Notes under the pieces: generated by a model
Databases searched by the model: none
Told to the model about the DNA's origin: nothing
What the model saw: only the letters and a program-made list of their open reading frames with translations
Part shown: piece by piece, positions 1 through 57,747 of the stretch
How positions within the stretch are numbered: the stretch's first letter is position 1
Layout of the letters: every line of letters starts with the position of its first letter
Program-made: the position numbers and the translations under genes
Assembly: GCA_902196205.1 (NCBI GenBank)
Contig: CABIKM010000033.1
Coordinates: forward strand, 1 to 57,747
Direction: 5' to 3'
DNA from: Candidatus Methylomirabilis lanthanidiphila
GTDB lineage: Bacteria > Methylomirabilota > Methylomirabilia > Methylomirabilales > Methylomirabilaceae
Length of the DNA stretch: 57,747 bases

Positions 1-23
1 AAAGGGGGGAACGGGGGATTTCG
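1..23. repeat. Right half of a G-rich hairpin repeat, cut by window edge
   Basis: An A3G6 run followed by a G5ATTT run matches the right arms of the complete hairpin repeats at 22976-23012 and 27370-27418. The left, C-rich arm would lie before the window. Bases 24-69 hold only the leader of the next gene, with a GGAG about ten bases before the first of three tandem ATG codons. Confidence 0.5.
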
Positions 24-69
24 GGACCGGAGTAAGAGACTTTCGAACCAATGACGGAGTATATGGTAA

Positions 70-2109
70 ATGATGATGACATCAAGTGAGACGCTGGCGC
101 TGAACCTGCTGCTCCTGGCGCTCGGAGGCTTCGGCGCCGGCGCAGCAGGGGCGCTGCTGGCGGCGCGCCGGCCGCGCGTCTCGCGATGGGCGGGGCACGC
201 GGGCGCGCTCATCGGCGCCGTGGCGGCGTTCGCCTTGGGCGCGGTTGGCCTGGCAGGCGGTACGCTGGACGTAACGATCCCGACCCTCTTCCCCGTTGAC
301 GGACTCTCCCTCGGCATGGATCGCCTCAGCGCGTTCTTCGTCCTGGTGATTGCGGTGGCGGCGATCCCGTCCTCGATCTATGCCATCGCCTATACCCGCG
401 ACTATGAGGGCAGGTCGTCCCTGGCAGGGATGGGTCTTGGGTTCAATGTCTTCCTCGCCGGGATGGTGCTCGCCGCTCTGGCCCGCAATGTGCTGACATT
501 TCTGTTCATGTGGGAGGCCATGTCGCTGGCGTCGTACTTCCTTGTCATGACAGAGGCTGAGCACAGAGAGACGCAGTACGCGGGCTGGCTCTACGTGGTG
601 ACGACGCATGCCGGCTTCGCATGCCTGCTGATCGGCTTTCTGTTGATGGCGCATGAAACCGGCACAACGAACCTGAGCGAATGGGGCGCCGCATCGGCAC
701 TATTGAGCGGTCCGATGCGTGATGCCATATTCGTCCTGCTGGCGCTCGGCTTTGGGGCTAAGGCAGGCGTGGTTCCCTTGCACATTTGGCTCCCGAAGGC
801 CCATCCCGCCGCGCCCAGCCATGTGTCGGCGCTGATGTCGGGGGTGATGATCAAGCTTGGGGTCTACGGACTTGTCCGGATCGGGTTCGATTGGCTCGGA
901 GTCGGCGTATCCTGGTGGGGCGGCGCGGTACTGGTCGTCGCGGCCATGAGCGCGGTGCTTGGCGTACTGTATGCGTTGGTGGAGCAGGATCTCAAATGCC
1001 TGCTCGCCTATTCCAGCGTCGAGAATATCGGCATTATCCTGCTCGGGGTAGGGGCCGGGATGCTCTTCCGGAGCTATCACCTCGACGCCCTGGCCTCGCT
1101 GGCGCTGGTGGCGGGCCTGTATCACGCGCTCAATCACGCGGTATTCAAACCCCTCCTCTTCATGGGCGCAGGCGCCGTAGTCCACGCGACCGGAACCCGC
1201 AATATGGAGGAGATGGGGGGGCTTATCAAGCGGATGCCGCAGACTGCCGCCTGCTTCCTCGTCGGATCGGTGGCGATCGCGGCGCTGCCGCCGTTCAACG
1301 GCTTTATCAGCGAATGGCTGATGTTTCAGTCGCTGCTCCTCAGCTTTCAGATCTCGGCCACGGGGACCAACCTGCTCTTCGCGCTGTCGATCGCCGCGCT
1401 CGCATTGACGAGCGGGCTTGCGGCGGCCTGTTTCGTGAAGGCCTTCGGGATCGCCTTTCTGGCGCTCCCGCGCAGTCAACAGGCCGAACAGGCGCGGGAG
1501 GTCCCATGGATGATGCGCGGAACGATGGCGATATCGGCGATGGCGTGTCTGCTGCTTGGGGTGGCGCCGGTTGGTGCGCTGCGTCTCTTGAATGCGACAG
1601 CGGCCGACCTGACAGGAACCTATGCGGACGTCCGTTTCAACTGGAACGGGATTGTCGCCAATGACGCGTTCGCGACCGTGTCGCCGCTGTGGATCGCGGT
1701 CGCGTTGGTCTCGTTGCTGGCGCTGGTTCCGATCGTCTTGCGTATCATCGGCGCGAACGTAGGGCGGCGCGCCTATGAAACATGGGGGTGCGGACGCGCG
1801 TTGCAGACCGCGCGTTTTGAATACACCGGGACGGCGTTCGCCAATCCGTTTAAGCGGGTGTTCGGGCTCTTATACCGGCCGGTCAAGGAGCTGGACATCC
1901 AGTTCCACCCGGAATCCCGAATGTTCGTCGAAACCATCGCCTACCGCAATGAGACGCGCTCGATCTTTGAGGAGGCGTTCTATGGCCCGATCTCCCGGCT
2001 GGTGCAGCGAGGCGCCCAGCGGGCGCGTATCGTGCAGTCCGGCAACGTACATCTGTATCTGTTGTATATCTTCGTGGCGTTGATAGCGCTGCTGGCGCTG
2101 GCGGGGTAG
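70..2109 (+). CDS. hyfB: HyfB-like proton-translocating subunit of a group-4 hydrogenase-related complex
   Basis: A 679-residue polytopic membrane protein of the NuoL/MrpA/HyfB antiporter family, expected to move protons across the cytoplasmic membrane. The middle carries the antiporter motif AKAGVVPLHIWLPKAHP followed by SALMSGVMIKLGVYGL, and further down YSSVENIGIILLG and a HALNHAVFKPLLF helix with conserved His and Lys. About fourteen hydrophobic segments are visible. The C-terminal hydrophilic stretch (about 575-650) ending in one last helix is typical of HyfB. It opens a run of five genes in HyfB-C-E-F-G order. The start is one of three consecutive ATGs (70, 73, 76). No FeS subunit is visible, so electron-transfer subunits must lie upstream of the window or elsewhere. 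Confidence 0.9.
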   Translation: MMMTSSETLALNLLLLALGGFGAGAAGALLAARRPRVSRWAGHAGALIGAVAAFALGAVGLAGGTLDVTIPTLFPVDGLSLGMDRLSAFFVLVIAVAAIPSSIYAIAYTRDYEGRSSLAGMGLGFNVFLAGMVLAALARNVLTFLFMWEAMSLASYFLVMTEAEHRETQYAGWLYVVTTHAGFACLLIGFLLMAHETGTTNLSEWGAASALLSGPMRDAIFVLLALGFGAKAGVVPLHIWLPKAHPAAPSHVSALMSGVMIKLGVYGLVRIGFDWLGVGVSWWGGAVLVVAAMSAVLGVLYALVEQDLKCLLAYSSVENIGIILLGVGAGMLFRSYHLDALASLALVAGLYHALNHAVFKPLLFMGAGAVVHATGTRNMEEMGGLIKRMPQTAACFLVGSVAIAALPPFNGFISEWLMFQSLLLSFQISATGTNLLFALSIAALALTSGLAAACFVKAFGIAFLALPRSQQAEQAREVPWMMRGTMAISAMACLLLGVAPVGALRLLNATAADLTGTYADVRFNWNGIVANDAFATVSPLWIAVALVSLLALVPIVLRIIGANVGRRAYETWGCGRALQTARFEYTGTAFANPFKRVFGLLYRPVKELDIQFHPESRMFVETIAYRNETRSIFEEAFYGPISRLVQRGAQRARIVQSGNVHLYLLYIFVALIALLALAG

Positions 2110-2140
2110 TACCTAATTATGAAAGTTAGCGCACATAATC

Positions 2141-2209
2141 CGTCATACCCGCGAAAGCGGGTATCCAGGAAAATCAATGGATTCCCGCTTAAGGACTGCG
2201 GGAATGACG
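2141..2209. repeat. dRS3-like palindromic repeat inside the hyf operon
   Basis: The stretch runs from CGTCATACCCGCG to GCGGGAATGACG. It contains a short inner palindrome (ACCCGCGAAAGCGGGT) and overall inverted arms (CGTCAT/ATGACG). It belongs to the same family as the elements at 47110-47206, 57381-57525 and 57523-57696. It sits between hyfB and hyfC and opens an otherwise tightly packed operon. Confidence 0.8.
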
Positions 2210-2245
2210 CTACGAGAATTATTGCGAGTAAGCACTAGCGAGCCG

Positions 2246-3190
2246 ATGCTCACACAGATCGTTATCGAACTGATCCAGTTGCTGATAGTCGGACTCGGCG
2301 CGCCGCTCCTGGTGGGGCTGGTTCGGCGGGTGAAAGCACGGCTGCAGGGACGGCGCGGGGCCGGCGTGCTCCAGCCGTACGCCGATCTACGCAAGCTTCT
2401 GGCGAAAGAAGCGGTTGTATCGGAGACCACGTCGTGGATCTTCCGGTTTACGCCGTACCTGCTGGTCGCAACAATGCTGCTCTCAGCGCTTCTGGTTCCG
2501 CTGCTCACGACCCGGACGCCGCTCGGCTTTCTCGGCAATATCATCGTGTTGATGTATCTCTTCCTGCTCGGCACCTTCTTCCTGGCGCTGGCGGGGCTGG
2601 ATGCCGGAAGCGCATTCGGCGGCATGGGCAGCAGTCGCGAGATGGCCGTTGCGGCCCTGGCTGAGCCGACCGTGATGATCGCGATCTTCGCGATCGCGCT
2701 GCGCGTCGGGAATACGGAGTTGGATGAGATCGTCAGACGCGGCGCGACCGATTCGCTCTTGTTGCTGACCCCCGGGCACCTGCTGGCGTTTCTGGCATTC
2801 TTTATCGTCGCGCTTGCAGAGACGGGGCGATTGCCGGTGGACAATCCGGCGACGCACCTGGAGCTGACGATGATCCATGAGGCGATGGTGCTGGAGTACT
2901 CGGGGCGGCACCTCATGCTGATCGAGTGGGCCGCAGGGATGAAGCTCCTGATCTTTCTGGCGCTGCTTACAAACCTGTTCTTTCCGTGGGGCGTCGCATT
3001 GACGGTGACGCCGTTGGCGGTGGCCGTCGCCTTTGTCGCGCTGATCGTAAAGGTAGGCGTGCTCGCCGTCGGAATTGCCGTGATCGAGACGGCAATGGCC
3101 AAGTTGCGGCTGTTCCGGCTGCCGGCGCTATTGAGCGGATCGTTCGCGCTGGCCCTGCTGGCCGTCGTCTCGTTTTTATTCGTGAAATAG
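2246..3190 (+). CDS. hyfC: HyfC/NuoH-like membrane anchor subunit
   Basis: A 314-residue integral membrane protein of the NuoH/HycD/HyfC family, which in complex I and group-4 hydrogenases links the membrane arm to the soluble arm. Family signatures include GLVRRVKARLQGRRGAGVLQPYADL in the first loop (shown here from GRRGAGVLQPYADL) and AETGRLPVDNPATHLELTMIHEAM, with the acidic loop residues conserved. An in-frame start exists at 2177 but lies inside the palindromic repeat. The ATG at 2246 gives the family N-terminus (MLTQIVIELIQLL) and is preferred. The next gene follows nine bases after the stop. Confidence 0.88.
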   Translation: MLTQIVIELIQLLIVGLGAPLLVGLVRRVKARLQGRRGAGVLQPYADLRKLLAKEAVVSETTSWIFRFTPYLLVATMLLSALLVPLLTTRTPLGFLGNIIVLMYLFLLGTFFLALAGLDAGSAFGGMGSSREMAVAALAEPTVMIAIFAIALRVGNTELDEIVRRGATDSLLLLTPGHLLAFLAFFIVALAETGRLPVDNPATHLELTMIHEAMVLEYSGRHLMLIEWAAGMKLLIFLALLTNLFFPWGVALTVTPLAVAVAFVALIVKVGVLAVGIAVIETAMAKLRLFRLPALLSGSFALALLAVVSFLFVK

Positions 3191-3199
3191 GCCGGGTGA

Positions 3200-3859
3200 A
3201 TGGTCGCCGAACTGTTCCCGAAGTTGGTCACATTACTCTCATTCACGGTGCTTGGCGCAGCGTTCCTGCTGATCGTACGCCGGGACCTGGCCGGTCAGGT
3301 TCGACTCTTTGCGGCGCAATCGCTGACCCTGGCCATTCTGGCGGCGGTCGTCGCCGCATTCACGAGAAGCGTAGAGTTGGCCGGCGTAGCCGCGGTGGTG
3401 GCGCTCCTCAAGGTGTGGATCATCCCGCGCGTACTCACTCGCGCGGTGGCCAAGATCGGTTTGCAGCCGGCCGCCTTGCCGTATCTGGGGACCCCCGCGA
3501 CGCTGGTCGTGTGTGGGGGCCTGGTGGCGATTGCTTTTTACGTCATGGCCCCCGTGGCCGCATCAAACCCGCTTCCCACGGCGGAGGCCATTCCGATCGC
3601 CTTTGCCGGCGTGCTGATCGGCTTTTTCGTGATGGTCAATCGGCGGCGCGCGCTCACGCAGATCCTCGGCTTCTTGATGCTTGAGAACAGCATCTTCCTG
3701 CTCGCACTGCTGGCCACGTATGGGGTGCCGTTCATTGTAGAGATCGGGGTATTCCTGGATGTGCTGGTGGCTGTGTTGATTATGGAGGTCTTCGTCTATC
3801 GCATCAAAGAGAACTTCGATTCGATCGAGGTCGACCGGTTGGGGAGGCTGAAGGGATAA
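3200..3859 (+). CDS. hyfE: HyfE-like membrane subunit
   Basis: A 219-residue protein with about six hydrophobic helices, matching the size and pattern of hydrogenase-4 component E, whose C-terminal part resembles NuoK/MrpC. The segment RRRALTQILGFLMLENSIFLLALL is the NuoK-like signature (Glu in a membrane helix within GFLMLENSIFLLA). It is placed between hyfC and hyfF exactly as in E. coli hyf, and its stop overlaps the next start (TAATG). It is expected to be part of the proton-conducting membrane arm. Confidence 0.88.
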   Translation: MVAELFPKLVTLLSFTVLGAAFLLIVRRDLAGQVRLFAAQSLTLAILAAVVAAFTRSVELAGVAAVVALLKVWIIPRVLTRAVAKIGLQPAALPYLGTPATLVVCGGLVAIAFYVMAPVAASNPLPTAEAIPIAFAGVLIGFFVMVNRRRALTQILGFLMLENSIFLLALLATYGVPFIVEIGVFLDVLVAVLIMEVFVYRIKENFDSIEVDRLGRLKG

Positions 3860-5316
3860 TGCTTGTCGCGTTGCTGCTCATGCCGCTGATCGCATCAGTC
3901 TTCATGGTGCTGGTGCGCCCACGGGTGTGGCTTGAGATCATCCACGCGCTCGCCGCCCTGAGCGGACTGGCCGTCGGGCTCATGGTTGCCGCGCGGGTGT
4001 GGCGGGGCGATGTGCCTGTTGCGGTCGGAGGACTGCTTCGCGCAGACGGGCTTTCGGCGTTGATGGTAGTCGTGATCACCTTGTTGGGGGCGATCGCCGC
4101 GCTGTACGGGCTTGGCTATATCCGGGTCGAATATGACGACAGCCATCTGTCCAAGGTCCGAGGTTTCTTCGCACTCTTTCACCTCTTTATCTTTACCATG
4201 CTGCTGGCGGTCACGACGGATAACCTCGGCATCATGTGGGTGGCGATTGAGGGCACGACGTTGGCGACCGCCTTTCTGGTCAACCTGCACAATACGCCCA
4301 GATCGTTGGAGGCGGCCTATAAGTACCTCATCCTCTCCTCGGTAGGCATCGCCCTCGCCTTCATCGGCACGGCGCTGTTGTATTACTCCGGCGTCTCGCG
4401 CGCAGGCGAGATTGCCGTGAATTGGACCTCGCTCCGAGATGCTGCGCCATCACTGAATCCCCAGGTGGTCCGGCTCGCCTTCGCCTTTATCCTCGTCGGT
4501 TACGGGACCAAAGCGGGTCTGGCGCCGATGCATACGTGGCTGCCGGACGCCCACAGCGAGGCGCCTGCGCCGATCAGCGCATTGATGTCCGGCGTCCTGC
4601 TTAACGTCGGACTGTACGCGCTGATGCGGTTCAAGGTCGTGGTGGACATCGCCGTGGGCCCACACTTTGCCGGCCCATGGTTTGTAGGCATCGGGCTGCT
4701 GTCGCTGGCAGTGGCTGCGGTCTTTCTTGTTGTGCCGCGCAATTACAAACGCATGCTGGCCTATTCAAGCGTCGAGCATATCGGCGTGATCTGCCTGGGA
4801 TTGGGATTTGGCGGCTACTGGGGCGTGTTGGGCGCGCTCCTGCACGTCGTCAATCACGCGTTGTCAAAGTCGCTGCTGTTCATCCTGTCCGGAAATATCC
4901 TGTTGAAATATCAGACGACCGATATCCTGCGAGTGCGCGGGCTGTTGCGGGCGTCGCCGCTGACGGCCGGCGCATTTGCGGCAGGCACACTTGCGCTGCT
5001 TGGCCTGCCCCCTTTCGGGCTATTCATGAGCGAATTCCTGATCTTTCGCGCGGGCATAGAGCGCGGACCCGTGTGGGTGGTGATCGTGGGGGCGGTGCTG
5101 CTCGCCGTCGTGTTCGCGGGTATGCTCGGCAGCGTGAACCAGATGCTCTACGGGGCGCCCCCCGAGAAGTTGGAGCATGGGGATGTGCTGAAGTGGTCGC
5201 TGGCGCCGCTGGTGGTCAATTTCGCCCTCTTGCTTGTGCTGGGGCTGACGCTTCCGGACGCGGTTGCGGACGCCCTCGACCAGGCGCTCAGGGTACTTGG
5301 GGTTCCCCGTGCCTGA
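3859..5316 (+). CDS. hyfF: HyfF-like proton-translocating subunit
   Basis: A 485-residue antiporter-like membrane protein (NuoN/HyfF type). The antiporter core is at about 110-400 with TKAGLAPMHTWLPDAH, then SALMSGVLLNVGLYALMRF, YSSVEHIGVICLGLGF and HVVNHALSKSLLFILSG, which retain the membrane Lys and His residues used for proton transfer in the family. It is translationally coupled to hyfE by a one-base overlap, and its stop lies inside the start region of hyfG. It is the second pump-type subunit of the complex beside HyfB. Confidence 0.9.
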   Translation: MLVALLLMPLIASVFMVLVRPRVWLEIIHALAALSGLAVGLMVAARVWRGDVPVAVGGLLRADGLSALMVVVITLLGAIAALYGLGYIRVEYDDSHLSKVRGFFALFHLFIFTMLLAVTTDNLGIMWVAIEGTTLATAFLVNLHNTPRSLEAAYKYLILSSVGIALAFIGTALLYYSGVSRAGEIAVNWTSLRDAAPSLNPQVVRLAFAFILVGYGTKAGLAPMHTWLPDAHSEAPAPISALMSGVLLNVGLYALMRFKVVVDIAVGPHFAGPWFVGIGLLSLAVAAVFLVVPRNYKRMLAYSSVEHIGVICLGLGFGGYWGVLGALLHVVNHALSKSLLFILSGNILLKYQTTDILRVRGLLRASPLTAGAFAAGTLALLGLPPFGLFMSEFLIFRAGIERGPVWVVIVGAVLLAVVFAGMLGSVNQMLYGAPPEKLEHGDVLKWSLAPLVVNFALLLVLGLTLPDAVADALDQALRVLGVPRA

Positions 5317-6892
5317 TCTGAACGGTGTCGCCCGGCAACTTCGTGCGACAGCACTCACGCTGACCGACCTGCAGACGCGTCCTCCGCGGGAGGTGCGAGT
5401 CGGCGTCGAACGGGATGAGTTGGTCCCGTTTGCCGAATACGTGCGCGACAGATTCGGCGCGAGGCCCGAGCTGATTGTGGCGGAGGATACGCGGGCGGAG
5501 CGCGGAAGCTTTACGTTACGCTACCTCTTTGAGCTTGAAGGCGTGGACCTGATTATCGTTGCGTCGGCGGCGGTTCATGAGGATGACCGCCGATTTCCGT
5601 CGCTGGCAACGCGCTGGTATCTGGCCGGCCGGTTTGAGCGCGAGATTCATGACCTGTTCGGCCTTGTGCCGACCGGTCACCCCGATCTGCGCCGCCTGCC
5701 GTTGCACCAGTTCTGGCCTGCGGCGTATCACCCCCTGTTAAAGGATGCCCGGATGCCCCCTGCATTTACGGATGACGGCACGCCCTTTCCGTTTCGCCGC
5801 GTTGAGGGCGAGGGGATTCATGAGATCACCGTCGGCCCGGTACACGCGGGCATCATCGAGCCGGGCCATTTCCGGTTCAGTGTCGAGGGCGAGACCATTG
5901 TCAATCTCGAGACCCGGCTCTATTTCGTGCACAAGGGGATCGAGCGGCTGTTTGAGGCGGTTCCGCTCGAGCGCGGGATAGGACTGGCCGAACGGATTTC
6001 CGGCGACAGCAGCGTGGCGCACGCGCTCGCGTTCTGCCAGGCACTCGAATCGACAGCGGAGCTGCAGATCCCGCCTCGCGCGGCCTATCTGCGCGTCGTA
6101 CTGCTTGAACTGGAACGGCTCTACAATCACATCGCGGATGTCGGCGCCATCTGTACCGACACCGGCTTTGCGATCGCCAATGCCCACGCGATGAGGATTC
6201 GGGAGGATATGCTGCGCTTGAATGCGCGCCTGGTCGGCCATCGACTGTTGCGCGGGGCGCTGATCGCGGGCGGCGTGGCGTGCGACTTTACCGCGGAGCA
6301 GATTGCAGACGCGCGGGAGACCGTACAGCGCGCAACGAACGACTTTGACGACATCGTAAAGATCGCGCTGGACAATAGTCTGGTATTGGACCGGCTGCAC
6401 GGGACAGGGCGCCTGTCGACACAGACCGCGCACGAACTGCAAGTCGTCGGACTGGCGGCGCGCGCCAGTGGAATCGATCGGGACGCCAGGCGGGATCATC
6501 CCTTTGCGGCCTATGCGGATCTGCCGCCCCGCGTGCCGGTATACAGCGAGGGCGATGTCTGGGCGCGGCTGATGGTGCGGGTCGATGAGGCGCGAGAGGC
6601 CGCCGATCTGATCATACGCGCTTTAGACGGGCTCTCTGAGGGAAAGATTGCGACGCCGCTCCCGGCGCTGCCGCCGGGTGCGAGCGGGTTCGGTCTGGTC
6701 GAGGGGTGGCGCGGCCCGATCTGGCACTGGCTTGTCGCCGGTGAGCAGAATCGGCCGGCGCGCGTCAAGATCAAAGACCCGTCATTTGCCAACTGGCCGG
6801 CGCTGCATTACGCCATTTTGAAAAATATCGTGCCCGACTTCCCGCTCGTCAATAAGAGTTTTAACCTGTCCTACGCGGGGAATGATTTGTAG
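5309..6892 (+). CDS. hyfG: HyfG/NuoCD-like large subunit lacking Ni-binding cysteines
   Basis: A fused NuoC-NuoD-type subunit of 527 residues from a GTG at 5309 that overlaps the hyfF stop by eight bases. The in-frame ATG at 5264 lies within hyfF and adds an unrelated N-terminus. The NuoC part carries REIHDLFGLVPTGHPDLRRL, and the NuoD/HycE part carries GPVHAGIIEPGHFRF and LYFVHKGIERLF. Where [NiFe] hydrogenases have RVCGICGFAH, this protein has RISGDSSVAH, so both L1 cysteines are serine (S231, S234). At the C-terminus the DPCxxC motif is replaced by NLSYAGNDL. The protein therefore should not hold a Ni-Fe centre. That matches the hydrogenase-related (Ehr) complexes described from Geobacter and others. 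Its substrate is unknown. Confidence 0.85.
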   Translation: MPDLNGVARQLRATALTLTDLQTRPPREVRVGVERDELVPFAEYVRDRFGARPELIVAEDTRAERGSFTLRYLFELEGVDLIIVASAAVHEDDRRFPSLATRWYLAGRFEREIHDLFGLVPTGHPDLRRLPLHQFWPAAYHPLLKDARMPPAFTDDGTPFPFRRVEGEGIHEITVGPVHAGIIEPGHFRFSVEGETIVNLETRLYFVHKGIERLFEAVPLERGIGLAERISGDSSVAHALAFCQALESTAELQIPPRAAYLRVVLLELERLYNHIADVGAICTDTGFAIANAHAMRIREDMLRLNARLVGHRLLRGALIAGGVACDFTAEQIADARETVQRATNDFDDIVKIALDNSLVLDRLHGTGRLSTQTAHELQVVGLAARASGIDRDARRDHPFAAYADLPPRVPVYSEGDVWARLMVRVDEAREAADLIIRALDGLSEGKIATPLPALPPGASGFGLVEGWRGPIWHWLVAGEQNRPARVKIKDPSFANWPALHYAILKNIVPDFPLVNKSFNLSYAGNDL

Positions 6893-7103
6893 GTCATCGC
6901 TGCCGGTGCCATTTATCCTTCTCCGACTCCTGCCGGGCGGTCCCAGTCAGTTGCCATCCCCAACGTACCACCTCTTCTGTGCTGGTGGAGAGACGATGGC
7001 TGAAAATCCTATCAGCTTTACAAAACCCAGCATTTTCGATAAGCTAAGGTTTTCTATTGTAGCGATCGACTGCGTTGTATCGGGTCTAAGGAGGGGTCTG
7101 GAG

Positions 7104-8582
7104 GTGAAGGGGTTGTTTGACAGTCTTGGCTTGAGGGCGAAACTGCTCCTGATGATGTTCTCCCTCCTGCTGCTGACGCTCGCCTCGCTGTTTGTACTGT
7201 ATTGGCACGCAGAGCTGGCGCTGATCGACCAGGTGGAGAAGCACACGACCGATCTGTCCACTGCCATTCAGATCAGCGTGGAACGGCTGACCTCCAACGA
7301 GCGGACCGATGAGGCGCGACTGCAGGACTACGTCAGCCGCCTGCAACGGAAAGGGGTCAATGAGATCTCTATTGTCAGCAATGAGCAGGAGGTCATCGCC
7401 AGCAGCAATCCGAAGAGGGTAGGCGCGACGATCGACCCCAGTCGCCGAGACCTGTTCATCACCGCCAGACTGGGAGAGACGCTCGTGGCCGAGAAGGGCC
7501 AAAAAACTTACAATCTCATGGTACCGATAGTGGTAGGGAATCAGCGGATGGGGTACGCCCTCATCAGCATGGTGCTGGATGATTTTGCCCAGATTTCGCA
7601 ATACAACTTCATCAAACGGCTGATCGCCACCGTGCTGGTCTTTGGTCTCGGGATGGCGGCCTCGCTCATCCTGTCCTGGAAATACACCAGGCCGATCGAT
7701 CAGGTGGTTCAAGCGGCGCGCCGAGTCGCTCAAGGCGATCTCCAGGACACCTTGCCGGTCGAACGCCACGATGAGATCGGCGAGCTGACGGCCAGCTTCA
7801 ACGACATGGTGCAAAAGCTGCGGGCGAATAAGGAGCTGGAGCAGCGCCTGCACCAGGCGGAGCGCCTCTCCAGTATCGGTCAGTTGGCCTCGGGCATCGC
7901 GCACGAGATCCGTAATCCGTTGAACTTCATCAACCTCAGCATCGATCACCTGCAGAGTCGGTTCCCGCCCGTCGATCCGCGCCAACGGGAAGAGTTCATC
8001 TACCTGGTCTCGTGGGTGAAAAGCGAAATCCACCGCCTGAATACGATGATTACCAACTTCCTGACCTATGGGAAGCCGCTCAAGCTGCAGCCGCGTCCAT
8101 GCGACCTGACCTCACTGCTCCATGATGTCGCGAAGATGGCCGACGGCAGGGCTGTCGAGCAGGGGATCGAGATCGATTGCAGCGCTCTCGACGCATTGCC
8201 GATGGTGCTGGTAGACGGGGAGCAGATCAGGACCTGCTTCGTCAATATTCTGGTAAACGCCTTGCAGTCGATGCCTCAGGGCGGAAGGCTGGCGATCACC
8301 GCCAGGCTGGCGAAGGGGGCCGATCCCTCATCCCCATCGACAGCCGCTGGGAGCGGACGGTGGATCGAGATCCGCTTCCAGGACACCGGGCACGGAATCG
8401 CCGCAGACGATCTACAGAGGGTATTTGAGCCGTACTTCACGACGAAGGAGGTCGGGATCGGGTTGGGTTTGGCCCTGACAAGGAAGATTGTTGAGGAGCA
8501 TGGCGGGACGATTACATTAGAGAGCGTTCGCGACCAGGGTACTACGGTGAGCATCCGCCTGCCGGCGGAGGAGCCGGCCTGA
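7104..8582 (+). CDS. Membrane sensor histidine kinase (HAMP, HisKA, HATPase)
   Basis: From the GTG at 7104 (AAGGAGGGG about eight bases upstream) the protein has 492 residues. It shows a first membrane helix at about 10-35, an extracytoplasmic sensing region, a second helix at about 170-193, a HAMP linker, then HisKA with H267 in GIAHEIRNPLNF. The ATPase domain has an N box (NILVNALQSM) and G boxes (DTGHGIAADD, GIGLGLAL). A longer reading from ATG 6996, also with a GGAG, would add 36 residues before the first helix and cannot be excluded. It is coupled by TGATG to the response regulator and follows the Ehr-like operon, so control of that operon is plausible but inferred. Confidence 0.85.
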   Translation: MKGLFDSLGLRAKLLLMMFSLLLLTLASLFVLYWHAELALIDQVEKHTTDLSTAIQISVERLTSNERTDEARLQDYVSRLQRKGVNEISIVSNEQEVIASSNPKRVGATIDPSRRDLFITARLGETLVAEKGQKTYNLMVPIVVGNQRMGYALISMVLDDFAQISQYNFIKRLIATVLVFGLGMAASLILSWKYTRPIDQVVQAARRVAQGDLQDTLPVERHDEIGELTASFNDMVQKLRANKELEQRLHQAERLSSIGQLASGIAHEIRNPLNFINLSIDHLQSRFPPVDPRQREEFIYLVSWVKSEIHRLNTMITNFLTYGKPLKLQPRPCDLTSLLHDVAKMADGRAVEQGIEIDCSALDALPMVLVDGEQIRTCFVNILVNALQSMPQGGRLAITARLAKGADPSSPSTAAGSGRWIEIRFQDTGHGIAADDLQRVFEPYFTTKEVGIGLGLALTRKIVEEHGGTITLESVRDQGTTVSIRLPAEEPA

Positions 8583-10045
8583 TGCAGGGTGGACGAATCC
8601 TCGTGGTCGACGACGAGGGCCCCCAGCGGGAGATCCTGCGGACTATCCTGTCGGCCGAGGGCTATTCGGTCGAGACGGCCTCCGGAGGAGGGGAAGCCGT
8701 ACGACGCTGCCAGGAAAAGCCGTTTGATCTGGTCCTGACCGATCTTCGAATGCCGGGAACCGACGGCCTGGCGCTCGTGGAGCGGCTGATGCGGGACGAC
8801 CCGCCCACCCTGGTGATCCTGACGACCGCCTATGGGTCGCTCGACTCGGCCGAGCAGGCGCTGAAAAAGGGCGCCTTCGACTATCTGACCAAGCCGCTGG
8901 AGCGGGAGGAATTACTGCTCACAGTGAAAAGGGCCTTCGAACGGATCCAATTGAGCCGGGAGAATCGGTCATTGCGGCAGCAGGTGGAGGAGCGCTTCCG
9001 CATCGAAGGGATCGTGGGCAGCCACTTCAGAATGCAGGAGGTCTTTGAGAAGATCCGAAAGGTCTCCAACAGCAACTCCACCGTGCTCCTCATCGGGGAG
9101 AGCGGAACCGGGAAAGAGCTGATTGCCAGGACCGTCCATCGACAGAGTCTGCGCAAAGATTGCCCCTTTATTGCCGTCAACTGCGCGGCCATCCCGGAGA
9201 GCCTGCTGGAAAGCGAAATATTTGGCCACGAGCGGGGCGCGTTTACGGGGGCCGTGGATCGAAGGGCCGGCTGCTTTGAGCTGGCGAGCGGCGGCACCAT
9301 CTTCCTGGACGAAGTGGCCGAGATGCAACTGCCGATCCAGGCAAAATTCCTGCGCGTGCTGCAGGGCGAGACGTTCAGACGGGTGGGTGGGAAACAGGAG
9401 ATCGACGTTGACGTCCGCGTCATCGCCGCGACCAATCGGGACCCTGTCGAGGCGGTGAAAGACGGCATCCTCCGGGAGGATCTGTTCTATCGACTGAACG
9501 TCGTGTCGATCGTCATCCCGCCGCTCCGCGAGCGAAGCACCGACATCCCTCAACTCGTCGAGTATTTCATCACAAAGCATAGTGAGAGCACTGGGAAACC
9601 GATCGGAGGGATCAGCAATGGGGCGATGCGACTCCTCCTGAACTATCACTGGCCCGGCAATGTCCGGCAACTGGAGGCAGTGGTTGAGCGGGCGATTCTG
9701 CTCTCCGAAGGACCTGAGATCAAGCATTACGATCTCCCGATTGAGGTGCGGTTCTTTGACCTCCCCGCGCAGCCCGTCGCCTCGAGCGCTCCCGGCGGCA
9801 AGTTCGCAATCGAGATCCCGGAGCATGGCATCCAGTTTGAATCACTGGAGCGCGACTTGATCGTACAGGCCATGGAGAGGTCCGATTGGGTCATCACGAA
9901 GGCGGCGCGCCTCCTGGGCATGAGCTATCGGACACTGCAGTACCGTCTGGAGAAATTTCAGATCAAACGGGATACGAAGACCGCTCCCACAACACCTGAG
10001 AGCGGATTGACTGAGCAGCCGTCACAACAGAAAGGGGGGATGTGA
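8582..10045 (+). CDS. NtrC-family sigma54-dependent response regulator
   Basis: 487 residues. The receiver domain has D54 as phosphoacceptor (LVLTDLRMPG) with DD at 10-11 and K104. The AAA+ domain has Walker A GESGTGKE at 172-179, and the intact GAFTGA loop at 219-224 contacts sigma54. A C-terminal Fis-type helix-turn-helix sits near AARLLGMSYRTLQYRLEKF. It starts within the stop of the kinase gene, so the pair is co-translated. It is expected to activate sigma54 promoters in response to its kinase. The targets are not visible from the sequence. Confidence 0.92.
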   Translation: MQGGRILVVDDEGPQREILRTILSAEGYSVETASGGGEAVRRCQEKPFDLVLTDLRMPGTDGLALVERLMRDDPPTLVILTTAYGSLDSAEQALKKGAFDYLTKPLEREELLLTVKRAFERIQLSRENRSLRQQVEERFRIEGIVGSHFRMQEVFEKIRKVSNSNSTVLLIGESGTGKELIARTVHRQSLRKDCPFIAVNCAAIPESLLESEIFGHERGAFTGAVDRRAGCFELASGGTIFLDEVAEMQLPIQAKFLRVLQGETFRRVGGKQEIDVDVRVIAATNRDPVEAVKDGILREDLFYRLNVVSIVIPPLRERSTDIPQLVEYFITKHSESTGKPIGGISNGAMRLLLNYHWPGNVRQLEAVVERAILLSEGPEIKHYDLPIEVRFFDLPAQPVASSAPGGKFAIEIPEHGIQFESLERDLIVQAMERSDWVITKAARLLGMSYRTLQYRLEKFQIKRDTKTAPTTPESGLTEQPSQQKGGM

Positions 10046-10141
10046 GTGGGAAGCGTGGTCAAGAAGCGTCGGCAAAAGATGAGCAAACATAAGCATAAGA
10101 AGCTGCTGAAGCGGACCAGGCACCAACGCCGGAAGAAGTAA
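10046..10141 (+). CDS. 31-residue mS38/bS22-type (AURKAIP1/COX24 domain) ribosomal protein
   Basis: A GTG start immediately after the response-regulator stop, with AAAGGGGGG upstream, encodes 31 residues beginning MGSVVKKRRQKMSKHKHKKL and ending in RRKK. It is almost entirely Lys, Arg, His and Gln. The KKRRxKMxKHKxKKLxKRTRxxRRK pattern is that of the AURKAIP1/COX24 family, whose mitochondrial member is ribosomal protein mS38 and whose mycobacterial member is bS22. It probably binds rRNA in the small subunit. It is too short for usual gene callers and easily missed. The call rests on motif recognition. Confidence 0.75.
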   Translation: MGSVVKKRRQKMSKHKHKKLLKRTRHQRRKK

Positions 10142-10271
10142 AGCCGAGCATTAAACGTTCGAGAGGCTCAGCCATTCTAAGTGGTAGATTCGGGTAACGT
10201 GCCCTGCAAGAGCACCGTTGCTGGGCTGGGCCGATCGGACGGGGGATGGCTCTCGGTGAGAGACAAAGGCC

Positions 10272-10823
10272 TTGCGCGAGGCGGATTTCGAACTGATCGA
10301 TCGATTCTTGCAGGGCGATGGGACGGCGTTCGATGAACTGGTCCGAAGGCGCCAGCGAGAGGTGTATAACCTGGCCTACCGGATGACGAGAAATGCGGAA
10401 GATGCGCGGGATATTGCGCAGGAGGCCTTCTTGCAGGTATATCGGAATCTGAGTCGATTTGATCGCCGTTCCAGCCTTTCGACGTGGCTGTACCGAATTG
10501 TTGTAAATCTTTGTCTCAACCATTTAAGCCGGGGTTCGCGATCGCTCCATGCCTCGGTTGATCAGCATCCTGATCTGGCCGATCTGTCGGAAGGGTCGCT
10601 CGCGCGACTGGAGGAAAGGGAGCGAGCGGATGCGCTCGCTCGCGCCATCGAAACCCTTCCACCGCAACAGCGGGCGAGTCTGACGTTGCGGGTACATCAA
10701 CACCTCGCGCACCGGGAGATCGCTGAAATCCTGGGGGTCTCAGAGGCGACGGCCAAGGTGCATTATTTTCACGCCGTTCAGGCGCTCCGGCGCAAGCTGG
10801 CACACTGGCGGGAAGACGCGTAA
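10272..10823 (+). CDS. ECF-family RNA polymerase sigma factor
   Basis: 183 residues with both ECF domains: region 2 at about 20-85 (DELVRRRQREVYNLAYRMTR, DIAQEAFLQVYRNL, STWLYRIVVNLCLNHL) and region 4 at about 120-180 (LPPQQRASLTLR, AEILGVSEATAKVHYF). A stop lies five codons upstream in frame, so the TTG at 10272 with a weak AAAGG is the only start that keeps region 2 complete. It is followed by an anti-sigma factor and a CpxP-like periplasmic protein, an arrangement typical of envelope-stress ECF loci. Confidence 0.9.
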   Translation: MREADFELIDRFLQGDGTAFDELVRRRQREVYNLAYRMTRNAEDARDIAQEAFLQVYRNLSRFDRRSSLSTWLYRIVVNLCLNHLSRGSRSLHASVDQHPDLADLSEGSLARLEERERADALARAIETLPPQQRASLTLRVHQHLAHREIAEILGVSEATAKVHYFHAVQALRRKLAHWREDA

Positions 10824-10841
10824 GAGAGGATCGCTGTTGTC

Positions 10842-11549
10842 ATGAGATGCGAGGACGTCGAATCTAAGCTGCTGGAGTTGATCGAGGGGGAGTTGCCGCC
10901 GGGGCAGCATGCGGAGATCCTCAGCCATGTTGATGGTTGCGCCACGTGCGCCACCGAATTCACCGCCTATCGCAATGTCCTGGCATGTGTCGAGATCGAT
11001 CCGGTTCCCGAGCCGTCACCAGGCTTTTGGGAAGAGTTCCTGCCTTCGCTGAAACATCGAATCGGGCAGGAGACACACGAACGCAAGCCAATGCCCGCGG
11101 CCTGGTTAACCGGCGCAGGATGGTGGTTTGCGCTCCGGCCGCGCTTTATCGCCAGCCTGGCGGTAGCAGCCGTTTCGATTTTCGTTGTCGTCCGATTACC
11201 AGGTGTATTGCCCATCGGGGTGAATCGACAGACACCGCCGGTGTCGACGGAACAAGTTGTGGGGCAGTATGGCGAACGGTACAATGAGACGATAACGCCT
11301 CGTCCAGACCGATGGCATCAACAATCCGGTGAGCCGCTTGTAGTGGCCGGAGAGGTTATCGAGGAGCCCTCAATTCTGATGGCAGCAATTCAACGGATCG
11401 GCGGGTTAGATAAAATTGTGGATCGGCTCGAAGCGGCCTGGATTCTGCGTCAGGAGGCCGACCCGGCGGACTCGCTCGCCTCGCTCGACGAGAAAGAGCG
11501 GCAGCTCCTGGTGGATCACCTGAATCAGTTGAAATGGTTAGAGTCATGA
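10842..11549 (+). CDS. Membrane anti-sigma factor with zinc-binding ZAS motif
   Basis: 235 residues. The N-terminal cytoplasmic domain carries the Hx3CxxC zinc anti-sigma motif (HVDGCATC) that holds a cognate ECF sigma factor inactive. One membrane helix follows at about 105-125 (FIASLAVAAVSIFVVV), then a periplasmic C-terminal domain of about 110 residues without recognised similarity. It lies 18 bases after the sigma gene and overlaps the next gene by four bases (ATGA), so all three are likely translated together. Confidence 0.85.
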   Translation: MRCEDVESKLLELIEGELPPGQHAEILSHVDGCATCATEFTAYRNVLACVEIDPVPEPSPGFWEEFLPSLKHRIGQETHERKPMPAAWLTGAGWWFALRPRFIASLAVAAVSIFVVVRLPGVLPIGVNRQTPPVSTEQVVGQYGERYNETITPRPDRWHQQSGEPLVVAGEVIEEPSILMAAIQRIGGLDKIVDRLEAAWILRQEADPADSLASLDEKERQLLVDHLNQLKWLES

Positions 11550-12166
11550 AACAGTTACAGCAGCCACATCGGATACCGTTTTGGTCTGTAACCGTAACCG
11601 TCGTAGGGCTATGCTGGCTTCTTGGTCCGGCGGCTGAGCCTATGGCCCAGCCGCTTGCACCTGCCGGCCCAAGATCACACGACGTCCCGGAAGGGAGGCG
11701 CCTGATCGAAACCATCAAGATTTGGAAGATGACAGAGGCGCTTAATTTGGATGAAGGTCAAGCCGCCAAGCTCTTCCCGAAGTTGGCTCAATTGGAGGCC
11801 TCGCGGCGTGAATTCTACAGACGGCAGCGTGTGTTGCGAAATGAACTGGCAGAGCTGTTAAAGCAACGACCTCTGCAAGATGAGCAGATTAAGGCAAGAC
11901 TCGACCAGTTGGACCGCGTTGAAACCGACTTCAGGGGGCGAGAGCAGATTATCAAAGGAGGGCTCCGGTCGATCTTGAGTCCGGAGCAACAGGCTCGCCT
12001 TGCCTTGTTTGAAGACCGATTCGAGACCGAGATGCGCCGCACCATTCAAGATCTTCAGCAGCGTCGGCGAAGATTACCGTTGGGTCCCGGCGGCCAGGGC
12101 GTCGAATCTTCCAGCCCAAAGGATCAGCCCTCTGCACCCGTAGAAGGCGAACTGCCACCCAGGTGA
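11546..12166 (+). CDS. CpxP/Spy-like periplasmic protein
   Basis: From ATG 11546, within the anti-sigma stop, 206 residues. An N-terminal hydrophobic signal (SVTVVGLCWLLGPAAEPMAQ) is followed by an all-helical charged body with two repeats of the LTxxQ-like pattern, LNLDEGQAAKLFPKL and LSPEQQARLALFEDRFE, as in CpxP, Spy and related periplasmic metal/stress sensors. The Pro-rich tail is probably disordered. Partnership with the ECF sigma/anti-sigma pair suggests it is the periplasmic sensor or chaperone of that system. This role is inferred from order and coupling. Confidence 0.72.
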   Translation: MKQLQQPHRIPFWSVTVTVVGLCWLLGPAAEPMAQPLAPAGPRSHDVPEGRRLIETIKIWKMTEALNLDEGQAAKLFPKLAQLEASRREFYRRQRVLRNELAELLKQRPLQDEQIKARLDQLDRVETDFRGREQIIKGGLRSILSPEQQARLALFEDRFETEMRRTIQDLQQRRRRLPLGPGGQGVESSSPKDQPSAPVEGELPPR

Positions 12167-12356
12167 ACATATTGTATAACCCGATCACGACGGTACAGCG
12201 TGGTCTGGAAGGCTTCGATAAGCCTACAGGGCAGCGGAGCACATTCTCCGCTGCCGTTGTTGTTTTCGGACGTCCGACATGCCGGCGTTGGGCAGCGCTC
12301 CTAGCCCCTCTGACAAGAGTCATAACTCTATCGGCTCATGATTGACCGCTCCGTCG

Positions 12357-12379
12357 GCGGCGATCACGCCGCTTTTTTT
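12357..12379 (+). terminator. Rho-independent terminator
   Basis: Perfect stem GCGGCG / CGCCGC with an ATCA loop followed by seven T. It lies 190 bases after the CpxP-like gene and just before the promoter of the Tim44-like gene, so it ends the sigma-factor operon. The remaining DNA from 12167 holds no visible gene. Confidence 0.8.
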
Positions 12380-12381
12380 AC

Positions 12382-12410
12382 TTGCGCCGCCGGGAAGGAT
12401 CGCTGATAAT
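12382..12410 (+). promoter_or_regulatory. Sigma70-type promoter for the Tim44-like gene
   Basis: TTGCGC, a 17-base spacer and GATAAT lie directly after the terminator and about 50 bases before the Tim44-like start. The -10 box is good and the -35 box matches four of six. Confidence 0.5.
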
Positions 12411-12463
12411 CCATTGTCAGCTGCACCATTCGCTGGTGAGGTGTCAGCGACAGGAGGTGGTAG

Positions 12464-13453
12464 ATGATACGAAAGTACGGACAACGCGTCGGGCTCATCG
12501 TGCTTGCGGTAGTTGTGACCCTGCTGGCCACAGAGTTTGAGGTATGGGCGCGGGCGGGCGGCGGCCGTAGTTTCGGGAGCCGCGGCTTCCGCAGCTACTC
12601 CAGCCCAAGTCGCAACTACTATCGTCCAACAACTCCCGCTCAGCCGCGGCCTGAACCGCAATCTCCGTCCGCGGCCCCGGCGTCTGCGCCGTTTGGAGGC
12701 GGGTTCATGCGGAGTCTGGCAGGAGGCATGTTGGGCGGGCTGCTCGGCGGCATGCTGTTTCGGAGTCTGGGCTTCGCAGGCTTTGGCGGCATGGGCGGGG
12801 GATTCGGCTTGATGGACATGGTGATCCTGGGCGCGATCGGCTTGGCAATCTACTGGGTGGTGAAGCGGCGGTCGCAACCGGCGCCAGCCGAGGGGCCGTA
12901 TCAGCGCCAGTCGGTCGGCCGAGCAGGCGTCGCGTGGGGTGAACGCGAGCCGGAGCGATACCAGGGCTCGTCTTCGCAGGCCACTATGGTTCAAGAAACC
13001 GATCTGGACCAGGGACTATCCCACATCCGGCAGATGGACCCCGGTTTTGAGGAGGGGCGATTCCGGGAGGCGTGCACCGATCTCTTTTTCAAGGTCCAGG
13101 CAGCCTGGGCCAATCGCGATCTGGAACCGGTTCGTGCAATCGTTACGCCCGAGATGTTTGCTCAGCTTAGCGCCGATGTGTTGCGGCTCAAGAACGAACG
13201 AAGGATCAACCGTCTGGAGAATATTGCGGTCCGCTCCGTCGAACCGACGGAAGCATGGCAGGAGCAAGGGCAGGACTACGTCACTGTACGGTTTCTCGCG
13301 AACCTTCTCGATTATACTGTAGACGAAGCAACTGCGCAGGTGGTAGACGGCAGCCGAACCGACCCGGTGAAGTTTGAGGAGTACTGGACCGTCACGCGCC
13401 CTGTCGGGCCGAATCCTTGGCAGCTTACGGCTATCAATCAGGCAGAGCGCTAA
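12464..13453 (+). CDS. Tim44-like domain membrane/secreted protein
   Basis: 329 residues. A signal-type helix (LIVLAVVVTLLATEFEVWA) is followed by a Gly/Ser/Arg-rich linker (about 28-70), a Gly-Met-rich hydrophobic region (about 78-140) ending in a helix (MVILGAIGLAIYWVV), and a C-terminal domain (about 180-329) with the Tim44/MRPL45 fold pattern, including EGRFREACTDLFFKVQAAW and ending at FEEYWTVTRPVGPNPWQL. AGGAGGTGG precedes the ATG. Bacterial members are membrane-associated proteins of unclear function. It stands as a single-gene unit with its own promoter. Confidence 0.8.
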   Translation: MIRKYGQRVGLIVLAVVVTLLATEFEVWARAGGGRSFGSRGFRSYSSPSRNYYRPTTPAQPRPEPQSPSAAPASAPFGGGFMRSLAGGMLGGLLGGMLFRSLGFAGFGGMGGGFGLMDMVILGAIGLAIYWVVKRRSQPAPAEGPYQRQSVGRAGVAWGEREPERYQGSSSQATMVQETDLDQGLSHIRQMDPGFEEGRFREACTDLFFKVQAAWANRDLEPVRAIVTPEMFAQLSADVLRLKNERRINRLENIAVRSVEPTEAWQEQGQDYVTVRFLANLLDYTVDEATAQVVDGSRTDPVKFEEYWTVTRPVGPNPWQLTAINQAER

Positions 13454-13526
13454 GCTATCAGCGGTCAGCTTTCAGCAGGTGACTCTATTATTTCTCTTGC
13501 TGACGGCTGATCGCTGATAGCTTTCC
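13453..13526. repeat. 7-bp-periodic inverted repeat between convergent genes
   Basis: The left half is built of units AGCTATC, AGCGGTC, AGCTTTC. The right half is built of GCTGACG, GCTGATC, GCTGATA. The halves are inverted copies (17 of 18 bases pair over the best arm) separated by about 35 bases. It lies between the convergent Tim44-like and cold-shock genes, like the copy at 52544-52630. Confidence 0.75.
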
Positions 13527-13536
13527 TTTCACACAA

Positions 13537-13572
13537 GAAAGCCCCCGCGAGATACCCCTCGCGGGGGCTTTC
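13537..13572. terminator. Strong hairpin terminator between convergent genes
   Basis: Fifteen-base perfect arms (GAAAGCCCCCGCGAG and its complement) enclose a short loop. The CTTTC ends give a short U-rich tail. It lies just downstream of the cold-shock gene on the minus strand and can also stop plus-strand transcription. Confidence 0.7.
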
Positions 13573-13594
13573 TGCTCGTTGCGGCAGGTCAGGA

Positions 13595-13798
13595 TTACAG
13601 CTTGGTGACGTTCGCGGCTTGTTTTCCCTTTGGACCATCGACGACTTCAAACTCGACGGCCTGACCCTCAGCCAGTGACCTGAAGCCCGAACCCTGGATG
13701 GCGGAATAATGCACAAAGACATCGTCGCCATCCGATCGCTCGATGAAACCATACCCCTTGCTGTCATTGAACCACTTAATCTTTCCAGTTAACCGCAC
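13595..13798 (-). CDS. csp: CspA-family cold-shock protein
   Basis: From the GTG at 13798, 67 residues spanning the single cold-shock domain, with RNP1 KGYGFIE and RNP2 VFVHYSAI that bind single-stranded RNA or DNA. The upstream reading frame stays open to 13858 but that extension does not resemble the family, and GGAGGG precedes the GTG. It acts as an RNA chaperone. A long leader and its own strong promoter lie upstream. Confidence 0.92.
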
Positions 13799-14040
13799 TT
13801 CCTTTATCCCTCCTTTTCCATGCCATCGCTTTCCGAGATCGCTCGACGGTAAGCCCACCCGTAGGACTTGGCGAGCCGGAGGCTGTGTCTCCTTGCGCGC
13901 ATAATCCTCCGGTTACATTCCTGAGTATCTCTGAGCAGCAGATCACTCGGCTATCGGTGAGCCGGCCGCGGGAACCATCTCCCAAAAACGGCGACATATA
14001 ATCATATTCAATAGGGTCTGTCAATACGCCAAATGGCGTA
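13799..14040 (-). promoter_or_regulatory. Promoter and about 190-base leader of the cold-shock gene
   Basis: On the minus strand TTGACA (14019-14024), a 17-base spacer and TTATAT (13996-14001) form a near-consensus promoter. Transcription from about 13989 leaves a leader of roughly 190 bases before the GTG. The leader contains a 7-bp stem CCGGAGG (13876-13882) / CCTCCGG (13906-13912). Upstream of -35 lies an inverted repeat TACGCC-AAAT-GGCGTA (14025-14040), a candidate operator. Long leaders that refold with temperature are known for cspA-type mRNAs; that this one does so is inference. Confidence 0.7.
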
Positions 14041-14086
14041 TGCCAACACGCCGCGAACAAGTATTGGGATAACTGCCGCGCATCGC

Positions 14087-16369
14087 TTATGGCTGCGGCA
14101 CCCCTGTCCTCTTCCGGCGAAGCGATGCAACGAGACTCCGCGCAAACGCTATTGTCAGAAGCAACTCCTTAAAACAGGTAATCACAAGCTTGGAAGGGCG
14201 GATATGCCAGAATCGCATCTCGCTCAGGTTTTGCCGCGTTTTGGTCCAGAACGCATTGAGGTCCCGACGCGAACAGACAATCTGGTTGCTGAGGGCATCA
14301 TATCTGACATAGAGCCGATCCAATCGCGACGGGAGCCGTCCCTGAATACCGGAATAGACCTCTTGCCATTCATGAACCTTTATGCTCTGCCAGGCATCTC
14401 GATGGAGCGCATACAGGTGTTCAAACCATTTCTTGGCGGGCCCGTCTCCCCATATCCACGATCGATGGAGCGCCTGAATCTTGCCCTGGAGGTCACCCCA
14501 TCTCTTCAGGAATATATTCAGGTCGTGACGACTGAGCAACATCTTGGAGGGAAGCTCTTCAAAGGGATCGAGCAGGGCCCGAACCTTTGCGGGCAACGCT
14601 GTCTTGGCATCGCTATACGCCTTTTGCCACTCCGCAATCTTTAAGGTCTGCCAGATCTCGCCCTGAATCCGTTGAGCCTCGTCGAAAAATCGTTTTTCTC
14701 TTTCACTCCTCGGCCTGGTCTGCAGCCAGATCTCTTCCATCTCTTTCAGGAAGCGGGCCCATGCCATAAACAGACGGCACACCTCTTTCGTGCGTTTCCA
14801 GAGATGGACCGGTACCGGATCAATCGAACACCCCGGCCGCCGCGCAAGCCGTTCCTTCAGGCGGAAAAAGCCCGCAACCATCGGATGCTGCTTCTCGATC
14901 AGGGCGGCGTTCTTGTACCACAGGTACACATTGACGAGATTCCAATATATCCAGGGATTATCACGCCATCGCGCCAGGATCTTCGCCATATTCTCTTTGC
15001 TGTAAAACGCTTGCCAGGCCTCTTGATACGCGGCGGTCCACTCCTCAGTGGTCATATGGGGGTGCGCGGTCGTGGCGTGGAACGAATCCCGCTTGTTAAG
15101 ATCGGGGTCCATCCACTCCCCGCGCAACTTCATCTCCCGATGATCCTCAGAACCCGGTAGCGGGGTCAGCATGAAGAAAGAGGCCTGATCCGGCTGAATC
15201 ACATCCATGAGGTATTGAATATCGCGATCCACCTGCTCCTTCGTATCGAAGGGCAAGCCGATGATATAGGCGGCGTGGACAACCACGCCGGCATCGTGCC
15301 ACTCGCGAATCGTGCCCACATACTCCTCGACCTTATTCTGCCCCTTACCCTGGGACTGGAGATTCTCGGGGTTCACGCTCTCCAGACCGACAAATACCTG
15401 GCTGCAACCGGCCTCCGCAGCGAGACGCACGAAGTCCTTCGGTTTGCGGGCCAGGTCCACCTGCATCATGAAGGAGATGTTGATCCCCTCCCCGCGCAGC
15501 CGAATGATCGCTTCAAAGGTCTCACGCCACAACTTCTTGCGAGCAAAATTGTCGTCCGTGAGAAAGTAGAAGTTGACGCCGCGCTCCAAGTAATTTCTCC
15601 GGATCAGTGTCGCGATCGCCTCCGGGGAGCGCTCTCGCATCATGCGGCCCTGCACATTGATAATGGTGCAGAAGGAGCATGAAAACGGGCAGCCCCGAGA
15701 GGTTTCTACGGTCCCGAAGTTGGGCCTGGCAAAATGCTTCATCGTTTTGGGGCTGGTCACGGGGAGAGGGGCATTTTCGATATCGACTAGATTCTTGAGG
15801 TCGTCGGCAAAGGAATAGAGGGGTTTCAATTGTCCGTTCACGACATCGGTCAGGATCCCCCCCCAATGGCCTTCCACCTCACCGGCCACAACCACAATCG
15901 ATTCCCGATAGAGCTCCTGAATGTCCGGGTCCTGGTCGCCGATAACATTAACGGTTCCACTGGTATGGAATCCACCGATGATGACATCAATCCCATGCGC
16001 GCGGAACTGCTTGCCAAAATCGAGCGCTCTTGGGAATTGGGGGGTTTGAACTGCTACCAGACACACCACCAGTTTCGTCCCAGGTTGGCGGCTCCACTTG
16101 ATAATCCGCTTCACAGGAACCTTTTGAGCGACCTCGTCAAAGGTATCCAGTTGAACGGCGATGTCTCCCAGGACACCGCGCTTCACGACATCTTCGGTCA
16201 GGCCCCGGAGCACGCTGAGGGTGTTGCTGGGCAGGACGCCCTTCCAGAAGCGAATGACGTAGCCATCATCATCATATTGCGAGGGTTTGACAAAGACGAT
16301 TCGAAGGGTCCTGTATTTGTGGGCTTGAGAGGAGAGCAGCGACTGCGGTGATTCCGAATATTCGTGCAT
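14087..16369 (-). CDS. Large B12-domain-type radical SAM protein with duplicated C-terminal module
   Basis: 760 residues from ATG 16369 (AAGGAA upstream). An N-terminal Rossmann-like region (about 20-190) resembles the cobalamin-binding domain of class B radical SAM enzymes, including DVIIGGFHTS. The radical SAM domain has CxxxCxxC at C227, C231, C234 (RGCPFSCSFC) for the 4Fe-4S cluster that cleaves S-adenosylmethionine. About 300 further residues follow, containing two copies of a roughly 60-residue module (about 572-631 and 659-716), then a hydrophobic end. The enzyme class is clear but the substrate is unknown. No neighbour suggests a pathway. Confidence 0.82.
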   Translation of the reverse strand: MHEYSESPQSLLSSQAHKYRTLRIVFVKPSQYDDDGYVIRFWKGVLPSNTLSVLRGLTEDVVKRGVLGDIAVQLDTFDEVAQKVPVKRIIKWSRQPGTKLVVCLVAVQTPQFPRALDFGKQFRAHGIDVIIGGFHTSGTVNVIGDQDPDIQELYRESIVVVAGEVEGHWGGILTDVVNGQLKPLYSFADDLKNLVDIENAPLPVTSPKTMKHFARPNFGTVETSRGCPFSCSFCTIINVQGRMMRERSPEAIATLIRRNYLERGVNFYFLTDDNFARKKLWRETFEAIIRLRGEGINISFMMQVDLARKPKDFVRLAAEAGCSQVFVGLESVNPENLQSQGKGQNKVEEYVGTIREWHDAGVVVHAAYIIGLPFDTKEQVDRDIQYLMDVIQPDQASFFMLTPLPGSEDHREMKLRGEWMDPDLNKRDSFHATTAHPHMTTEEWTAAYQEAWQAFYSKENMAKILARWRDNPWIYWNLVNVYLWYKNAALIEKQHPMVAGFFRLKERLARRPGCSIDPVPVHLWKRTKEVCRLFMAWARFLKEMEEIWLQTRPRSEREKRFFDEAQRIQGEIWQTLKIAEWQKAYSDAKTALPAKVRALLDPFEELPSKMLLSRHDLNIFLKRWGDLQGKIQALHRSWIWGDGPAKKWFEHLYALHRDAWQSIKVHEWQEVYSGIQGRLPSRLDRLYVRYDALSNQIVCSRRDLNAFWTKTRQNLSEMRFWHIRPSKLVITCFKELLLTIAFARSLVASLRRKRTGVPQP

Positions 16370-16487
16370 AGTTTCCTTGATGGCTAACGATACGCGCGAA
16401 CCGTCAGTTGCGTCCTCTACGTGTCGCGTTGCTCGCCACCGCACTTCCACATACGTACAGATCGTACCGAATCTAACGCGGAGTGTT

Positions 16488-16517
16488 AATCTACCTCGGA
16501 CTGCTCAATCCTGTCAA
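16488..16517 (-). promoter_or_regulatory. Possible promoter of the radical SAM gene
   Basis: TTGACA (16512-16517), an 18-base spacer and TAGATT (16488-16493) lie about 120 bases upstream of the radical SAM start on the minus strand. Confidence 0.45.
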
Positions 16518-16545
16518 CGGAAAAATAGGGCCAACAGCAGCGCGA

Positions 16546-17541
16546 TCAGATCGTCAGGACCCCGGCGCCGCTGAGCCGACTCTCTTTCAGAAGTTGGAGG
16601 GCGTGATTCGCCTCTTGGAGAGGGAAGGTGCGGACCTCGGTTCGAATCGGGATCTCGACTGCCAGACGCAAGAGATCCCGCACATCCTGCCGGGTGCTGT
16701 TGGCGACGCTTCGAACGGTCCGCTCCTGATAGAGCAGGGCATAGTCAAGCTCCGGGATCGGACTCATGGTGATGCCGGCGGCGGCGATCGTCCCGCCCTT
16801 TCTGAGAACCCGAAGCGCCTCCGGCACCAGCCGCCCGGCAGGCGCAAAGATCACCGCGCCATCGAGCGGCCCCGGCGGGGCGTCCTCGACTCGGCCCGCC
16901 CAATGGGCGCCAAGTTGGCGGGCCAGGGTGCGATGCGCCTCGCTCCGGGTAAAGACACACACCTCGCAACCCCAGTGGACCGCCACCTGGATGGCGATAT
17001 GCGCCGAGCCGCCGAATCCATACAGTCCCAGGCGCTCGCCGGGCTTGATCTCGCTCAGTCGCAGGGCGCGGAAGCCGATAACGCCCGCGCAGAGTAAGGG
17101 CGCCGCATGGATCGTTGAGATGTCGGACGGCAACGGGTACGCAAATGCCTCGCGCACCACCACGAACTCCGCATACCCGCCGTTCACATGGTAGCCGGTA
17201 AAGCGGGCGGCGTCGCAGAGATTTTCCTGATCGCGCCGGCAGAAGGCGCATCGGCCGCAGGTGGAATACAGCCAGGGCACACCCAGCCGATCGCGTGCCT
17301 GAAAGCGCGTCACACCCTCCCCGACCTGATCAACCACACCGACAATCTGGTGACCGGGCACAACGGGGAGCGCGGGGAGCGGAAGGTCGCCCTCAATGAT
17401 GTGCAGGTCGGTTCGGCAGAGACCGCAGGCCTCGATCCTCAGGCGGAGCTCGCCCGGGCCAGGGACCGGCGCCGGCAGTTCGACCGGCATAAGCGGCTGG
17501 TCCTCGATCGGGCGCGCACCATTCAGACATAACGCCCGCAT
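16546..17541 (-). CDS. Zinc-dependent alcohol dehydrogenase family protein
   Basis: 331 residues from ATG 17541, preceded by GGAGGAG. A GroES-like N-terminal domain carries the catalytic zinc site (CGLCRTDLHI, GHQIVG) and the structural zinc loop with four cysteines (CGRCAFCRRDQENLCD). The NAD(P) fold follows with GLYGFGGSAH. The order and spacing match the medium-chain dehydrogenases annotated as zinc-binding alcohol dehydrogenases (AdhP-like). It oxidises or reduces an alcohol/aldehyde pair that cannot be named from sequence. It lies 22 bases after recO and may be the last gene of that operon. Confidence 0.85.
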   Translation of the reverse strand: MRALCLNGARPIEDQPLMPVELPAPVPGPGELRLRIEACGLCRTDLHIIEGDLPLPALPVVPGHQIVGVVDQVGEGVTRFQARDRLGVPWLYSTCGRCAFCRRDQENLCDAARFTGYHVNGGYAEFVVVREAFAYPLPSDISTIHAAPLLCAGVIGFRALRLSEIKPGERLGLYGFGGSAHIAIQVAVHWGCEVCVFTRSEAHRTLARQLGAHWAGRVEDAPPGPLDGAVIFAPAGRLVPEALRVLRKGGTIAAAGITMSPIPELDYALLYQERTVRSVANSTRQDVRDLLRLAVEIPIRTEVRTFPLQEANHALQLLKESRLSGAGVLTI

Positions 17542-17563
17542 GGACAGCTCCTCCGATCCAGCT

Positions 17564-18313
17564 CTATTCAACGAGAGAGAGGAAGGCGACAGACCGAAGT
17601 CGTTTCCCAAAGAAGTGGGTAATGCACACCCTCAGGACCTCTTGCAGGTTGGTGATGCAGGGGTCGGCGAGCGGTACAGCCAACGACTGTTCCAGACCCC
17701 CATGCAACACCGAGCGCAGAAAGCCTAATGATTCTAATGAGATTGGTACACTATCCGGCGCCCGAGAGAGGCACGTGGAGCAGACCAGCCCACCGCGGGT
17801 CGGGCTGATGGCAGGCTCAGCGCCGGGCCCCAACGCAGATTGGCATACCAGACAGCGATAGAGCTCTAACAGGTATCCGACAATCCTGAGCAGACGGATC
17901 TCGAACGACCTGAGCAGTCGCGGTTCATCATGGAGGACGAGCAGCGTCAGGGCATCCCGCAGTAAGAGAAAGATCTCCTCGTTCGACTCTCCCTCCTCGA
18001 TAGATGCGCCCGCCAACTCTACGAGATAGGCACCTCGACTTAACCGCCTCAGATCGTCTTTGAGCCCGGCGAACGGCTCAACGACCGAGAACTCGTTGAT
18101 CTTATGGAGGGTCCGGTGAGGCGACTCAAAAAAGACGAGCTGACCAAGCGTGAACAGCTCCAGCGTCCCGCCGTACCGACTGCGAACCCGTCTGGCGCCT
18201 TTCGCGACCGCACGGATCTTCCCCAGCCGTCGCGTGAAGAACGGAATAATTCGATCCGCCTCGCCAAGATTGTACCCGCCGATCACAATCGCTTCGGTTG
18301 TGTGCAAAGGCAT
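17564..18313 (-). CDS. recO: DNA repair protein RecO
   Basis: 249 residues, the usual length. An N-terminal OB fold (TTEAIVIGGYNLGEADRIIPFF, shown by TEAIVIGGYNLGEADRI) is followed by a helical domain and a zinc-finger-like cluster (CLVCQSALG and VCSTCLSR). RecO loads RecA in the RecFOR recombination pathway. It sits after era, a common neighbour pair. The 56-base gap to era is almost filled by a 7-bp repeat. Confidence 0.93.
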   Translation of the reverse strand: MPLHTTEAIVIGGYNLGEADRIIPFFTRRLGKIRAVAKGARRVRSRYGGTLELFTLGQLVFFESPHRTLHKINEFSVVEPFAGLKDDLRRLSRGAYLVELAGASIEEGESNEEIFLLLRDALTLLVLHDEPRLLRSFEIRLLRIVGYLLELYRCLVCQSALGPGAEPAISPTRGGLVCSTCLSRAPDSVPISLESLGFLRSVLHGGLEQSLAVPLADPCITNLQEVLRVCITHFFGKRLRSVAFLSLVE

Positions 18314-18365
18314 GTTTCGAGTCTCGGGTTTGGGGTTTCGAAACTCGCAACTCGAAACCCGAAAC
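18314..18365. repeat. 7-bp-periodic inverted repeat in the recO-era gap
   Basis: Four units of the type GTTTCGA are followed by three units of the type AACTCGA (the complement), so the stretch is both 7-bp periodic and self-complementary. It begins directly after the recO start codon boundary and fills nearly the whole gap. Confidence 0.8.
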
Positions 18366-18369
18366 GTTG

Positions 18370-19266
18370 CTATTGTTGCAGGTAGCCGAGCCGCTTCAGC
18401 GCCTCATCATCTTTCTGCCAATCGCTGCGAACCTTGACCCACAGCTTCAAGAACACCTGGGTGCCGAGCAGCTTCTCGATCTCCGGTCTGACCAGTTCTC
18501 CGATTCGCTTCAGCATGCCGCCCCCGCGCCCGATGATGATCGCTTTCTGCGAGTCCTTCTCGACATAAATGGTCGCCTCGACATCGGTCAGCGCCCGCCC
18601 TTCCCGCGCTCGGACTTTTTCCACCAATACGGCCACCGCGTACGGTACCTCCTGGTAGACCGAGCGAAAGACCCGCTCGCGGATCAACTCGGCAATGATG
18701 AACTGCTCCGGCTGGTCGGTCACTTGATCAAGCGGATACAGCGGCGGTCCCTCCGGGAGATATTGGACCAGCAGCGACTCCAGGAGCGCCACGTTATCGC
18801 CTGCCGTGGCGGAGATCGGGACAATCTCGGCAAATGTCAGCAATGTTCGGAAGCGATCGATTGTCGGCAGCAGGCTTTCTTTCTCGGCGAGATCGACCTT
18901 ATTGATGGCGAGCAGAATCGGAGATGTGACGCGTTTCAGAATCTCCAGAATCAGCTTATCGTCCTGAGAGAGCGGGTCGGGGGCTTCCACCATCCAGAGG
19001 ATCAGATCTGCCCCCTCCAGGCTGTTCGTGGCCGTTTTGACCAGCAGCCGATGGAAATAGCCGCCCGATTTATCGATCCCTGGCGTATCCAGGAAGATTA
19101 ATTGCGCCCCCGGCAGATTCTTAATCCCCCTGATCTGAGTCCTGGTCGTCTGCGGCCTGGGAGATACAATCGACACCTTATGCCCCAACAGGCGATTCAT
19201 GAGGGTCGATTTGCCCACATTGGGGCGGCCAACGATTACGATAAATCCGGATTTATGAACGTTCAT
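18370..19266 (-). CDS. era: GTPase Era
   Basis: 298 residues. GTPase motifs are G1 GRPNVGKST, G2 near PQTTRTQIRG, G3 DTPGI and G4 NKVD. A C-terminal KH domain (RIGELVRPEIEKLLG, with the AIIIGRGGGMLKRIG loop) binds the 3' end of 16S rRNA. It acts in assembly of the 30S ribosomal subunit. The order ybeY-dgkA-era-recO is widely conserved. Confidence 0.96.
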   Translation of the reverse strand: MNVHKSGFIVIVGRPNVGKSTLMNRLLGHKVSIVSPRPQTTRTQIRGIKNLPGAQLIFLDTPGIDKSGGYFHRLLVKTATNSLEGADLILWMVEAPDPLSQDDKLILEILKRVTSPILLAINKVDLAEKESLLPTIDRFRTLLTFAEIVPISATAGDNVALLESLLVQYLPEGPPLYPLDQVTDQPEQFIIAELIRERVFRSVYQEVPYAVAVLVEKVRAREGRALTDVEATIYVEKDSQKAIIIGRGGGMLKRIGELVRPEIEKLLGTQVFLKLWVKVRSDWQKDDEALKRLGYLQQ

Positions 19267-19297
19267 GCCTTTGTCACCATTAGGAGGCTTTCTTGGA

Positions 19298-19325
19298 GTT
19301 GTGGGTGTGGGGTGTAGAGTTGTGC
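19298..19325. repeat. 7-bp-periodic repeat
   Basis: Four degenerate units such as GTTGTGG and GTGTGGG between era and dgkA. Confidence 0.6.
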
Positions 19326-19344
19326 ATGTCCGGTGTTCCCTTCA

Positions 19345-19821
19345 TCAGCTCGACGCTCGACGCCTCGGAGGACGCGGTAAGAGCGCGGTTACAAGACTCC
19401 CCGCCAGCCCGATGGCAGTGGCTGCCAGCATAGCCGACTTCGCTGAGAGCGGACTCGCGACGAGGGCGCGCAACAAAGGGGGCGCAAGGATGATGATACC
19501 GACAGCGGCCGCAACCAACGCCGCGATCAGCACCGCGCCGGCGGCAATATCCTTTGTCCGTCCGGCAATCGGGTGAAGGGTGGGCGATACAAGGTCCACG
19601 GTCAATTCTACGGCGGTGTTCAGCAGCTCTGTGATGATAACCAGCGCAATAGCCATGAGCAACAGCACAAGATCGATATGCGGCAGCCCGAGCAGTAGCC
19701 CGAATAGCGCGACGAAGCCGGCTACGACGACATGGATGCGCAGGTGGCGTTGCGTGGAGAGCGCATCCTCTATCCCCTGAAGCGCACAGCGAAACGGATG
19801 TAACGGGCTCACAACACTCAC
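19345..19821 (-). CDS. dgkA: Diacylglycerol/undecaprenol kinase (DgkA family)
   Basis: 158 residues with three to four membrane helices and the family signature ELLNTAVELTVDL followed by KDIAAGAVLIAAL, which form the active site of the small trimeric lipid kinase. N-terminal FRCALQGIEDALSTQRHLRIH is also typical. It recycles diacylglycerol or phosphorylates undecaprenol in the inner membrane. A C-terminal extra helix and a basic tail extend it beyond the 120-130 residues of E. coli DgkA. The start overlaps the ybeY stop by four bases. Confidence 0.9.
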   Translation of the reverse strand: MSVVSPLHPFRCALQGIEDALSTQRHLRIHVVVAGFVALFGLLLGLPHIDLVLLLMAIALVIITELLNTAVELTVDLVSPTLHPIAGRTKDIAAGAVLIAALVAAAVGIIILAPPLLRALVASPLSAKSAMLAATAIGLAGSLVTALLPRPPRRRASS

Positions 19822-20264
19822 CTGCCCTCGGCCTCGATAAACGGGAAGCCGTACTGTCGCTCGAGGCGTTTCATTCGCCTCGCCTCTGACGGCGTCTGAT
19901 GGTCATAGCCGAGGAGGTGGAGGATGCCATGGATCAGCAGTGCGGCCAACTCGTCTCGAAGAGGGCGTCCCGCCGCTCTGGCCTGTCGATCGGCCGTTTC
20001 AGCCGAGATCACCACATCCCCGAGCAGATGCGGCGAGAGCGACGCAAACGGCCCCTCGCGCATCGGAAACGAGAGGACATCCGTCGGCGCGGCCTTCCCT
20101 CGGTACTGCCGGTTCAGGCGCGTCATGGCCCGGTCTCCCACCAGCGTCAGCCCGCACTCGGCCTCGTTAACCCCTGCTCTGGCGAGGGTGGTGTCCGCGA
20201 CCTTTTTGAGAAAGCTCGTGTCGAGCCTGATCTTCCTTTGCCGGTTTGTGACTTGCATCGCCAT
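19818..20264 (-). CDS. ybeY: rRNA maturation endonuclease YbeY
   Basis: 148 residues from ATG 20264 (GGGGAG upstream; ATG 20258 is an alternative). It has the zinc-binding signature HGILHLLGYDH near residue 120 and TDVLSFPM in the core. YbeY processes the 3' end of 16S rRNA. Its first 98 bases lie inside the end of pgpH in another frame. The YbeY N-terminus (MQVTNRQRKIRLD) is family-like, so the overlap is real and the pgpH tail is the unusual part. Confidence 0.94.
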   Translation of the reverse strand: MAMQVTNRQRKIRLDTSFLKKVADTTLARAGVNEAECGLTLVGDRAMTRLNRQYRGKAAPTDVLSFPMREGPFASLSPHLLGDVVISAETADRQARAAGRPLRDELAALLIHGILHLLGYDHQTPSEARRMKRLERQYGFPFIEAEGR

Positions 20265-21813
20265 TCGCTCCCCGCCTGCCGATAGACTCCTCAAAGGCGA
20301 ACCCCGGATACTCCACCCGCCGGTGGTAGATACCGCACAAAATTCGAACAAAGCTCTCCTCGATGAGGCGAAGCTCGCTGAAGGTCAGCTCGCATTCGCG
20401 GAGCTGACCATCCACAAACACAGCATTGACGATCTTTGCCACCAACGTCTGGAACCGGCCTGGGGTCGGTTCAGTCAGAGTCCGCGACGCTGCCTCGACA
20501 GCGTCGGCCAGCATCAGGATGGCCGCCTCTTTGGTTTGGGGTTTCGGCCCAGGATATCGGAACCGCTCTTCCTGAACCTCATGCTGGTCGCTTTCTTCCG
20601 CATCCTTGGCCTTGTGGTAAAAGAAGAGCGTGAGCCTGGTGCCGTGGTGCTGCGGAATCATCTCCAGCACCGCCGGCGGCAGGCCGTACGCCCGGCCCAA
20701 CTCCATACCCGCCTTGACGTGGGAGACGATCACCAGACTACTCAGGTTCGGACCAAGCTTTTCATGTCGATTCTTGACATTCTGCTGATTTTCGACGAAG
20801 TACGAAGGCTTGGTGACCTTCCCGATGTCGTGGTAGTAGGCGCCTACCCGGCAGAGCATGGCATTCGAGCCGATCGCCTCAGCGGCCGCTTCGGCCAAGG
20901 TGCCCACCATGATACTGTGGTGGTAGGTGCCTGGGGCCTTGAGTATCAGCTCTTTCAGGAGCGGATGGTTCAGGTTGCACAGCTCTACCAATCGAAAATC
21001 GGTGGCCACCTCGAACAGATATTCGAATAGGGGGAGCAGGCCCAGCGACAGAATCGCCACAAACAGCCCGCTGACCAGACCGCACAGCAGGTGAAAGCCG
21101 AGCTGCTCCGTCGAGCCGGAGAGCAACGACCACGCGAGGCCCGAATAGAGGTTGGCCAGTCCAACCGCCATCCCCGCCTTCAGAAGAATCGTTCGATCTT
21201 TTCGACCAACGAGGGCGAAGATCGCTGCAAGGCTGCTCACAAGGCTGTACAGGAAGAAGCGGAACCCGTCAGCGGCCAAGAACGTGGTGAGAATGCTGAT
21301 AGCAAGAGCGCCCGCAAAGGCCAGGCGGCTGTTAAACAGGATCGCCAGGAGCAGGCCCCCAAGAGCGACGGGGATTGAGTACTCGAGGGCGCTCGCAGGC
21401 ACATTGGGAAGTGTCTGATGAATCGAGGGCAGAAAGAGGAAAAACGATCGGGCGATGCCAACCGTCAACAGGATCACCGAAGCGAGCAGAAACAAGCTCT
21501 TCGGCTGTCGCAGCGGTTTAGGCTGGAGGGTCCAGATGTACAGGTAGAGGCTGCCGAGCAAGAAGCTGACCAGCAGGCAGATCCCCAGGAGCGTCAGGAT
21601 GCCCGTCGGGAGCGCCGGCGAAGATGCGATGATAAGGACGATCGCAAGGACCACCAGACTGCAGAGCGTATAGAGCGCGCCCGGATGCCGCTCAAGGCGC
21701 CCCGTAGCCCAATGGAACCACGAAGATGCCAAGCGCGGGACACTCAACAGTTGGCGGGTGGCCGGCGACTGTACGCCGGCGATTATACTGCTACCGTTTC
21801 TGTGGGGCGCCAT
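20167..21813 (-). CDS. pgpH: PgpH/YqfF-type 7TM-HD phosphohydrolase, short form
   Basis: 548 residues. Seven or more membrane helices at about 40-270 are followed by a cytoplasmic HD domain at about 300-480 (TYHHSIMVGTLAEAAAEAIG, AYYHDIGKVTKP with the HD pair, HHGT). Family members hydrolyse the second messenger c-di-AMP. Full-length PgpH proteins carry a large extracytoplasmic 7TMR-HDED domain before the helices and are usually about 700-800 residues. Here that domain is absent. The last 33 residues are basic, low in complexity and overlap ybeY. Confidence 0.9.
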   Translation of the reverse strand: MAPHRNGSSIIAGVQSPATRQLLSVPRLASSWFHWATGRLERHPGALYTLCSLVVLAIVLIIASSPALPTGILTLLGICLLVSFLLGSLYLYIWTLQPKPLRQPKSLFLLASVILLTVGIARSFFLFLPSIHQTLPNVPASALEYSIPVALGGLLLAILFNSRLAFAGALAISILTTFLAADGFRFFLYSLVSSLAAIFALVGRKDRTILLKAGMAVGLANLYSGLAWSLLSGSTEQLGFHLLCGLVSGLFVAILSLGLLPLFEYLFEVATDFRLVELCNLNHPLLKELILKAPGTYHHSIMVGTLAEAAAEAIGSNAMLCRVGAYYHDIGKVTKPSYFVENQQNVKNRHEKLGPNLSSLVIVSHVKAGMELGRAYGLPPAVLEMIPQHHGTRLTLFFYHKAKDAEESDQHEVQEERFRYPGPKPQTKEAAILMLADAVEAASRTLTEPTPGRFQTLVAKIVNAVFVDGQLRECELTFSELRLIEESFVRILCGIYHRRVEYPGFAFEESIGRRGANGDASHKPAKEDQARHELSQKGRGHHPRQSRG

Positions 21814-21824
21814 CAGGCGCCTTC

Positions 21825-22817
21825 CTATCGCCCCTCGGCTGGTAACATGGCGGTCTGGTACGCCTCGTAGGCCCTGACGATCTGTTGCACCAATTCGTGT
21901 CGCACCACGTCTTCCTCGCTGAGATAGGCAAACTTGATTCCCTCGATCCCTTTCAGAATGCGCTGCACCTCGATCAGACCGGACAATCGACCGGCAGGTA
22001 GATCGACCTGGGTAATATCCCCCGTGATGACGGTCCTGGAACCGAAACCGAGGCGCGTCAGAAACATCTTCATCTGCTCCGAGGTCGTGTTCTGGGCCTC
22101 GTCCAGGATAATGAACGAATCGTTGAGCGTTCGGCCTCGCATGAAGGCCAGGGGAGCAATCTCGATGGTGCCCATCTCAATCAGACGGGTAACACGCTCC
22201 AACTCGATCATGTCGTAGAGCGCATCGTACAGGGGCCGGAGATAGGGGTTAATCTTTTCGTAGAGCGTACCGGGAAGGAAACCTAACTTCTCCCCCGCCT
22301 CCACGGCAGGCCTGGTCAGGATAATCCGACTGACCTCGTGCTTCAAGAGCGCCGAGACGGCCATGGCCATGGCCAGATAGGTCTTGCCCGTCCCGGCCGG
22401 TCCTATGGCAAAGACGATATCGTGACGGCGGATCGCCTCGATGTACCGTCGCTGGCCGGAACCCTTTGGTCTGACCGGCCGCTTCTTCGACGACACCTCG
22501 ATCAGCTCGCCCTGAATCCGCTTGAACTCCTCCTCTTCCTTTTTCATGAAGAGCCGAAGGGCCAGCTTGACGTCCTGTGGCGCCACGCGCTCGCCGCGCG
22601 TCAACTGCGAGATCAGCTCCGATACAACCTGCTCTCCCACCGCCACATCTGACGCCTCACCCTGGATGCTTATGAGGCCGTCTCGCGCGACCAGCTTGAC
22701 CTGCAACGTCTCCTCGATAAGCTTTCGGACTTCGTCCTTCCGGCCAAACAGTTGCTGAATCTCTTCCCCGATGGGCAGCGAGACCTTCTTGTCCGGTCGA
22801 ACCTGCTCCCCCGTCAT
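21825..22817 (-). CDS. phoH: PhoH family ATPase (YbeZ)
   Basis: 330 residues: an N-terminal KH-like region (about 20-100), then an ATPase core with Walker A GPAGTGKTYLA near 147 and Walker B FIILDEAQNT. It is of the PhoH/YbeZ type, which acts with YbeY in rRNA processing. It heads the minus-strand phoH-pgpH-ybeY-dgkA-era-recO cluster and has a good promoter upstream. Confidence 0.93.
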   Translation of the reverse strand: MTGEQVRPDKKVSLPIGEEIQQLFGRKDEVRKLIEETLQVKLVARDGLISIQGEASDVAVGEQVVSELISQLTRGERVAPQDVKLALRLFMKKEEEEFKRIQGELIEVSSKKRPVRPKGSGQRRYIEAIRRHDIVFAIGPAGTGKTYLAMAMAVSALLKHEVSRIILTRPAVEAGEKLGFLPGTLYEKINPYLRPLYDALYDMIELERVTRLIEMGTIEIAPLAFMRGRTLNDSFIILDEAQNTTSEQMKMFLTRLGFGSRTVITGDITQVDLPAGRLSGLIEVQRILKGIEGIKFAYLSEEDVVRHELVQQIVRAYEAYQTAMLPAEGR

Positions 22818-22884
22818 CTCCCCACTTCACTGCTCATAATTCAGCGCTCACCTATTCATCCTCGGCGACTCGCAAGCCTCTTGC

Positions 22885-22912
22885 CGCTGAAAGCCAACGG
22901 CTGAAGGCTGCC
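22885..22912. repeat. 7-bp-periodic repeat
   Basis: Four degenerate units, for example CGCTGAA and GGCTGAA, between the phoH start and its promoter. Confidence 0.5.
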
Positions 22913-22926
22913 TGTATCCCACATTC

Positions 22927-22955
22927 AGCATAGCCCCGTCCTGATCGGCTGTCAA
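22927..22955 (-). promoter_or_regulatory. Promoter of the phoH-recO cluster
   Basis: TTGACA (22950-22955), a 17-base spacer and TATGCT (22927-22932) on the minus strand. The start point would be about 100 bases before phoH. Confidence 0.65.
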
Positions 22956-22975
22956 CGTCACCGCCAAATCCCCCC

Positions 22976-23012
22976 TTGCCCCCTTTATCAAAGGGGGGGT
23001 TGGGAGGGATTT
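22976..23012. repeat. C-rich/G-rich hairpin repeat
   Basis: AAATCCCCCC... then CCCCCTTT, ATC loop, AAAGGGGGGG and GGGAGGGATTT form one long imperfect hairpin. The same design recurs at 27370-27418 and, cut, at 1-23. Confidence 0.75.
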
Positions 23013-23050
23013 CGGTCACTGCACTCCCACAGCATGATACGGGAGACCTC

Positions 23051-23078
23051 GCTGACTGCTGAGGGCTGAAAGCTGTCT
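23051..23078. repeat. 7-bp-periodic repeat
   Basis: Four units of form GCTGACT, GCTGAGG, GCTGAAA, directly after the aspS stop. Confidence 0.65.
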
Positions 23079-23081
23079 TGA

Positions 23082-24851
23082 TCAGTCCAGATCCAGCTTG
23101 ATCCGAAGCTCCTTAAGCTGCCTCGGGTCGACAGGCGAGGGGGCTTGCGTCATCAGGTCCTGCGCCTTTTGAGTCTTGGGGAAGGCAATGACATCTCGAA
23201 TCGAGCCGGCCCCCACGAGCAGCGCGATGACCCGATCAAAGCCGAAGGCGAGCCCGCCGTGGGGTGGGGCGCCGTATTCGAGCGCCTCCAGGAGGAACCC
23301 GAACTTGGCCTTCGCCTCATCCGCATCAATCCCCAATGCAGCGAACATTTGAGACTGCACATCCCGGCGGTGGATCCTGATGCTGCCTCCCCCCAGCTCT
23401 TGCCCGTTTACCACCAGGTCATAGGCCTTGGCGCGGACCCTTCCGGGATCGGTGTCAAGGAACGGCAAGTCCTCGTCCAACGGCGCCGTAAAGGGGTGAT
23501 GCATCGCCTGCCACCGCCCCTGCTCAGGATCATAGTCAAGGAGTGGAAAATCAATCACCCAGGTCATCGCCAGCGCGTTCTCGTCGATCAGCTTCAGTTC
23601 GCGGCCCAACTTGACCCGAAGACGCCCCAGCGATTCGGACGCCGTCTTGGCCTGATCGGCGACCAGCAGCAACAGATCCCCCTCTTCTCCCTTCAGCCGC
23701 TCGCTCAGGCGTTCGAGAACTATCGGCCCGAGAAATTTGGCCAGGGGCGATTGGATCCCGTCGGCGGTGACCTTGAACCAGGCCAGGCCCTTAGCTTTAA
23801 ACCCCTTGGCGTAGTCAACCAGCCCATCGATCTGCGCCCTGGAGAATGCACCGCACCCCTTGGCATTCATCCCCTTCACAACGCCGCCTTGCGCAATCGG
23901 CTCGGCGAACGCCTTCGCCTCGGTCCCGCGCACGATATCGGTCAGATCGGCCAGCTCCATCCCGAACCGGGTGTCCGGCGCATCAAGACCGAACCGGTCG
24001 ATCGCCTCGGCGTACGTCAGTCGCGAGAAGGGTCTGGGCGGGGCGGGGCGGCCGGCAGCCTCAAAGAGTGCTGCTACCAGCCCTTCCGTCACATCGAGCA
24101 CATCGTCTCGATCCACAAACGACATCTCCAGGTCGATCTGGGTAAACTCCGCCTGCCGGTCGGCCCGCTGGTCCTCGTCCCGGAAGCACCGGACAATCTG
24201 ATAGTATCGATCCATCCCGGCGACCATGAGGAGCTGCTTAAAGAGCTGGGGCGACTGCGGCAGCGCATAGAACTCCCCGGGGTTCAGTCGGCTTGGGACC
24301 AGATAGTCCCTGGCCCCTTCCGGCGTGCTCCGGGTCAGCATGGGGGTTTCCACCTCCACAAACCCGTGCCGGTCCAGATAGCCGTGGACCGCCTGAGCCG
24401 CCCTGTGGCGCAGGCGCAGGTTGCGCGCCATCGATGGGCGACGGAGGTCCAGGTATCGATAGGTCAGCCGGATCTCCTCAGCAACGTCGGTCTGCTCTTC
24501 AATCGCAAAGATCGGCGGTTTGGCCTCGTTCAGGATCAGCGCCTCTTCGACCGCAACCTCAATCATCCCGGTGGGAAGCCTGGCGTTTTCGGTCCCCTGC
24601 GGGCGAGGCTGGACCCGGCCGCGGATCGCCACCACAAATTCGGCGCGCATGTGTCCGGCTATCTTGTGGGCCTCCGGATGAAACTCGGGGTTGAAGACCG
24701 TCTGCGCAATCCCTTCGCGGTCCCGAAGATCGATAAAGATCAGGCCGCCGTGATCGCGTCGCCGGTGTACCCAGCCCATCAGCACAACAGAGTGTCCGAC
24801 ATGATCCGGGCGCAACAGACCACAGTAGTCGGTTCGTTTGAGGCGTTCCAT
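23082..24851 (-). CDS. aspS: Aspartyl-tRNA synthetase
   Basis: 589 residues, the bacterial length. It has an OB-fold anticodon domain (about 1-105), then class II motifs: ETPMLTRSTPEGARDYLVP (motif 1 region), CFRDEDQRADRQAEFTQID (motif 2) and GLAFGFDRVIALLVG (motif 3). The bacterial GAD insertion lies at about 290-420. It charges tRNA-Asp; whether it also charges tRNA-Asn cannot be told from the sequence alone. It follows hisS by eight bases. Confidence 0.97.
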   Translation of the reverse strand: MERLKRTDYCGLLRPDHVGHSVVLMGWVHRRRDHGGLIFIDLRDREGIAQTVFNPEFHPEAHKIAGHMRAEFVVAIRGRVQPRPQGTENARLPTGMIEVAVEEALILNEAKPPIFAIEEQTDVAEEIRLTYRYLDLRRPSMARNLRLRHRAAQAVHGYLDRHGFVEVETPMLTRSTPEGARDYLVPSRLNPGEFYALPQSPQLFKQLLMVAGMDRYYQIVRCFRDEDQRADRQAEFTQIDLEMSFVDRDDVLDVTEGLVAALFEAAGRPAPPRPFSRLTYAEAIDRFGLDAPDTRFGMELADLTDIVRGTEAKAFAEPIAQGGVVKGMNAKGCGAFSRAQIDGLVDYAKGFKAKGLAWFKVTADGIQSPLAKFLGPIVLERLSERLKGEEGDLLLLVADQAKTASESLGRLRVKLGRELKLIDENALAMTWVIDFPLLDYDPEQGRWQAMHHPFTAPLDEDLPFLDTDPGRVRAKAYDLVVNGQELGGGSIRIHRRDVQSQMFAALGIDADEAKAKFGFLLEALEYGAPPHGGLAFGFDRVIALLVGAGSIRDVIAFPKTQKAQDLMTQAPSPVDPRQLKELRIKLDLD

Positions 24852-24859
24852 GCTCGCGC

Positions 24860-26119
24860 TTATACCCCCTCAAGTCCCATCAGACATTCGATGATCCGGT
24901 CCAACGCCACAGCAGTCTGTTCGGCCTTCACCATATCACGCAGCGTGGCCTGGCCTCGCCTCAGCTCCTCGTCGCCCACAATCAGGCAGTACCGGACCCG
25001 CTCCTTATTGGCCTGGCGCATCTGGCCCTTGAGACTGCGCGCCTCGAGATCCATCAGACCCCGCACGCCGCGGCGACGCAGCTCCTGCAGCAGCCCCATC
25101 CCGGTCCGCTGCGCCTCCTGCCCCAGGGTGGCGACGTAGACCCCATGCAGGACGCCCTCCTCCAGGGCCGGCGGAAGCGACGCGATGACCCGCTCCAGCC
25201 CTACCGCGAACCCCATCGCAGGGGTCGAAGGCCCGCCCATCGATTCGATCAGACCGTCATAGCGCCCGCCGCCGGCCAGCGCATTTTGAGCGCCAAGGCG
25301 GGGGTTGATCATTTCAAAGGCCGTTTTCGTGTAATACTCAAGGCCGCGGACCAATCGCTCGTCGATGATATAGGGGATCTTCAGGAGATCCAGCAGACCT
25401 CGAACCTCGGCGAAGTGCGCGGCGCAGGCTCCGCATAGGCTTTCGAGCGGCTTCGGCGCCTCCGCCACCAGACGCTGGCAGCCCTCCTGCTTGCAGTCCA
25501 TAATCCGGAGGGGATTGCGCGTCAGCCGCCCCTGACAATCCCGACAGAGTTCCGACGACCGGTCCGCCATATAGCGGGAGAGGCGGTCGCGGATTGTGGG
25601 CCGGCAGGCGGCGTCGCCGATCGAATTGAGGCGAAGCTGCAGATCGGGAATCCCGAACCCCTCTACCATGAGCGCCCACAGGAGATCGATCACCTCCGCA
25701 TCCACCGCCGGCTGGTCGGAGCCGATCGCCTCTACGCCGATCTGGTGGAACTGCCGGAATCGTCCGGACTGCGGCCGTTCCCGACGGAACATCGGACCGA
25801 GGTAGTAGACCTTTACCAGGGGAGACTGGGCGGCCATCTGATGTTCGAGGTAGGCCCGGACGACCGGCGCGGTCCCTTCGGGTCGAAGCGTGAGACTCAC
25901 CTCCCCCTGGTCGGTGAAGGTGTACATCTCTTTCTCGACGATGTCGGTCCCCTCGCCGATACCGCGGACAAACAGCTCTGTTCGTTCGAAGGCCGGGGTC
26001 CGGATTTCCGCGTAGCCGTACCGCTGCAAGAGCGACCGGGTTGCCGCTTCTACACGCTGCCACCTCGCGGACTCATGCGGTAAGAGGTCTGGCGCCCCCC
26101 GCACACCCTTCAGTTTCAT
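24860..26119 (-). CDS. hisS: Histidyl-tRNA synthetase
   Basis: 419 residues. Class II core with LRPEGTAPVVRAYLEH, motif 2 MFRRERPQSGRFRQFHQIG and the histidine-specific GLEYYTKTAFEM. A C-terminal anticodon-binding domain (about 325-419) is present. MKLKGVRGAPDLLP is the usual N-terminus. It is transcribed with aspS and possibly with glpX upstream. Confidence 0.97.
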   Translation of the reverse strand: MKLKGVRGAPDLLPHESARWQRVEAATRSLLQRYGYAEIRTPAFERTELFVRGIGEGTDIVEKEMYTFTDQGEVSLTLRPEGTAPVVRAYLEHQMAAQSPLVKVYYLGPMFRRERPQSGRFRQFHQIGVEAIGSDQPAVDAEVIDLLWALMVEGFGIPDLQLRLNSIGDAACRPTIRDRLSRYMADRSSELCRDCQGRLTRNPLRIMDCKQEGCQRLVAEAPKPLESLCGACAAHFAEVRGLLDLLKIPYIIDERLVRGLEYYTKTAFEMINPRLGAQNALAGGGRYDGLIESMGGPSTPAMGFAVGLERVIASLPPALEEGVLHGVYVATLGQEAQRTGMGLLQELRRRGVRGLMDLEARSLKGQMRQANKERVRYCLIVGDEELRRGQATLRDMVKAEQTAVALDRIIECLMGLEGV

Positions 26120-26127
26120 AGGGGGAG

Positions 26128-26162
26128 CTGAAGGCTGAAGGCTGAAGGCTGAAGGCTGATGA
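26128..26162. repeat. Perfect 7-bp tandem repeat
   Basis: Four exact GCTGAAG units plus a fifth with one change, in the hisS-glpX gap. It is the least degenerate member of the 7-bp repeats in this window. Confidence 0.9.
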
Positions 26163-26182
26163 AGACAATACGCAATGTGGGC

Positions 26183-27145
26183 CTATGAGACCGCTTTCCG
26201 GTCGAAACGGTGGGTTGATTCGATGAAGCGGACGGTCGCGGACCTCGAACGCATCACAAGGGAGTGGGTCTGAGCGCCTCCGCCAAAGAAACGCACTCCC
26301 TTCAGGAGATCGCCATCAGTGACCCCGGTGGCGGCGAACATGATGTCGATCTCTCCCCCTCCGGTCAGGTCGGAGATTGTGAAGACCCGGTCCAGGTCGT
26401 GAATTCCCATTCTCAGCGCCTGCTCTGCCTCCTCCTCCGTCAGCGGCTTCAGTCGACCCTGCATGTCGCCCCCGATACACTGAAGCGCCGTCGCCGCCAG
26501 CGCGCCTTCTCGCGCCCCCCCGACCCCCATCAGGACATCGACGCCTGTTCCTTCAAACGCCACCGCCACGGTCGCGGAGAGATCCCCATCCTGAATCAGT
26601 TTGATCCGCGCGCCGATCCCGCGGACCTGACGCACCAAGTCGGCATGGCGAGGCCGGTCAAGGATGACCACCGTAATATCCTCGACAGAACAGTTCATCG
26701 CTTCAGCAATGGCGCGGAGATTCTTCTCGGGTGGGGCGGTGATGTCGATCGCCCCGGCCGCCTTGGGTCCGACGGCGATCTTTTCCATGTGGGCATCCGG
26801 TACCTGGCGCAGCGACCCTTTCTCGGCGGCGGCAATCACCGAAATGGCATTCTGGCGGCCATGGGCCACGATCGCCCCGCTCTCAACGGCATCAAGCGCG
26901 ATATCCACTTCAGGGGCGTCGCCTTGGCCGAGCACCTCGCCGACATAGAGGGTTGGCGCCCTTCCATGCTCGCCCTTCCCGATGACAATGGAACCCCGGA
27001 AGCTGACGTTGTCAAAGGCATGGTGCATGGCGTCGATCGCCGCCTGCTCGGCCGCGCTCGGATTACCCAATCCCATCCAACGAGCCGACGAAATGGCGGC
27101 CATCTCGGTCGCTCGCACCAACTCAAGCGCCAGGTTTCGATCCAT
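26183..27145 (-). CDS. glpX: Class II fructose-1,6-bisphosphatase
   Basis: 320 residues of the GlpX family: N-terminal MDRNLALELVRATEMAA, GKGEHGRAPTLYVGE and DPxEGT-like region DIALDAVESGAIVAHG, then GVGGAREGALAATAL. It dephosphorylates fructose-1,6-bisphosphate (and in some autotrophs sedoheptulose-1,7-bisphosphate), so it may serve gluconeogenesis or the Calvin cycle. The usual DPxEGT metal site reads DAVES here. It has a strong promoter of its own and may lead into hisS and aspS. Confidence 0.93.
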   Translation of the reverse strand: MDRNLALELVRATEMAAISSARWMGLGNPSAAEQAAIDAMHHAFDNVSFRGSIVIGKGEHGRAPTLYVGEVLGQGDAPEVDIALDAVESGAIVAHGRQNAISVIAAAEKGSLRQVPDAHMEKIAVGPKAAGAIDITAPPEKNLRAIAEAMNCSVEDITVVILDRPRHADLVRQVRGIGARIKLIQDGDLSATVAVAFEGTGVDVLMGVGGAREGALAATALQCIGGDMQGRLKPLTEEEAEQALRMGIHDLDRVFTISDLTGGGEIDIMFAATGVTDGDLLKGVRFFGGGAQTHSLVMRSRSATVRFIESTHRFDRKAVS

Positions 27146-27227
27146 CGTTTCTCTCTGCTCAGCCGATCTAAAGTTGCGAGTGGCTCACGCCTATCCGCCC
27201 GCGCTCTATACCCTTGAAACCGACAGA

Positions 27228-27256
27228 AGTATAGGAAATACGCGGGTTCGAGTCAA
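27228..27256 (-). promoter_or_regulatory. Promoter of glpX
   Basis: TTGACT (27251-27256), a 17-base spacer and TATACT (27228-27233) on the minus strand, about 80 bases upstream of the start codon. This is one of the best promoter matches in the window. Confidence 0.7.
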
Positions 27257-27369
27257 GTCCAACTTCTGCAGTGTCGCGGAAATACGATGCTTATCGCTCT
27301 ACAGCGATTGCCGAAAAAGTCGGCGTCCCGGGCATGGTCATTGCCAAGAAAGTCTCCAGTGCCCATCCG

Positions 27370-27418
27370 AAAATCCCCCCGCTTCCCCCTTTTGAAAAGG
27401 GGGGTTGGAGGGGATTTT
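27370..27418. repeat. C-rich/G-rich hairpin repeat
   Basis: AAAATCCCCCC, CCCCCTTTT, a short loop, AAAAGGGGGG and GGAGGGGATTTT form a long imperfect hairpin between glpX and yggU. It may also act as terminator for the proC-yggT-yggU operon. Confidence 0.75.
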
Positions 27419-27425
27419 GCCAGGA

Positions 27426-27734
27426 CTAGCGATGTAGGTGCTCAAGCAAGTTGCTGAGTGCAGTGCGCAGGAGATCGGCAGAGGCGTCAGCCACCTGGAT
27501 GGTTTTCACGCGGGCTTGCTGGCCGGCGACGATTTCAAGACGGGAGACCGGCAGATCGAGGGCCTTGGCAAGCAGGCGGAGGCAGGCCTCATTGGCCCGC
27601 CCTTCCACCGGCGGCGCGCTCACTCGGAGCCGCAGGGCACCGTCGGTCTCGCCCATGATGGCGTCGCGGGACGCCTTTGGCTGCAGGCGGACACGAAAGG
27701 AGGCAGTCGCACCCGCCTGCCGAACGGCAATCAT
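27426..27734 (-). CDS. yggU: YggU family (DUF167) protein
   Basis: 102 residues from ATG 27734, which overlaps the yggT stop (TGATG). It matches the YggU fold: RVRLQPKASRDAIMG, LRLRVSAPPVEGRANEACLRLLAKAL and SRLEIVAGQQARVKTIQV. Function in the cell is not known. Genes of this family often travel with yggT and proC, as here. A longer in-frame reading upstream would lie wholly inside yggT and is rejected. Confidence 0.9.
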   Translation of the reverse strand: MIAVRQAGATASFRVRLQPKASRDAIMGETDGALRLRVSAPPVEGRANEACLRLLAKALDLPVSRLEIVAGQQARVKTIQVADASADLLRTALSNLLEHLHR

Positions 27735-28033
27735 CACTGGAGGGTCCAGGCCAGCTCTTGGAGGGAAGGCACAAGCCACCGCTGGATGAACTGGAGCCCC
27801 AGGATCGCAATGATGGGGGAGATATCTATCCCTAATCGCCACATCGGGATCAATTGCTGAATCGGTCGCAGTACCGGGTCGGTGGCGCGAGCGAGGAACT
27901 GGACAATCGGATTCCAGGGGTCGGGGCTGACCCAGGAGATCACCGCCCGAATGATGAACATCCATGTGTAGATCGACAACACCGTACTCAGGATAGACGC
28001 AAATGCGCTGATAAAGTAGGCAACAAACGGCAC
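27734..28033 (-). CDS. yggT: YggT family membrane protein
   Basis: 99 residues with two membrane helix pairs and the family signature IRAVISWVSPDPWNPIVQFLARATDPVLRPIQQLIP (seen in ISWVSPDPWNPIVQFL). Such proteins are linked to membrane organisation and cytochrome or photosystem assembly in some lineages. Its role here is not defined. It lies five bases after proC. Confidence 0.9.
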   Translation of the reverse strand: MPFVAYFISAFASILSTVLSIYTWMFIIRAVISWVSPDPWNPIVQFLARATDPVLRPIQQLIPMWRLGIDISPIIAILGLQFIQRWLVPSLQELAWTLQ

Positions 28034-28038
28034 AGTGA

Positions 28039-28854
28039 TTATCTCCTGCCCAGCTCCCGAGAACGGCTCGTAGCCGCCTCTACCGCCTCTATCAGAATCC
28101 CGCGCAATCCGCCGCGCTCCAAGGCATACAGGCCGGCAATGGTCGTGCCGCCGGGAGAGGCGACCGTGTCCTTCAGCTCTGCCGGATGGCGTCCGCTCTC
28201 AAGCACCATCTTGGCGGCGCCCAAGACGGTTTGAGCAGCCAACAGTCCGGCCACATCCCGCGCAAGCCCCACCTTGACACCGGCGTCGGTCAGCGCTTCA
28301 ATCAACAGAAATACGTAGGCCGGGCCGCTGCCGCTCAGTCCCGTCACGGCGTCCAGGTGCTTTTCCTCGACGACAACCGTTTTCCCGACCGCGGCGAAGA
28401 TTACTTCCGCAATCTGCAGGTCCTCGGCTGTGGCGTGCTCGCCCTTTGCAATGCCGGCGGCACCGGCGAGAACCAGGGCCGGGGCATTGGGCATGGCGCG
28501 AACGATCCGCACCCCAGCAGGTAGCCGCTCAGCGATAAAGGCGATCGTAATGCCGGCGGCCACCGAGATGACGGTCTTGGTCTGATCCACCGAAGCGGCG
28601 ATCCCGTGCAGCGCCCCCTCCATGTCCTGGGGCTTGACGGCCAGGATCAGGATCGACGCCTTCAACCCCACATCGCGGCCCTCGGTGACGGTTTCGACGT
28701 CATAGCGCAGATGGATCTGCTGTCGCCTCGCCTCAACGATGTCCGAGGCAATGATCTGATCTGCGGTTACCAGCTTAGCTTCGAGCAGGCCGCGGATCAT
28801 CGCCTCGGCCATATTGCCGGAGCCGATAAAGCCGATGGTTCGACCGTGTAGCAT
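28039..28854 (-). CDS. proC: Pyrroline-5-carboxylate reductase
   Basis: 271 residues from ATG 28854, with AAGGAG nine bases upstream. The NAD(P) motif IGFIGSGNMAEAMIRGLL, the mid-domain VRAMPNAPALV and the C-terminal signature TGLSGSGPAYVFLLIEAL are present, followed by DTVASPGGTTIAGL. It catalyses the last step of proline synthesis. It is the first gene of proC-yggT-yggU. Confidence 0.96.
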   Translation of the reverse strand: MLHGRTIGFIGSGNMAEAMIRGLLEAKLVTADQIIASDIVEARRQQIHLRYDVETVTEGRDVGLKASILILAVKPQDMEGALHGIAASVDQTKTVISVAAGITIAFIAERLPAGVRIVRAMPNAPALVLAGAAGIAKGEHATAEDLQIAEVIFAAVGKTVVVEEKHLDAVTGLSGSGPAYVFLLIEALTDAGVKVGLARDVAGLLAAQTVLGAAKMVLESGRHPAELKDTVASPGGTTIAGLYALERGGLRGILIEAVEAATSRSRELGRR

Positions 28855-28886
28855 GGTGCACTCCTTGCGCATCGAGGACCTGTCGT

Positions 28887-28915
28887 CTTATAGCGTCAAA
28901 CCCGCAGCGAGTCAA
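28887..28915 (-). promoter_or_regulatory. Promoter of proC-yggT-yggU
   Basis: TTGACT (28910-28915), a 17-base spacer and TATAAG (28887-28892) on the minus strand, about 25 bases before the ribosome-binding site. Confidence 0.7.
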
Positions 28916-29061
28916 GGGGATTCGCCCGCCTATACATAGAGTCATCGTGCGGGGGAACACGCCTTCCCGCAGTCGAGGAGTGGGAGTCGGCCACTCGATC
29001 TACCGACCCCAAAACGAGGTTGCCCGCCCCTGATAACGCGACGTACAACGGTCAAATCCTG

Positions 29062-29090
29062 TTGACTTTTCGTGAGATTCCGGTTAGGTT
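29062..29090 (+). promoter_or_regulatory. Possible promoter of ilvE
   Basis: TTGACT, a 17-base spacer and TAGGTT, about 45 bases upstream of ilvE. The -10 box is weak. The rest of 28916-29137 shows no gene. Confidence 0.45.
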
Positions 29091-29137
29091 GAGCCCGGTC
29101 TTCGGGTATTGCGTGATGGCACGGGGAGAGGGACACG

Positions 29138-30049
29138 ATGACGACCGCATATTTCAAGGGCCAGTTCGTTCCGCTTGATCAAGCCAAGATCAGCATTCAG
29201 AACAATACCTTCCAGTACGGAACCGGCATCTTCGAGGGAATTCGAGCCTATTGGAATCCGGATGAGCGGCAGCTCTACGTCTTTCGCCTGGTGGAACACT
29301 ATGTCCGACTGCTCAGAAACTGCCGCGTTCTGAAGCTCAATATCGGTAAGGACGCAAAGGAGCTGTCGGAGATCACCCTCGAACTGCTGAGACGAAATCA
29401 CCCCGAAACCGATACCTATATTCGACCAATCGCCTATGTCGATTCGGATGGGATCGGCCCGAAGTTCATCGGCTATTCCAGCGGTTTTGCCATATACACG
29501 CTACCGCTTGGCGACTATATTAACGTCTCAAGTGGAATCAGGGTGGGCGTCTCGTCATGGCGCCGGATTCACGATAATACCATCCCGGCGCGCTGCAAAG
29601 TGACCGGAGGCTATGTCAACTCAGCCCTGGCCAAAACCGAGGCCCTCGAACATGGCTATGACGAGGCGATCTTTCTTACCGAGGGGGGTTTTATCTCTGA
29701 AGGCTCGGCCGAAAATATTTTTCTCATCAGGGACGGAAGGTTGATCACACCCGCCCTGTCCGAGGATATCCTGGAAGGGATCACGCGCGACACAGTGATC
29801 GAGTTGGCGCGGGAAGACTTAGGCATTGAGACAATCGAGCGGCCCATTGGAAGGACGGAGCTGTACGTGGCCGATGAGGCGTTTCTGTGCGGGACCGGCG
29901 CCCAGGTGTCGCCTATCATCGAAGCGGATAAACGGCCGCTGGGCACCGGCAGGACAGGACCGATTACTCAGAAGATTCAAGCCCTGTATTTTGATGTCGT
30001 GAAGGGCAAGCAGAAGAAGTACTTGCACTGGCTGACGCCGGTCTATTAG
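29138..30049 (+). CDS. ilvE: Branched-chain amino acid aminotransferase
   Basis: 303 residues of the fold-type IV PLP enzymes. NTFQYGTGIFEGIRAYW is at the N-terminus, the catalytic lysine is in ARCKVTGGYVNSALAK, and the cofactor region is EGGFISEGSAENIFLI. It interconverts Leu, Ile and Val with their 2-oxo acids. It is a single gene, with GGGGAGAGGG before the ATG. Confidence 0.95.
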   Translation: MTTAYFKGQFVPLDQAKISIQNNTFQYGTGIFEGIRAYWNPDERQLYVFRLVEHYVRLLRNCRVLKLNIGKDAKELSEITLELLRRNHPETDTYIRPIAYVDSDGIGPKFIGYSSGFAIYTLPLGDYINVSSGIRVGVSSWRRIHDNTIPARCKVTGGYVNSALAKTEALEHGYDEAIFLTEGGFISEGSAENIFLIRDGRLITPALSEDILEGITRDTVIELAREDLGIETIERPIGRTELYVADEAFLCGTGAQVSPIIEADKRPLGTGRTGPITQKIQALYFDVVKGKQKKYLHWLTPVY

Positions 30050-30055
30050 AAACAG

Positions 30056-30083
30056 GGTGTGGGGTACAGGGTTTAGGGTTTAG
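30056..30083. repeat. 7-bp-periodic repeat overlapping a stop codon
   Basis: Four units GGTGTGG, GGTACAG, GGTTTAG, GGTTTAG fill the gap between the convergent ilvE and epimerase genes. The last unit contributes the stop codon of the minus-strand gene. Confidence 0.7.
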
Positions 30084-31024
30084 TAAGAGCCTGCCAACTG
30101 CCGGCGGAAGTGTTCGATGGTCAACGCCAGCCCCTCCGCGATCTGAACCTTCGGCTCCCAGCCAAGTGTTGCTCTCGCCAAACCAATATCCGGTTGACGT
30201 ACACGAGGGTCATCCAGCGGCAACGGACGGAACTCAATAGTAGACTCGCCGCCGATCGTCTCCAGGACCATACGGGCAAGGTCGAGCACCGTAAACTCTT
30301 TCGGGTTGCCGATATTGACCGGGTCGATCTCATCCGACATCAGCAGACGATACAACCCCTCAACCAAATCGGAGACGTAACAGAAGCTCCGGGTCTGCGA
30401 TCCGTCGCCATAGACCGTCAGGGGCTCGCCGCGGAGCGCCTGATTGATAAAGTTAGAGACGACCCGGCCATCGCTCGCTCGCATCCTGGGTCCATACGTG
30501 TTGAAAATCCGAGCAATCCGGGTGTCGAGCCCATGATACCGGTGGTAGGCCATGGTCATCGCCTCGGCGAAGCGCTTCGCCTCGTCGTACACGCCTCTGG
30601 GACCGACCGGGTTAACGTTGCCCCAGTATTCCTCCCGCTGAGGATGGATCACAGGATCACCATAGACCTCTGAGGTCGAGGCCAGCAGGAAGCGCGCACC
30701 CTTGGCCTTCGCCAGCCCCAGGGCCTTATGGGTACCGAGGGAGCCCACCTTGAGCGTCTGGATTGGGAGACGTTGATAATCGACAGGGCTGGCCGGAGAG
30801 GCGAAATGGAGCACGTAATCCAGCGGGCCATCGATATACAGGTACTCGGTGACATCCAACTTAATAAAACGGAAGGCGTCGTGTCCGATCAGGTGGGCGA
30901 CGTTGTCCGTCATACCGGTGATCAGATTATCAAGGCAGATAACGTGATGCCCCTCCTCGATGAATCGGTCACACAGGTGAGAGCCGAGGAACCCGGCGCC
31001 TCCCGTGATCAGCGTGCGAGGCAT
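30080..31024 (-). CDS. UDP-glucuronate decarboxylase-type sugar nucleotide epimerase
   Basis: 314 residues from ATG 31024. Short-chain dehydrogenase fold with [15 protein letters not shown] for [15 protein letters not shown] typical of UDP-xylose synthases, and the catalytic YxxxK in [10 protein letters not shown]. Further family signatures are [13 protein letters not shown] and [20 protein letters not shown]. It likely makes UDP-xylose from UDP-glucuronate. It is the last gene of the minus-strand sugar-nucleotide run, 88 bases after manC. Confidence 0.88.
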
Positions 31025-31112
31025 CGTTCGAATTCCCGGTGATGCGTTACGCAACGCCCGAATTCCGGATTCCAGGTGTTCCACTTATCGCGAGTCGCTT
31101 GATTCACGGTCT

Positions 31113-32225
31113 TCACTGCTCCATCCTTTCTTGGCTGGGATCGCGCTTCCCGCTGAGCTTTCTGACATCCTGCGCCCGCCCCTTGGGACAGACCAGGACG
31201 CCGTCGTTGGACGCGACCACAATGATGTCAGACAGTCCGATAATAGCGACTCGGGGCCCGGCGGAGACGACAACCGACTGGGCGGTGTCCACGAGTTGCG
31301 CCTCGCCCACGATCACATTACCGCTGTCGTCTACCGGCTGTACCCGAGCCAGCGCATCCCAGGCCCCCAGATCATCCCAGGCGAAATCAGCCCTGATCAT
31401 CGCAATCCCGTTCTCCACCCGCTCCAACACGCCGTAGTCTACTGACTGCCTATGAAACGCGCTGTACTCGCGGACCAGCGCCTCCCGCACCCTCCACGCC
31501 CCGCGAATGCGGCATAGACCCGCCCACACGTCCGGCATATGTTGAGCAAGCAGGCCCTGAATGACGCTGTTCCGCCACAGGAAGATCCCGCTGTTCCAGT
31601 AGTGACACCCGTCTGCTGCCAGACGCTCGGCCATCTGTCGATTCGGTTTCTCCAGAAATCGATGAACGAGGAACGCGCCAGGAGGCTGGGCAAGCGATTT
31701 TCCGACCTCCAGATACCCGTACCCGGTCTCCGGCCGCGTAGGCGTGATCCCAACCGTGACAACCCAGTCCGGATGTAACACGAGCAACTCGACGGCTCGC
31801 CGCAAGACGGCCGCAAATGCCTCGGCATCCGGGACGTAGTGATCGGCCGGCAGGACGATCATCATGGCGTGCGGGTCGAGCCGCTCAACCGACAGAGAGG
31901 CCAACCCGATAGCTGCCGCAGTGTCTCTGCCCTGCGGCTCGAGCAGGAGATTACCTTCGGGGAGTTCCGGGAGTTGCGCTCGGACGAGCTCGGCGTGTGT
32001 CTCACCAGCTACGACGGCGATCTGTGTCCACGGCAGCAGCAGTCGTATCCGCCGGACCGTCGCCTGCAGGAGCGACTCATTCCCGACCAGACGAAGAAAG
32101 GCCTTGGGTTGAGCGTCCGTGCTGACCGGCCAGAAGCGCTCGCCCCTCCCGCCGGCGAGCACGACCGCATAGACCGATGGCGGGAGAGATTGGTCGTCCT
32201 TACCCGTCGCGCCGCCCGTAGTCAT
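31113..32225 (-). CDS. manC: Mannose-1-phosphate guanylyltransferase (catalytic half)
   Basis: 370 residues from ATG 32225. A nucleotidyltransferase fold with the pyrophosphorylase signature VLAGGRGERFWPVS, then LLEPQGRDTAAAIGLAS, VLPADHYV and FLEKPNRQMAERL, and SVDYGVLERV. It converts mannose-1-phosphate plus GTP to GDP-mannose. Many type II enzymes carry a C-terminal cupin isomerase domain; here that domain is a separate gene just upstream and the reading frames overlap by 26 bases. Confidence 0.92.
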   Translation of the reverse strand: MTTGGATGKDDQSLPPSVYAVVLAGGRGERFWPVSTDAQPKAFLRLVGNESLLQATVRRIRLLLPWTQIAVVAGETHAELVRAQLPELPEGNLLLEPQGRDTAAAIGLASLSVERLDPHAMMIVLPADHYVPDAEAFAAVLRRAVELLVLHPDWVVTVGITPTRPETGYGYLEVGKSLAQPPGAFLVHRFLEKPNRQMAERLAADGCHYWNSGIFLWRNSVIQGLLAQHMPDVWAGLCRIRGAWRVREALVREYSAFHRQSVDYGVLERVENGIAMIRADFAWDDLGAWDALARVQPVDDSGNVIVGEAQLVDTAQSVVVSAGPRVAIIGLSDIIVVASNDGVLVCPKGRAQDVRKLSGKRDPSQERMEQ

Positions 32226-32556
32226 CCTGTAATCGGACAATATCATCTTCTCCGAGGTAGCGGCCGTTCTGAATTTCAATGATGAGGAGGAGGTCCGGCC
32301 CGGGGTTCTCGATCCGGTGAACCACCCCTACCGGGACGAACGTCGATTCCTGGGTATCGACGAACGAGGTCCGCTGTCCGATGACGATCTTCGCCGTACC
32401 GGCCACAACAATCCAGTGCTCGCTCCGATGAGTATGGCGCTGCAGGCTTAACCGTTGGCCCGGATTGACCTCAATCCGCTTGACCTTATATCCTTCCCCC
32501 TCCCCGAGGACTGTCCAGCATCCCCAGGGACGCATTCCGGTCAGCACCGTGTGCAT
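32200..32556 (-). CDS. Cupin-type mannose-6-phosphate isomerase domain protein
   Basis: 118 residues from ATG 32556; the frame is open further up but that part lies inside rfbB. It is a single cupin with RPWGCWTVLGEGEGYKVKRI, LSLQRHTHRSEHWIVVAGTA (His and Glu metal ligands) and FVPVGVVHRIENPG, matching the C-terminal isomerase domain of type II phosphomannose isomerase/GDP-mannose pyrophosphorylases. It supplies mannose-6-phosphate for the next gene. The bifunctional enzyme appears split in reversed order, isomerase first. Confidence 0.87.
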   Translation of the reverse strand: MHTVLTGMRPWGCWTVLGEGEGYKVKRIEVNPGQRLSLQRHTHRSEHWIVVAGTAKIVIGQRTSFVDTQESTFVPVGVVHRIENPGPDLLLIIEIQNGRYLGEDDIVRLQDDYGRRDG

Positions 32557-32602
32557 TCGGTTGCCCGCCTGTTTATGGTACGACAGTGTCTCATTGGGGG
32601 TA

Positions 32603-33625
32603 CTATTGAGATACGCAGGAAAGATCTCCGTAGGTCTTTCGGTAATACTCCCGATACTGTCCCCCCTTGATGCGTGTCCACCAGGTCGTATGGCGCTCGT
32701 ACCAATGGATCGTGTCCTCAAGTCCTGTCTCAAAGGGGATACGGGGCTTCCAGCCCAGCACCTGCTCAATCTTCGACGTATTCAGGGCATATCGCCGATC
32801 ATGACCGAGTCGGTCCCTCACATGCGTAATCAATGTCTTGGGTTTGCCGAGGGTCCTGAGGATGAAGTGCGCAACATCGATGTTGGCTCGTTCACAGTTA
32901 CCGCCGATATTGTAAATGTCCCCGGCGGCCCCGCTCCTCAGAACCAGGGCTAACGCCTCACAATGGTCCTGCACGTGCAGCCAATCGCGAACATAAAGAC
33001 CATCGCCATACATTGGAAGCGGCTCGCCGACGAGGGCATTGGTAATAAAGAGCGGAATGGCCTTTTCCGGGAACTGTTGGGGACCATAGTTATTGGAACT
33101 CCGGGTGATAATGACCGGCAACCCGTAGGTGCGAAAGTAGGCCGAGACCAGCATGTCCCCCGCCGCCTTGCTGGCCGCATAGGGGCTGTTTGGGTGGAGG
33201 GGACTTTCCTCTGTAAAGCGACCGGATGGTCCAAGGGAACCATACACCTCATCGGTAGACACCTGCAACATCCTGGACACACGATATCGCCGACATGCCT
33301 CCAGAAGGGTCTGTGTCCCAAGCACATTGGTTTCTACGAAGGCCCTTGCATCCTGGATGCTTCGATCGACGTGCGATTCGGCTGCAAAGTTTACCAGCGC
33401 GTCGAACCCCTCACTCAGCAACGTGTCCACTTGTGCGGCGTCGCAGATGCTTCCCTTGATAAACTGATATCGACGATCACCCTCAACGTCGGTGAGGTTT
33501 TCAAGATTGCCGGCGTAGGTCAGCTTATCGAGGTTTACGATGCGGCAAGTCGGATCCGTTGCCAGAAGATGGCGAATAAAGTTCGACCCGATAAACCCGG
33601 CCCCACCGGTCACGAGGATTCGCAC
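32603..33625 (-). CDS. rfbB: dTDP-glucose 4,6-dehydratase
   Basis: 340 residues from GTG 33625, two bases after the preceding stop. NAD motif GGAGFIGSNFIRHLL, ESHVDRSI, STDEVYGSLG, YAASKAAGD (catalytic YxxxK), RSSNNYGPQQFPEK and GDGLYVRDWLHVQDH, all diagnostic of RmlB. It makes the 4-keto-6-deoxy intermediate for rhamnose and related sugars. No rmlD reductase lies in this operon. Confidence 0.96.
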   Translation of the reverse strand: MRILVTGGAGFIGSNFIRHLLATDPTCRIVNLDKLTYAGNLENLTDVEGDRRYQFIKGSICDAAQVDTLLSEGFDALVNFAAESHVDRSIQDARAFVETNVLGTQTLLEACRRYRVSRMLQVSTDEVYGSLGPSGRFTEESPLHPNSPYAASKAAGDMLVSAYFRTYGLPVIITRSSNNYGPQQFPEKAIPLFITNALVGEPLPMYGDGLYVRDWLHVQDHCEALALVLRSGAAGDIYNIGGNCERANIDVAHFILRTLGKPKTLITHVRDRLGHDRRYALNTSKIEQVLGWKPRIPFETGLEDTIHWYERHTTWWTRIKGGQYREYYRKTYGDLSCVSQ

Positions 33626-33627
33626 GG

Positions 33628-34089
33628 CTACCCCAGCTTCACTGCCCAATCGTATGGGATATCCGGACTGTCGGGGGGAATTCGAAACTCATCAGGCTCC
33701 TGATAATTGTAGAGCTCGGTTGGAAAATTCACAATCGCCGACATCCGGTCGCCCACAGCCTTGTACCCATGGATCACCAGAGGCGGAATCTTGACCAGGA
33801 CCGGATTCTGCTCGCCAATGAAGAACTCGTTGACGAGACCTTTTGTGGGAGAGTCGTGGCGGGCATCATACAGGACGACCTTGGACATTCCGAGAACGCC
33901 GACAAAGTGGTCGGTCTGTTTCTTATGATAATGCCACCCCTTCACCACGCCCGGATAGGCGGCCGTGATATAGGCCTGCCCGAATCGCTCAAACTCCTCC
34001 CAGTCGCTGCGCAGCATCTCCGTAAGAAAGCCCCGCTCATCCGGAACCCTACGCAGCAGTCTGGTTTTCACCCCATCAATAAGCGTCAT
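33628..34089 (-). CDS. dTDP-4-dehydrorhamnose 3,5-epimerase family protein
   Basis: 153 residues of the RmlC-like cupin family. VVKGWHYHKKQTDHFVGVLG holds the usual active-site histidine, KVVLYDAR follows, and the C-terminal part has HGYKAVGDRMSAIVNFPTELYNY. It is shorter and more divergent than canonical RmlC (about 180 residues), so a related sugar-nucleotide epimerase is also possible. It sits between rfbA and rfbB, which supports a role in deoxysugar synthesis. Confidence 0.8.
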   Translation of the reverse strand: MTLIDGVKTRLLRRVPDERGFLTEMLRSDWEEFERFGQAYITAAYPGVVKGWHYHKKQTDHFVGVLGMSKVVLYDARHDSPTKGLVNEFFIGEQNPVLVKIPPLVIHGYKAVGDRMSAIVNFPTELYNYQEPDEFRIPPDSPDIPYDWAVKLG

Positions 34090-34103
34090 CGCACTTCACA
34101 CTC

Positions 34104-34131
34104 TGAACCTTGAACGTTGAACGTTGAACTT
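34104..34131. repeat. 7-bp tandem repeat
   Basis: TGAACCT, two TGAACGT units and TGAACTT in the short gap between the rfbA stop and the rfbC-like start. It forms part of the leader between co-transcribed genes. Confidence 0.8.
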
Positions 34132-34132
34132 C

Positions 34133-35197
34133 TTAGACCAGCCCGACTTGACTGCTGTCCCCAAGCATCAGCCGGTAGGCCTTCGGCTTTTCGCCGGACC
34201 GGAACACCTCCACGTTTTTCCCGATGAGGCTATCCTCTAACCGCCCGCCGATATCGGTAATCCGGCACTGGTCGAGGATAATACTGTGCTCGATCTCGCT
34301 GTTACAGACAAGCGTATCGTGGTAGATAGACGTAAAGGGCCCGATGTAGGAATTGATGATTCGGCAGCGCTTGCCGATGACAACCGGACCTCGAATAGTG
34401 CTGGCCGTCACGCTGGCCCCTTCCTCTATCACGACCTTTCCGATCACGTGTGACGCCCCATCGACATCCCCGTCCACTCGAGGCGTAATCGCCTCCAGCA
34501 TGATCCGGTTGGCCTCGAGCATATCTTCGAGCTTCCCGGTATCTTTCCACCAGCCGCTGATAACATGAGGATGAACCCGATACCCGTGATCGATCAAATA
34601 CTGAATGGCATCGGTGATCTCCAGCTCACCCCGGTGCGAAGGCTGAATCGCGTTGACCGCCCCGAAGATCGTGTGATCAAACATATAGACGCCGACAAGC
34701 GCCAAGTCGCTCTTCGGGTGGGTCGGCTTTTCCTCCAGGGAGATGACTCGTCCATCTTGCAGTTCCGCCACGCCAAACCGCTGCGGGTCGCGAACCCTTG
34801 CCAGGAGGATCTGGGAGTTAGCGCCCAGCCGCTCGAACTCCTCAACCAAAGAGCGAATTCCATCCTTGACCAGGTTATCCCCCAGATACATCACAAAAGG
34901 ATCATTCCCGAGAAATGGTCCGGCAATCTTGACCGCATGGGCCAGTCCGAGCGGTGCTTCTTGTTCGATATACGTGACGTCGAGCCCCCATTGCGCTCCA
35001 TCCCCCACGGCGCCCCGAATCTCCTGCTTCGTGTCGCCCACCACGATCCCAACCTCCTGAATCTTGGCCTCCGCCATCGCTTCCAGGGCATAGAAGAGGA
35101 TCGGTTTGTTGGCGATGGGCACGAGCTGCTTCGCGCTCGTATGGGTAATTGGACGCAAGCGGGTCCCTTTGCCCCCGCTCAAGATCAATGCCTTCAC
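34133..35197 (-). CDS. rfbA: Glucose-1-phosphate thymidylyltransferase, long form
   Basis: 354 residues from GTG 35197, preceded by AGGAAA. The catalytic domain has LSGGKGTRLRPITHTSAKQL, MYLGDNLVKDG, VISLEEKPTHPKSDLALVG and ISGWWKDTGKLEDML. The C-terminal quarter is a left-handed beta-helix of hexapeptides (about 245-335), which places it in the long RmlA-like group found in archaea and actinomycetes. It makes dTDP-glucose and is the first gene of the sugar operon. Confidence 0.93.
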   Translation of the reverse strand: MKALILSGGKGTRLRPITHTSAKQLVPIANKPILFYALEAMAEAKIQEVGIVVGDTKQEIRGAVGDGAQWGLDVTYIEQEAPLGLAHAVKIAGPFLGNDPFVMYLGDNLVKDGIRSLVEEFERLGANSQILLARVRDPQRFGVAELQDGRVISLEEKPTHPKSDLALVGVYMFDHTIFGAVNAIQPSHRGELEITDAIQYLIDHGYRVHPHVISGWWKDTGKLEDMLEANRIMLEAITPRVDGDVDGASHVIGKVVIEEGASVTASTIRGPVVIGKRCRIINSYIGPFTSIYHDTLVCNSEIEHSIILDQCRITDIGGRLEDSLIGKNVEVFRSGEKPKAYRLMLGDSSQVGLV

Positions 35198-35316
35198 AGT
35201 GTTTCCTCGATAACGTTCGGCGCCACCCCGCGGCGCGGGTCGATACCCAAAAAGGTCTGCGGGTGTCGACGTTTGAAGCGGCACAAACATTTAATGTATG
35301 GTGTAAGGCCCAAGAA

Positions 35317-35345
35317 ATTGTACGGAAGGATCCCCGGGTTGTCAA
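35317..35345 (-). promoter_or_regulatory. Promoter of the sugar-nucleotide operon
   Basis: TTGACA (35340-35345), a 17-base spacer and TACAAT (35317-35322) on the minus strand, leaving a leader of about 110 bases before rfbA. Confidence 0.7.
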
Positions 35346-35367
35346 ATTTGAAATGTCCGGCTGTTAC
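35339..35367 (+). promoter_or_regulatory. Possible divergent promoter for the second two-component system
   Basis: TTGTCA (35339-35344), a 17-base spacer and TGTTAC (35362-35367). Its -35 box overlaps the -35 box of the rfbA promoter on the other strand, so the two may compete. Confidence 0.4.
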
Positions 35368-35470
35368 GGAGCGAGACAGGACGACCTCTTCGATCCTGAC
35401 CTGGACTACGGCCTGTCCCGCGTGAACTTTCCCTTGACGGCGCTGAAGCAGGACGGCTAAAGTTCTATTC

Positions 35471-37009
35471 ATGAAGTTTCAACGCAAGTTGCTGCTTGGC
35501 TTCGCACTCATGGTGCTCCCGGTACTCCTGATCGGCGTTCAGGCCGTATGGAACAACCGGGAGGAACGAGCGGCCCTGAGGGCGCTCGGCGAGAGCATGG
35601 CGAGAACCCGGACCTATGCCGAGCTGGAAACGGTCTTGTTCCGCCAGAGCCGCCAGGTCTGGGGATTTCTCACCGGGATAGACCACGAGGCAGAGGCGGA
35701 GTTCTTCCGGCTGGAGCCGGAGATCGAGGAGCGCCTCCGCCTGTGGAAGCTGACACTCACGTCCGACGAGATAGATCTCGCCACAGACGTCGAGCAGATC
35801 CATACCCAGATGTTCGACGTCGGCAAGCGCATCATCGGCCTGCACCAGGGCGGACAGCGGAGTGCGGCGCTGGCCTTGGCGAACACAGAGATGAAAAGCC
35901 GCCTCCTGCCCGCCCTCAGCGCAAAGAATAAGGAGATCTACGGCGCAGCCCGCGCGCACAGTCTGCAACGGGCCTACGCCAGACTTGAGGAGATCCTGCA
36001 GACGGAGCAACGCCTGCTGTCTCTGATCATCTTGCTTTCCCTGACGATCGGGGTCGCCGCCTCTATCCTCATCTCCAGGGGGCTGGCGCGTCCGATCCAT
36101 CAGCTCAAGGCGGCTATGGAAGTAGTAGGCGCAGGCCACCTGGATCATGAGGTGGCAGTTCGCTCGAAGGACGAGATTGGCGAGTTGGCTCAGACGTTCG
36201 CCGGGATGACCGAAAACCTGAAACATTCCCACGAGGCGATGGCCCGGCTCAACGACGAACTGGAAACCAAGATTAAGAAGCTGGAAGAAACGCACGCACA
36301 ACTGATCCAATCTGAGAAACTGGCCTCCATCGGCGAGATGTCCGCGGCGGTCGCCCACGGCCTGCGCAATCCCCTGGCAAGTCTTCGGGCTGCGGCCCAG
36401 GTGACCAGTCATCACGTGGCCGACGGATCGGTGGCGCAGGCGCATCTCAAGATGGTCATTGCCGAGGTGGACCGACTGGATCGCCGCATCACCCATCTGC
36501 TCGCCTTCTCCAGACCCGCCCCGTTCCGTCCCTTGCCGGAGCAGCCATCGAGGTTAATCGACGACCTGTTGCCTAGCTTCGCCGGGCCGCTGAGGGATCG
36601 CAACGTCCGGATCGAGATCGACGTACAGCGCAACCTGCCTGACGTCTATGTCGATCCGATCCAGGTGGAACAGGCGCTCGGCGAGATCTTTGCCAACGCC
36701 CTCGATGCCATGCCCCATGGCGGGTCGCTCACCATCCGAGGATACTGCCACGCCGCGAACGGTCAGCCGGGATCTGTGACCCTGGAGATCGCCGATACTG
36801 GGAATGGGATCGCCACACAGGTCCTCCCGTCGGTCTGTGATCCGTTCTTCACGACGAGGGCGGAGGGAACCGGTCTTGGCCTTGCCATCGCCAAACGGTA
36901 TGTGGTACAGAACGGCGGATCGTTGGACATCGCCAGCACACCGGGAGTCGGCACCACGGTACGCATCATGCTGCCGATCTCATCGGGCGATCGGAACAAG
37001 ACGATATGA
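35471..37009 (+). CDS. Membrane sensor histidine kinase with HGLRNP H-box
   Basis: 512 residues. Membrane helices at about 8-26 and 182-202 flank a helical extracytoplasmic domain. HAMP (about 203-256) and a coiled-coil (255-285) precede HisKA with H296 in AVAHGLRNPLASL. The ATPase domain has EIFANALDAMPHGG, DTGNGIATQV and GTGLGLAIAKRYV. The residue after the histidine is Gly instead of the usual Glu or Asp. It overlaps the response-regulator start by four bases (ATGA). Confidence 0.88.
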   Translation: MKFQRKLLLGFALMVLPVLLIGVQAVWNNREERAALRALGESMARTRTYAELETVLFRQSRQVWGFLTGIDHEAEAEFFRLEPEIEERLRLWKLTLTSDEIDLATDVEQIHTQMFDVGKRIIGLHQGGQRSAALALANTEMKSRLLPALSAKNKEIYGAARAHSLQRAYARLEEILQTEQRLLSLIILLSLTIGVAASILISRGLARPIHQLKAAMEVVGAGHLDHEVAVRSKDEIGELAQTFAGMTENLKHSHEAMARLNDELETKIKKLEETHAQLIQSEKLASIGEMSAAVAHGLRNPLASLRAAAQVTSHHVADGSVAQAHLKMVIAEVDRLDRRITHLLAFSRPAPFRPLPEQPSRLIDDLLPSFAGPLRDRNVRIEIDVQRNLPDVYVDPIQVEQALGEIFANALDAMPHGGSLTIRGYCHAANGQPGSVTLEIADTGNGIATQVLPSVCDPFFTTRAEGTGLGLAIAKRYVVQNGGSLDIASTPGVGTTVRIMLPISSGDRNKTI

Positions 37010-38397
37010 ATCCCTCAACCCTGTTGATTGTAGACGACGAGCGCACCTTGGCCCGCTCGATCAAGCTGTTCATGGCCGAGCAGGGCTACGAGGCAGAAGT
37101 GGCCGAGAACGGGGACAAGGCACTGGAGCTGCTGGATCGCCTTCGCCCCGACCTGGTGTTCCTGGATGTCTGCCTGCCGGGCCAAAGCGGTATGGAGCTG
37201 CTGGGCAGGATCAAAGAGTTCGACCGCAATATTGCCGTCATTATGATGACCGCCTACGGCTCCATTGAAGGGGCGGTGGAGGCGGTCAAGCTGGGGGCGT
37301 TCGACTACATCAAGAAACCGGTCGATCTGGATGAGCTGAAGCTGCTGGCCGACCGGGCATGTGAGAGCGCGCGGTTGCGACAGGAGCTGTCCTATTACCG
37401 GGAGCGGGACGTCCGGGAGCGCCCCTATATGGGAATCATCGGCAAGTGCGAGGCGATGCGCGAGATCGTGACTCGAATCCGGCAGATCGCCGCGTTGGAG
37501 GACTCCCCCCCCATTCTGATCACAGGGGAAACGGGGACCGGAAAAGGGCTGGTCGCGCGTACCCTGCACCGCCACAGTCGGCGGGCGTCACGCGCCTTCA
37601 TCGAAATCAACTGCACAGCGCTCCCGGCCACGCTGATGGAGGCGGAACTGTTCGGATACGAGCGCGGGGCGTTTACCGATGCGAAAGAGTCGAAGATGGG
37701 CCTGTTCGAGGCGGCTGATGGAGGCTTCCTCTACCTGGACGAGGTAGGCGACACCGAGCTGTCCCTTCAAGGCAAGCTGCTTCGCGCCGTCGAAGAGCGG
37801 GTCATCCGGCGTATCGGGGGGCTACGGGACCGGCGGGTTGATGTCACCATCGTGGCCGCCACCCATCGGGATCTCGAAACCGAGGTCAGGGCGGGCCGAT
37901 TCAGAAAGGACCTCTACTATCGACTTGCCGTCATCACCATCGATCTGCCGCCGCTGCGCGAACGCGGCGAAGACATCCTGCTGCTTGCCGCCCACTTCCT
38001 GGAGACATTGAACGCCAAGTACGGGAAGGCAGTCCGCGCCATCGATGACCGAGCCGCCCGAACCCTTATTGAGTATCCGTGGCCAGGCAACATTCGGGAG
38101 CTGAGCCACGTCATCGAACGCGCGGTCTTGTGGAGCCGCGGAGATCGCCTGTCGGTCGATCAGCTCTCGTTAGCGCCTGCGCCACCGAGTACGCCGCCTG
38201 CCCCCATGCCGACTGCCGGCCTTGCGCATGGCGCGCTCCCGCAGGAGGGAATCGACCTGGCGGCGTGGGAGCGGTCGTTGGTGGAACAGGCGTTACGGGA
38301 TAGCGGCGGCAATCAGACGAAGGCGGCCAAGCTGCTCCGCCTCAGTCGAGATACCCTGCGCTACCGGCTGAAGAAGTTCGGCCTATCCCGGTCCTGA
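37006..38397 (+). CDS. NtrC-family response regulator with variant GAFTDA loop
   Basis: 463 residues. The receiver has D54 (VFLDVCLPG), the AAA+ domain has Walker A GETGTGKG at 174-181, and the C-terminal Fis-type helix-turn-helix is near AAKLLRLSRDTLRYRLKKF. The sigma54-contact loop reads GAFTDA at 221-226 rather than GAFTGA. The first system of this window keeps GAFTGA. It may still activate sigma54 promoters, since loop variants occur in nature, but activity is uncertain. Partner of the preceding kinase; targets unknown. Confidence 0.88.
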   Translation: MNPSTLLIVDDERTLARSIKLFMAEQGYEAEVAENGDKALELLDRLRPDLVFLDVCLPGQSGMELLGRIKEFDRNIAVIMMTAYGSIEGAVEAVKLGAFDYIKKPVDLDELKLLADRACESARLRQELSYYRERDVRERPYMGIIGKCEAMREIVTRIRQIAALEDSPPILITGETGTGKGLVARTLHRHSRRASRAFIEINCTALPATLMEAELFGYERGAFTDAKESKMGLFEAADGGFLYLDEVGDTELSLQGKLLRAVEERVIRRIGGLRDRRVDVTIVAATHRDLETEVRAGRFRKDLYYRLAVITIDLPPLRERGEDILLLAAHFLETLNAKYGKAVRAIDDRAARTLIEYPWPGNIRELSHVIERAVLWSRGDRLSVDQLSLAPAPPSTPPAPMPTAGLAHGALPQEGIDLAAWERSLVEQALRDSGGNQTKAAKLLRLSRDTLRYRLKKFGLSRS

Positions 38398-38432
38398 TTC
38401 GTCCTCAGGCCGTCCATCGCGAGAGGATTGGT

Positions 38433-38975
38433 GTGGCAAACATGCCGGCTGCGCCGAGAAGGAAAAAAATCATGGATACCGACGTCCTTGTCATGGGGGG
38501 GCTCACCATCCTGATGGCGGTCTTCGCCTTTACGAAAGGGAAGGATCTGCCGTTACGTGGCTTTCAGACCGGGTTTGGGCTACTCCAGGAGGTCTGGCTG
38601 CCGCTGTTATTCGGCTTTTGCCTGGCCGGCCTCTTCGAGGTGCTTGTCCCCCGAGAGCTGCTTGTCAAATGGATGGGCGAGGAATCGGGCGTCCGGGGCA
38701 TCCTGATCGGGTGGCTGGTGGGCTTGCTGATGCCCGGCGGACCATATGTCGTCTTCCCTTTGACCGCCTCACTGTTGAGAGATGGAATAGGGGTCGGACC
38801 GCTACTCACCTTCATCACCGCCAAGTTGCTCCTCTCGCCGATTCGATTGTTCACGTGGGAGGTCCCGTTCCTCGGCTGGGCCTTTGTCATGGCCAGGACG
38901 GTCCCAAGTCTGCTCCTGCCCCCGATCGTCGGCCTCATCGGCCAGCGTCTATACGCCCTGTTTCCAAAGTTGTAG
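38433..38975 (+). CDS. Small permease-like membrane protein (COG0701/YraQ type)
   Basis: 180 residues from GTG 38433 (AGAGGA five bases upstream); ATG 38472 with AAGGA upstream is a good alternative. There are four to five hydrophobic helices, with the GxxxGxLMPGGPYVVFPL pattern and ITAKLLLSPIRLFTWEVPFLG. It resembles half of the predicted permeases of the YraQ/DUF318 group. The substrate is unknown. It is the last gene before the AT-richer accessory region. Confidence 0.65.
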   Translation: MANMPAAPRRKKIMDTDVLVMGGLTILMAVFAFTKGKDLPLRGFQTGFGLLQEVWLPLLFGFCLAGLFEVLVPRELLVKWMGEESGVRGILIGWLVGLLMPGGPYVVFPLTASLLRDGIGVGPLLTFITAKLLLSPIRLFTWEVPFLGWAFVMARTVPSLLLPPIVGLIGQRLYALFPKL

Positions 38976-38995
38976 CACCGTAACGGTTAAATAAC

Positions 38996-39349
38996 GTGGC
39001 CATTGGTAACGAATGGGTCCATGACGAAGAAGTGGTGCGCCGCTCACTTGCGAAATTCTTTGTTTTCAAGCTCCCTGAGGACCAGAGAATTGAGCGCGTG
39101 TATTGGGCACTTGAGGGGGCCGTTGTAAGAGTTTGGACGATCATTGATCGGCCCGACTACGAATTCGAGAAGTCGATTTATGAAGCACAGCTTCGATTTA
39201 TGGATGCATTCCAGGAATTGGAATGCGACTTCTCAGTCATCTACCGGCTTGGAAGGCCGGTCGAATACTTCGGTATGGAAGGGGCGCGGCTGACTAAAAC
39301 ACAAAGCCGGCGGCCACGGAACCTTGCTGTTCGTTCCGACTCCGCGTGA
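38996..39349 (+). CDS. Hypothetical protein at the left edge of the accessory island
   Basis: 117 residues from GTG 38996. The sequence is charged and soluble, with an alpha/beta pattern (VYWALEGAVVRVWTIIDRPDYEFE, shown in part as VVRVWTIIDRPDYEFE) followed by IYEAQLRFMDAFQELECDFSVIYRLG. No domain was recognised. The shape, a short strand-rich body naming a partner-like acidic face, does not allow a function. Base composition is lower in GC than the permease before it. Confidence 0.55.
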   Translation: MAIGNEWVHDEEVVRRSLAKFFVFKLPEDQRIERVYWALEGAVVRVWTIIDRPDYEFEKSIYEAQLRFMDAFQELECDFSVIYRLGRPVEYFGMEGARLTKTQSRRPRNLAVRSDSA

Positions 39350-39427
39350 ATTGAGTGGAAATCGTGGGTGACGAGACTCTATGCTCAAAATGTCTCGGGA
39401 TGCGTAATGCGGGAACAGCAAACCAAA

Positions 39428-39766
39428 CTAACTGCTTGGTGGAAGTACGTCCCACTTGGCGCTTCGCGCTAAGCTTTTTGCAATTCTGGGAGGCTTATTG
39501 CCTTTCACTATAGCATGCGCCGGATTGTTTTCGACAGGGTCATGAAATACGTCCTGCTCGAGAGACCTCGCGTAGCCGGCCGTTATAGAAGCTAACCCGT
39601 GTGAAGAATATTCACTAAGAACTCGTTGTGGAGTGGTAACCCTTGCCACATCCACTGACATTTCAGGATCCTTAAATGCTGCCGAAGTAGGCCTCCCATC
39701 TTTTACTTGTAAAGGGTGTATTCTCCTGTAAAGCTCGTCGTTATCTGCAATCTCTTCGACCTCCAT
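39428..39766 (-). CDS. Hypothetical protein, third gene of the TIGR04255-headed module
   Basis: 112 residues from ATG 39766; a TTG at 39793 would add nine. Notable stretches are LYRRIHPLQVKDGRPTSAAF, DPEMSVDVARVTTP and DPVENNPAHAIVKG. His, Arg, Asp and Ser positions look constrained, giving the impression of a compact enzyme-like or nucleic-acid-binding domain, but no family was recognised. It is 45 bases downstream of the second gene on the same strand and shares the same AT-richer composition. Confidence 0.65.
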   Translation of the reverse strand: MEVEEIADNDELYRRIHPLQVKDGRPTSAAFKDPEMSVDVARVTTPQRVLSEYSSHGLASITAGYARSLEQDVFHDPVENNPAHAIVKGNKPPRIAKSLARSAKWDVLPPSS

Positions 39767-39811
39767 CCGCTCGATCTCTCGACCTAGATTCAAAAGGAAA
39801 ACGCTTGTCGG

Positions 39812-40333
39812 TCAAACGAAATGGATCAGAACTCTCCTGACCAGAGTCACGAGATCGCGAGTTGTGCCTTCATCAGTGATATCATCCGTTCCCTTTCGGG
39901 TAATCAGATATTCGAAGGGGATTCCACCTGGCCCCACGGTAACACTGACCTCGGTCGTTGGCAGTGCCCATTCGAGCAGTAATCCCCCATCCGAACAGGG
40001 AGCAGCAAAGGGCTCCGGGAGAGATGTGCTGAGGGATTCCCACAGCAGCTTTATGATCTTCTTCGCCGCTATCTGGGTCGCGTGATCTATTGGCGGGGCT
40101 CCGTAAGAATCCCAACCATGAGGCAGGTAACGGAAGGCAGAAATCTTGTCGAATACCGCACGTAGTCTTTTGAGGTGCTCTTCTTCAAGAATGTCGTCGA
40201 AGACCCAGTTCGCCGACGCGCTCCCCGTAGTTGAGGCGGAGGACACCACGGTGGGGGCCTCTTTTTCGAGAAGGCAAGTCGCCGCACCGCCTTGAGCATG
40301 CCCTTCGAATCCGCTCCCGCTCACTCTCATCAT
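39812..40333 (-). CDS. Hypothetical protein, second gene of the module
   Basis: 173 residues from ATG 40333, which overlaps the upstream stop by four bases (ATGA), so it is translationally coupled. The first 55 residues are low in complexity (Ser, Ala, Thr). The conserved-looking body has LPHGWDSYGAPPIDHATQIAAKKI and PCSDGGLLLEWALPTTEVSVTVGP (shorter cores GWDSYGAPPI and SDGGLLLEW). The second half looks like a beta-sheet that pairs acidic and aromatic residues. This pattern recurs in unnamed bacterial proteins. No function is known to me. Confidence 0.72.
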   Translation of the reverse strand: MMRVSGSGFEGHAQGGAATCLLEKEAPTVVSSASTTGSASANWVFDDILEEEHLKRLRAVFDKISAFRYLPHGWDSYGAPPIDHATQIAAKKIIKLLWESLSTSLPEPFAAPCSDGGLLLEWALPTTEVSVTVGPGGIPFEYLITRKGTDDITDEGTTRDLVTLVRRVLIHFV

Positions 40334-41145
40334 TGTATCCTTTCCCAGCGCTTGTGGGCAGTATTTGATGTCAGATCGGTAAACCCACGCACGATCCATT
40401 CATGAGCCACCTCGAACCACTCTTCCAAGTCCGAGCCTTCCGGCTGAGATCTCCCCCTGGCTGTGAGCTCAAGAATCAGCACGTCTTTGTTATCGACACT
40501 CCTTTTTCCATGCTTGAAAGTAACATGCAGTGCACCTCGTTCCTCTGGCAATCGAAAGCGGAGACTCATTGTCGCGTTGCTCGACTTCGGGAGGAACCCC
40601 GTCGAATAGGCAGAGCTCCAGGAAAACAGAGGAGAATAATCTTCTATTGCCGCAGGGAAGGCGCCGTCTGCCTCAACGATGTGGTTGACATACGTGGCCT
40701 CATATTGATTGGGTTGGATCTTCCCCAGTTCGTTGTTGATAGCAAACGTCCGAAAGGTTTCCCAATATTTCATGAACCGTTCTTTCGCGGTATTGAAATG
40801 AGGGTACTCATCTCCCTCTTTCGACTTACGCCAATTATGGTGGAATCGAGTCGGCTGGAGCTGTATAAGATAGTTCTTGTTGGAGTGGATCAGAAATACC
40901 CGCCTGAGCGGTGGTAGATCAACAAGTTCGATTTCGCCCTTAGCCTCAACACCTTGTACCCCCTCGAAGATTTCCGTCAATGGCGCTCTATCCTCAAGAA
41001 TAGGATACTCATCTTTAACATGACTCCAAAATAGTCCGTAGTGGGCCGTCAAAAAATTTGGCAGGGGATCAAACTGCACTCCGAGCACCACCTCAATCAC
41101 TGGCGGGGCCTTAAAATCGGGCATGGGCTCAGGTGATCGACTCAT
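40330..41145 (-). CDS. TIGR04255 family protein, first gene of the module
   Basis: 271 residues with GGAGGT eight bases before the ATG. The N-terminal FKAPPVIEVVLGVQFDPL and the overall layout match the sporadically distributed TIGR04255 family, whose biochemical role is undescribed. Later signatures are QPTRFHHNWRK, NQYEATYVNHI and LRFRLPEERGALHVTF. The protein is soluble and mixed alpha/beta. It heads a three-gene minus-strand operon, divergent from a type III restriction system, in DNA that is visibly poorer in GC than the core genes. Confidence 0.78.
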   Translation of the reverse strand: MSRSPEPMPDFKAPPVIEVVLGVQFDPLPNFLTAHYGLFWSHVKDEYPILEDRAPLTEIFEGVQGVEAKGEIELVDLPPLRRVFLIHSNKNYLIQLQPTRFHHNWRKSKEGDEYPHFNTAKERFMKYWETFRTFAINNELGKIQPNQYEATYVNHIVEADGAFPAAIEDYSPLFSWSSAYSTGFLPKSSNATMSLRFRLPEERGALHVTFKHGKRSVDNKDVLILELTARGRSQPEGSDLEEWFEVAHEWIVRGFTDLTSNTAHKRWERIQ

Positions 41146-41295
41146 TACTGGACCTCCATACCCAAATTACCTCTTTTCGAGTCTAGTCGCAACCCTCACC
41201 GCAAGGCCAGAAAGAGGGCTGTCTCGCCCAGAATGCAGTCATGTTTCGAAACAAAAGCGTGAAGTTCTCTCGCGTAAGCCGCATTATCTTGCGGT

Positions 41296-41324
41296 ACCTT
41301 AGCGAAAGGGTAGAGCTCTGTCAA
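41296..41324 (-). promoter_or_regulatory. Promoter of the TIGR04255 module
   Basis: TTGACA (41319-41324), a 17-base spacer and TAAGGT (41296-41301) on the minus strand. The leader to the first start codon is about 145 bases. Confidence 0.6.
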
Positions 41325-41344
41325 GCAATTCCAGGACAGAAAGC

Positions 41345-41373
41345 TTGACACTCAGGGGCCGCCTGCCTAGGAT
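41345..41373 (+). promoter_or_regulatory. Promoter of the type III restriction-modification operon
   Basis: TTGACA, a 17-base spacer and TAGGAT, with a leader of about 30 bases. Its -35 lies in the inverted repeat TGTCAAGC (41319-41326) / GCTTGACA (41343-41350), whose other arm is the -35 of the divergent promoter. Confidence 0.68.
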
Positions 41374-41408
41374 AGCCCTGACTGAGCGGGACAACAGGAG
41401 GGGTGGAC

Positions 41409-44174
41409 ATGTCAACCAAAGGGCGAAGGTCAACGAAGGCAAAGCAGACGCGGGACGCGAAAGACCCGCAGGCCTACGACCATAAGAAGGGGGAGGACAA
41501 GCTCCTCCTGCGGCCGGATGTCGGGCTGCAGGCGCAGTTCAGGCAGAAAAAGCCGCCAAAGAGCTATCGCTACGATCCGGGCCTCGATCCGGCCCTCTCG
41601 TGGGATGTGAGCGCCGACCGCGAACGAGCCGAAGCCCTGGTCGCCAGGATCGAGCAGGCCGAGGACCTTACCGAGGCTAAGTTGGCAGCCGCCGAACTGC
41701 GGCAGATGTCGCGGCCCTTCCTGAACTGGGCGGGGAAGGCGGAGCGAGGCGAGTTCACAGTCCCCACCCTGCCGCTCTTCGTCCACGAGCGTCTCTCCAC
41801 CCAGGCGATCCTGCAATCCGTCAAATCGCATAAACGCGACCGGCAGCAGACGCTTGCCCTCTTTGCCGACGAAGAGCTGGATGTCGCCGACCGGCTGCTC
41901 AAGGCCTACACGTACCAGACCGACTGGGTGAACCGCTTACTCCTGGGCGACAGCCTGGTGGTCATGAACAGCCTGTTGCAGTACGAAGGGCTGGGCGGCC
42001 AGGTCCAGATGCTTTACATGGACCCGCCTTACGGCGTCAAATTCGGCTCCAACTTTCAGCCGTTCATCCGGCGACGCGACGTCAGGCATGGCGACGACGG
42101 CGACCTGACCCGCGAGCCAGAAATGGTCCAGGCCTACCGCGACACCTGGGAGCTGGGACTGCACTCCTACCTCACGTATCTCCGCGACCGCCTGCTCCTG
42201 GCGAGGGAGCTACTGAACGAGAGAGGCAGCATCTTCGTCCAGATCAGCGACGAGAACCTCCATCATGTGCGCGAGGTCATGGACGAGGTGTTCGGAGCGG
42301 AGAATTGTATTGCCGTCATCGCATTCAAGAAAACTGGGTTTGCTAGTGACGAGACTCTTTCGACCACGCACGATTTCCTCCTCTGGTATGCAAAACGTTC
42401 TGAAGACATAAAATTGCGGTCTGTCTTCGGAGAGCGCGAATTGCTACCGAACGAACTTTTCTTCTATGACCAAATCGAGCTTCCGGACGGAACGCGGCGT
42501 CCACTCTCTTCTGATGAAAAGAACCTTGGGCCAAGGATTCGAGAGATTGGTCGACCATATGCTCGCAATCCTATGGTATCCCCGGGATGGCAGGATTCAT
42601 TGAGCTTGCCGGTTGAGTTTGAAGGCCGGACCTTCCGTCCTCCACCAAATCGGCACTGGGCGACAACACAGGAAGGAATTGAAAGGCTTCGTGAAGCCCG
42701 GCGTCTCGCTATTAAGGGGAACACACTCCGTTTTATCCGTTACTTTGATGACTTCCCCCTTCAACCGTTAGGAACAGTATGGAACGATACTGGGGTTGGT
42801 GGGTTTGTTGGCGATGAACGCCTGTACGTTGTTCAAACCGATGTCCGAGTAATCCAACGCTGCCTTCTGATGACCACCGATCCGGGCGATCTCGTGCTCG
42901 ATCCCACCTGCGGAAGCGGGACGACGGCGTACGTGGCGGAGCAGTGGGGGCGGCGGTGGATCACCATCGACACGAGCCGGGTGCCTCTCGCCCTGGCTCG
43001 CCAGCGGCTGCTGACGGCCACCTTCCCATACTATGAGCTGCGCGACCCGGCCCGGGGTCCTGGCGGTGGCTTCGTCTACAAGCGCAAGCACAATCAGAAG
43101 GGGGAAGAAGTGGGCGGCATCGTCCCGCACATCACGCTGAAGTCGATTGCCCAGAACGAGCCACCCCAGGAGGAGGTGCTGGTCGACCGTCCCGAGGTCG
43201 AATCGAGCATTGTCCGCGTCTCCGGCCCCTTCGTCGTTGAGGCCACGATTCCTACGGCCATTGAGCTTTCGCCGACAGGGGCCACCAACGACAATCAGGC
43301 GAGCTATGAGGCCGACCCCATCGGCCGGATGATCGAGGTCTTGAGGCGCTCGCCCACCCTTCGGCTTGCGGGCAATCAGAGCGTCACGCTCAAGCATATC
43401 CGGCGTCCGGCCAAGGCGATGGACCTGCACGCCGAGGCGGAGCTGGTCGAACCGACCCTCGAGGACCTGGCGGAGGAGGCCGCGACCCAGAAGTCTCTCG
43501 ATATGAAGCGCGGCAAGCCGGTCGCCTTCATCTTCGGACCGGAGCACGGGCCGGTAACCGAGCAGATGGTGTTTGCCGCTGCGAAGGAAGCCCACCTGAA
43601 GAGCTACAATCGGCTCTTCGTGGTCGGTTTTGCCATTCAGCCGGGCGCCAGTAAGTTGATCCAGAATTGCGAGCAGGCGGTCGGCCTGCCGGCTACCTAT
43701 GTCCAGGCCACGATGGACCTCGTGATGAACGACCTGCTCAAAACCACCCGCGCCAGTCAGATCTTCTCGGTGACGGGCGCCCCTGACATCAGGCTCATTC
43801 GGCTCAAGCGAAAGAACGGCAATGGCCCGCTCTATCGCGTGGAGTTGCTGGGTCTCGATGTCTTCGATCCGGTAACGATGCAGAACGACCATCGGAAAGG
43901 CGACGATGTCCCGGCCTGGTTGCTGGATGCCGACTATGATGACCTGGTTTTCCATGTGACCCAGGCGTTCTTCCCCCGGACCAGCGCCTGGGACCACCTG
44001 AAGCGCGCCCTCAAGGGGACCTACGAGGACTCGGTCTGGGAGCACTTGGCCGGGACCGTCAGCGAGCCGTTCGCCGCCGGCGAGCATAAGAAGATCGCCG
44101 TCAAGGTCATCGACGACCGCGGCAACGAATTGATGGTGGTCAGGTGGCTCGCCGACGCCGAATCCGAGCGGTAA
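41409..44174 (+). CDS. mod: Type III restriction-modification DNA methyltransferase (Mod)
   Basis: 921 residues from ATG 41409, five bases after AGGAGGGG. The catalytic motif DPPYG is at 205-209 and the SAM-binding motif DPTCGSGTT starts at 498, the order of class beta N6-adenine or N4-cytosine methyltransferases such as type III Mod. Between them, about 299-485, lies the target-recognition region, whose DNA is much poorer in GC than both sides. A C-terminal extension of about 380 residues makes it longer than typical Mod proteins (about 550-650). It modifies the site cut by the next gene's product, four bases downstream. Confidence 0.92.
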   Translation: MSTKGRRSTKAKQTRDAKDPQAYDHKKGEDKLLLRPDVGLQAQFRQKKPPKSYRYDPGLDPALSWDVSADRERAEALVARIEQAEDLTEAKLAAAELRQMSRPFLNWAGKAERGEFTVPTLPLFVHERLSTQAILQSVKSHKRDRQQTLALFADEELDVADRLLKAYTYQTDWVNRLLLGDSLVVMNSLLQYEGLGGQVQMLYMDPPYGVKFGSNFQPFIRRRDVRHGDDGDLTREPEMVQAYRDTWELGLHSYLTYLRDRLLLARELLNERGSIFVQISDENLHHVREVMDEVFGAENCIAVIAFKKTGFASDETLSTTHDFLLWYAKRSEDIKLRSVFGERELLPNELFFYDQIELPDGTRRPLSSDEKNLGPRIREIGRPYARNPMVSPGWQDSLSLPVEFEGRTFRPPPNRHWATTQEGIERLREARRLAIKGNTLRFIRYFDDFPLQPLGTVWNDTGVGGFVGDERLYVVQTDVRVIQRCLLMTTDPGDLVLDPTCGSGTTAYVAEQWGRRWITIDTSRVPLALARQRLLTATFPYYELRDPARGPGGGFVYKRKHNQKGEEVGGIVPHITLKSIAQNEPPQEEVLVDRPEVESSIVRVSGPFVVEATIPTAIELSPTGATNDNQASYEADPIGRMIEVLRRSPTLRLAGNQSVTLKHIRRPAKAMDLHAEAELVEPTLEDLAEEAATQKSLDMKRGKPVAFIFGPEHGPVTEQMVFAAAKEAHLKSYNRLFVVGFAIQPGASKLIQNCEQAVGLPATYVQATMDLVMNDLLKTTRASQIFSVTGAPDIRLIRLKRKNGNGPLYRVELLGLDVFDPVTMQNDHRKGDDVPAWLLDADYDDLVFHVTQAFFPRTSAWDHLKRALKGTYEDSVWEHLAGTVSEPFAAGEHKKIAVKVIDDRGNELMVVRWLADAESER

Positions 44175-44178
44175 CGGC

Positions 44179-47112
44179 ATGAGCCAGTTTAACGAGGTCC
44201 TGCAACCGATTATCTGCGATGCCTACGCAAAGCCGAGCCATCACTGGGTGATTGAGAAGGGCAAGCCCCCAGTGAAGGCTCAGGGGCGGCGAGAGGCGTG
44301 CTATTACTACCGGCCTCCTGGCCGGTCCACGGGAACCAATCAGGCCGACGAGGTCGGCACACGCATTCTCCTCGATCTGGTCAATGAGATCCGCGACCGG
44401 GTGAAATCCTGGAGACGGACCGGCTTCCCAGGGGTGACCGGCGTGACGGGAGAGCTGCTCGCGTACTGGAACCGGGACGACCGCGAACGGCGACTGTTCT
44501 TCTGCCAGCGCGAGGCCGTCGAGACGATCATCTTCCTCACGGAGGCCCGTGGCGACTTCCTCCATGGGCTCTCAATCCCACGCGATGAGCCGGGCGAGAT
44601 TGTCCGGTATGCCTGCAAGATGGCCACCGGAAGCGGCAAGACGGCGGTTATGGGGATGCTCGCCGCCTGGAGCATCCTGAACAAGGTGGCGGACAGGACG
44701 GATAAGCGCTTTTCCGATGTGGTGCTCGTCCTCTGCCCCAACGTCACGATTCGAGAGCGCCTGCAGGAACTCGACCCGCATCGAGGCGAGGCGAGTATTT
44801 ATCGCGCGCGGGATCTCGTTCCCTCGCATCGGATGAGCGATTTGCGGAAGGGGCACGTCCTGATCCGGAACTGGCATGTCCTGGCCCCCCAGGAGATGAA
44901 CCAGGTTGGAGGTGTCGGGGCCAAGGTGGTGAACCGGGGAGACGAATCGGATACGGCATTGGTCTCCAGGGTCCTTGGAAGGGGCGTGGGCGGCAAGGGC
45001 AACATTCTTATCCTCAACGACGAGGCCCACCATGCCTATCGGATCCGCCAGCTCGACAACACCGCAGAGCTGGAAGAGGAAGACGAGCTGGCCGAGCCCG
45101 ACGGGCGCGAGGCCACGGTCTGGATCGAGGGACTCGACAAGATCCGCCGGATTCGAGGCATCAACCTCTGTGTGGACCTGTCGGCCACGCCATTTTATCT
45201 CAATCGCAGCAAGAATGACGCCGGCCGTCCCTTCCCCTGGATCGTATCCGATTTCGGGTTGATTGACGCCATCGAAAGCGGGCTGGTGAAGATCCCGCAA
45301 CTCCCGGTTCAGGACACCACGGGGGCGGAGATTCCGGCGTACTTCAATGTCTGGAAATGGATCGTCGAAAAGAAATTGACGCCGGGGGAAAAGGGGGGCA
45401 AGAAGGGGCAGGTCAAACCCGAGGCGGTCCTGAAGTGGGCGCAGTCGCCGATCGCGCAGTTGGCCGGTCTCTGGCGGGAGAAGTTTATCGACTGGGAACG
45501 CGAGGCGAGGGAGGGGAAACGGCCCTTCGTTCCGCCGGTCTTCATTATCGTCTGCAAGGACACACGGCTGGCCAAGGTAGTCTATGAGTGGATCACGGCG
45601 GAGGGCGAGGGCACAGCCCCTCCTATCGAGGAGTTTCGTAACCGGGAAGAGCAGGAATACACCGTCCGTATCGATTCGAGGGTGGCGGAGGAGATTTCAT
45701 CTGGTGTTGCCAAAAGCGATGAGAGTCGCCGCCTGCGATTCGTTCTGGACACCATCGGTAAGATCGCGTGGCCTGGAGGGGAGATCCCGGCCGAGTACCT
45801 GGAACTGACCGAGAAGCTGAATCGCAAGGCCATCGAGGAGGGCGGCCGCAGGATCGATCCGAGGATTCCTCCCGGGCGTGATGTCCGCTGCATCGTCTCC
45901 GTTGCCATGCTGACCGAAGGATGGGACGCCACGACCGTGACCCACATCGTGGGGCTGAGGCCCTTCGACTCGCAGCTTCTTTGTGAACAAGTAGTCGGGC
46001 GCGGGCTCCGGCGATCCCAGTATTACGACCTGACGGTTGAAGAAGTGGCCAAGGTCTACGGCGTGCCGTTCGAGTTGATCCCTCTCAAGACGCCGGACAA
46101 AGGAAGGCCTGCTCCGCCCCCTAAGATCCGCCACGTGCATGCCCTCTCCCCAGAGCGCGACGACCTCGAAATCCGGTTCCCTCGGGTGGAGGGGTACGCC
46201 TATCGGATCAGGAGACAAATAACGGTCGCATGGGAGCGGATGCCGGTACTTATTGTGGACCCCATGAAGATCCCCGATGAGACAAAGGTCAAGGGCTTGT
46301 CCACGGAAGAGGGCGGCCGTCTGTCGCTGATGGGGCCAGGGAAAACCGAGCAGGTGACGCTTCAGCCGTGGCGGGAACCCAAACGCATTCAGGAACTGGA
46401 GTTCGACTTGGCGCGGGCACTGACACGACAGTATGCCAACAGTCCTGCCTGCGAGGTACCCCCGCACGCGCTGTTCCCACAGATGCTTGGGGTCGTCAAG
46501 CATTTCCTGAGAGAGAAAGTCCAGCCCGTCGGACGCACCGATCGAAAAGATGTCTTCCTTGAGCCCTACTATTCCGAGGCGATGAACATGCTGGCTGAAG
46601 CCATCGTCCCGGACAATGCCGACAGTCCTGAGCTTCCGCACTACGAGGCCCATCGGGGCGAGGGGAGCACACGGGATGTTGACTTCTGGACGTCAAAGCC
46701 TGGGAGGGAGTGCGAGCGCTCGCACCTGAACTGGGTCGTGGCGGATACCGAGAAGTGGGAGCAGACGGCAGCCTTCTATCTCGATAGCGACAAGCACGTA
46801 GTGGCGTTTGTGAAGAACTTCAACCTGGGGTTCGCCATTCCGTACAGCCACAACGGAGAGGCGAAGGAGTATTTGCCGGATTTCCTGGTCCGACTTCAGA
46901 GGGACGGCAGCGAGGCCGGAACCCTGGTCCTTGAGACGAAGGGGTATGATCCACTGACCGCCGCCAAAGAGGCTGGGGCGCGCCGCTGGGTCGCCGCCAT
47001 CAACGCCGACGGGTCCCACGGGCAATGGGCCTACCGTCTGATCAGGTTCCCAACCGACACCCCTGAGGCAATCCGGTCGGCAGTCGAGGAACTGGTCGGC
47101 AGCGAGGAGTAG
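44179..47112 (+). CDS. res: Type III restriction endonuclease/helicase subunit (Res)
   Basis: 977 residues. Superfamily 2 helicase motifs are Walker A MATGSGKT at 148-155, DEAH at 281-284, SATPF and QVVGRGLRR. A C-terminal PD-(D/E)xK nuclease follows with D901 in LPDFLV and E919-T-K921 in LETKGYD. All catalytic residues are present, so the enzyme looks intact. It resembles the group annotated as BPTD_3080-type restriction endonucleases. Its stop codon TAG is formed at the TA boundary of the repeat element that follows. Confidence 0.92.
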   Translation: MSQFNEVLQPIICDAYAKPSHHWVIEKGKPPVKAQGRREACYYYRPPGRSTGTNQADEVGTRILLDLVNEIRDRVKSWRRTGFPGVTGVTGELLAYWNRDDRERRLFFCQREAVETIIFLTEARGDFLHGLSIPRDEPGEIVRYACKMATGSGKTAVMGMLAAWSILNKVADRTDKRFSDVVLVLCPNVTIRERLQELDPHRGEASIYRARDLVPSHRMSDLRKGHVLIRNWHVLAPQEMNQVGGVGAKVVNRGDESDTALVSRVLGRGVGGKGNILILNDEAHHAYRIRQLDNTAELEEEDELAEPDGREATVWIEGLDKIRRIRGINLCVDLSATPFYLNRSKNDAGRPFPWIVSDFGLIDAIESGLVKIPQLPVQDTTGAEIPAYFNVWKWIVEKKLTPGEKGGKKGQVKPEAVLKWAQSPIAQLAGLWREKFIDWEREAREGKRPFVPPVFIIVCKDTRLAKVVYEWITAEGEGTAPPIEEFRNREEQEYTVRIDSRVAEEISSGVAKSDESRRLRFVLDTIGKIAWPGGEIPAEYLELTEKLNRKAIEEGGRRIDPRIPPGRDVRCIVSVAMLTEGWDATTVTHIVGLRPFDSQLLCEQVVGRGLRRSQYYDLTVEEVAKVYGVPFELIPLKTPDKGRPAPPPKIRHVHALSPERDDLEIRFPRVEGYAYRIRRQITVAWERMPVLIVDPMKIPDETKVKGLSTEEGGRLSLMGPGKTEQVTLQPWREPKRIQELEFDLARALTRQYANSPACEVPPHALFPQMLGVVKHFLREKVQPVGRTDRKDVFLEPYYSEAMNMLAEAIVPDNADSPELPHYEAHRGEGSTRDVDFWTSKPGRECERSHLNWVVADTEKWEQTAAFYLDSDKHVVAFVKNFNLGFAIPYSHNGEAKEYLPDFLVRLQRDGSEAGTLVLETKGYDPLTAAKEAGARRWVAAINADGSHGQWAYRLIRFPTDTPEAIRSAVEELVGSEE

Positions 47113-47206
47113 TGTCGCATAAGTCCTTTTCTAGTAATTGTCATTCCGGGCTTGACCCGGAATCCAGTGCCTTTCTGGATTCTCGCTTTTGCGGGAATGA
47201 TGGCTG
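47110..47206. mobile_element. TA-bounded palindromic element (dRS3-like core)
   Basis: It begins at TA-GTGTCGCATAAGTCC, 16 of 17 bases identical to the complement of the right end of the 57381-57525 element (TAGTGTCCCATAAGTCC). It continues into the same core, TCATTCCGGGCTTGACCCGG, then the GCGGGAATGA arm. No coding capacity. The right boundary is unclear. Confidence 0.7.
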
Positions 47207-47233
47207 GGGAAATCTGTAAGGCCAAGCGCTGAA

Positions 47234-47551
47234 TTGTCGCACAAAACAGACAACATTGGTCATAACCAGGAGCAACCCTTTGAGGAGCCGGTCAGGCTGC
47301 CGATCGAGGAGGTCCTTGACCTGCACACCTTTGCGCCGAAGGAGATTGCCTCGGTGGTTGAGGAGTATCTCTGGCAGTGCCGTCAAGCAGGGATGCCGCA
47401 AGTGCGGCTGGTTCATGGGAAGGGGACTGGCACGCAGCGGGCGATCATCCGGCGGCTTCTGACAAACCATCCCGATGTCCTGTCGTTTGCCGATGCGCCA
47501 GCAGAGGCCGGGGGATGGGGAGCCACCATGGTGAGATTAAAACCTTACTAG
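47234..47551 (+). CDS. Small Smr-domain protein
   Basis: 105 residues from a TTG at 47234; no ATG or GTG is available in frame. It contains the complete Smr core: LDLHTFAPKEIASVVEEYL and RLVHGKGTGTQRAIIRRLL, the LDLH and HGKGxG motifs of stand-alone Smr nucleases related to the MutS2 C-terminus. It may nick DNA or cut RNA. The start lies directly after the repeat element, with no clear ribosome-binding site, so expression may be low or altered by the insertion. Bases 47552-47720 hold nothing recognisable. Confidence 0.8.
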   Translation: MSHKTDNIGHNQEQPFEEPVRLPIEEVLDLHTFAPKEIASVVEEYLWQCRQAGMPQVRLVHGKGTGTQRAIIRRLLTNHPDVLSFADAPAEAGGWGATMVRLKPY

Positions 47552-47720
47552 CCGTGGCTTCCAACTATTTCGTTTCTGTATTTTTGGAGCCTTCGGAGTT
47601 CATGCGGAGGAGAATCGAGCACTTTTCGAAGCTCTTGCACTGTATCAACTGGCGCAAACTATCTTTCGGTCTCTCGGTCTCCGTTTGCCAACAATATCTA
47701 CGGGAGCTTTGACTGACTTA

Positions 47721-49499
47721 TCAGGATCGTCTGCGTTGCGCCCTCTCGTAGAACGCATCGCTCTCAATCCCTGTTATCCTCTGCATAGCCCGCCTCGCGG
47801 CACGCAACGCCTTCTCCAAGTACTCCGAAAATGAATAAATGCGAACATAGTACCTAAAATGTTGGTATGATTGCGTCCACTGATCAATTGGAAACAGTTT
47901 CGCTATTTCAACGCCAGGCATTTCACCCGTGCCCCCTGCAACCAATTCGTGAACACCTTCAAAGCTCGGTGCCATAGGCACATCGACCCAAACCCCAGTA
48001 CGCCACAACGCTTCGTCAGGTGTGGAGCCCAGATTCCCGTCAATGATAATAAGTTCTTCACCAATTGCCTGTTCGAGTGTCTCCACATGTGCATCTCGCC
48101 TAGCCCGATCCTGTAGAGTAGTGAGAAACTCAGTCAAGAGCGGCGTCTCCGCATGAGTGGCAACCGCTTCGCTAAATCTGTAGACTTCACGTGGCAGCAA
48201 GCGGTTTACGATGCGATATGAATATTCCTTCGCCAGATCATCACTCGAGCCAAGACCAAGAGGGCCCCGCAGGGCTGAGTCTGTCAACTCCAGGAAGTGC
48301 TCGAGTATTTGCATGTCGCTTTCACCATCATCCAACCATGATTGCACCAGCCTCTTCAGTAACCTTGTGAGCATACCCTCTGCAGCTCGAACTTTTGGAT
48401 GATGGTAAATGTAGCTGTAGAGCATCAGCTTGCATATCACGATTTGTTCTATTGTGTTCAAAGCCTGCCTAGGTAAACGCAGTCGATAGGTCTCATAGTA
48501 AGGCAACGGAGACGCAGGTCCCTCAGAATGCCGCTCCGCGCTTGTTGTGCCGACCGACTTGTAGAGTTTCTCCAACTCGCCTTCGCCGTCTGCGGTAACC
48601 TGCCTTTCAAGGCGAACAGAGTAAAGATACCTATCGATGTCGTAGCGCAAGGGTAGGCCTGCAGCCGTCGCATCGCGCAGAAGGTAGTCGAGCTTGTCAG
48701 CGTCGAAGCCGGATGAAACAATATCTCCAAGGAACTGCAAGAAGGGATGCTTCGCTCGACCAACGATCATCAACGCGGTGTTGGTCAGATCAATGTCTCC
48801 CTGGTAATCCTCCAACGACGGTTCGCCAAGCAGGTGATCCTTTGCTCTCTGGAGCAATCCCGCTATAGACTTACTGCCAGCCACACAGAATGAAATTGCT
48901 TCGCCAGCACCCTTAGTTTTGCCCACGAATCGCGTGAGCTCTTCAGCGGCAGCCTTCAGACTCCCCAGTTCCCGATAAACTTTCTCTGAAGTGTGACTGA
49001 ACAAGCTGTGGCCGACGTCGTGCAGGAGCGCAGCGAGACGCAGTTCTTGTCTCAGGCGAGAGATTGTCACATTGGGGTCTGCGGCCGGGGCGATAGCTCT
49101 TGCAATTTCACGAACCTCGCCGCCTTGCCGCTCAAGGATCGCATCAAAAATGCGGGAGGCTAAGGTGGCAGCGCCTAAGCAGTGCTCAAACCGAGTGTGA
49201 AGCGCGGAAGGGTAGACCTGGAAGGCAAGCCCCACTTGGTGTATGTCTCGTAACCTCTGCACAACGGGGGAATCAATAAGTGCAAGCTCGCGCCAGCTAA
49301 AACGATTTGTGCCCCATAGATTGTCATGAACGACCTTAAATCTTTTTAGGGGAAGAATAGGGCGTTCTGGGGAAGAACCGAAAAAGTCAGGGTGTTTCTT
49401 CTGTAGGAAAGCGTCTAATTGATCAGTAAGCGCCGAGAGGTTAGGGTATTCGCACCCTGGCCAACTTTTCGCAGAGTCGGACACCGGTGGAACATTCAT
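47721..49499 (-). CDS. HD-domain phosphohydrolase (SAMHD1/dNTPase-like)
   Basis: 592 residues. The HD metal site is complete: H106 in TRFEHCLGA, H160-D161 in LLHDVGHSLFSH, and D268 in FDADKLDYLLRD. The spacing and the words around it resemble SAMHD1/YwfO-type deoxynucleotide triphosphohydrolases. The C-terminal half (about 330-592) is helical and specific to this protein. DNA is markedly poorer in GC than the core genes (one 60-base line counts 27 G+C). It follows a small gene on the same strand. A role in dNTP depletion during phage attack is possible, by analogy only. Confidence 0.82.
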   Translation of the reverse strand: MNVPPVSDSAKSWPGCEYPNLSALTDQLDAFLQKKHPDFFGSSPERPILPLKRFKVVHDNLWGTNRFSWRELALIDSPVVQRLRDIHQVGLAFQVYPSALHTRFEHCLGAATLASRIFDAILERQGGEVREIARAIAPAADPNVTISRLRQELRLAALLHDVGHSLFSHTSEKVYRELGSLKAAAEELTRFVGKTKGAGEAISFCVAGSKSIAGLLQRAKDHLLGEPSLEDYQGDIDLTNTALMIVGRAKHPFLQFLGDIVSSGFDADKLDYLLRDATAAGLPLRYDIDRYLYSVRLERQVTADGEGELEKLYKSVGTTSAERHSEGPASPLPYYETYRLRLPRQALNTIEQIVICKLMLYSYIYHHPKVRAAEGMLTRLLKRLVQSWLDDGESDMQILEHFLELTDSALRGPLGLGSSDDLAKEYSYRIVNRLLPREVYRFSEAVATHAETPLLTEFLTTLQDRARRDAHVETLEQAIGEELIIIDGNLGSTPDEALWRTGVWVDVPMAPSFEGVHELVAGGTGEMPGVEIAKLFPIDQWTQSYQHFRYYVRIYSFSEYLEKALRAARRAMQRITGIESDAFYERAQRRRS

Positions 49500-49642
49500 G
49501 CGCCTTGTCCCAGGATTGACCTACGAACCCATGAGAGAATTACTGCCTGTTTAGATTGTAACGCGCTTTCGCAATGATCCCGCATGGTGGTGGGCACAGA
49601 AAACACGAGGCATCCGAACAAACGAGAATTTCGGTGGGTATT

Positions 49643-50053
49643 TCATAGAGATTTTGCGCCGGAGAACTCTTTCTTAGCACGATCTACAGCATAGGACAAA
49701 AACTTACTGATATCCTCATCGGCCACTGAGCCGAAGCGCCCCCTCCACAAATTTGCTACATCGTCCGGCAGGTTGATGACATCGTAGTGCGGGTTACTGA
49801 CCGATACGCTAGCCGTCCAGTGTAGCGCTTGAAGGAAGTCGGACAATTCTCTCGACTTTGGATAAGGTGCGTCCCAATCGAATCGTAATCGCTCCAAGAA
49901 CTCTGGCTTGCCCGGAACTTCTTTACTCTTGAAGAGCTGATAGAAGAGCAAATGCCATGGCTCCTCATTCCTAAAGGGCATACTTACATGTTGGGTTTGG
50001 AGGCTCGCAGCCAGTTGCTTAACGAATTCACCAAGGGAAATCTTTGTAGACAT
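49643..50053 (-). CDS. Hypothetical small partner of the HD protein
   Basis: 136 residues from ATG 50053 with a perfect AGGAGG upstream. It is charged, mostly helical, with FRNEEPWHLLFYQLFKSKEV and DISKFLSYAVDRAKKEFSGA (core PWHLLFYQLFKSKEV). No family recognised. It precedes the HD gene on the same strand by 143 bases and shares its low GC, so the two look like one unit acquired together. Confidence 0.65.
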   Translation of the reverse strand: MSTKISLGEFVKQLAASLQTQHVSMPFRNEEPWHLLFYQLFKSKEVPGKPEFLERLRFDWDAPYPKSRELSDFLQALHWTASVSVSNPHYDVINLPDDVANLWRGRFGSVADEDISKFLSYAVDRAKKEFSGAKSL

Positions 50054-50458
50054 GTTCCTCCTCGCGCCGGACACCGCTTGCGATGATCGCTGTAAAAAAA
50101 TCCCATGTGACGACTTGTCGTCTTTCACGTAGCAATCAACTTAACCCAAGAACACAATTACCATTCAGCAGCAAACTACAACCCAGAGAGCGTCGTATCC
50201 AATGGTAACCCCACGAAACACAGCACAGTAGTCGTCCAGCCATCCGTGGACCATCGCGATCATTTGAAATGATAAAATGTCACCTACTTTTAAGAAAGTC
50301 AAGTTTTTTCAAGCTTCATCAGACTTCTAAAGCGTCGCGGGGCTCGCGGGCGAGTATATCTTTAATGATCGCATTTCCTCCGCGCTCCCGATGAACAAAA
50401 TGTCGCCGCCGAGTCTGGTCCAAACTGGGCAGAAAAACACAACCTGCAAATTTGATCC
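50054..50458. other. AT-rich gene-free region upstream of the HD module
   Basis: No open frame with gene-like sequence. On the minus strand, TTGACT (50297-50302) lies 17 bases from CATTTT, a weak promoter candidate for the 136-residue gene. A near-perfect palindrome TCATTTGAAATGA (50260-50272) lies just downstream and could be an operator. The right half (about 50330-50458) shows nothing. This marks the right edge of the accessory island. Confidence 0.45.
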
Positions 50459-51166
50459 TTAATGTAGGTCCTCGCAGAAGCGCGCAAAGAGGATCCGGGC
50501 CCGCCGATTGAGTGCATCGATCCGCGCTGGAAGCTGTTCAACGATTATATCTGGTCGGATATAGTCCTTCACGCCTTCCAGCTCTTGCGCAAAGATCCTC
50601 ACCCAATCAGAGACCATAGACGACGTCACCTCCAGGTGAAACAGCAGGCCGTAGACGTGGCGACCGATCGAGAAGGCTTGGCACTCGTAGAGCGTTGACC
50701 TGGCAAGGTTGACGGCCCCCGGTGGCGTATCGAAATACTCGCCGTGCCACTCGAACACCTCGATCGATTCCGGAAAGAGGCTAAACAGCCGATCGTGCCG
50801 CGCCGCCAGGGTGAGCTGGACCGGGTACCAGCCGATCTCCTTGCGCGGCCCCTGCCGGATCGTCCCGCCGGCCGCCTTGGCGATAAGCTGTGAGCCGAGG
50901 CAGATGCCCAATGTGGGGAAATCGAGCGCCAGCGCCTCCTTCAGGAGTCGATCCTCTTCCCTCAACCACGGGTAGTCGGCTTCGTCGTTGACACTCATCG
51001 GTCCGCCCATGACCAAAAGCCCTGAAAACGGCGACAGGTCGTCCGGCGCCCGATCGCCCTCGTACCACCGCACCGTCTCTACGGGGCGCTGCTGCGCCTG
51101 GAGCAGGTCAAGGAAGATGCCAGGGGTCTCACATTCGACGTGCTGAAACACCAGAAGCGGTTTCAT
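50459..51166 (-). CDS. Class I glutamine amidotransferase domain protein
   Basis: 235 residues from ATG 51166 (CGGAGGG upstream). Triad: nucleophile Cys in GICLGSQLIAKA, His-Glu in LLFHLEVT, and the oxyanion region in GLLVMGGPMSVND. The protein is a stand-alone GATase of the GMP-synthase-like type. It hydrolyses glutamine or a gamma-glutamyl compound for an unknown acceptor. Composition is back to the genome norm. Confidence 0.85.
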   Translation of the reverse strand: MKPLLVFQHVECETPGIFLDLLQAQQRPVETVRWYEGDRAPDDLSPFSGLLVMGGPMSVNDEADYPWLREEDRLLKEALALDFPTLGICLGSQLIAKAAGGTIRQGPRKEIGWYPVQLTLAARHDRLFSLFPESIEVFEWHGEYFDTPPGAVNLARSTLYECQAFSIGRHVYGLLFHLEVTSSMVSDWVRIFAQELEGVKDYIRPDIIVEQLPARIDALNRRARILFARFCEDLH

Positions 51167-51275
51167 TGAAACCCTCCGATTCAGATGCACAATATGGCCT
51201 CATCATACCGCAAGCTCTTCATCATCGCCAGACCATTTACCGCGCGCACGCCCTTTGCGCGCGAGTGGAAATAGA

Positions 51276-51303
51276 TTGTCGATCACAGAGAACGTGCTAG
51301 GAT
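51276..51303 (+). promoter_or_regulatory. Possible thiI promoter
   Basis: TTGTCG, a 16-base spacer and TAGGAT, about 25 bases before thiI. It lies inside the longer open frame, which supports the later ATG start. Confidence 0.4.
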
Positions 51304-51329
51304 GGGGCAACAGGAGGCCAGGAGGCACG

Positions 51330-52529
51330 ATGGTACGTGAAGGCAATGCGCGGCGACGGGAACCGGTGCGGGGCGCCCTTATCCATTACCACGAGATCGC
51401 CCTCAAAGGGAAAAACCGGGGCTTTTTTCTGAAGCAGCTTGAGGCCAATCTCCTGGCCGCCACACGCGATCTCGACTGCGGCCCGCTTCGGCGGCCTGCC
51501 GGTCGGCTGTTCCTCGAGATGGGCGAGGGGACACTTTGGGAGGACCTGCGGCCGCGGCTGAGCCGGGTTTTCGGGATTGCGAACTTTTCCCCAGCCTTCG
51601 TGATGGCACCTGATCTGGAGCTGCTCGCGAAACGGATCGAAGAGGAGGTCTCGGGTCGTTCATTCCGCAGCTTCCGCGTAGCGGCCCGTCGTGCCTTCAA
51701 GACCTTTCCACAGACCTCTCAGCAGATTAACGAGATGATCGGGGCCAGGGTGCAGCGCATCTGTAGCGCTCGCGTCGATCTCACCAACCCGGACCTGACT
51801 GTCGCCATCGAAGTGCTCCCCAACGAGGCATTTGTCTACTTCGAAAAGCTCCATGGTCCGGGTGGCCTGCCGGTGGGGACCGGCGGGACGCTTGCGTGTC
51901 TGCTGTCAGGCGGGATCGACTCGCCGGTTGCGGCCCACCGGATGATGAAGCGCGGCTGTCGTATCGTCTTTGTTCACTTCCACAGCCAGCCGTTCGCCGA
52001 TCGCACGTCACAAGACAAAGCGATTGAATTGGTGCGCGTGCTCACGCAGTACCAGTTTACCTCCCGCCTCTATCTTGTGCCCTTCGGCGAAATCCAGCAG
52101 GAGGTCGTCGCTCGCGTTACGGGACGCCTGAGGGTCCTCATGTATAGACGGCTTATGCTGCGGATTGCCGAACAGATCGCTCACAAAGAGGGCGCCCAGG
52201 CCCTGGTCACTGGTGAGAGTCTCGGCCAGGTATCGTCACAAACCATCGAAAACATCGCCGCCATCGAACAGGCATCGACCCTGCCGATCTTACGGCCGCT
52301 GATCGGAATGGATAAGGACGAGATCACACAGCAGGCACAGCAGGTCGGCAGCTACGAGATCTCCATCATCCCCGACCAGGACTGCTGCTCGATGTTTACA
52401 CCCAGGCAGGCGGCGACGCACACAACGCATCGCGAGATCGAACTCGCCGAGCGTCCTCTTGACCTGGACCGGCTCACGGCACAAGGTCAAGCCGCTGCAC
52501 ACTCCCTCGAGCTATCGTTTCCAGGTTAA
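51330..52529 (+). CDS. thiI: tRNA 4-thiouridine synthetase ThiI
   Basis: 399 residues from ATG 51330 with AGGAGG five bases upstream. N-terminal ferredoxin-like and THUMP domains (about 15-170) include HYHEIALKGKNRGFF. The PP-loop adenylation motif SGGIDSPVA is near 195. There is no C-terminal rhodanese domain; a CC pair is at IIPDQDCCSMF. This is the common short form, which needs a separate sulfur carrier. It thiolates U8 of tRNA and can feed thiamine synthesis. Confidence 0.93.
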   Translation: MVREGNARRREPVRGALIHYHEIALKGKNRGFFLKQLEANLLAATRDLDCGPLRRPAGRLFLEMGEGTLWEDLRPRLSRVFGIANFSPAFVMAPDLELLAKRIEEEVSGRSFRSFRVAARRAFKTFPQTSQQINEMIGARVQRICSARVDLTNPDLTVAIEVLPNEAFVYFEKLHGPGGLPVGTGGTLACLLSGGIDSPVAAHRMMKRGCRIVFVHFHSQPFADRTSQDKAIELVRVLTQYQFTSRLYLVPFGEIQQEVVARVTGRLRVLMYRRLMLRIAEQIAHKEGAQALVTGESLGQVSSQTIENIAAIEQASTLPILRPLIGMDKDEITQQAQQVGSYEISIIPDQDCCSMFTPRQAATHTTHREIELAERPLDLDRLTAQGQAAAHSLELSFPG

Positions 52530-52543
52530 TTAAACAGCAGGTC

Positions 52544-52630
52544 GGCTGTCAGCAGTCAGCATAAGCAAGGTCAATCCCTATCCTTTTTGCAGAGAACTGA
52601 TAGCTGAACGCTGACAGCTTTTAGCTGTAC
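52544..52630. repeat. 7-bp-periodic inverted repeat between convergent genes
   Basis: Left units GGCTGTC, AGCAGTC; right units GCTGAAC, GCTGACA, GCTTTTA. Arms 52545-52560 and 52603-52618 pair at 14 of 16 bases. Same design and same position between convergent genes as 13453-13526; it may help end transcription. Confidence 0.75.
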
Positions 52631-52632
52631 TA

Positions 52633-53022
52633 TCACTTCTTTGGTTGGTACTTCGGGACGGCCAGCAAGCGGATGAAGGCAACGACGTCCTTGATCTCCT
52701 TGTCGTTCAGCATGCTGCCGTAACCGGTCATCATCGGACTCAACTTCTCGGCCGCGCTGCCGTTCTTGATGACATTGGTCAATTGCGCGTCGGATCTGCC
52801 ATTCATATACTTGCCGTCAGTCAAGTCTCGCGGCTTAGGGTTCAGGGCGGCGGCGGCCGGCCCGTCCCCCTTACCCGCCGGACCATGACACGGCACACAA
52901 AAGGTCATAAACTTCTCGGGCGCCTTGGGCGCGTTGTTCGCCGACCCTGCTGCCCAGGCCCCTGTCGAGCTGACGATCAGAGCGGTCAGCGCCAACGCGT
53001 GGACGGTCGTTTTTCTCACCAT
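52633..53022 (-). CDS. Periplasmic class I c-type cytochrome
   Basis: 129 residues. A signal peptide (VHALALTALIVSSTGAWA) is followed by a single haem site CVPCH near residue 42 and a likely axial methionine in SPMMTGYGSML. The body matches small cytochromes of the cbb3-CcoP/CcoN-associated type (KGDGPAAAALNPKPRDLTDG). It carries electrons in the periplasm. Partners are not encoded nearby. Confidence 0.9.
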   Translation of the reverse strand: MVRKTTVHALALTALIVSSTGAWAAGSANNAPKAPEKFMTFCVPCHGPAGKGDGPAAAALNPKPRDLTDGKYMNGRSDAQLTNVIKNGSAAEKLSPMMTGYGSMLNDKEIKDVVAFIRLLAVPKYQPKK

Positions 53023-53082
53023 TGATGCCTCCTGTGAAGGTGTTCCGAATTATCCAATAGAATACAACTGACATCTCCTTAG

Positions 53083-53111
53083 ATGTTGCACTCTGGATCA
53101 TCCTCTGTCAA
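53083..53111 (-). promoter_or_regulatory. Possible cytochrome c promoter
   Basis: TTGACA (53106-53111), a 17-base spacer and a weak CAACAT (53083-53088) on the minus strand. Confidence 0.35.
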
Positions 53112-53208
53112 GGGGAAGTTGACTCAAAACGTGGGGTCATCATCTGCAGTACGTCCGCGAACAAATAGTCAACAATAGAACACTTTTACTTCAGTGTCGT
53201 ACTACACC

Positions 53209-53237
53209 TTGCGGGGATCGACGGATTACGGTATATG
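53209..53237 (+). promoter_or_regulatory. Possible thrB promoter
   Basis: TTGCGG, a 17-base spacer and TATATG, about 50 bases upstream of thrB. Confidence 0.45.
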
Positions 53238-53286
53238 GTGAGGGCACGCGACACCGAATGTGGACGCCATACAAGGAGAACGATCG

Positions 53287-54195
53287 ATGCCACGAGTGAG
53301 AGTACGGGTGCCTGCCTCAACAGCGAATCTTGGACCGGGGTTTGACACGCTCGGAATGGCGTTGAGTCTGTACAACGAGGTGGAGCTCAGCGACGAGGGC
53401 GACGGACTTCAACTTGAGGTCGAAGGCGAGGGGAAGGCCGAGCTGGAGCTGGCAGGCGAGCGCAACCTGTCGGTTCGCGCGGTGCGGGAGACGCTGCGGG
53501 AGCTGGGTTGCCAGCCGTCCGGACTACGGGTACGCCAGATTAACCGGATTCCGCTGGGGCGCGGCCTTGGCAGCAGCGCCGCAGCCAGCCTCGCCGGAAT
53601 CGCCGCCGCCGCCCGACTGGCCGGCGTCGAGCTCTCGACGGATGAGCTCCTCGCCAGGGCCGTCCCGTTCGAAGGGCACCCCGACAACGTCACGCCGGCC
53701 CTGATCGGAGGCCTCACGACCTCCGCCATCGTAGCGGGCCGTGTTGTGGCCGCCAAGGTCCCCGTTCCCGCCTACCTGAAGGCAGTGGTCGTGATCCCGG
53801 ACCTCACACTGCCCACCAAACGTGCGCGGGAGGTCCTTCCCAAACAGGTCCCGTTTGCGGATGCGGTCTTTAACCTGACCCGCCTGGCCCTCCTGCTCAC
53901 GGGCCTCGCCACCGATCGTCCCGATCTGCTTGCGCCGGGGACTGAGGACCGCCTCCACCAGCCCTACCGGGCTACATTAGTCCCAGGGATGGAAGCGATT
54001 CTGGAGGAGGGGCGGCAAGCGGGCGCACTGGCCACCTGCTTGAGCGGCGCGGGCTCCTCACTGCTCGCGCTGGTCAACACTGACGACGAGCGGATCGGTC
54101 ACAGGATGAGCGAGCGCTGGCAGCGCGAGTTCGGGATCGCCAATCGCGCGCTCGTCCTCGAGATCGACCGCCAGGGCCTCGTCTGCCTGGAGTGA
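53287..54195 (+). CDS. thrB: Homoserine kinase
   Basis: 302 residues from ATG 53287, eight bases after AAGGAG. GHMP-kinase fold: RVPASTANLGPGFDTLGMAL at the N-terminus, the ATP loop PLGRGLGSSAAASLAGI and the C-terminal LSGAGSSLLALV. It phosphorylates homoserine for threonine synthesis. An upstream in-frame ATG (53260) lacks a good ribosome-binding site. Stands alone, not with thrA or thrC. Confidence 0.95.
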   Translation: MPRVRVRVPASTANLGPGFDTLGMALSLYNEVELSDEGDGLQLEVEGEGKAELELAGERNLSVRAVRETLRELGCQPSGLRVRQINRIPLGRGLGSSAAASLAGIAAAARLAGVELSTDELLARAVPFEGHPDNVTPALIGGLTTSAIVAGRVVAAKVPVPAYLKAVVVIPDLTLPTKRAREVLPKQVPFADAVFNLTRLALLLTGLATDRPDLLAPGTEDRLHQPYRATLVPGMEAILEEGRQAGALATCLSGAGSSLLALVNTDDERIGHRMSERWQREFGIANRALVLEIDRQGLVCLE

Positions 54196-54197
54196 GA

Positions 54198-54232
54198 GTT
54201 TCGGGTTTTGAGTTTTGGGTTGCGGGTTCTAT
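54198..54232. repeat. 7-bp-periodic repeat
   Basis: Five units, e.g. GTTTCGG, GTTTTGA, GTTTTGG, filling the gap between the convergent thrB and FKBP genes. Confidence 0.7.
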
Positions 54233-54235
54233 GAG

Positions 54236-54796
54236 CTACTTGCTTTGGGCCGGCTCGATACCTACCACCTTGACGTCGAAGGTCAAGGCTTTACCCGCCA
54301 GGGGATGATTGGTATCGAGGACGACCGTCTTCTCCTTGATCTCTTTCACGAAAGCATGCCGGGTCTGTCCATTCTGCCCTTGGGCCATAAGATGGGCCCC
54401 GACGGTCTGCGATTTCTCCGGAATGCGTTCTTTGGGAACCTCCACGAACGCCTCGGGCCTGATCGGTCCATAGGCTTCGTCAACTGAGACGACGACGTGC
54501 TTGGTGTCGCCCACGCGTAGGCCACCCAGCGCCTTTTCCAACCCAGGGATGATCTGCCCCTCCCCGTGGATATAGACCAAAGGGTCCCCCCCCTCATTGG
54601 TATCCAGCACTGTCCCCTTTTCATCCGATAGTCTGTACTCAAGCTGTACGGTCGAACCGTTCTGAATCCCGGCATTGCCAGGCTCAACCTTGGTCTGCGT
54701 CGCAGTTTGAGTTTCGGCCGGCGCGAGTCCCGCCGTCAGAGCAAGCATCATCACCGAACCGGCCGCAAGAAACAATGCATATCGGGTCTTCTTCAT
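54236..54796 (-). CDS. Exported FKBP-type peptidyl-prolyl isomerase (SlyD-like)
   Basis: 186 residues. Signal peptide (FLAAGSVMMLALTAGLAPAE), then an FKBP domain with a SlyD-type insert: VQLEYRLSDEKGTVLDTNEG, GQIIPGLEKALGGLRVGD, EAYGPIRPEAFVEVP and NHPLAGKALTFDVKVVGI. It probably assists folding in the periplasm. The metal-binding His-rich tail of cytoplasmic SlyD is absent. Confidence 0.92.
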   Translation of the reverse strand: MKKTRYALFLAAGSVMMLALTAGLAPAETQTATQTKVEPGNAGIQNGSTVQLEYRLSDEKGTVLDTNEGGDPLVYIHGEGQIIPGLEKALGGLRVGDTKHVVVSVDEAYGPIRPEAFVEVPKERIPEKSQTVGAHLMAQGQNGQTRHAFVKEIKEKTVVLDTNHPLAGKALTFDVKVVGIEPAQSK

Positions 54797-55194
54797 TCTA
54801 CTTCCTCCATGGTTGGCATAACACCCGCTACACGGCTCCTACGCCTCCCCGCGAGGCGACGGACCGCTGACAGCCACGGCGCATAGAGTACGCCCCGCAC
54901 CCCTTTGGCGCAACCGAAAAGTCGCCGGCCCATCGGGGCGAAATGAAGCGTTTGACGAATTGGCCCGGTTGCGATACACTGTTATCGATCCATGAGGTGA
55001 TTGACTCGTGTCGTTTCAACCGGACGCGCCATATGTGTTGAAACGGCTCCAGCAGGTCCGCAGTCGGTTTCCCTTCGGATTCTGACCGTTCTCGCGCCTC
55101 CCCAACGCTGGGTTTCGAGTATCATGCACGTTTTTCATGTCGGTACCGACCACCACTGACGTCGTAGTCGGGAACCGCGATAAAAAGGCATTCT
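54797..55194. other. Gene-free region upstream of typA
   Basis: No convincing gene. It contains the typA promoter (54952-54980) and, in the presumed leader, a perfect 9-bp inverted repeat CGTTTCAAC (55012-55020) / GTTGAAACG (55037-55045) with a 16-base loop. The leader would be about 208 bases, unusually long for typA. A short minus-strand frame at 54828-55019 has no protein-like features. Confidence 0.5.
54952..54980 (+). promoter_or_regulatory. Promoter of typA
   Basis: TTGACG, a 17-base spacer and TACACT; strong match to the sigma70 consensus. Confidence 0.65.
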
Positions 55195-57024
55195 ATGGGA
55201 CAACAGCGAACCGACCTCAGGAATCTGGCCATCATCGCGCACGTGGACCACGGCAAGACGACGCTCGTCGATGCCATGCTGAAGCAGAGCCATATCTTCA
55301 GGGACAACCAGGCGGTGATGGTGCGAGTCATGGACTCGAATCCTCTTGAACGGGAGCGCGGCATCACCATCCTGGCCAAGAACACCGCCGTGACGTACGG
55401 GAGCGTGAAAATCAATATTGTGGACACCCCCGGGCATGCCGACTTCGGGGGCGAGGTCGAGCGGGTTCTGAATATGGTAGACGGGGTATTGCTGCTGGTG
55501 GACGCGGTGGAGGGGCCGATGCCCCAGACCCGGTTCGTGCTGCGTAAGGCCCTGGCGCTGCAGCACCGGGTTGTCGTTGTCGTCAATAAGATCGACCGCG
55601 CCAACGCCAGAACCGACTACGCAACCAACGCGACGTTCGATCTGTTCATCGATCTTGGGGCAACCGAAGAGCAGGCCGACTTCCCGATCGTGTATACGGA
55701 CGCCCTCCGCGGACAAGCCGGCTATACGCCGACTACGCTGGCGCCTGACCTGCAGCCGTTGTTCGACACCATCCTGAAGTCTCTGCCGCCTCCTTCGGTA
55801 GAACCGGACGGACCCACACAGATGCTGGTCAACCTCCTGGCCTATGATGATTACAAGGGCAGGATCGCCATTGGTCGCCTGTATGCCGGTCGTCTGCGTC
55901 GAGCCCAGGAGGTCATCCGGATCGCGAAGGATGGAACGTTCCATCCCGACAAGGTGGCCCAGGTCTTCGTGCATCAGGGGTTGGACCGCATCGAGGTCGA
56001 GGAGGCCTCGGCGGGCGAGATCGTGGCGGTGGTCGGCCTTGAGGAGGTGGGAATCGGGGAAACGATCGCCGATAAGGATAATCCGCTGGCGCTTCCGCCG
56101 ATCCGAGTCGACGAGCCGACGGTCCAGATGACCTTCAGCGTCAACACCAGCCCCTTTGCGGGGCGGGAAGGCCGATGGAGCTCAAGCCGCAGCCTCCGCG
56201 AGCGCCTGTTTAAGGAGCTGGAGCACAATGTCAGCCTCCGAGTCCACGACACCGACAGCCCCGACAGCTTTCTGGTCGCCGGACGAGGCGAGCTGCACCT
56301 GGTCGTGCTGATTGAAACGATGCGGCGCGAGGGGTTTGAGCTGCAGGTTTCGAGGCCCGAGGTCATCTTTCAGACCGATCCGGAGACCGGCGAGCGGCTG
56401 GAGCCGTTCGAACGGGTCAGTATCGAGGTCCCGGAGGAGCAGGGCGGGTTGGTCATGGAGATGCTGGGCGGGCGGCGAGGGCGGCTGATGGATATGCGAA
56501 CGGGCGATCAGGGGCTCGTACACTACGAGTTCACGGTCCCCACGCGAGGGCTGCTGGGATTTCGGCAGGCGTTCCTGACCGCGACGCGCGGGACCGGGCA
56601 GCTCCACAGCTTGTTTCACGCCTATGAACCGATGGTCGGCGAGATCCGCGGACGCGACCGCGGGTCGCTGGTCGCCTGGGAGGCGGGCGTAGCCACCGCC
56701 TACGGTCTGGCGAATGCGGAAGGGAGCGGTATCCTGTTCATCGGATCGGGGACCGAGGTGTATGAGGGAATGGTCGTCGGCGAGGCAGCCAAGGAGCGGG
56801 ACCTGGAGGTCAATGTCGCGAAGCGAAAGCACCTGACGAATATGCGATCATCGACCTCCGATGTCGCGGTGCGCCTGACGCCGCCGAGACAGATGAGTCT
56901 CGACAATTGCGTCGAATATCTGGCTGAAGACGAACTGCTGGAGATCACGCCGAAGAGCCTGCGGCTGCGCAAGAAGGCGCTGGACCGACATGAGCGGAAG
57001 CGGGGACGGATCGCGAGGCAGTAA
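55195..57024 (+). CDS. typA: Translational GTPase TypA/BipA
   Basis: 609 residues. G1 [11 protein letters not shown]2 [11 protein letters not shown]3 [14 protein letters not shown] and G4 NKIDR, then the EF-Tu-like second domain, EF-G-like third and fifth domains, and the BipA-specific C-terminus ([20 protein letters not shown]). It binds the ribosome under stress and aids assembly of the large subunit. Full length, no defects seen. Confidence 0.96.
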
Positions 57025-57044
57025 CGCGACGACCCCGTACGACG

Positions 57045-57230
57045 CTATGCGTCCGCGTCAGGCGGCAGTTCCTCAGTTGGAGGCGCCTCTTCCCCCGGCA
57101 CCTCTTCCGCCGCTCCTAACGTGCCATCTTTACGCTCAAGTCTTTTACGGAGCTTCTCGTCCTGCTTGGCCTTGCGTGCGACTTCCTTTCGCCGCTTCTC
57201 CCCTCGGTACGGCTGGAACTTTCCCGCCAT
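57045..57230 (-). CDS. Small charged hypothetical protein
   Basis: 61 residues with GGAGATAG before the ATG. The N-terminal half is Lys/Arg-rich (FQPYRGEKRRKEVARKAKQD), the C-terminal half Glu/Pro-rich and probably disordered. The FQPYRGEKRRKE opening is found in small unnamed proteins of several bacteria. Function unknown. Confidence 0.6.
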   Translation of the reverse strand: MAGKFQPYRGEKRRKEVARKAKQDEKLRKRLERKDGTLGAAEEVPGEEAPPTEELPPDADA

Positions 57231-57380
57231 CCACTATCTCCTTTCTATGATTGCGTCTTTCTCTGTCGCGGCCACTACGCAGCCGCGAGAACTACACAAC
57301 AGCCTACGCCCTCGGGATAACACTGTCAAGGGGCTTGCGCGGCGGCGCGCCTTGACAGGCCCGTGCGCCTATGACATTTT
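57231..57380. other. Gene-free stretch with an inverted repeat
   Basis: Arms CTGTCAAGG (57323-57331) and CCTTGACAG (57350-57358) enclose a GC-rich loop; the arms contain face-to-face TTGACA-like boxes. No gene seen. Confidence 0.4.
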
Positions 57381-57525
57381 CTAGTGTAGTGTACCCAACG
57401 CTTCTTTACATTCATTCTGGAGCCGTCATTCCCGCAAAAGCGGGAATCCAGCGCAGAAAGACTGGATTCCGGGTCAAGCCCGGAATGACGATCACTGCCA
57501 AGGGACTTATGGGACACTACACTAG
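57381..57525. mobile_element. MITE-like element with dRS3-type core
   Basis: Terminal inverted repeats CTAGTGTAGTGTACCCA (left) and TGGGACACTACACTAG (right) differ at one base. Inside are a palindrome of dRS3 type (ATTCCC-N8-GGGAAT) and a second arm that pairs with it. TA lies at both ends, as for IS630/mariner-type insertions. No coding capacity. Confidence 0.75.
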
Positions 57526-57696
57526 TGTCCTGAATCAGAAGTTCGATGAGGAAGTCGACGTCCTAAGTGTCGTCGTTCCCGCGAAAGCGGGAATCCAGAC
57601 CCACGCTATTTCCTGGATTCCGGCTCGCGCCCGCTCTGCGGGCTTGGCCGGAATGACGGCCGGACATATGTCACGGATTTCAGACTCAGGACACTA
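57523..57696. mobile_element. Second MITE-like element abutting the first
   Basis: Terminal repeats TAGTGTCCTGAATCAGAA and its near-complement at 57678-57696, with a central CCCGCGAAAGCGGG palindrome and partner arm. It shares the TAG at 57523-57525 with the first element. A different end sequence but the same core type. Confidence 0.72.
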
Positions 57697-57699
57697 ACT

Positions 57700-57747
57700 A
57701 TGATGCAGGCGATTGATCGGCTTCAAGAAAAGGTGAAGGATCTGCCG
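57700..57747 (+). CDS. Start of a gene cut by the window end
   Basis: ATG ATG at 57700 opens 16 codons (MMQAIDRLQEKVKDLP) that run off the window. The charged amphipathic start resembles small antitoxin-like proteins, but it is too short to name. Only four bases separate it from the repeat element. Confidence 0.4.
   Translation, partial: MMQAIDRLQEKVKDLP

Follow-up and report, generated by a model that had tools for sequence, protein, structure and literature searches.

A conserved mobile three-gene module with an exchangeable head gene and a candidate ADP-ribosyltransferase-like effector in Candidatus Methylomirabilis lanthanidiphila

Introduction

The PDC systems of PADLOC came out of a guilt-by-embedding screen as putative candidates, and for most of them no experimental test has been made (PMC12988326). 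One of them, PDC-M32, has been predicted in a prophage of Sinorhizobium meliloti (PMC12429752). Among characterised systems with an ADP-ribosyltransferase (ART), CmdTAC uses a chaperone that senses a capsid protein, after which the antitoxin is degraded and the ART blocks mRNA (PMC11618068). The catalytic profiles described for ARTs are H-H-h, H-Y-[EDQ] and R-S-E (PMC9503650), and some ARTs do without the acidic residue and can rely on substrate-assisted catalysis (PMC8883491).

Here we analyse a locus in a stretch of 57,747 nucleotides (the window) from Candidatus Methylomirabilis lanthanidiphila, in which a gene of the TIGR04255 family heads two genes related to PDC-M32. We call the three genes T, B and C.

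Results

A three-gene unit in an accessory island

The unit lies on the minus strand beside a restriction-modification (RM) system:

41145-40330 (-): T, head gene, 271 aa, TIGR04255 family; proposed recognition component
40333-40330 (-): four-base overlap (ATGA) in which T ends and B begins; translational coupling
40333-39812 (-): B, 173 aa, GWDSYGAPPI / DGG..LEW protein; proposed adaptor or antitoxin
39766-39428 (-): C, 112 aa, PDC-M32B family; proposed ADP-ribosyltransferase-like effector
41403-44174 (+): type III-like DNA methyltransferase (Mod); N6_N4_Mtase E 1.1e-28, MTase_III E 1.4e-147
44179-47112 (+): type III-like restriction helicase (Res); ResIII E 5.5e-6
39428-50128, edges approximate: accessory island with T-B-C, the type III RM genes and two more genes, one for an HD-domain protein and one for a 161-aa protein

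A preliminary description of this DNA had claimed three genes in one direction, the first two joined by ATGA and the third following after 45 bases, all of which the ORF coordinates bear out. The ATG of C at 39766 stands 45 bases past B; a TTG at 39793 would give a protein of 121 aa, but homologues favour the ATG. Overlaps of four bases, as at the T/B joint, recur at many T-B and B-C joints in other loci. The same description placed the genes in AT-richer DNA next to a restriction system, and both statements hold: the GC content of T, B and C is 0.50, 0.55 and 0.49 against about 0.60 for the window, and the type III-like Mod and Res genes adjoin. Its claim of a single promoter found no backing, since a search of the minus strand before T turned up no sigma-70-like site.

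Mod and Res are divergent from T-B-C. From the end of an NtrC-like gene (38394) to a gene start at 51255 the distance is 12.9 kb in this genome, while the orthologous flank pair is 1.7-4.4 kb apart in six congeners (G029, G030, G034, G033, G025 and G024). Homologous type III Mod genes adjoin T-B-C in four loci, homologues of the window's Mod being those of L113, L034 and L035 (tblastn), and a Res homologue is present in L113 (tblastn). In these three loci the interval from Mod to a helicase-like gene is occupied by differing T-B-C sets, which do not all point the same way. The pattern resembles repeated insertion at one place in one RM system, and the interval is a possible hotspot inside that system.

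The island also holds, in AT-richer DNA, a gene for an HD-domain protein (47721-49499) with a dGTPase-like PADLOC match (E 7.3e-6) and one for a 161-aa protein without a match (49643-50128), possibly a further defence pair. Elsewhere in the window, a radical SAM protein encoded in lower-GC DNA (14087-16450) weakly matches PADLOC PDC-M51A (E 6.4e-8), and an ORF at the end of the window (57371-57697), in which a VIPAKAGIQ-type peptide is repeated, looks like a dispersed short repeat.

B and C as the core of PDC-M32

C matches PDC-M32B (PDLC04579, E 5.9e-10, positions 3-93 of 123), and B aligns with no more than the end of PDC-M32A, about a third of its length (E 2e-6, positions 226-334 of 375; PADLOC). 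The pair thus resembles PDC-M32 in that B corresponds to the C-terminal domain of M32A and C to M32B, adjacent and in the same order; adjacency on the same strand is seen here and in 61 of 61 loci. It differs in lacking a full-length M32A of about 375 aa: the N-terminal two-thirds (about 1-230) are missing, and a separate TIGR04255 gene is found there instead. Similarity between the N-terminal region of M32A and TIGR04255 was not detectable. For comparison, a Planctomycete locus (L114) has canonical PDC-M32: its M32A match covers positions 3-371 (E 7.8e-135), and its M32B match has an E of 3.9e-57.

Since the PDC-M32 core is present and the canonical M32A head absent, we consider the locus a TIGR04255-headed variant. 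The preliminary description had called the module a candidate undescribed system, which holds only in part, as B and C match a PADLOC candidate. The PADLOC models, as far as tested, include neither a TIGR04255 head nor head exchange nor the predicted ART-like fold of C.

Constancy and spread of the module

All 61 C-family loci, which come from NC10, Planctomycetota, Bacteroidota, plasmids and phages, have B as the gene immediately before C (46 loci plus 15 from Bacteroidota, scored with profiles and including a few near-duplicates). This co-occurrence rules out chance neighbours. TIGR04255 is the head gene in 32 of the 61. The three families, whose co-occurrence had been suggested as a check, keep the same order in different phyla, and also where plasmids or a phage carry them.

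By genome, C-family matches occur in 3 of 95 members of the window's phylum (with a single-protein query), 27 of 392 Planctomycetota and 25 of 345 Bacteroidota. No relatives closely like the window's own B were found in genome contigs, nor any closely like its C in viral contigs. For homologues of B and C single-sequence scans were insufficient and alignments were needed; Pfam and PDB sequence searches with T, B and C returned nothing useful.

Purifying selection acts on all three genes: wherever dN/dS was computable for a close pair, it stayed under 0.6 for each of them. Their distance matrices correlate (T-B 0.52, B-C 0.66, T-C 0.64; Mantel, 0 of 2000 permutations), although block inheritance would look alike.

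The module is carried on plasmids, phages and islands. In one phage contig (L127) T-B-C stands immediately past a tyrosine integrase, and in another (L036) a DUF3467-like head and B-C lie amid phage structural and lysis-type genes. Plasmid copies are found before HipA in Hymenobacter (L020), among RelE/ParE and VapBC genes in Limnohabitans (L058), and adjoining a MobF relaxase in Mycobacterium paragordonae (L059). That T-B-C is a conserved mobile three-gene module is well supported.

As to defence neighbours, 119 proteins from around Planctomycete copies gave PADLOC matches at E <= 1e-90 that include DrmA (DISARM), Dsr1, PD-Lambda-5_B, RtcR-CARF and a type II methyltransferase, while 121 control proteins, taken at random places in that group of genomes, reached 9.2e-26 at best; the test is small, with mechanical gene calls, few strong matches and many loci without a known defence gene nearby. 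By reading of the loci, the DrmA-type protein apparently belongs to L102 and a SIR2-type protein to L103, both adjoining T.

An exchangeable head

T is a member of TIGR04255 (NCBIfam 'sporadTIGR04255') by the curated cut-off, aligning with model positions 2-252 of 252 at E 1.1e-21 and 77.8 bits (cut-off 30), in agreement with the family resemblance noted in the preliminary description. The NCBI model gives neither a function nor B-C partners. T has no Pfam or PADLOC matches, and its structure model is weak (pLDDT 65). SecB was absent among the 50 fold matches listed for this model, and with this pLDDT and low TM-scores neither a SecB-like chaperone nor a START/SRPBCC sensor found support.

The position before B-C is occupied by different proteins in different loci. 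Besides TIGR04255, we found DUF6941 (L022, L056), DUF3467 or a DUF3467-like protein (L036, L106, L110, L156, L159), DUF4209/PDC-S39 (Hymenobacter) and a fused M32A domain (L058, L114, L117, L148-L152, L154, L155). Other head proteins were left unplaced (L097, L104, L157/L160, L158), and in several loci no head could be recognised (L057, L112, L116, L120). The heads of L022, L036 and Hymenobacter were scored by Pfam or PADLOC and those of L058 and L114 by PADLOC; the remaining types were assigned from reading of the translations. Three of the other heads were compared by hhalign in case they were TIGR04255 proteins in disguise; no similarity was found, and the idea was discarded. Two Bacteroidota B-C loci (L157, 219-896; L160, 2653-3318) apparently share a helical head of an unnamed family.

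TIGR04255 also occurs without B-C, for example as a second copy in the source genome (L023, contig G000:C52, 618-1514), where an unrelated 252-aa gene comes next and B-C is absent; TIGR04255 thus heads more than one kind of module. In three other loci (L025, 6629-8480; L026; L031) TIGR04255 genes precede other small uncharacterised genes (e.g. 151 + 202 aa), perhaps further TIGR04255-headed systems.

A predicted ART-like fold for C

The AlphaFold2 model of C, built with 8 sequences, reached a pLDDT of 94.4 and a pTM of 0.85. Its best 16 PDB matches (Foldseek) are KptA/Tpt1-type proteins and HopF2 (1s21), with NarE lower; these matches are weak (E 0.08 to 1.5, TM about 0.5). Against the viral library BFVD the best match, at E 0.017, is unnamed, and two annotated 2'-phosphotransferases stand lower down. 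At the sequence level, Pfam ART and RES models matched none of 33 C proteins, and searches with C found no ART families.

Conservation among 36 deduplicated C proteins singles out Arg14 (31/33), Ser37 (36/36) and His84 (36/36), which lie on strands 11-16, 35-40 and 84-88 (beta1, beta2 and beta5) of the model. We take these to be the strands that bear the ART triad. None of the three ART profiles is matched exactly by C, which has Arg-Ser as in R-S-E and a His in third place instead of Glu. The model of C resembles KptA/Tpt1 and other ART-superfamily proteins in its overall fold and in the placement of key residues on the triad strands; C differs from them in being a single domain of 112 aa without a sequence-level match. 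An ART-like fold of C is supported but not proven.

Discussion

The same-order co-occurrence, together with some defence neighbours, makes a defence- or toxin-type module the best reading of the locus. Such a module had been proposed in the preliminary description; recurrence, mobility and part of the neighbourhood speak for it, and it was in part already a PADLOC candidate. A defence role of T-B-C is likely, supported although not proven.

Because B-C is constant, the heads are exchanged and the predicted fold of C is ART-like, we infer sensing by T, restraint by B, and for C both NAD+ chemistry and a target. Mechanistically, T would be the variable recognition part and would sense a phage-derived trigger, while B would restrain C and link it to the head as an adaptor or antitoxin. 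Once freed by the trigger, C would modify a host or phage target with NAD+ and growth would stop, as in CmdTAC. We give a little less than an even chance to this scheme as a whole, that is, a mobile module of antiviral or toxin type whose sensor T can be exchanged, with B as adaptor/antitoxin and C as ART-like effector.

CmdTAC is the closest functional analogue (PMC11618068): T-B-C likewise has three genes, here with a probable ART-type effector, a proposed inhibitor and a proposed sensor. The two differ in that no SecB-like chaperone was found here (T has no Pfam match) and in the Arg-Ser-His profile of C, nor was any likeness of B to the CmdA antitoxin noticed.

A plain toxin-antitoxin pair, with C as toxin, B as antitoxin and a stabilising or regulatory head, would maintain mobile DNA by addiction and would not be antiviral. 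The position of B upstream of C with overlapping starts, the carriage on plasmids and phages, and the copies flanked by RelE/ParE, VapBC and HipA genes would all suit it; however, the heads are large, diverse and exchanged, none of which a simple addiction pair needs, and DISARM, Dsr1 and type III RM genes are among the neighbours. We regard it as unlikely. The roles could also be reversed, with the head as effector, C as a modifying antitoxin that silences it by ADP-ribosylation or otherwise, and B as scaffold, comparable to MNT/HEPN. The Hymenobacter head bears on this directly: DUF4209 is a predicted HEPN domain (PMC3710099), and this predicted RNase looks like an effector, which is the main point against a pure sensor role of the head; the constancy of B-C beside varying heads also speaks for the reversed roles. 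The DUF3467, DUF6941 and TIGR04255 heads, on the other hand, have no known catalytic family, and B-C is found also without a recognisable head, so this arrangement seems improbable to us.

Alternatively, C might be a KptA-like protein that processes RNA ends or binds ADP-ribose, within a module for RNA repair or counter-defence. The nearest solved folds to C are indeed tRNA 2'-phosphotransferases, and phages carry the module. These fold matches are remote, however, C has neither the N-terminal domain nor the size of KptA, and in reading the loci we noticed neither an RNA ligase nor a 2H partner, so that we consider this highly improbable. An ordinary metabolic operon, or genes that are neighbours by chance, might be invoked on the ground that none of the three has a known function, but can scarcely be credited when different phyla, plasmids and phages keep the order although the flanking genes are unrelated, and most relatives are without the module.

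The sensor-adaptor-effector scheme for T-B-C may extend further. It is possible, and we propose it only tentatively, that these loci form a widespread family of bacterial immune systems, with one conserved adaptor-effector pair served by interchangeable recognition proteins (TIGR04255, DUF6941, DUF3467 and others) and with an effector that is an ART of a new Arg-Ser-His class. If true, this would provide a function and a logic for several orphan families, namely TIGR04255, PDC-M32 and the DUF6941 and DUF3467 heads. The PADLOC candidate PDC-M32 would become a testable scheme of sensor, adaptor and effector, and the module would represent a way of building defence systems around a fixed effector with a changeable sensor.
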